From positions 1 through 20,112 of IMG/VR virus record IMGVR_UViG_3300034630_000008: a DNA stretch of 20,112 nucleotides; one strand, 5' to 3'. The position numbers and the translations under genes were made by a program. This document shows, piece after piece, positions 1 through 20,112 of the stretch. This DNA comes from a virus. The stretch's first letter is position 1, and each line of letters opens with the position of its first letter. A model generated the notes under the pieces. That model ran no database searches. It was not told where the DNA came from and saw only the letters and a program-made list of their open reading frames with translations.

Positions 1-255
1 ATGGCGAAACATCCGAGATTCTTGTCACCGAAGCGACCGGGTTCGTACTCGGACAGAGATCTCGACTGCCAGACCGCCATCGAGGATGTCTTTAAGACCA
101 TCGCCGATTACGCTGTAGCGGCCGGATGGGCGGAGCGTGAGGTGGCCAGCGCACTGATCGAACTGGCCCATAACCACTGGTTCGCATTGGACGCCCGGGA
201 CCGCATGCTCGAACAGGCCGCAGACACCAACACCCGCAAGTCGAAGGTGCATTAG
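1..255 (+). CDS. Small conserved hypothetical protein, host chromosome side
   Basis: An 84-residue soluble protein whose ATG is the first base of the window; any ribosome binding site lies outside. It is basic at the N-terminus (KHPRFLSPKR) and then appears mostly helical, with an Ala-rich stretch around residues 35-55. I see no signal peptide, membrane segment or catalytic motif and do not recognise a named family. It lies outside the tRNA fragment at 388-436 that marks the prophage edge, so it should be a host gene next to the tRNA-Arg locus. GC-rich wobble positions fit a rhizobial chromosome. Function unknown. Confidence 0.6.
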   Translation: MAKHPRFLSPKRPGSYSDRDLDCQTAIEDVFKTIADYAVAAGWAEREVASALIELAHNHWFALDARDRMLEQAADTNTRKSKVH

Positions 256-637
256 TCAGCTAGTTCCGAGCGATGCCGTCATTCTGCGGCTGCCAACAAC
301 ATCACGTGCAACTCTGAATGGCTACATAAAAGCCTAAAGCGCCATCCAGTGGCACATGAAGAATTCAGCATAAGCATATGAAATCGTTGGCGACCCCTGC
401 AGGATTCGAACCTGCGACAACCTGCTTAGAAGGCAGAAAGCGAACTGAGGGTTTCCAGGCAGTGCAGCGAAACGGTTTACAATCACCGCCCCGCTTTTCA
501 TTGAATAATCCGAGGTCGATGTAAACGGTTTTGCGTCTTCACCGGTCGCGTTCATAGACCATAAACGTCTCGTCGTCACACCTCTTTGGTGCTCCATCTG
601 GCACCGTATCCACCGACCTACCGGACAGCAGGTGGGC
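256..637. other. Intergenic stretch around the left prophage edge
   Basis: Apart from the tRNA fragment at 388-436 I see no convincing gene here. A leftward open frame through 334-672 reads across the tRNA fragment and has no ribosome binding site; I regard it as spurious. The base composition is lower in GC than the structural genes further right. No clear promoter or terminator is visible. Confidence 0.5.
388..436 (-). repeat. attL-type repeat: 3' half of tRNA-Arg(TCT)
   Basis: On the minus strand this reads as the 3' half of a tRNA: anticodon loop CTTCTAA (anticodon TCT), anticodon-stem 3' strand GCAGG, variable loop, T arm GCAGG-TTCGAAT-CCTGC, acceptor 3' strand and terminal CCA. Tracing back towards the 5' side, the tRNA match stops inside the anticodon stem and no D arm or 5' acceptor strand follows. 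It is therefore not a functional tRNA but the copy left behind by phage integration. The intact tRNA should lie to the right of the integrase. Confidence 0.85.
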
Positions 638-1156
638 TCAAAGGAGATCCAAAAATGCGCCCGCCGCTCCAAAGGAACCTGTCACAGAGATTGTCAAGAC
701 CGCGAAAATTATCGGTACGCCCACGTCAATCAACATGGCAACAAAAAGTCGGTATCGATAAAGAAGATTGTCACGAAATCGATGCTCGGCTTGCCACACC
801 TCAACTGGTGACGATCTAAAACCAGTTCGGAATGTGTGCCGAAGAACCTCTCCCCAGGATAGCGCCCTACCGGCGGGCGACGACTGATTTGCCTTGTTTG
901 CTTCACGTTCTGCGTTCGCTAATCCGAATGACTGCGAGTATTCGAGTCCCCGTATAATGAAAACAGCAAAAAAATATAAAAGGAACAGACTGGTGAACCC
1001 TACGAGGACGCCCCTATCGAGATTCAAAGTCAGACCGGATAACTCTACGACACTTCCCTTGATATCTAAGTTGTGAAGCAGGAGAACGGTAGCGGAGGTC
1101 ACCATTAAGGCCTTCCGGCTTTGAAGAAAATTATCATGGTCGAGCATCAAGTACAT
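638..1156 (-). CDS. Hypothetical membrane protein, prophage cargo
   Basis: A 172-residue protein with at least three hydrophobic segments: near the N-terminus (residues ~16-31), the middle (~50-67) and the C-terminus (~140-165). A basic, soluble stretch separates the last two. I chose the ATG at 1156 over the ATG at 1168 because GGAGGG sits four bases before it and actually overlaps the upstream candidate codon. No family recognised. It is the gene nearest the left attachment site, a usual place for lysogenic-conversion cargo, and its lower GC content fits recent acquisition. Function unknown; an exclusion or envelope role would be a guess. Confidence 0.65.
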   Translation of the reverse strand: MYLMLDHDNFLQSRKALMVTSATVLLLHNLDIKGSVVELSGLTLNLDRGVLVGFTSLFLLYFFAVFIIRGLEYSQSFGLANAEREANKANQSSPAGRALSWGEVLRHTFRTGFRSSPVEVWQAEHRFRDNLLYRYRLFVAMLIDVGVPIIFAVLTISVTGSFGAAGAFLDLL

Positions 1157-1251
1157 TGTTCCCTCCATGTTCTAGACACCTAGACCAAGATCACGCAGTG
1201 ACGCGGGTGTGGTATCTTTTGGCATACTCCTGCAACCATAAGATTGCCGCT

Positions 1252-1446
1252 TTAACCTTGTGCCGATCGCAGCCCCTTGTAGGACGCGTGGCGCAGCTTT
1301 CCGTCCTGCGTCCAAGCGCGGTACTCGACGTCAGCAACCAACAAGGGTCGAGCGAACACCGCACCCTTTCGCCTCAGCGCCGCCGCCGGCGTCTCGGCCG
1401 GGATCGCATTGAGCAATTCGCGACTGGCGCCCGAAACTACGCGGCA
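1252..1446 (-). pseudogene. C-terminal remnant of an ATP-dependent DNA ligase (LigD-type)
   Basis: The minus-strand frame closing with TAA at 1252-1254 reads SRELLNAIPAETP, then RRKGAVFARPLLVADVEYRA, then WTQDGKLRHASYKGLR. This is the end of the OB-fold domain of ATP-dependent DNA ligases of the LigD type, where the family has R-P-x-L-V-A-E-V-E-Y-R-x-W-T-x-D-G-x-L-R-H-x-S-F-K-G-L-R. Only about 64 codons are open: a TAG at 1447-1449 interrupts the frame, and the nucleotidyltransferase domain with its active-site lysine is absent. It cannot be a functional ligase. It lies between two leftward membrane-protein genes and is probably debris from rhizobial DNA, where multiple LigD paralogues are common. 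Confidence 0.72.
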
Positions 1447-1471
1447 CTAACTTCTGGTCAAAATGAAGATC

Positions 1472-2026
1472 TCAAAAGTCGCGCCGTATGTTGCAACGCT
1501 CCAACCACTCCGCCGGAAGCACGTTGATCGCGACATTTGGCTTCAGTTCATAAAAATCCATAAGACGATAACTCCATGCATACGGAGTGCAGTTCTTCAG
1601 CGCCGCAGCATGGAGGAAATACTGCCATTCAACCGGTGCTTCTTGTATCGAACGGAGGAAGGAGTTCTCGAAGAAAACGTCAGCATTGAACGCATCGATC
1701 TTCTCATGCCTTAGACGATCAACGTACATTCCCACGGACAGCACCGACATATACACGCCGGTCACTGCAAAGATTAGAATTCTGTAAGGTAGATTGAGCC
1801 CCATTCTGGATGCGATCAAGAAAACCACCGCAGCTATCGTGAAACTGCTGGCGACTAGTACTCTCCAGTACGCCGTTCCGAGACGATCGGACCACATGGT
1901 TGCAAAACCAATAGGCTCGCCGATGTCGCCAAACACCATGTAAGCGAAGGCACAGTACGCAAGAATTGACAGCCAGACGGACCGTTTAAGCTTCATTTTT
2001 CTCGCGCACCCAGCGTCGGCAATCAC
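1472..2026 (-). CDS. Hypothetical membrane protein, three predicted TM segments
   Basis: A 184-residue protein with hydrophobic segments at roughly residues 18-35, 56-73 and 83-100, followed by an ~80-residue soluble C-terminal region. No known motif. The GTG at 2026 overlaps the stop codon of the upstream exported-protein gene (GTGA), suggesting translational coupling. An alternative is the ATG at 1996 (MKLKRSVW), preceded by a weak GAGA element; that would remove ten residues and leave the first membrane segment intact. With the gene at 2023-2556 it looks like a two-gene cargo operon on the late strand. Function unknown. Confidence 0.65.
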   Translation of the reverse strand: MIADAGCARKMKLKRSVWLSILAYCAFAYMVFGDIGEPIGFATMWSDRLGTAYWRVLVASSFTIAAVVFLIASRMGLNLPYRILIFAVTGVYMSVLSVGMYVDRLRHEKIDAFNADVFFENSFLRSIQEAPVEWQYFLHAAALKNCTPYAWSYRLMDFYELKPNVAINVLPAEWLERCNIRRDF

Positions 2027-2556
2027 GGATTGTCGTAGGAGAAGACTTCGACAACCTCTGGGTAAGGTTGCGGTCGCATGTAGCTGCTATGGTAGCGCAG
2101 CTTCACTTTCTCCACTCTTTTTCCATCGGCGGTCAGCCAAATCGAGACGTCTGCCGTGTACGGAACCACCGCCCATTTCGCAGTGTAGTGCGTGTCGCTC
2201 GGGCCTGAAGCTGAAGAGGTCCCGCCGTCAACTAGTTTGCACGACGAAAATCTGGGGCCTGAAGAATAGGATAGCGGAGCGGTTGCTTTCCGAGCTCCCT
2301 GCCGCAGGAACCCGTCTGCATATCGTTCAAACTCCATATTCTCTGTCACGCGATACTCGTGGCTGAAGGTCTCCTTGCCGTTCTCTATCCCAAAGACCTT
2401 TGCAGAATACGACGCCGATGAACGAGTGGCCGCGTACGTCTCGTTGACGACTGCGCAAGTTGGGTCAAGGCCAGGCTCCGAGCTCGCGAAAACCTGAGTC
2501 ACCAGCGCGGGGGCAAGCAAGGCAGCGATGCCGCCGGTTGATATCGCCTTCTTCAT
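2023..2556 (-). CDS. Exported hypothetical protein with signal peptide
   Basis: 177 residues. The ATG at 2556 has GAGGGA five bases upstream and begins a classic signal peptide: MKKAIS, a hydrophobic core to about residue 22, then VFASSEP with a likely cleavage after Ala. The mature part is polar and Tyr/Ser-rich, contains two cysteines (one near the start, one mid-protein), and looks beta-rich, ending in VVEVFSYDNP. No family recognised. It probably resides in the periplasm. It follows the lysis cassette and overlaps the downstream membrane-protein gene. A TTGACA on the minus strand at 2621-2626 could be the -35 of its own promoter, but the matching -10 is weak. Confidence 0.68.
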   Translation of the reverse strand: MKKAISTGGIAALLAPALVTQVFASSEPGLDPTCAVVNETYAATRSSASYSAKVFGIENGKETFSHEYRVTENMEFERYADGFLRQGARKATAPLSYSSGPRFSSCKLVDGGTSSASGPSDTHYTAKWAVVPYTADVSIWLTADGKRVEKVKLRYHSSYMRPQPYPEVVEVFSYDNP

Positions 2557-2630
2557 TGCGTCCCTCACGCAGCTTCTCCTCACTAACTTGATAGCGGTAA
2601 ATCAACCAAAAGCTGCATCCTGTCAACGCT

Positions 2631-2954
2631 CTACGGGACGTGAAACCCGCCCTTCATCATGAAGGCAACCACGCCAGCGACCATGGCGCTTAGAGCCGCG
2701 CCTATCACGATCTTGCCCAGCCAACGGATGTTGCCGCCGAGTTCGTCCATTTTCTTGTTCAGGCTCGTGTCGACGGTGTCGATCTTGCGATCCATCAAGC
2801 CAAACTTCTCCAGCAAGTTTTTCCACTGCTCGTCCTTCCGGGCGTCGGTCAGGTCGGACTGCTGGCGCCATTGCTCCATACCGGAGAGCCGCCGCTCCGT
2901 GTCCGAAGCCTCCTGTTCCAATGCAACCACTCGCGCGCGAAGGTCGGGTTCCAT
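2631..2954 (-). CDS. Coiled-coil protein with C-terminal TM segment, lysis module (XhlA-like topology)
   Basis: 107 residues: a long charged helical region with heptad character (MEPDLRARVVALEQEASDTE onward, to about residue 75), then one hydrophobic segment (about 82-100, IVIGAALSAMVAGVVAFMM) and a short basic tail. This layout resembles XhlA-type phage proteins that associate with the membrane during lysis, but the sequence alone does not prove homology. The ATG at 2954 is chosen because AGGA lies eight bases before it; an ATG 14 codons upstream has no binding site. It is the last gene of the lysis cassette. It may be a holin or holin partner; no other holin candidate is obvious. Confidence 0.65.
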   Translation of the reverse strand: MEPDLRARVVALEQEASDTERRLSGMEQWRQQSDLTDARKDEQWKNLLEKFGLMDRKIDTVDTSLNKKMDELGGNIRWLGKIVIGAALSAMVAGVVAFMMKGGFHVP

Positions 2955-3005
2955 ATCGTCGATCCTGCCGGTCAAAATTGTGCCCCTCGTATGCAATTCT
3001 GATGA

Positions 3006-3257
3006 TCACTGCGCAGCGTCGTGAGCGCTGCACTCTTCTTTCGTCCAGACGCGGGCGCCGCATAGGCCCGCGACTGTGTCATCAATCTTGTCCTGGTCTG
3101 CCGGCGTCGCGCCGCGCGCGCCGATAAGCGACGTCCCGACGACCGACCTAGCCGTCAGGTTGAGTTGCTCTTTCGACGCATTGACCCGAGCCGTTGAGGT
3201 ACACCCAGCCCCGCTCACGGCACAGGCGACGATTAACGCGAGCGCGATCCGCTGCAT
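3006..3257 (-). CDS. Rz1-like small lipoprotein (putative outer-membrane spanin)
   Basis: 83 residues with a lipoprotein signal: hydrophobic IALALIVACAV followed by the lipobox SGAGC, Cys19 being the predicted lipidated residue. The mature part is about 65 residues with two further cysteines near the end. A GGAGAA ribosome site precedes the ATG at 3257. The gene starts inside the preceding membrane-protein gene and overlaps its last 110 bases in another frame, the arrangement known for Rz/Rz1 spanin pairs. Spanins disrupt the outer membrane in the final step of lysis. Unlike many Rz1 proteins it is not proline-rich, so the spanin assignment rests on context and lipobox. Confidence 0.65.
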   Translation of the reverse strand: MQRIALALIVACAVSGAGCTSTARVNASKEQLNLTARSVVGTSLIGARGATPADQDKIDDTVAGLCGARVWTKEECSAHDAAQ

Positions 3258-3432
3258 TGGTCAGTTCTCCGATTGCTTTCGTGGTGGCTGCTTGGGCTTC
3301 GGCGCGCTCGGCGGCCCTGCCCTCGTCTCGCGCCTCGGGCAGCAGCCAGACGGCGTTGGCCGCCTGCATGGCGAGGAAGACGACGAGGCCGCCGGCAGCA
3401 GCGCCAGCGGCCAGAGAGATACGGCTGAACAT
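3148..3432 (-). CDS. Rz-like membrane-anchored protein (putative inner-membrane spanin)
   Basis: 94 residues: an N-terminal hydrophobic anchor (about residues 7-30, LAAGAAAGGLVVFLAMQAAN), then an Ala/Glu/Arg-rich helix likely to form a coiled coil (about 33-70), and a short end with two cysteines (RLCRERGW, GQCVE). The ATG at 3432 shares its A with the TGA that closes the restored endolysin frame (TGATG) and has GAGG seven bases upstream, so translation is probably coupled. The inner-membrane spanin role is inferred from the topology and from the overlapping lipoprotein gene. Confidence 0.68.
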   Translation of the reverse strand: MFSRISLAAGAAAGGLVVFLAMQAANAVWLLPEARDEGRAAERAEAQAATTKAIGELTNAADRARVNRRLCRERGWVYLNGSGQCVERATQPDG

Positions 3433-4255
3433 CACCCAGCCTCGCGAACGCGCCGGATGAAGTAGTACAGCCCGACGCCGATGCCTGCGACGAGCGCAGC
3501 GGCCAGAGCCACTGCACCGGGCCATTGCCGGCAAATAGGGCACCGCCGGCTGACAGAAGGCCACCAAGCGGCCCCCATGCTTCCGGTTTCTTCAGCACCT
3601 CGCCGAGTCCGGTGTCGCGGCTGTCTGCCTTGGCGCCTGCTTCCGGCGGCGTCTGTGTCTTCTCGACGTCCGACCCGCTGGCATTGGCGGCCAGGCGCAG
3701 CGCATTGCCGATCACGCCCGGCTGGTCGGCCCACTGCTTCTTCGGATCCTTGCCGATGACACGGATCGTCCAGCCACGCCCGTTCACCGGGAACCCCGTC
3801 TGGGGATTGGTCAACGACCGCAGATAGGCCATGCGGGCCGCGCAGTGTTCGCGGATCACAGCGCCGACGCCACCCGGATACCGGCGGACCGCCGCAAGCG
3901 TCTGCTCGCCGACATGGCCATCCTCTCGGGCGCCGACGACCTTCTGCAGCGTCTTCACCGCGCGTGCGGGCCCGGAGTTCACGCCGAAGTCAAAGGCGGC
4001 GTAGTCGAGCCCAGGTGGAAGGAGGTCGCCACCGCTCTGGCCCCAGTAGGAGCGCCGATAAATGTCCTCGGCCTCCATCTTGGTCAGGCCTTTGACCTGG
4101 TCGGCAGTGACCGATGAGACGCCGCGGTGCGCCACGATCGTCGTATGCGTGATTCCGTACTTCGTCGGGCCGCCGCGATCGGAAGCACGATTAGAATAGC
4201 CGCCCTCATCCCCGAACATGAGTTCGAGAGCGACGGGAAGAGTTTCCCGAGCCAT
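3432..4255 (-). CDS. GH108 endolysin (N-acetylmuramidase) with frameshift before the C-terminal TM anchor
   Basis: The N-terminus carries the GH108 lysozyme signature FGDEGGYSNRASDRGGPTKY, with catalytic Glu17, followed by a peptidoglycan-binding_3 region (LDYAAFDFGVNSGPARA to about residue 125). A linker and a predicted C-terminal membrane segment (ALVAGIGVGLYYFIRRVREA) follow. The last part is in another frame: near 3509 the reading changes from QWLWPLRSS to ALAAALVAG, consistent with one missing G after the QW codons. Uncorrected, translation would run out of frame to 3233. The ATG at 4255 has AAGGTG six bases before it. The catalytic domain is whole, so the mutation mainly affects the anchor. 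A sequencing error cannot be excluded. Confidence 0.85.
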
Positions 4256-4446
4256 GTGGTTCACCTTGTTGTTGGGAAAAAGCGGACCGCGCTCAAATGC
4301 GCGACATCTTCACCGGCTGGAGCCATTCCAGCGGTAGGCGGTATTTCATGGCGATGTCCTTGTGGATTACTGAGGGGAATCTCGTCGTCTCGACAACTTG
4401 TCCGCGATCTGATTGTGTGCACTGCTCAAGCATCAGGAATGACAAA

Positions 4447-4701
4447 ATGCACCCAGAAACGCTCGCTTTGATCGGTCGAATTCTCTTTGGTGCCGCGTTA
4501 ATCCTGAATGTCGCGTGGGATCCGGCATCGAAACGTGTCTGCGACGACCCGTGGGGCCTAATCAGGTACCGGCGCTACTTCGCCACCAAATTGGGCAAAT
4601 GCCATGCTGCGTTGATAGGAGGGCTCTGGGTGACAGCCTTCTCGGTTGCCATCTGGGGGCTTGTCGTGGCGAAACAGCTGCAGAAGGCCGGTGTACATTA
4701 G
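4447..4701 (+). CDS. Small hypothetical membrane protein
   Basis: 84 residues with two hydrophobic segments, one at the N-terminus (LIGRILFGAALILNVAW) and one near the C-terminus (ALIGGLWVTAFSVAIWGLVV), joined by a basic loop (RYRRYFATKLGK). ATG at 4447 with AGGA eight bases upstream. It runs opposite to the lysis cassette and in the same direction as the next small membrane-protein gene and the methyltransferase, forming a rightward accessory cluster. No family recognised. A membrane protein beside an endolysin could be a holin, but its strand argues against membership of the late operon. Confidence 0.6.
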   Translation: MHPETLALIGRILFGAALILNVAWDPASKRVCDDPWGLIRYRRYFATKLGKCHAALIGGLWVTAFSVAIWGLVVAKQLQKAGVH

Positions 4702-4779
4702 TCACGTGGAGCGACCGTCACGCTGGCAGCCTTACAGATATCCCGTCGCGGTGACGCGGGAGCACAGAGGGGAACGTCG

Positions 4780-4995
4780 ATGGATGCTTTGGGCGCGGTC
4801 GTAGCGATAGCGGGGCTGTTCTGGCTAACCAGAAGGCCCTTGGCTGAGAGCTTCCTGCGTGACATCGATAAGGGTCGAAACCTGCCCGCCGAACAAGCCG
4901 CCGCACGTGGCCGCCTGCATGACTGGATCGCTGGATTGCCTTCTTGGCCGGGAGCCGCGCTTATCTTCATCGGCGGCACTGCAATCTGCTTATGA
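4780..4995 (+). CDS. Small hypothetical membrane protein
   Basis: 71 residues: hydrophobic segment at residues 2-17 (DALGAVVAIAGLFWLT), a charged middle (RRPLAESFLRDIDKGR) and a second hydrophobic segment at the C-terminus (PGAALIFIGGTAIC). Ribosome site GAGGGG precedes ATG 4780. Second gene of the rightward accessory cluster, about 80 bases after the previous stop. Its 3' end overlaps a short leftward frame at 4967-5059. Unknown function. Confidence 0.55.
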   Translation: MDALGAVVAIAGLFWLTRRPLAESFLRDIDKGRNLPAEQAAARGRLHDWIAGLPSWPGAALIFIGGTAICL

Positions 4996-5059
4996 GGTTG
5001 CTCTCGTTCACTTTGCCCTTCGAGGCATCGCGAACCTGCTGATCGGTGATGACGCTCAT
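4967..5059 (-). pseudogene. Possible N-terminal scrap of a leftward phage gene
   Basis: Thirty codons from an ATG at 5059 with a good GAGGA site seven bases upstream, reading MSVITDQQVRDASKGKVNES, then a few residues and a stop. The start resembles the beginning of chitinase-like phage endolysins, but this is a weak impression from about 20 residues. The last third overlaps the end of the rightward membrane-protein gene. I read it as the stub of a late-strand gene cut off near 4994 by an insertion or deletion; it could instead be a genuine tiny protein. Confidence 0.3.
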
Positions 5060-5187
5060 CGTGCTGTCCTCGGAGTCGAAGAGATCAGGATGTCCCAAGG
5101 CCCTTCGAGAGGTGTCGGAAGGAATGCTTGCTTGTCTGAATATCCCGATTTAATGAGACAACAATTATTGAGACGGAGCACGTTCTG

Positions 5188-5892
5188 GTGGCACATGATC
5201 TTTCCTTCCATTCGGGTGAGCGGCAGATTGCCGGAAGCTACGAAGACGTCCGTGCTGACCATCGCTTTCGCTACGAGTGGGCCGACAGGCTGATCCCCCC
5301 AGGTGGATTTGGATTAGACGCGTTCTGCGGCAACGGCTATGGCGCCTGGCTCTTAGGAAAACAGCGTCAAGTCTTGGCATTGGACGGCTCGAAGGAAGCG
5401 GTCGACTTCGCCACAGATCACTTTGGCGGCCCGCGGGTCCATTTCGCCCATGCTTACTGGCCGTTTGAACTCCCTCGCGAAGCTTTCGACTTTATCGTCT
5501 CACTGGAATCCGTCGAACATGTTCCAGATGGGGCGAACTTCTTTGCCGCATTGTCTTCCGCCCTGAAGCCGGGTGGTATCCTCATATACTCGACGCCGAA
5601 TGAGGACCTGCTTCCTCTGTCCGCGACTGGCAACCACTTCCACCATCGTCACTACACGACTGCTCAGGCCAAAGAACTGGCATTCGCTGAGGGGTTGGAA
5701 ACAATCACCTTCGCGGGTCAAAATACGTACGACATGACACCCGAAGGCAAACAAGGCGGCTTGCTGACCGAAGCCGAAATGGCTCTGCAGGACGGCGTGC
5801 CTGGCCAATTCAACATCTTCGCCTGCCGGAAACCGATGCCCAAGCCTCAAGGTGGGTGGTTCAAAAAAATGCTCCTGAGAGCCTTCGGCTAG
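5188..5892 (+). CDS. Class I SAM-dependent methyltransferase
   Basis: 234 residues with the standard Rossmann motifs: motif I DAFCGNGYG at 44-52, acidic post-I LALDGS at 63-68, motif II/III region FDFIVSLESVEHVPD at 100-114, and LKPGGILIYSTPN at 126-138. A His-rich GNHFHHRHY follows, as in methyltransf_11/23-type enzymes. Substrate unknown; small molecules, sugars and modified cell-surface components are all possible. The start is uncertain: GTG 5188 follows GGAG by nine bases, and the frame is open back to 5140 without ATG. It is the third gene of the rightward accessory cluster. The basic tail (WFKKMLLRAFG) could touch membranes or nucleic acid. Confidence 0.8.
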   Translation: MAHDLSFHSGERQIAGSYEDVRADHRFRYEWADRLIPPGGFGLDAFCGNGYGAWLLGKQRQVLALDGSKEAVDFATDHFGGPRVHFAHAYWPFELPREAFDFIVSLESVEHVPDGANFFAALSSALKPGGILIYSTPNEDLLPLSATGNHFHHRHYTTAQAKELAFAEGLETITFAGQNTYDMTPEGKQGGLLTEAEMALQDGVPGQFNIFACRKPMPKPQGGWFKKMLLRAFG

Positions 5893-5957
5893 AAAGCTCG
5901 ATTTCGCACTTTGTGATCAGGCCGCGGTCTTCCATCAGGCGTCCTCACCAGGTTTAT

Positions 5958-5993
5958 GAAAAAGACCCCAGATCCCACGAGGAGGATCTAGGG
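5958..5993 (-). terminator. Rho-independent terminator, leftward
   Basis: CCCCAGATCC at 5966-5975 pairs with GGATCTAGGG at 5984-5993, with one mismatch and an eight-base loop. On the minus strand the hairpin is followed by GTCTTTTTC, so it would stop leftward transcription arriving from the small gene at 6072-6206. Confidence 0.65.
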
Positions 5994-6071
5994 CCTTCCG
6001 TCTGAGCGTTCGAATTCACAGACGCCCGCTTGTAGGGCGGACGGCTTTGTAACTCAAGCTTGTAGCGTGCC

Positions 6072-6206
6072 TCAAGCTGCGGTTTTGTGAGTCTCGCGCC
6101 AGAGTTCCATCAAATGATCAACGCTGATGCCCGTGAGGTCAGACGCCTCCTTGAACGATGAGCCGGAAGACAGCATGGCGAGAGCGGTTTTCTCTTTGTC
6201 GGTCAT
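6072..6206 (-). CDS. Small (44 aa) helical protein, possible HTH
   Basis: The minus-strand ATG at 6206 has AGGAG six bases upstream and opens 44 codons: MTDKEKTALAMLSSGSSFKE, then ASDLTGISVDHLMELWRETH and KTAA. The ALAMLSSGSSFKEASDLTGISVDHL stretch has the spacing of a helix-turn-helix (helix, Gly/Ser turn, helix beginning after TGIS), similar in style to sigma region 4 or MerR-like small phage proteins. It sits between two leftward terminators, downstream of the FkbM remnant. The strong ribosome site and the coding look support a real gene; function unproven. Confidence 0.6.
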   Translation of the reverse strand: MTDKEKTALAMLSSGSSFKEASDLTGISVDHLMELWRETHKTAA

Positions 6207-6234
6207 TGGTCGCTCCTAATAGTTGCCCACATAA

Positions 6235-6261
6235 GAAAACCCCGTCGGCTAAGGCGGGGTT
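6235..6261 (-). terminator. Rho-independent terminator, leftward, after the tail genes
   Basis: AACCCCG (6238-6244) and CGGGGTT (6255-6261) form a seven-pair stem with a ten-base loop. On the minus strand the stem is followed by TTCTTATG, giving the pattern GGGGTTTTCTT. It lies 26 bases after the stop of the FkbM-type remnant and would close the leftward tail transcript. Confidence 0.65.
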
Positions 6262-6286
6262 CCATAAACATTTCAGTTCTTTAGGA

Positions 6287-6556
6287 TTACTGCTTCTTGA
6301 TGAAGGCGACGTTGTAAACATTGCCGTCGTCCAAGCGGCCGACCTCTTCAGCAAGCTCCCCGCCTCGGAAGAAGAACGGGGTGTAGCCGACACTCTTCAT
6401 TAGGTCGAAGTAACCGCGCTAATCTGTCTGCGAGACAGCCTGAAGCTGGCCAGGATGAACCTCCGACATGACGATGGGGGACTGCGTCGTAAGGATGCGC
6501 TCGGCGCCTCTCATGACGTAGGGTTCCGCTCCTTCGATATCGACCTTGAATACTCT
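6287..6556 (-). pseudogene. C-terminal part of an FkbM-family methyltransferase, with in-frame TAG
   Basis: The minus-strand frame reads VFKVDIEGAEPYVMRGAERI, then LTTQSPIVMSEVHPGQLQAV and SQTD, then TAG at 6419-6421, and continues in the same frame with RGYFDLMKSVGYTPFFF and GNVYNVAFIKKQ to TAA at 6287. The K-x-D-I-E-G-A-E motif followed by a P-I-V-x-S-E-V-H-P strand is the hallmark of the FkbM methyltransferase C-terminal half. The N-terminal half with the SAM glycine motif is gone, replaced by the start of a tape measure gene in another frame. Truncation and stop make it a pseudogene. Such enzymes often sit with phage tail genes. Confidence 0.8.
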
Positions 6557-6668
6557 CGACGGCGGCGCCGACACGCTTGGCTGCACCGGTAAGTTTGTCG
6601 AGCTTGCTGGTGGCCTGGTCAACGCCGGTCGTTTTGGCCTCGATGCCTAAGGAAGCGAGTTCAGTCAT
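6550..6668 (-). pseudogene. N-terminus of phage tail tape measure protein, truncated
   Basis: ATG 6668, with GGTGAAG close upstream, opens MTELASLGIEAKTTGVDQAT and SKLDKLTGAAKRVGAAVESI. This is the typical start of a lambda-like tape measure protein, which sets tail length and normally runs for many hundreds of residues. After about 40 codons the sequence switches, in another frame, to the middle of an FkbM-type methyltransferase. The tape measure body and the tail-tip and fibre genes that normally follow are therefore missing. It is placed as expected, downstream of the tail chaperone frames. Confidence 0.75.
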
Positions 6669-6723
6669 TCTTCACCAACCAGAGTATACAGGGCCGCAGA
6701 TCTACAACCAAAACGAGGATGTG

Positions 6724-6999
6724 ATGCGTTCCATATTGATGTTGCTGATGGTCGCCTCGTCGACGGGTACCGCGCTCGCGGCCTCTCCACAGGTAGTGGC
6801 CGGTGGCGGAGACCGGTACACGAACTTTGCGGCATGCGAGCAGAATCCAATTCAGGACGGCAAGTTTGGCGGTGACGCGTATAATTCCGCGCTCGACGAA
6901 TGCATGAAGGGCAATGGATACCGTCTTAAGGCGGAGTGTGGCAGCAAGCGTGACAGTGACTGCTACGAAAGAGGCACATTTTGGTGGCTAGGTCTCTGA
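6724..6999 (+). CDS. Small exported Cys-containing protein, opposite-strand insertion in tail operon
   Basis: 91 residues beginning with a signal peptide (MRSILMLLMVASSTGTALAA, likely cleaved after the Ala-rich end). The mature ~70 residues contain four cysteines (FAACEQ, LDECMK, KAECGS, SDCYE), which could form two disulfides in the periplasm. ATG 6724 is preceded by GAGG. It is transcribed against the tail operon, between the chaperone and tape measure genes that are normally adjacent, and its last 12 bases overlap the 3' end of the chaperone frame. This is the layout of a moron gene. No family recognised. Confidence 0.65.
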   Translation: MRSILMLLMVASSTGTALAASPQVVAGGGDRYTNFAACEQNPIQDGKFGGDAYNSALDECMKGNGYRLKAECGSKRDSDCYERGTFWWLGL

Positions 7000-7386
7000 C
7001 GACCGCTTAACCACGCGGCGATTTCTTGCCGCCCCGCGTATCCGAAGCTTCGCTTCCGCCACATCGGCCGCCGTCGTCTGACGGTCGACAGTGTCGGGCT
7101 TGCCGGTCCTGTTGATGATGGAGAGGGTCACCTGATCCATGCGACGGATCACGGAGAGTTCCCAGGGATTGATGGCCGCTCCGGTGAGGCGACAGAAGGA
7201 CTCTATCTCACCGAAGCTGATGGGGTTGGCAGCAAAGCCGGACTGCCGGCTGTTGTGCAGTTCGACGAACCAATCCCAGATATGAAGCCCGAAGACGAGT
7301 TCTTCGGGCGGGGCATCATTCTTGCGCCGAGGCGCGAAATGCGCAGCCGCAAAGGCGATTAAGTCCTCTGCGACCGCTTCGTAAAA
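6988..7386 (-). CDS. Tail assembly chaperone extension (T-like frame), reached by -1 frameshift
   Basis: About 132 codons: FYEAVAEDLIAFAAAHFAPR at the start, then a hydrophobic-helical core (FGLHIWDWFVELHNS, NPISFGEIESFCRLTG) and a basic tail, ending with TAG 6988-6990. The frame is -1 relative to the chaperone gene upstream and is open only from 7407, after a TAA at 7408-7410. It has no ATG, GTG or TTG near its start and no ribosome site, so it is most simply read as the T part of a G/GT pair made by ribosomal frameshift. The overlap contains GCG AAT TTT ACG (7391-7380), where tRNA-Phe can slip TTT to TTT. Such fusions chaperone the tape measure during tail assembly. Confidence 0.7.
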   Translation of the reverse strand, partial: FYEAVAEDLIAFAAAHFAPRRKNDAPPEELVFGLHIWDWFVELHNSRQSGFAANPISFGEIESFCRLTGAAINPWELSVIRRMDQVTLSIINRTGKPDTVDRQTTAADVAEAKLRIRGAARNRRVVKRSSET

Positions 7387-7775
7387 TTCGCGTCCTCGTC
7401 GGCGGCCTTATCCACCTGCTCGGCGATGAAGAAGTACCGAGGATCCGAGATGATCTGCATGACGCTCTCGGGAGTGCACTCGACCGGTGTTTTGTCCCTG
7501 GTCATGTTCCAAGAGACGATCGAAGCCGCGACGATTTCATTCGTGCGCTCCTCGACCTCCTCTACCGTACCGACCTTCTTCGGGTTCTTCTTGTTCTCGC
7601 GGATGGCGGAGTTCGCCAGGCGCCGCTGCACCCGCTTCACTCGTTCCGATCGGTAGGAGACGATTTCAATTACAAGGCCGGTCTTGTCGCCTGTGATCGG
7701 GTGAAGGATTTCGAGCGGGAACGCCTGCTCGAAGTCAAAGGCGATTTCCTTGTCGAACTTGGCAAGATCGGACAT
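7359..7775 (-). CDS. Phage tail assembly chaperone (G-like)
   Basis: 138 residues, acidic N-terminus (MSDLAKFDKEIAFDFEQAFP), then PLEILHPITGDKTGLVIEIV and a charged helical middle. The shape and the position directly after the tail tube gene match phage tail chaperones (lambda gpG analogues). ATG 7775 follows the tail tube stop by nine bases and has GGAG upstream. The normal product ends at TAA 7359. A fraction of ribosomes would shift -1 near 7383-7391 to make the longer product through 6988. Confidence 0.72.
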   Translation of the reverse strand: MSDLAKFDKEIAFDFEQAFPLEILHPITGDKTGLVIEIVSYRSERVKRVQRRLANSAIRENKKNPKKVGTVEEVEERTNEIVAASIVSWNMTRDKTPVECTPESVMQIISDPRYFFIAEQVDKAADEDANFTKRSQRT

Positions 7776-7784
7776 GAGTGCTCC

Positions 7785-8276
7785 TTAGATGACGGCCGGC
7801 TCGACGGTGAGGATCTCGGTATTGATCCCGATGTTAAAGGTGCGGCGAAGCACGTTGTCGCCTGCGCCGACCTGCTTTCGAGCCGACATCACGAGACCAC
7901 GGAAGTAGTCGACGCTATTGGAATAGGTCGCGTCCGGAGCGTCCTCGTATTCGACCTTGATATTGTATTGGAACTTCGTCTTCTCCGCGTCGCGAAGCGC
8001 CTGCTGGCCGGAGTCGAGCGGATCGTCTCCGACGACGAGAGCAAGAGTGCCGGCGTCCCGCGCACCCTTCAGGTGGCGAACACGGCCGTCAGACAACGAC
8101 TGGAAAGTTACGTCGGCGGATTCGTCGCCGATCTCGCCGCCGTCCTCAACTTCCTTGATCTCAACCCAAGTCAGGGCCTCAAAGGCTGCGATTGCGGCTG
8201 CATCGCCGCTTGCATACGGAATGGCGGTGGTCCCGCCGATGAAATAGCGGGCCCCAGTGGCCGTCGTGATCGTCAT
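7785..8276 (-). CDS. Phage major tail (tube) protein
   Basis: 163 residues, beta-rich, starting MTITTATGARYFIGGTTAIP. The middle reads TWVEIKEVEDGGEIGDESAD and later LVVGDDPLDSGQQALRDAEK, the pattern of lambda-like tail tube subunits (short N-terminal arm, then a beta sandwich with a W-x-E-I-K-E-V strand and a G-D-P-x-x-x-G-x-x-A-L helix). These polymerise around the tape measure to form the tail tube. Located between the tail terminator and chaperone genes, as in siphoviruses. ATG 8276 has AGGA eight bases upstream. Confidence 0.8.
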   Translation of the reverse strand: MTITTATGARYFIGGTTAIPYASGDAAAIAAFEALTWVEIKEVEDGGEIGDESADVTFQSLSDGRVRHLKGARDAGTLALVVGDDPLDSGQQALRDAEKTKFQYNIKVEYEDAPDATYSNSVDYFRGLVMSARKQVGAGDNVLRRTFNIGINTEILTVEPAVI

Positions 8277-8288
8277 GGGAGGTTTCCT

Positions 8289-8717
8289 TTAGGCTGCGAA
8301 GGTTTCGTATTGAATGGTCACCGGGACCATCAACGAGCCGTTGGCTGGCGGGAGCGGGATTGCATAGGTTTTGCGGTTGACCTTCACCTTCACGCCGCTC
8401 TCGTAGAGGATCAGGTCTTTCGGAAAATGGGCGACGATCTGGTCGGCGCGCTGCAACGGCACGATGATGCCGGTACCGCTGCTGTAGTGGACGTTGACTT
8501 GCATGATGCCGCGGTGCTGCTGGCGACCAGGCCCGACGGTGCGTGTTCTTGTCGGGCTCGGCAGAAACACCACCTCGAGGTAATCCTTCGGCTTCGTCTG
8601 CCCCGCCGGCGGGAACGTGACAAACGGCGCGGCGATTGGCTGGGCCGGCGTGAAGGTCAGCGACACCAGTCGGTCAATCAGCGCCTTGAAGATGTTCGCT
8701 TCCACACCTGTCGGCAT
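8289..8717 (-). CDS. Phage tail terminator-like protein (DUF4128 type)
   Basis: 142 residues from ATG 8717, which has AAGGA eight bases upstream; the open frame continues further 5' but that part looks non-coding. Sequence features are an N-terminal helix (FKALIDRLVSL), PFVTFPPAGQTKPKDYLEVV, then GIMQVNVHYSSGTGIIVPLQ and a strand/helix end. These fit the DUF4128 family of tail terminator proteins, which cap the tail tube and join it to the head. The gene lies 12 bases ahead of the tail tube gene. Confidence 0.72.
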   Translation of the reverse strand: MPTGVEANIFKALIDRLVSLTFTPAQPIAAPFVTFPPAGQTKPKDYLEVVFLPSPTRTRTVGPGRQQHRGIMQVNVHYSSGTGIIVPLQRADQIVAHFPKDLILYESGVKVKVNRKTYAIPLPPANGSLMVPVTIQYETFAA

Positions 8718-8737
8718 TCGTGTAATCCTTCCCGGCG

Positions 8738-8968
8738 ATGGCCGATAAGCTCTCCGACGATCAGGTCTACGAACGCCTGCACGCCGCCTACCTCGCCTTG
8801 GGCCGGGAGGATGGAGAGACCGTGAGGGGCGACACCGCCCTGAAAGCCGCGCGTCGCGCCATCCTGCTGCTTCAGATGGGCCACCTAGCCGCACAGGACA
8901 GCGGATCGGACGAGAACCGGGCAATTAAAGCCCCAGACGACGCTTCAACTCCGACGCCTTCTGATTGA
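8738..8968 (+). CDS. Small hypothetical protein on the opposite strand within the head-tail operon
   Basis: 76 residues, MADKLSDDQVYERLHAAYLA onward, with two or three predicted amphipathic helices (to about residue 52) and a polar, Pro/Ser/Thr-rich tail. Most codons end in G or C, as in the neighbouring real genes, and no leftward gene competes for the first ~190 bases, so I take it as real. The weak point is the lack of a clear ribosome site before ATG 8738. It starts 20 bases from the start of the tail terminator gene (divergent) and its last 44 bases overlap the 3' end of the HK97 gp10-like gene. Function unknown. Confidence 0.5.
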   Translation: MADKLSDDQVYERLHAAYLALGREDGETVRGDTALKAARRAILLLQMGHLAAQDSGSDENRAIKAPDDASTPTPSD

Positions 8969-9371
8969 CGATGCCCTGCCACCGCTGGGCCGCGCTGCGG
9001 ACGAACGCGTCCGGCGACTGACCGTTTGCCCCGAACTCCCGGTGAACCGCGTTGCCGGCGGTGAAGCCGACATAGATGGTGTCGTTGACGTCGGCGCCGA
9101 GAATAACGGCCTCGATCTGGCCGACGTCGAACGCGTAGGTTTGACCGGCAACGGGGCCAAACTGGCTTTTGATCGTCGGCATCGCCGTTGTCGAAGCGAG
9201 CGCAGAGGCCCGTAGGAAGCCCGTATCCACCCGCATGCGCCCACCGGCGCCCGTCGGCTTCAGCATCTCCTCGGTGACGTCGTGCACGGATTCCTTGAAG
9301 ACGGCTTCGACGGCGCCCGGGATCTTCTCTGCGAACGCGGCAACGGTGGCACTGAACGAGAGCTTCGCCAT
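8925..9371 (-). CDS. HK97 gp10-like head-tail joining protein
   Basis: 148 residues from ATG 9371: MAKLSFSATVAAFAEKIPGA, a long N-terminal helix, TGFLRASALAS, then YVGFTAGNAVHREFGANGQS and an R-S-A-A-Q-R-W helix. The D-T-G-x-L-R-x-S and Y-A-x-x-x-E-F-G-like patterns are those of HK97 gp10 proteins, which connect the head-completion ring to the tail. Its ATG follows the Mu F-like stop by a single base (9373/9371), so translation is likely coupled. The ATG is preferred over an upstream GTG (9389) that lies inside the previous gene. Confidence 0.78.
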   Translation of the reverse strand: MAKLSFSATVAAFAEKIPGAVEAVFKESVHDVTEEMLKPTGAGGRMRVDTGFLRASALASTTAMPTIKSQFGPVAGQTYAFDVGQIEAVILGADVNDTIYVGFTAGNAVHREFGANGQSPDAFVRSAAQRWQGIVNQKASELKRRLGL

Positions 9372-9372
9372 A

Positions 9373-10410
9373 TCAGACAGCCTCGGCACGGAAACGGCGG
9401 ACGACGGCGCCGATGTGGTCGATCTTGTATTCCAACCGGCAACGGCAGCCGGAAATCTCGCTGACCGGGGCGCGTGGGTCGCCCGGATACCGGAGTAGCG
9501 CTCCGGACGGGCTCTGAAACACCTCGTCGATGCCGATCGATGTGCCGTTCAAGACACGGTGCGTATGACGGACGCGCTTGTCGCCTGCGTTTCGCCACGT
9601 CTTCGTCACGTCCTGCGCCTGGACCTTCCCGCCTTCGATCTGCTGGCGGATCGCTTCGTCACGAGCAGAGCCGAGCGCAATCACGGTTTCGGTGCGCGCC
9701 AGCATCTCACCACGGAGAAGCAGGTTTTTGTCGCGCAGCCGACCGATGATCCTCGCGAGGTCGTCGCCGGTTATCGGCTTACCCTCCCGCATGGCGGCTG
9801 CAATGGTGCGGTCGAAGCGCTTGTCACGGGTCTTGAGCTCGAAGTACTCGCCCATCAGCTTCGGATCACCGGAAGCAAGATTGACGCGCGCCCGCTCGAT
9901 GAACGCGATCTGGTGGCGCGTCAGACCGATGACGCCGCCCTCGCGCTGCTTGCCCACCCGATTGACGCGGCCGACAACGTCGAGCGCCGTCGAGCGAGGG
10001 CTCGCGCCCCGGGCAAGGCCTGCTTCCAGCGCCTGGCGGATGCCCTGCCGCTGATCGTCCGTGATGTGTGTGACCATCGTCGACGACAATTCGCGCAAAA
10101 TCGCCTCGGCGGCCGGGTTGCGGACCCCGAAGCGCCAGATGACGCGGTTGCCTTGCGGGTCTGCTACCTTCGGGAGCTCGGCGACTGCATTCGTGCCCCC
10201 GGCATTGAAGGCTTCCTGCAAGGCGATTTCGAGAGCCGAGAAAGCCTCGGGCTCGATCTGCATGGCCTCGATTGCTCCGCTGATGTCGCCGCGCTCGAGC
10301 CGTTCGATGACGCGCGCTAGGACGATGGACGCGCGTATCTCGTCTATTGCCTCGCGGAAAGCCGCGGCGAGCTTTGGCTCGTAGGTGAGATGCAGTGTAT
10401 GGAGGTTCAT
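9373..10410 (-). CDS. Phage head morphogenesis protein, Mu F / SPP1 gp7-like
   Basis: 345 residues. The N-terminal two thirds are helical and charged. The C-terminal domain has the Mu F features: RGEMLARTETVIALGSARDE at about 233-252, TWRNAGDKRVRHTH at 271-284, then LRYPGDPRAPVSEISGCRCR with the paired Cys322/Cys324. In Mu and SPP1 such proteins bind the portal and are packaged in few copies in the head. Usually the gene follows the portal gene; here it comes after a head-closure gene and a rightward accessory gene, with no portal nearby. ATG 10410 lacks a clear Shine-Dalgarno sequence. Confidence 0.8.
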   Translation of the reverse strand: MNLHTLHLTYEPKLAAAFREAIDEIRASIVLARVIERLERGDISGAIEAMQIEPEAFSALEIALQEAFNAGGTNAVAELPKVADPQGNRVIWRFGVRNPAAEAILRELSSTMVTHITDDQRQGIRQALEAGLARGASPRSTALDVVGRVNRVGKQREGGVIGLTRHQIAFIERARVNLASGDPKLMGEYFELKTRDKRFDRTIAAAMREGKPITGDDLARIIGRLRDKNLLLRGEMLARTETVIALGSARDEAIRQQIEGGKVQAQDVTKTWRNAGDKRVRHTHRVLNGTSIGIDEVFQSPSGALLRYPGDPRAPVSEISGCRCRLEYKIDHIGAVVRRFRAEAV

Positions 10411-10549
10411 GAGCCGTAGCGATCCAGGTTCGTGACCGTAAATTTGTTACAAGCGCCGACCTATTTGGACATCAGAGCGTCGAGGCCTTCAGCGCTATTC
10501 ACGAATGTTAGAATTTCAGTAGAGTAAGAGCCAAATACAGAGGCCACAC

Positions 10550-11311
10550 ATGAGCGAAGACACCCAAGATGGACGTCGTTCGATCTGGACACCCATTGTA
10601 CCCGTAATAGCCGGTGGTGCGCTGACACTGATCGGCGGTGTTATTGGTTCCTATTTCACGTTCATCAATGCTGGCCGCGATCTCGATATAAAGATGATCG
10701 AACTGAGCCTTAGTATCTTGGGCGGCGAGAAAGGTGGTGCGGACGATCCCGCTGAAGATGTTTCCTATGTGGAAGCCCGTCTGTTCGCACTTCGTACCCT
10801 GAAGAAATATTCAGGAGTTGAGATCGCAGACGAAGTTATGAGGCCGTGGGCGCAGGGCGGGCGGATTCCTTCCGCTGCCGCTGTTCTCCCTTACCCAAAT
10901 ACCACCGGATTACCATCTGGCGGTCTTGGTGGTGGCTTTGGTGGCTTCGGTGGCTTTGGTGGCCCTGGCGGCGGCCTGGGCAGTGGCGTTGGTGGTGGCT
11001 TCGGTGGCTTCGGTGGCTCTGGCCGCGGCCTGGGCAGTGGTTTTGGTCCCAGCGTTGGTGATTTTGCACCTTCGCCTATAGCCGAGATTCCGAATGGTTA
11101 TTCGCCCGTCGCTGCGATTGAAGGCAGTAACATCATCACCAAATCCGTCAAATCGAATGATCGCCTCATACTGGGAAAACTATCGGCTTACGATTGCCTC
11201 GGGTTTCGCGACGCTTACATCGAAAAACTCGTCACACCGGATGCTTTCAAAACTTGGAAAAGTTCATTTTGTAAGAGCACGGAGAGCAATAGGTCCGAGC
11301 GTCCCGATTGA
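10550..11311 (+). CDS. Membrane-anchored protein with tandem Gly/Phe-rich linker, opposite-strand cargo
   Basis: 253 residues: short polar N-terminus, one membrane segment at about 15-38 (PIVPVIAGGALTLIGGVIGS), a helical domain at 40-105 (DIKMIELSLSILGG, YVEARLFALRTLKKYSG), a Gly/Phe/Ser linker at 123-166 built of two near-identical DNA repeats, and a C-terminal domain with Cys216 and Cys241. ATG 10550 has AGAGG six bases upstream. It is transcribed against the head operon; its stop lies four bases from the stop of the head-closure gene (11316). No family recognised. A self-promoted moron gene, perhaps in exclusion or defence, is an inference from position only. Confidence 0.72.
   Translation: MSEDTQDGRRSIWTPIVPVIAGGALTLIGGVIGSYFTFINAGRDLDIKMIELSLSILGGEKGGADDPAEDVSYVEARLFALRTLKKYSGVEIADEVMRPWAQGGRIPSAAAVLPYPNTTGLPSGGLGGGFGGFGGFGGPGGGLGSGVGGGFGGFGGSGRGLGSGFGPSVGDFAPSPIAEIPNGYSPVAAIEGSNIITKSVKSNDRLILGKLSAYDCLGFRDAYIEKLVTPDAFKTWKSSFCKSTESNRSERPD
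10928..11044 (+). repeat. Tandem repeat encoding Gly/Phe-rich linker
   Basis: Two adjacent imperfect copies, 10928-10990 (63 bases) and 10991-11044 (54 bases). Both begin GGTGGTGGCTT(T/C)GGTGGCTTC and end CGGCCTGGGCAGTGG followed by a few bases. The length difference is nine bases, i.e. three codons, so the frame is kept. Inside each copy GGTGGCTTY is itself repeated. The array is prone to slippage, so linker length may vary between strains. Confidence 0.75.
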
Positions 11312-11315
11312 GTTG

Positions 11316-11678
11316 TCAATCATTCCTTCCTTGTACAATGAAGACGACAGCGGTCACGCCGTCGTACTTGTTCGGGTCGCTATTCGCTATGGCGTAGTCG
11401 GTACCGTTGGCGGTCACCACGTCGCCGACGGTCGGCTCGATCGCCAGCCCGACTGACGAGATGTAGATCTGCATGTCGCCGGTCTTGATCGTGGTGCCGT
11501 CGATGTAGCGGGCCTCGTAGGCCATCGGGACTAGCGTTGCCGGGTGTGACGTCACGGTGGGCTCGCCGCCGTAGACGTTGTCCGGAGGCGTCAGGCGTTT
11601 CACAGCACCTTCCTGGCCGAACTTGGCAATTAGGCGCCGTGCCGTGGTTTGCAGGCGCGCGTAGAGCGGGTTGACCAT
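11316..11678 (-). CDS. Head-closure / head-tail connector-like protein
   Basis: 120 residues, MVNPLYARLQTTARRLIAKF, then a Gly-containing beta-rich region (VPMAYEARYIDGTTIKTGDM, VGDVVTANGTDYAIANSDP) ending VTAVVFIVQGRND. N-terminal helix followed by a small beta barrel with an I-x-x-G-D motif is the plan of siphovirus head-closure proteins. It sits between the connector and the HK97 gp10/tail terminator genes in the expected order. ATG 11678 shares a base with the TGA of the upstream gene (TGATG). Assignment rests on layout and pattern. Confidence 0.65.
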   Translation of the reverse strand: MVNPLYARLQTTARRLIAKFGQEGAVKRLTPPDNVYGGEPTVTSHPATLVPMAYEARYIDGTTIKTGDMQIYISSVGLAIEPTVGDVVTANGTDYAIANSDPNKYDGVTAVVFIVQGRND

Positions 11679-11986
11679 CACACCACCAGCGCTCCTGGCC
11701 AGATCGGCGTTAGGAACGCCCAGAGCAGCCCCTCGATCGCGGTGACGACGGGCAAAAGGCTGCTCGGGTTCGTCAGCTCGAGGAAGGCAGCCTCGTAAGA
11801 GGCATTGATGATGGGGACCGGAACCTCGGTCGGCGGGATCGCCTCGCCGTAGTAGGTTGACGCTCCGGTGCGCGGCCATGCCCGCTCCTGTGCGTATCCA
11901 CCAATGCGATGGCCATTGAACCTCGGTTCGTACCGATCGATCACCAGAGAACCGCGTTGGCGCGCTGCGATCTCGGTATGGTTCAT
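11678..11986 (-). pseudogene. Truncated head-tail connector (DnaT-like/gp6-type), fused to a control-region start
   Basis: 102 residues. RGSLVIDRYEPRFNGHRIGG, ERAWPRTGA, then PVPIINASYEAAFLELTNPS-SLLP is the central part of the phage connector family often labelled DnaT-like (motif W-P-R-T-G, x-I-P-x-x-x-x-P). That family usually begins with about 60 further residues, missing here, and usually has some 35-45 residues between SLLP and the final helix; here SLLPVVT runs straight into AIEGLLWAFL. The ATG at 11986 lies directly after an operator-containing promoter, so the first ~8 codons may come from another gene start. I read it as a connector with a 5' and probably an internal deletion, still open and possibly transcribed. 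Confidence 0.65.
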
Positions 11987-12027
11987 ACCTTATAAGGTTC
12001 AAATCATACCCTATCATGTCAAGCGCA
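11987..12027 (-). promoter_or_regulatory. Leftward promoter with repressor operator O1
   Basis: On the minus strand: TTGACA (12022-12017), six bases, then the 15-base operator GGTATGATTTGAACC (12010-11996), then TTATAAGGT and the ATG at 11986. The spacing from -35 to operator is the same as at the early promoter near 14134. The ACCTTATAAGGT at 11987-11998 is itself a perfect 12-base palindrome. The exact -10 is uncertain (AACCTT at 17 bases or TTATAA at 21). Confidence 0.6.
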
Positions 12028-12054
12028 AAGGATATTACTTGTACCCTTCTCTCG

Positions 12055-12069
12055 GGTATTTTTTATACC
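12055..12069 (+). promoter_or_regulatory. Operator O2, perfect palindrome touching the repressor start codon
   Basis: GGTATTTTTTATACC, a perfect inverted repeat GGTAT-N5-ATACC, ends one base before the repressor ATG at 12070. The same 15 bases recur at 14111-14125. TTGTAC at 12039-12044 could be a -35, which would put the -10 within the operator. Binding here would block initiation of the repressor gene, i.e. autoregulation. Confidence 0.68.
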
Positions 12070-12516
12070 ATGGCAAGTGACCAAGAGAAGTTTGAGAGAG
12101 AAGAGCGCGCGAAACGCCTTAAAGCAGCACGTGAGACCGCCGGTCTGTCGGGACCGAAGGGCGTGGTGAACGCGTCCGACGGGAAGATAAACGAGAACGT
12201 CTACAAAGCTCACGAACAGGGTCGCAACGGTTTCACCGTCTCTGATGCTCGTGAATATGCCGAGATGTTCAATGTCTCGCTCGAATGGCTTTACCTGGGT
12301 ATCGGCTCACCGGTACCGAATGAGCCGGCACCATCAAAAGCAGTCGGCGAAGCAGAGGTGAAGAAGCTGCTCCGCCGGATTGATGGGCTTCCAGAAGAAG
12401 CGCTTGACCCATTGTGGGGGCTCGTCACCTTTTACCTTCCGAAGGGCGGCGACCAACCATCACATAGCCCCTCTGATGATCAATCTGCACGCCCCACTCT
12501 CCACCGTGCAAAATAG
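12070..12516 (+). CDS. Phage repressor, XRE-type helix-turn-helix
   Basis: 148 residues. A basic helix (RAKRLKAARETAGLS) leads into an HTH-like domain to about residue 78, ending with SDAREYAEMFNVSLEWLYLG, the A-x-x-Y-A-x-x-F-x-V-x-x-x-W-L-x-x-G pattern of phage C repressors. A short C-terminal part (KKLLRRIDGLPEEAL) may dimerise; there is no LexA-like peptidase domain, so induction would not be by self-cleavage. ATG 12070 has no Shine-Dalgarno sequence and directly follows an operator; a leaderless transcript is possible. An ATG at 12016 is the alternative start. The last 92 bases overlap a leftward gene. It probably binds the GGT-N9-ACC sites at 11996, 12055, 14111 and 14146. Confidence 0.8.
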   Translation: MASDQEKFEREERAKRLKAARETAGLSGPKGVVNASDGKINENVYKAHEQGRNGFTVSDAREYAEMFNVSLEWLYLGIGSPVPNEPAPSKAVGEAEVKKLLRRIDGLPEEALDPLWGLVTFYLPKGGDQPSHSPSDDQSARPTLHRAK

Positions 12517-12664
12517 CCATTGCTATCGAGATCTCGGCTGCTTTTCGTTTGATGACGGTCTCCATCTCCTCTTCGGTCTTTACGCCAGTGCCGTAGAGGA
12601 GATCCGCTACTGTCTCCTCGGCCTTGGTTGCATACTTGCGACGGATTTGATGGATGATCGCCAT
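12425..12664 (-). CDS. Small hypothetical phage protein
   Basis: 79 residues, MAIIHQIRRKYATKAEETVA, DLLYGTGVKTEEEMETVIKR, then IAMAILHGGEWGVQIDHQRG. The even charge pattern and helices suggest a folded soluble protein rather than a shadow. It is convergent with the repressor gene and overlaps its last 92 bases; in that overlap the repressor frame looks low-complexity, so the leftward frame is probably the constrained one. A weak AGGCGG site precedes the ATG. A tiny upstream frame (12672-12728) has a much stronger site and may help its translation. Confidence 0.5.
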   Translation of the reverse strand: MAIIHQIRRKYATKAEETVADLLYGTGVKTEEEMETVIKRKAAEISIAMAILHGGEWGVQIDHQRGYVMVGRRPSEGKR

Positions 12665-12671
12665 GGCCCGC

Positions 12672-12728
12672 CTACACCCGTTCTGTGTCGTTGATTTCCG
12701 GTAGTTTGCCGACGTGAGAATAGGTCAT
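12672..12728 (-). CDS. Possible 18-residue leader peptide
   Basis: ATG 12728 is preceded by GGGGAG at seven bases, an excellent ribosome site, and encodes MTYSHVGKLPEINDTERV before TAG at 12672. The next leftward gene begins seven bases later. It may be a leader peptide allowing translational coupling, or the stub of a longer gene. Too short to judge by coding bias. Confidence 0.3.
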   Translation of the reverse strand: MTYSHVGKLPEINDTERV

Positions 12729-12963
12729 GCTCTTGCTCCCCTGAGCGCTTGAATTGGGCTAAGCACGGCGGTAAAATGAGAACGAAACAAGAACAATGTT
12801 AGGGATCAATTCGCATAGGTTAACAGCCACAGGATGTAGCACCGACTCTCTGAAAAGCGCCGCTGTCTTGTGTTGCGCAGCTTGGATTGCGCACAACGGA
12901 ATGTGACTACCCGCCAATATTTCTTAATAGATGGGAGTCAGTTGGGGTGATAGTGTTGTTGTC

Positions 12964-13605
12964 ATGAACGACAAAACGACAAAGAACGTTATTGCCGCGT
13001 TTACCGAAGAGCAGGTGGAACGTCTTACCGGTGTCACTGTGCGCCAGCTGCGCACATGGGACCGTACGAAGTTCTTTGTCCCCAGCTTGGCCTATGAAGA
13101 CCGTAGCCGCCCGTACGCCAGGCTATACTCGTTCCGCGATTTGGCGTGCTTGAAAGTGCTCAACGCGCTTCGGAACGAATCGAGTGTTTCACTCCAGCAC
13201 CTTCGAGAAGTTAAGAAGAAACTGGCCCATTTGGGTGATGACGCATGGGCAAAGACTACGCTTTATGTGCTCAACAAAAAGGTCATCTTCGACAATCCAG
13301 AGACGAAATCTAAGGAAGAAATTGTTTCTGGACAGGGCATTCTACAAATCCCGTTGAAAGTCGTCACCGGCGAACTGCAGAGCGCTGTGGATGCCATGCG
13401 CCGGCGCGACGAAAGCTCGGTCGGCAAGATTGAACGCAAGCGCGGGACTGGAGCGGCCGCCACGATTTCTGGCACGCGTATCCCCGTGTCTGCTGTTAAG
13501 GCATTTTCGGATGCCGGCTACAGCATCGATGAAATCCTGAAGGAGTACCCCACCCTGGATCGCAACGACGTCATCGCGGCCATCAATTACGTGGATGCCG
13601 CTTGA
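12964..13605 (+). CDS. MerR-like HTH / DUF433 antitoxin
   Basis: 213 residues. The N-terminal ~70 form a MerR-type winged helix (FTEEQVERLTGVTVRQLRTW, then SRPYARLYSFRDLACLKVLN). The C-terminal ~55 match DUF433 (TISGTRIPVSAVKAFSDAGY, SIDEILKEYPTLDRNDVIAA), a domain found in predicted antitoxins next to PIN-like DUF5615 toxins. It overlaps the toxin gene by four bases (TTGA). The start is either ATG 12964 (used here) or ATG 12931; neither has an ideal ribosome site. A dyad TTGTG-N19-CACAA containing two TTGCGCA repeats lies upstream near 12870-12897 and may be its own operator. Fusion of both domains in one antitoxin is a notable architecture. Confidence 0.75.
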   Translation: MNDKTTKNVIAAFTEEQVERLTGVTVRQLRTWDRTKFFVPSLAYEDRSRPYARLYSFRDLACLKVLNALRNESSVSLQHLREVKKKLAHLGDDAWAKTTLYVLNKKVIFDNPETKSKEEIVSGQGILQIPLKVVTGELQSAVDAMRRRDESSVGKIERKRGTGAAATISGTRIPVSAVKAFSDAGYSIDEILKEYPTLDRNDVIAAINYVDAA

Positions 13606-14003
13606 AAGCACCGAAGAAACCTTTGCGATTTTTCTTGGATGCAAGCGTCCCCGATTCTGTTGGCAAGGTTTTATCGGATGCAGGTTTCCCGGTGATTTAC
13701 CACCGAGAAGCGCTCGCAGACGGCACGAAAGACCCTGTCGTCTGCCAAACCGCAATTGAGAATGAGGCTGTCCTTGTCGCCGTCGATGCCGACATGAAGC
13801 AGCTTACGAAGCGGTTTGGGAAAACTGAGGACCGCTTCCAAAAGCTGGACCTCCTGATGTGTTCCTGCAACGCAGTGATGACATCGAAGCGTGTGGCCCA
13901 GGCACTTAGCCTGATCGAGCACGAGTGGCGCGAAAGCCAAACCAAAACTTCCAAGCGACTTTGGGTGGAGATCACCAACCATCACATCCTGACGTACCGG
14001 TAG
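13602..14003 (+). CDS. DUF5615 PIN-like toxin
   Basis: 133 residues with PIN-like acidic positions: FFLDASVPDSVGKVLSDAGF (Asp13), the DGTKDPVV segment (Asp44) and VLVAVDADMKQL (Asp62, Asp64). DUF5615 proteins are predicted Mg-dependent RNases paired with DUF433 antitoxins. The start is TTG 13602, overlapping the antitoxin stop; GGA lies eight bases upstream and no nearby ATG exists, so expression probably depends on coupling to the antitoxin. The family normally ends soon after the second aspartate pair; here about 65 extra residues follow. A strong terminator comes 37 bases after the stop. Toxicity is inferred from family only. Confidence 0.72.
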   Translation: MKAPKKPLRFFLDASVPDSVGKVLSDAGFPVIYHREALADGTKDPVVCQTAIENEAVLVAVDADMKQLTKRFGKTEDRFQKLDLLMCSCNAVMTSKRVAQALSLIEHEWRESQTKTSKRLWVEITNHHILTYR

Positions 14004-14040
14004 TCCCCTCGCCTATTCCCAACGATTATCCTTTTTCTCA

Positions 14041-14065
14041 GCCCGCCCTAATCGGCGGGCTTTTT
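14041..14065 (+). terminator. Rho-independent terminator after the toxin-antitoxin pair
   Basis: GCCCGCC (14041-14047), six-base loop, GGCGGGC (14054-14060), then TTTTT (14061-14065). A textbook rightward terminator that isolates the toxin-antitoxin operon from the early phage operon. Confidence 0.88.
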
Positions 14066-14110
14066 GCTGCCTGCGATTCGAGCAGGGTTCGGGCAGCGCG
14101 CAATCAATAA

Positions 14111-14125
14111 GGTATTTTTTATACC
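14111..14125 (+). promoter_or_regulatory. Operator O3, identical to O2
   Basis: GGTATTTTTTATACC, the same perfect 15-base palindrome as at 12055-12069, located nine bases before the TTGACG of the early promoter. Centre-to-centre distance to O4 is 35 bases. Confidence 0.68.
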
Positions 14126-14133
14126 CCTTCATA

Positions 14134-14162
14134 TTGACGACATCAGGTACAATCTGTACCTT
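14134..14162 (+). promoter_or_regulatory. Early rightward promoter with operator O4
   Basis: TTGACG (14134-14139) is a good -35; six bases later comes the operator GGTACAATCTGTACC (14146-14160), covering the spacer and the -10 position (TACCTT at 17 bases, weak). Repressor bound here and at O3 would shut off the genes from 14201 onward. The -10 is uncertain. Confidence 0.6.
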
Positions 14163-14200
14163 GCTCTCATCAGCAAGGCGCTGACGAGAGGACTAAGCAA

Positions 14201-14425
14201 ATGGCGATGGTCACCCGATACAACATCCAAGACGAGGTTGGCCGGTTCCTCACCGCTGAGGGCTTCTTCTCGTACGAAGCCGACGATGCAGCCGAGTTCC
14301 GGGACGAAGACGAGGCCATCGAAGAGCTGGCCGTCTACCCGGGCTGCACGGTCGAAACGTACCAGCGCCCCTCTGCTTTCCCCGATTTCACAGCAACGCC
14401 CTCGATCGAGAAGGAGGCCGCGTAA
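14201..14425 (+). CDS. Small acidic phage early protein
   Basis: 74 residues, strongly acidic (DDAAEFRDEDEAIEELA) with no recognised domain. ATG 14201 has AGAGGA eight bases upstream. First gene of the early operon, about 40 bases after the operator-controlled promoter, so it should be expressed first on derepression; small acidic early phage proteins often block host enzymes or mimic DNA, but there is no direct evidence here. Its TAA shares a base with the next ATG (TAATG). Confidence 0.65.
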   Translation: MAMVTRYNIQDEVGRFLTAEGFFSYEADDAAEFRDEDEAIEELAVYPGCTVETYQRPSAFPDFTATPSIEKEAA

Positions 14426-14664
14426 TGTCCTTCAAGCCCCGCCGCGTGAAGCTGCACGAACTGTACCGCGAGATTGAAGCCCTCGGTGGCGCGTCGAACT
14501 CATCCGAGGATGAGGCCTACAACAACGCGATCGAGGACGCTCTGTCGATCCTCCGCGCCTCCGGGTTTGCCGAGGGTTCTTACGTCGACCAGCCCGAATA
14601 CGACAACCGCGCCCGCCTCGCCGCTCGCGAGTTCGCGCCTGTCGCAGGAGCGGCACTCGCATGA
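14425..14664 (+). CDS. Small hypothetical phage protein
   Basis: 79 residues: a basic start (MSFKPRRVKLHELYREIEAL), then an acidic helix (SSEDEAYNNAIEDALSILRA) and an Ala-rich end. Soluble, helical, no known motif. Start and stop overlap the neighbours (TAATG upstream, ATGA downstream), showing it is part of a tightly coupled early operon. Confidence 0.65.
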   Translation: MSFKPRRVKLHELYREIEALGGASNSSEDEAYNNAIEDALSILRASGFAEGSYVDQPEYDNRARLAAREFAPVAGAALA

Positions 14665-14855
14665 GCACGAAAGCGAAAGGACGGCCAAAGCTTGGCGACG
14701 GCAACACCGAGCGCTTCCATATGGCGATCACCGCTGAAGAGATCTCCGCCATTGACGACTGGCGCTATGCGAACCGGATACCAACAAGATCGGAAGCGGT
14801 GCGGCAGCTTGTGAGGCTTGGCATCGATGCTTCCAAGCAGGATGGCCGGTCATGA
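14661..14855 (+). CDS. Ribbon-helix-helix (Arc/CopG-type) DNA-binding protein
   Basis: 64 residues. A basic N-terminal arm (KAKGRPKLGDGN), a strand ERFHMAITAEE, then helix EEISAIDDWRYANRI and helix TRSEAVRQLVRLGID give the complete ribbon-helix-helix plan with the usual S-E-A-V-R-x-L-V-R-x-G motif. Such proteins bind DNA as dimers and usually regulate their own operon. Probably an early regulator. It overlaps both neighbours by four bases. Confidence 0.78.
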   Translation: MSTKAKGRPKLGDGNTERFHMAITAEEISAIDDWRYANRIPTRSEAVRQLVRLGIDASKQDGRS

Positions 14856-15088
14856 CCTGCCCTATCCAGTACGCCTGCGATCCGGTAGCCCGGTATTGCG
14901 AGTGCTCGCGGTGCCAGTTGCCGCCAGCGCCCAATGCCGACCTGGACGCGCTGCAGGAGTTCAACGCCGCAGCGTACTCGCTCGCCACCTTCATCATCCT
15001 CCTCGCCGCCCTCCTCGCCTTCATGGCGATCGGCTTTGCGAACACCGAGGAGATCCACCGCAAAATTGTCGCCGAGAGGACCGTCTGA
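14852..15088 (+). CDS. Small Cys-rich protein with one TM segment
   Basis: 78 residues. The N-terminus has four cysteines within 21 residues (TCPIQYACDPVARYCECSRC has five including the first), which could bind a metal. A hydrophobic segment at about 43-62 (LATFIILLAALLAFMAIGFA) and a short charged tail follow. No family recognised. Overlaps its neighbours (ATGA, TGATG) within the early operon. Confidence 0.65.
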   Translation: MTCPIQYACDPVARYCECSRCQLPPAPNADLDALQEFNAAAYSLATFIILLAALLAFMAIGFANTEEIHRKIVAERTV

Positions 15089-15618
15089 TGACCGCTCCCG
15101 CAATCGAACACAGCATGCGCCGGCAGACCGAGGCGGCAAAGGCCCTCCTCGTCGATCTCCGCAACCAGGGCGCCGATGACGACGCCGAGCTCGTCGCCGA
15201 CACCATCGAGGGCGAAACGAACCTCTTTGAGGCGATCGAAGAGGCAATCGCGGAACTCGACGAGTGCGACGTTCTCGTAACTGGCCTCAAGGCCAAGGAA
15301 TCCGACTTCGCGGCACGCCGCAAGGCGATCGCGAAGCGCGCCGAGCGCATCCGGGCCCTGATCGAACAGGCGATGCTGGCAACGGACCAGATGTCCATGA
15401 AGCTGCCGACGGCGACGCTGTCGCTCTCAAAGCGCGCGCCGGGCCTGATCGTCACCAATGAAGCTGACATCCCGGTCGAGTTCTGGATCGAGCAGGAGCG
15501 CCCGGCGCCGAAGCTCGACAAAAGAGCCCTAACCGCCGCCTTGCGCGAGGAGAACGCCAGAGTGCCCGGCGCCACGCTCGACAACGGCAGTTTCAGCCTT
15601 TCCGTCAGGAGGAAGTGA
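15088..15618 (+). CDS. Siphovirus Gp157-like protein
   Basis: 176 residues. N-terminal helical region with an acidic stretch (ETNLFEAIEEAIAELDECDV), then KAKESDFAARRKAIAKRAER, ending in a beta-rich part LPTATLSLSKRAPGLIVTN, DIPVEFWIEQ and ALREENARVPGATL. This order is characteristic of the phage Gp157 family (named from Streptococcus phage Sfi), linked to resistance or recombination but without a settled mechanism. It directly precedes bet, a common arrangement with single-strand annealing genes. ATG 15088 overlaps the previous stop. Confidence 0.8.
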   Translation: MTAPAIEHSMRRQTEAAKALLVDLRNQGADDDAELVADTIEGETNLFEAIEEAIAELDECDVLVTGLKAKESDFAARRKAIAKRAERIRALIEQAMLATDQMSMKLPTATLSLSKRAPGLIVTNEADIPVEFWIEQERPAPKLDKRALTAALREENARVPGATLDNGSFSLSVRRK

Positions 15619-15620
15619 CT

Positions 15621-16577
15621 ATGAACGCCCTCACGAAATACGACATGACGTCCAAACAGGTCACGCTGGTCAAACAGACGATCGCCAAGGACTGCAACGA
15701 CGACGAGTTCAACCTCTACATGGAGGTGGCGCGCGGCAAGGGGCTCGACCCGTTTCTGGGGCAGATCATTCCGATGGTGTTCTCGAAGAAGGACGCCAAC
15801 AAGCGCAAGATGACGATCATTATCAGCCGCGACGGCCAGCGCGTCATCGCGCAACGGTGCGGCGACTACCGACCCGCCAGCAAGCCACCGACGTACGAGT
15901 TCGACAAGGAGCTGAAAAGCCCGCTCAACCCGCAGGGCATCGTTTCGGCCACGGTCTATCTCTGGAAGCAGGATCCGAAGTCGGGTGAATGGTACGAGGT
16001 CGCCGGCCAAGCCTATTGGGAAGAGTTCGCCCCGATCAAGGACGAATGGGCGCAGAACGACAACGGGAAAAACTACAAGACCGGCAAGCAGACGCTCGAC
16101 GACAGCGGCAATTGGGCCCGCATGCCGCGCCTGATGATCGCGAAGTGTGCCGAAATGCAGGCGCTGCGCGCGGGCTGGCCGGAGCAGTTCACCGGCCTCT
16201 ATGACGAAGCAGAAATGGATCGCGCCAAGGTTCTCGACCTGACAGCATCTGAAATCGTCCTGAAGGAAGCCGAAGACAACCGCATGCGGGCAATCGGCGC
16301 CGATAACTCGATCACCGTCACCTGGGGCGACAATTGGGCGCTCGAGAATGTGCCGGTCGGTCAGTTCTTCGACGAGGCGGTCAAATTCATCAACGAGTCG
16401 ACGCCGGACACCGTGGCAAGGTGGCGCGATGCCAACCGGGAGCCGCTGCAGCGCTATTGGGCATTGCAGAAGGGTGACGCATTGGAACTGCGCAAGCGCA
16501 TTGATGCCGCTATAGCGCGCGCTCCGTCCCGGCCGGCGAACGACCCGCTGCGCAATCATCCGCTGATGGCTGGTTGA
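15621..16577 (+). CDS. bet: Phage recombination protein Bet (single-strand annealing, RecT/Redbeta family)
   Basis: 318 residues. MNALTKYDMTSKQVTLVKQT, DDEFNLYMEVARGKGLDPF, MTIIISRDGQRVIAQR, VYLWKQDPKSGEWYEVAGQA and RMPRLMIAKCAEMQALRAGW follow the Bet family core in order. These proteins coat and anneal single-stranded DNA and normally work with a 5'-3' exonuclease. AGGAGG lies eight bases before ATG 15621, which I prefer to the GTG six bases earlier. The C-terminal ~90 residues are a less conserved tail. No exonuclease gene is visible nearby. Confidence 0.9.
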   Translation: MNALTKYDMTSKQVTLVKQTIAKDCNDDEFNLYMEVARGKGLDPFLGQIIPMVFSKKDANKRKMTIIISRDGQRVIAQRCGDYRPASKPPTYEFDKELKSPLNPQGIVSATVYLWKQDPKSGEWYEVAGQAYWEEFAPIKDEWAQNDNGKNYKTGKQTLDDSGNWARMPRLMIAKCAEMQALRAGWPEQFTGLYDEAEMDRAKVLDLTASEIVLKEAEDNRMRAIGADNSITVTWGDNWALENVPVGQFFDEAVKFINESTPDTVARWRDANREPLQRYWALQKGDALELRKRIDAAIARAPSRPANDPLRNHPLMAG

Positions 16578-16579
16578 AC

Positions 16580-17101
16580 ATGGGCGGCCCGGTCCTTCTC
16601 CAATGGAACGGCGAGGCCTTCCAGCCGGCGAACCGGCATTGGGTCAGCCAGTGCGACAAGCGCTTTGTAGTCGGCGAGTTCTATACGCTCGCCGAGCACA
16701 ACGACCGGAGCATGAACACGCACCGGCACTATTTCGCGTCGGTCGCCGAGGCTTGGCGGAACCTGCCGGAGCATTTCGCCGGCCTGCCCTTCACCGAATC
16801 CGCGGAGCATCTGCGCGCCTACGCACTGATCCGCACCGGCTATTGCGACGCTCACACCATCGTCTGCTCGAGCAAGGCAGAAGCATCGCGCATGGCGGCT
16901 TTCATCCGACCGATCGACGGCTTTTCCATCGTCGACGTCAAAGAGGCAACCGTCACCCGGTACGTGGCGAAAAGCCAGTCCATGAAAGCGATGGACAAGC
17001 AGGAATTCCAACAGAGCAAGGTGGCCGTCCTCGACTTCCTCGACGACCTGATCGGCGTCGAGCGCGGCACCACGCACCGAAACGCAGAGAGCGCCGCATG
17101 A
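16580..17101 (+). CDS. Phage protein, possibly DUF1367-like
   Basis: 173 residues. FQPANRHWVSQCDKRFVVGE, then SMNTHRHYFASVAEAWRNLP and SSKAEASRMAAFIRPIDGFS. The pattern of a strand pair, then H-R-x-Y-F-A and a W-x-N-L-P-E helix, recalls DUF1367 phage proteins usually found near recombination genes. I hold this loosely. It follows bet by two bases. The ATG at 16580 lacks a clear ribosome site; translation may rely on coupling. Confidence 0.65.
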   Translation: MGGPVLLQWNGEAFQPANRHWVSQCDKRFVVGEFYTLAEHNDRSMNTHRHYFASVAEAWRNLPEHFAGLPFTESAEHLRAYALIRTGYCDAHTIVCSSKAEASRMAAFIRPIDGFSIVDVKEATVTRYVAKSQSMKAMDKQEFQQSKVAVLDFLDDLIGVERGTTHRNAESAA

Positions 17102-17457
17102 CCGGCCCGCTCCTCATCTGCGACCTCCGCCCTGAATGGAACTGGCGTCCTTACGTCACCTTCTGGCGCCCGAATAACGCCAACTACGCCTACCCGCTGG
17201 CGTGGGCTGGCGACTACACCGAAGCCGAAGTCATGGCGGCGGGGAGCTATTACACCATCTTCGAAGGCGGCTCGCTGATCCGCTTCCCGATCTTGCGCTC
17301 GCTCGTCGAGCCATTGGCGGTTGCCCCGGAGCCTGGTCACATCGATGGAGATGCCGGCCCGGTCGTTCGCCAGAATCCGATCAACTGCGAGATGCTGCGG
17401 GAACTGGCCTACCGGCCCGCGATCGTCGCGTTCGCGAAATTGGAGTTTGCGCCATGA
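17098..17457 (+). CDS. Hypothetical phage protein
   Basis: 119 residues, rich in Trp, Tyr and Pro (WNWRPYVTFWRPNNANYAYP), mixed alpha/beta, no signal or membrane segment and no catalytic motif I recognise. ATGA overlaps on both sides tie it to the early operon between the DUF1367-like gene and a small basic gene. Confidence 0.65.
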   Translation: MTGPLLICDLRPEWNWRPYVTFWRPNNANYAYPLAWAGDYTEAEVMAAGSYYTIFEGGSLIRFPILRSLVEPLAVAPEPGHIDGDAGPVVRQNPINCEMLRELAYRPAIVAFAKLEFAP

Positions 17458-17723
17458 TCGACTGGCAGAAAACCGCCTCTCAGGTCATCGGCGAGGTTCA
17501 CCGTAACCTTCCAGCCGACGCCGATCTCGCCGCCCGCAAGAGGGCGTTGCGCGCTGCGCGGCCTTGGGAATTCGCCTCGACGAGCTGGGGAAAAAAGGTC
17601 TGGGCGAAGCACTCCCGCAAGTATCTCGAAAAGTTCGGCCTGCCGCCGCTGAAGGCGAAGGCCATCGAGGATCACCTCTCGCCGCTTGAACGGCTGATGG
17701 TAAAGGCAAAGGGGGCAGCATAA
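17454..17723 (+). CDS. Small basic hypothetical phage protein
   Basis: 89 residues, basic (pI clearly high by eye): KRALRAARPWEFASTSWGKK, WAKHSRKYLEKFGLPPLKAK. Probably helical with possible nucleic-acid affinity, but no family is recognised. ATGA overlap with the previous gene and a one-base overlap (TAATG) with the HNH-type gene. Confidence 0.62.
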   Translation: MIDWQKTASQVIGEVHRNLPADADLAARKRALRAARPWEFASTSWGKKVWAKHSRKYLEKFGLPPLKAKAIEDHLSPLERLMVKAKGAA

Positions 17724-18154
17724 TGGCCCGTCGCGAGTTCACCAAAGCCGTCTACGTCCAGATCGTGAAGCGCGCGATGCTCCCGAACGGAGAGATCGCC
17801 TGCGAGGGCTGCGGCCTCATCCTGGGCAAGAAGAAATACCACGTCGATCACACAATCGCGGACGCCCTGCAGATCGACAAGACCCGGAAGCTGACGGCCG
17901 ACGACGGCAAGCTCCTCGGCGTCGAATGCTGCCACAAGCCGAAGACGGCCGAAGGCGTCTCGGTAATCGCCGAGGCGAAGCGTCGCGAGGAAAACCATCT
18001 CGGCATCAAGCGGCAGACGAAGCCGATCCGGTCGCCCGGGTTCGCGAAGTCCGAGAAGGCCGCGCGCCGGTCGCCTAAACCTTCGCTGCCCTACCGGCCC
18101 ATGTATCGCGAAGCCGCCCTCTCCTCTGCCCAGTCCACCAACAGGGAGGATTAA
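17723..18154 (+). CDS. HNH endonuclease-like zinc-finger protein
   Basis: 143 residues. CEGCG (Cys27, Cys30), KKKYHVDHTIADAL with His40-x-Asp-His43, then GVECCHKPKTAEGV (Cys69, Cys70, His71) fit the HNH fold: a Cys4-type zinc knuckle around the D-H pair and a C-x-x-x-x-H-x-x-K-T end. The C-terminal ~60 residues are basic and Pro/Ser-rich, likely to touch nucleic acid. Phage HNH enzymes nick DNA during packaging or homing; here the gene sits in the early operon, not beside a terminase, so recombination or homing-like activity is equally possible. Confidence 0.78.
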   Translation: MARREFTKAVYVQIVKRAMLPNGEIACEGCGLILGKKKYHVDHTIADALQIDKTRKLTADDGKLLGVECCHKPKTAEGVSVIAEAKRREENHLGIKRQTKPIRSPGFAKSEKAARRSPKPSLPYRPMYREAALSSAQSTNRED

Positions 18155-18158
18155 TCCC

Positions 18159-18371
18159 ATGCGACCATACGATGTGAAGACTGAAGCCGATCTGTTGTCG
18201 ATGCGCAGTGACAACCACCCGCAAGAAACATCGGCTTGGACCATTCTCAATCTTGCCGACGAAGTCTCGCTGTTCCCGCCATCTGGCGTTCCCGGTCCAT
18301 CGTGGGTGACCATTCCGCGCGCCCAATTCAACGCGATCGTCGACTGGTACATGAAGGATCAGGGCCAATGA
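18159..18371 (+). CDS. Small hypothetical phage protein
   Basis: 70 residues, soluble, acidic middle (ILNLADEVSLFPPSGVPG) and a C-terminal helix (FNAIVDWYMKDQGQ). GGAGG precedes ATG 18159, a strong ribosome site in an operon where most genes use overlap coupling. No family recognised. Confidence 0.62.
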   Translation: MRPYDVKTEADLLSMRSDNHPQETSAWTILNLADEVSLFPPSGVPGPSWVTIPRAQFNAIVDWYMKDQGQ

Positions 18372-19120
18372 AGCCAACACCGACACCCGAGATGATCGAG
18401 GCTGCAGCGAAGAAGCAATTCGAGCTGCACCACCTCACCAGATGGGAGACGGCCTCAGACGAGGAGCGGTCAAGCCATCTCTTCGACGCCCAATCTGTCC
18501 TTTCCGCCGCCCTCTCCGCCAAGCCAGCAGCGGCGGTAGTGGGGGAGCGGGACGGGTGGAAGCTCGTGCCGATCGAGCCGACGCCGGAGATGATCGACGC
18601 TGGCCGTATAGCTCGTTGGAACATCGAAGGTGGCTATGGCGGCCCTTCGTCGTGGGAGGCCATGCTTGCCGCCGCCCCTCCCGCGCCCGATGGCTGGCAG
18701 CCGGACGCCGGTCTGCAGTGGCATCTTGACCGGATCGGAGAGGAAATCGCCGCCGGCAGGAAGCAAAACGCGCTGGCCTACCTGTCTTTCGCGTTCGCTG
18801 AGACATCGTCCGAGCTAGACCGGATGCGGCGGGAGCTGGCCGAAGTCAGCGACCTGCTGAAAGACCCGGCCGCCGTTCGCATCAACTACCTGCGCGGCGA
18901 AATCGCTTGCCAGTCGCTCATCGACGAAGCGCGGGCGGGTGCTTTCAGGGAGGCGGCGGCCGTAGCCGAACTCGACGCCGATTGGTCCGCGTTCGGGAAA
19001 AAGAACCTTGAGCCGTGGGATACCGGCCCCGACACCGTTCGCGACTACCGGCTCGGCATAGTTGCCGGCAGAGCGATTGCCGCTGCGATCCGCGCCAAAG
19101 CCGAGGAGACGCGGACGTGA
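18368..19120 (+). CDS. Hypothetical phage protein with repeated PTPEMI motif
   Basis: 250 residues. Two related segments: TPTPEMIEAAAKKQFELHHL at 4-23 with its helix to about 50, and EPTPEMIDAGRIARWNIEGG at 70-89 followed by SSWEAMLAAAP. Phage and plasmid proteins of rhizobia and related bacteria often carry this T-P-E-M-I-x-A-G module once or several times. The C-terminal half is a long helix (about 140-165) followed by an Ala-rich part. Function not known. Overlaps neighbours by ATGA and GTGA. Confidence 0.65.
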   Translation: MKPTPTPEMIEAAAKKQFELHHLTRWETASDEERSSHLFDAQSVLSAALSAKPAAAVVGERDGWKLVPIEPTPEMIDAGRIARWNIEGGYGGPSSWEAMLAAAPPAPDGWQPDAGLQWHLDRIGEEIAAGRKQNALAYLSFAFAETSSELDRMRRELAEVSDLLKDPAAVRINYLRGEIACQSLIDEARAGAFREAAAVAELDADWSAFGKKNLEPWDTGPDTVRDYRLGIVAGRAIAAAIRAKAEETRT

Positions 19121-19245
19121 CCGGGTTCGGCTTCATCGCATCCCTGCTCCTCATCTGGGCCTGGCTTGAGCCTGAAAAGGTTGGCCGCTGGCTCGCCCGC
19201 GTGAAATCCGGCATCTCCCGCCAAGAACAAGGAGCCGAAGAATGA
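19117..19245 (+). CDS. Tiny membrane protein
   Basis: 42 residues starting at GTG 19117, overlapping the preceding TGA (GTGA) and overlapping the next gene by ATGA. A single hydrophobic stretch (GFGFIASLLLIWAWL) is followed by a basic/polar tail (ARVKSGISRQEQGAEE). Codon use is like its neighbours. Length and topology suggest a small inner-membrane protein; role unknown. Confidence 0.55.
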   Translation: MTGFGFIASLLLIWAWLEPEKVGRWLARVKSGISRQEQGAEE

Positions 19246-19480
19246 CCGCGAGAGCAGCAATCAAGGCGGCCGACCTGAAGCGTATGGCCGATGTGGCCAA
19301 GTCGAAGGGCGTCACGATTTGGATCGAGGTCAACGGACAACGCGTCGGCGTTTCTCCAGATATCCAAGCCCCCCCAAGCCTGTTACGGTTGACCTGAAAC
19401 CAGATGACTTCACGTCATTGGCGGAATGGCAGGCGTGGAGAGACCGAGAACGTGCTCGTGAAGCTCAAAGGAATTTATAA
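19242..19480 (+). pseudogene. Small phage gene before the integrase, frameshifted in a C run
   Basis: ATG 19242 opens MTARAAIKAADLKRMADVAK and so on to VGVSPDIQAPP, then reads into a TGA at 19395-19397 (51 residues). In another frame the next bases give PVTVDLKPDDFTSLAEWQAW and RDRERAREAQRNL, ending TAA 19478-19480. The switch coincides with seven consecutive C (19369-19375); one more C would restore a 79-residue protein. Homopolymer slippage or a base-call error are the two explanations. Phage genes of this kind commonly overlap the start of the integrase gene, as the restored frame would here. Confidence 0.7.
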
Positions 19481-20112
19481 GGTCAAGCGCCGGCCGGCGA
19501 GCGGCGATCGAAAAGAATCCCTGCACTGGCATTAGCCGCCTCTACACCGGATCGCGCAAGGAAAGCGTCTGGACGCCGGAGTTGATCGCGCTGTTTCGGG
19601 CCAAGGCGAAAGCTCACATGCTCCTCGCCTTCGAAATGGCGATACACACCGGCCAGCGCCAGGGCGACCTGCTATCCCTCACCTGGAAGCAGTACGACGG
19701 AACCCACCTATCATTTGACCAAGGCAAGACAAAGAAGCGCGTTCGAGTGAAAGTCCACAGCAAGCTCAAGGCCATGATCGACGCCCTACCAAGGGACAAG
19801 ATGCGAATCGTGAACAACTCGCGCGGCCGGCCCTGGACGAAGGACGGCTTCAAGACGTCGTCGGCGAAAGAGTGCGCCAGGCTGAATAAGGAAAGCCAAG
19901 ACGTGAAGATCGAGGGAGTGACATTCCACGATCTGCGCGGAACGTTCATCACCGAACGGCAGCGAGAAGGATCAACGACAGAGCAGATCGCGTCGATCAC
20001 CGGACACTCGATTGCCGAGGTAGGCAGAGTGCTTGAGAAGCACTACCTGGCGACGGATCAGCAGACCAGCGATGCTGTCATTCTGCGGATGGAAAGAACA
20101 TCAGGAGAATGA
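19458..20112 (+). pseudogene. int: Tyrosine-recombinase integrase with internal deletion
   Basis: The catalytic domain is complete: Arg in HTGQRQGDLL, Lys in the beta-hairpin DQGKTKKRVR, H-x-x-R in TFHDLRGTF, His in TGHSIAEV, and the nucleophile Tyr in LEKHYLAT. Upstream, GTG 19458 begins VKLKGIYKVKRRPASG, the usual N-terminus of this integrase type, but the frame is then lost at about 19500-19510 and picks up at IEKNPCTGISRLYTGSRKES in frame with the catalytic part. The arm-binding and core-binding region, on the order of 130 residues, is missing. An internal ATG 19582 would give a 176-residue catalytic fragment. Without the deleted domain, site-specific recombination is unlikely. Confidence 0.85.

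Follow-up and report, generated by a model that had tools for sequence, protein, structure and literature searches.

We read the gene at 10550-11311 of the window (the whole stretch of DNA analyzed, a 20.1-kb IMG/VR virus record) as a moron at the Hc1/head-morphogenesis site of a prophage, encoding a predicted membrane protein of the host envelope whose favored function is exclusion of DNA entry. The probability of this reading as a whole is put at roughly 0.4. Morons are a well-known class (Juhala, Hendrix and colleagues), and assignment of the gene to it as a moron cassette is very likely correct. An envelope-located lysogenic function is rated somewhat better than even, and superinfection exclusion, the favored function, is a guess at odds clearly below even. 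New here are a small protein family for residues ∼16-100 of the product and a cargo hotspot of phiLM21-like prophages.

The gene and its flanks

The window DNA and its proteins match Sinorhizobium/Ensifer prophages, and the genes follow the same order as in phage phiLM21. The nearest head genes are those of S. meliloti Ak57 pSymB, with amino-acid identities of 82% for head morphogenesis and 81% for Hc1. Features in and around the gene were assigned as follows.

9373..10410, minus strand: head morphogenesis (Mu gpF-like), the right flank, downstream in the head operon (phrog_3517, E 8e-126)
10411..10549, plus strand: 5′ leader of the putative cargo gene, from the head-morphogenesis start to the cargo ATG, including the Shine-Dalgarno-like AGAGG
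10550..11311, plus strand: putative cargo (moron) gene for a predicted 253-aa single-pass membrane protein (protein-level relative; GC3)
10586..10663, plus strand: predicted N-terminal membrane helix, residues ∼13-38 (hydropathy peak; helix in a low-confidence model)
10670..10858, plus strand: helical family domain, residues ∼41-103 (five-member alignment; N-domain model)
10910..11047, plus strand: Gly/Phe-rich linker, residues ∼121-166 (54-nt unit repeated at 10939-11047)
11048..11308, plus strand: C-terminal region, residues 167-253, with C216 and C241
11316..11678, minus strand: head closure Hc1, the left flank, upstream in the head operon (phrog_161, E 3e-26)
11679..11986, minus strand: head-tail adaptor Ad1 with the N-terminal ∼30 residues missing (phrog_477 from profile position 49; comparison with phiLM21 Ad1)

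The open reading frame runs on the plus strand from an ATG start to a TGA stop, beginning 139 nt from the start of the head-morphogenesis gene. The initial annotation had described it as opposed to the head genes, equipped with its own ribosome site and ending four bases from a head gene's stop, and all of this held: both neighbors lie on the minus strand, AGAGG occupies 10539-10543, 6 nt ahead of the ATG, and 4 nt separate the last base of the gene from the outer base (11316) of the opposite-strand Hc1 stop codon. The anatomy proposed for the product was likewise recovered. Kyte-Doolittle hydropathy gave one hydrophobic helix (peak 1.93, residues 16-34) and no second hydrophobic segment. The Gly/Phe stretch (residues ∼121-165) is 60% Gly and 13% Phe, and its DNA carries a tandem duplication with a 54-nt period (2.0 copies, 49/54 identical, score 183) and 9-nt sub-repeats. 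Both of the protein's cysteines, C216 and C241, lie in the end that had been called Cys-bearing.

The base composition of the gene is foreign to its neighbors, as is typical of morons. GC3 is 0.50 versus 0.79-0.81 in Hc1, head morphogenesis and neck, and regional GC drops to about 0.48-0.53 at the gene, outside the repeat. A scan for the E. coli-type consensus returned no sigma-70 promoter upstream of the gene, and terminator-like matches near 11350 fall inside the Hc1 coding sequence. The leader is similar to none of the fetched loci, among which a promoter region shared with other cargo cassettes was not found.

A cargo hotspot between Hc1 and head morphogenesis

By comparison of related prophages, the Hc1/head-morphogenesis site is a cargo hotspot of the phiLM21-like group. 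Eighty IMG/VR loci around Hc1 were collected, 75 of which also contain head morphogenesis; these 75, together with the window, phiLM21, RHph_TM3_3_3, RHph_N28_2 and S. meliloti AK83, gave 80 intervals. At least one reverse-strand gene is present in 45/80 intervals, and the reverse-strand genes fall into eight mutually unrelated families, four of which have a membrane helix. Because many loci derive from closely related strains, the number of families is a better measure than the interval count. The families, all in reverse orientation, are listed here.

Lipocalin: 20/80 intervals
47-aa one-TM protein: often alongside the lipocalin, sometimes as decayed remains
80-aa two-TM protein: n = 4
122-aa protein: n = 4
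97-aa protein: n = 3
190-aa protein: n = 1
139-aa TM protein: n = 1
253-aa window protein: n = 1

The other cargo genes share the insertion site and orientation of the window gene but are unrelated to it in sequence, and the 253-aa protein is a singleton, with no relative among the 80 sampled prophage loci. Other intervals hold small plus-strand genes.

Empty sites were also found. In loci L074 and L089 the two flanking head genes share 4 nt (AATGA), and in L102 they stand 8 nt apart; the window gene is thus an extra gene between genes that are adjacent in relatives. The initial annotation's view of an inserted, membrane-anchored gene of lysogenic type finds good support in the empty sites in L074 and L089, the foreign composition and the reverse-strand hotspot. 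Counting distinct intervals, 60/62 are at least 150 nt at this junction, whereas the junction that follows in the operon, between head morphogenesis and neck, gave 0/60. Note that the preceding junction, Ad1 to Hc1, is variable too and in RHph_N28_2 holds a reverse gene, so the cargo region may exceed one junction. Ad1 of RHph_N28_2 has a membrane-protein gene on each side (L005:6796-7254 and 7812-8486, minus strand), both in reverse to the head operon.

The spacers between stacked genes carry traces of the head genes. In S. meliloti AK83 a degenerate Hc1 3′ end (135 nt, 76%) lies beside a degenerate head-morphogenesis 5′ end (68 nt, 82%) between the lipocalin and 47-aa genes. Mid-interval remnants of the head-morphogenesis 5′ end were detected in 20 intervals and of the Hc1 3′ end in 6, all in head-gene sense; head-morphogenesis 5′ matches near the extreme end of an interval were discounted because they represent the normal gene start. 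Controls using the minus strand and reversed sequence gave 0 matches, and those using segments from elsewhere in the two head genes gave 2 and 0. The simplest reading, which this pattern suggests, is that cassettes carrying both head-gene ends were stacked by recombination in those ends. Within the window's own interval no flanking head-gene remnants were detected, and the interval consists of one cassette. Degenerate head-gene ends between stacked cargo genes can be seen at L011:11624-11844 and in L084, L093, L097, L124 and L125.

One report describes phiLM21-like prophages as the most prevalent in S. meliloti, with more than half of their ORFs lacking a function and with lipocalins of no known role (PMC12429752). 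No description of the Hc1/head-morphogenesis insertion site was found in the passages searched on sinorhizobial prophages (PMC12429752, PMC5537653).

Since related prophages carry many different passenger genes at this spot, the window gene is probably host-serving cargo, perhaps one that blocks rival phages, and not a virion component. An anti-phage role is not required of cargo at this site, as the presence of a lipocalin shows. Like that lipocalin, the gene could be lysogenic cargo whose task at the host envelope is unrelated to phage exclusion and concerns stress tolerance, surface properties or symbiosis. This is the strongest of the alternatives and rather unlikely: it draws on the lipocalin's hold on the same slot, on the reported lipocalins without known role and on the plasmid location of two members of the protein family described below, but no positive link of the window protein to any host process was found.

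The prophage itself is defective, judging by what the window retains. The truncated Ad1 gene (region 11679-12016) abuts the plus-strand repressor region, with the junction just before the repressor, and the 20.1-kb window yielded no gene for terminase, portal or capsid; the cut Ad1 and the missing genes indicate an internal deletion or rearrangement. A tape measure ORF at 6348-6668 (minus strand) encodes 106 aa, of which only the N-terminal ∼50 residues are recognizable. The cargo ORF is still open in this setting, with its truncated Ad1 and tape measure fragment. A passenger ORF without current function, recently captured or decaying in a cryptic prophage, would account for a singleton at its site in a defective prophage, with a repeat-expanded linker and no promoter found. 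Such a gene would not, however, be expected to keep 253 codons open, a Shine-Dalgarno site and a conserved family domain while the surrounding phage genes are truncated, and we regard this explanation as improbable.

Other parts of the window are of separate interest. Plus-strand ORFs at 4297-4701, 5188-5892 and 6577-6999, one with a weak methyltransferase match, lie within the minus-strand late region and are possible additional reverse cargo. On the lysogeny side, a MerR-like HTH fused to DUF433 (12931-13605, plus strand) is followed, with a 4 nt overlap, by a DUF5615/PIN-like protein (13602-14003); by its domains the pair at 12931-14003 resembles either a type II toxin-antitoxin system or a regulator with a nuclease.

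A small family of membrane-anchored helical domains

The window protein matches nothing in Pfam, PHROGs, NCBIfam, PADLOC or PDB sequences. Homology to a virion or housekeeping family, which had been named in advance as a finding that would speak against the proposed role, was thus not encountered in Pfam, PHROGs, NCBIfam or PDB sequences, and a known defense family was set aside in the same way on the PADLOC result. Relatives of the whole 253-aa protein were absent from the viral and genome contigs searched.

At the N-terminus, the match for residues 16-89 is a 144-aa ORF that carries no annotation in Labrenzia phage vB_LagS-V1 (PP058680.1, 19026-19460, plus strand; L002:11977-12411), with 36% identity over 74 aa and E 1e-4 in a 2.3-Gb phage collection. 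Within the fetched loci the link to the Labrenzia ORF (LabX) stands at E 1e-8, and comparison without the membrane helix gave z = 12 over shuffles. A relative at E 1e-4 and z = 12 for the membrane-free part argue that the window ORF is more than a chance frame. The next link in the chain leads from the Labrenzia ORF to a Burkholderia ambifaria plasmid protein, which also matches a Pseudomonas syringae plasmid protein and, strongly (E ∼1e-18), a 175-aa prophage protein encoded in reverse to the late genes (IMGVR_UViG_2814123407_000001, L049:10232-10759). A profile of the other four members scored the window protein at 15.7 bits versus 7.5 for the top of 4000 shuffled copies. When all five members were used in a six-frame profile search of 137 fetched loci, only members were recovered (next match E 1.5); DNA-motif scans of IMG/VR for the family signature gave mainly chance matches, the L049 gene being the sole true member. 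On these alignments, residues ∼16-100 belong to a small uncharacterized family comprising the Labrenzia phage ORF, another prophage and two plasmids.

The shared region consists of a membrane helix, a helix [IV]K/RD.D..M.[EA]..IL, a short variable loop and a helix R..A...[LI]...S.V, and the helical domain has the signature RD.DIKM.EL..IL ... AR..A...L..YSGV in the five-member alignment. The window protein shows the same succession of membrane helix and signature domain. C-terminal of the shared region the members differ from one another throughout, and residues 167-253 of the window protein have no detectable homolog. The initial annotation knew of no family for this protein, which stands for curated families and gives way for the N-terminal domain; the remote homology search that it proposed for both ends succeeded for the N-terminal domain, with relatives at E 1e-4 onward, and yielded nothing for the C-terminal region. 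In the structure prediction, also proposed, the whole-protein model has a pLDDT of 39 and is disordered at the Gly/Phe stretch, the N-domain model has a pLDDT of 60 overall (blocks of about 58-82 over residues 41-100), and fold searches with either model gave no match at E ≤ 0.001.

Two of the relatives can be compared with the window gene in their genomic setting. The Labrenzia ORF has a membrane helix followed by the same helical domain, but it lacks the Gly/Phe linker, ends in an o-spanin-like C-terminus and follows the endolysin gene, with which it belongs to the late strand. The L049 gene resembles the window gene in its membrane helix and helical domain, its antisense orientation to the late genes and its moron-like placement; it differs in lacking the linker and in lying just beyond lysozyme, Rz spanin and DNA methyltransferase genes.

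Charges on either side of the membrane helix of the window protein do not settle its topology. The C-terminal module of the Labrenzia relative also ends a lipobox-bearing, o-spanin-like ORF of Rhizobium sp. T136 (52%, E 6e-8). That ORF lies beside lysis genes and shares part of its length with an i-spanin-like ORF. A periplasmic location is expected for the common module, which makes N-in/C-out the likely orientation of the family; in that orientation the helical domain, linker and two cysteines of the window protein would be periplasmic. Most likely, then, the helical domain faces the periplasm; inner-membrane location, C-out topology and expression in the lysogen are what we infer for the protein. 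A module of ∼44 aa, G..R.TPS....F..AND..FA.Q.AAHN..C....C.K, is found at L002:12277-12411 and L030:4917-5135, common to the end of a membrane-anchored phage protein and an o-spanin-like lipoprotein; it is possibly a domain swap between inner- and outer-membrane lysis proteins.

The closest relative is a late-strand gene that follows an endolysin gene and has an end module common to o-spanin-like ORFs. This lysis-side setting raises the question of whether the window protein is a lysis accessory, membrane-anchored, periplasm-facing and a partner of spanins or endolysin. We consider this quite improbable. The window gene lies between head genes, is oriented against the late operon and is well separated from the lysis genes (∼3.0-4.3 kb), among which the window already has an endolysin and spanin-like ORFs. 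The resemblance of its C-terminus to the o-spanin module (ND......L.A...C) is not significant over shuffles (z 0.9-2.7), and this assignment was rejected. Overlapping i-spanin-like and lipoprotein o-spanin-like ORFs (lipobox-like SGAGC), recognized by eye, lie at 3006-3567 (minus strand) downstream of the window's endolysin. Still more doubtful is a toxic role, in which the protein, as a membrane toxin or an abortive-infection effector, would injure the membrane on phage infection: one plasmid relative has a zeta toxin and an S-4TM effector with nucleotidyltransferase in its vicinity, but the window gene is a single-gene insert with no partner or antitoxin gene in its cassette and no PADLOC match.

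Exclusion of DNA entry as the favored function

The reading that we prefer is a moron whose product excludes incoming DNA, and it can be laid out in steps. A cassette would have been inserted antisense to the late genes at the recurrent cargo site of a phiLM21-like Sinorhizobium/Ensifer prophage. Its product would be a single-pass inner-membrane protein with the helical domain toward the periplasm, a flexible Gly/Phe linker and a two-Cys C-terminal part, and it would act at the host envelope during lysogeny. In the favored mechanism, DNA entry of superinfecting long-tailed phages would be hindered at the inner membrane, as by HK97 gp15.

Two precedents exist for interference with DNA entry: HK97 gp15 is encoded by a moron and predicted to lie in the inner membrane, and for P22 SieA the inner-membrane location is proven (PMC10883804). 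Like the window protein, as predicted, both are prophage-encoded membrane proteins, and gp15 is also a moron product; neither a sequence nor a fold link to them was found. Homology to exclusion or defense proteins was not found in PHROGs, Pfam, NCBIfam, PADLOC or the fold searches. Because the homology features of these classes were not found, the window protein was assigned neither to the superinfection exclusion proteins nor to the spanins. The superinfection exclusion or anti-phage role suggested by the initial annotation is plausible from anatomy and position; the negative PADLOC result, the lipocalin in the same slot and the lysis-side Labrenzia relative with its o-spanin-like C-terminus count against it. 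A more ambitious proposal would make the junction a dedicated cargo dock that accumulates lysogeny genes by flank recombination and, at the same time, the window protein a new exclusion factor, with a membrane-anchored periplasmic helical domain and a self-associating Gly/Phe linker that obstructs DNA entry. The two together are a long shot.

For the phiLM21-like group, a fixed cargo site with empty sites, stacked cassettes and flank remnants provides a simple handle for lysogeny genes, and any gene antisense between Hc1 and head morphogenesis becomes a lysogeny-gene candidate. The window protein, for its part, helps define an uncharacterized membrane-domain family common to phages and plasmids.
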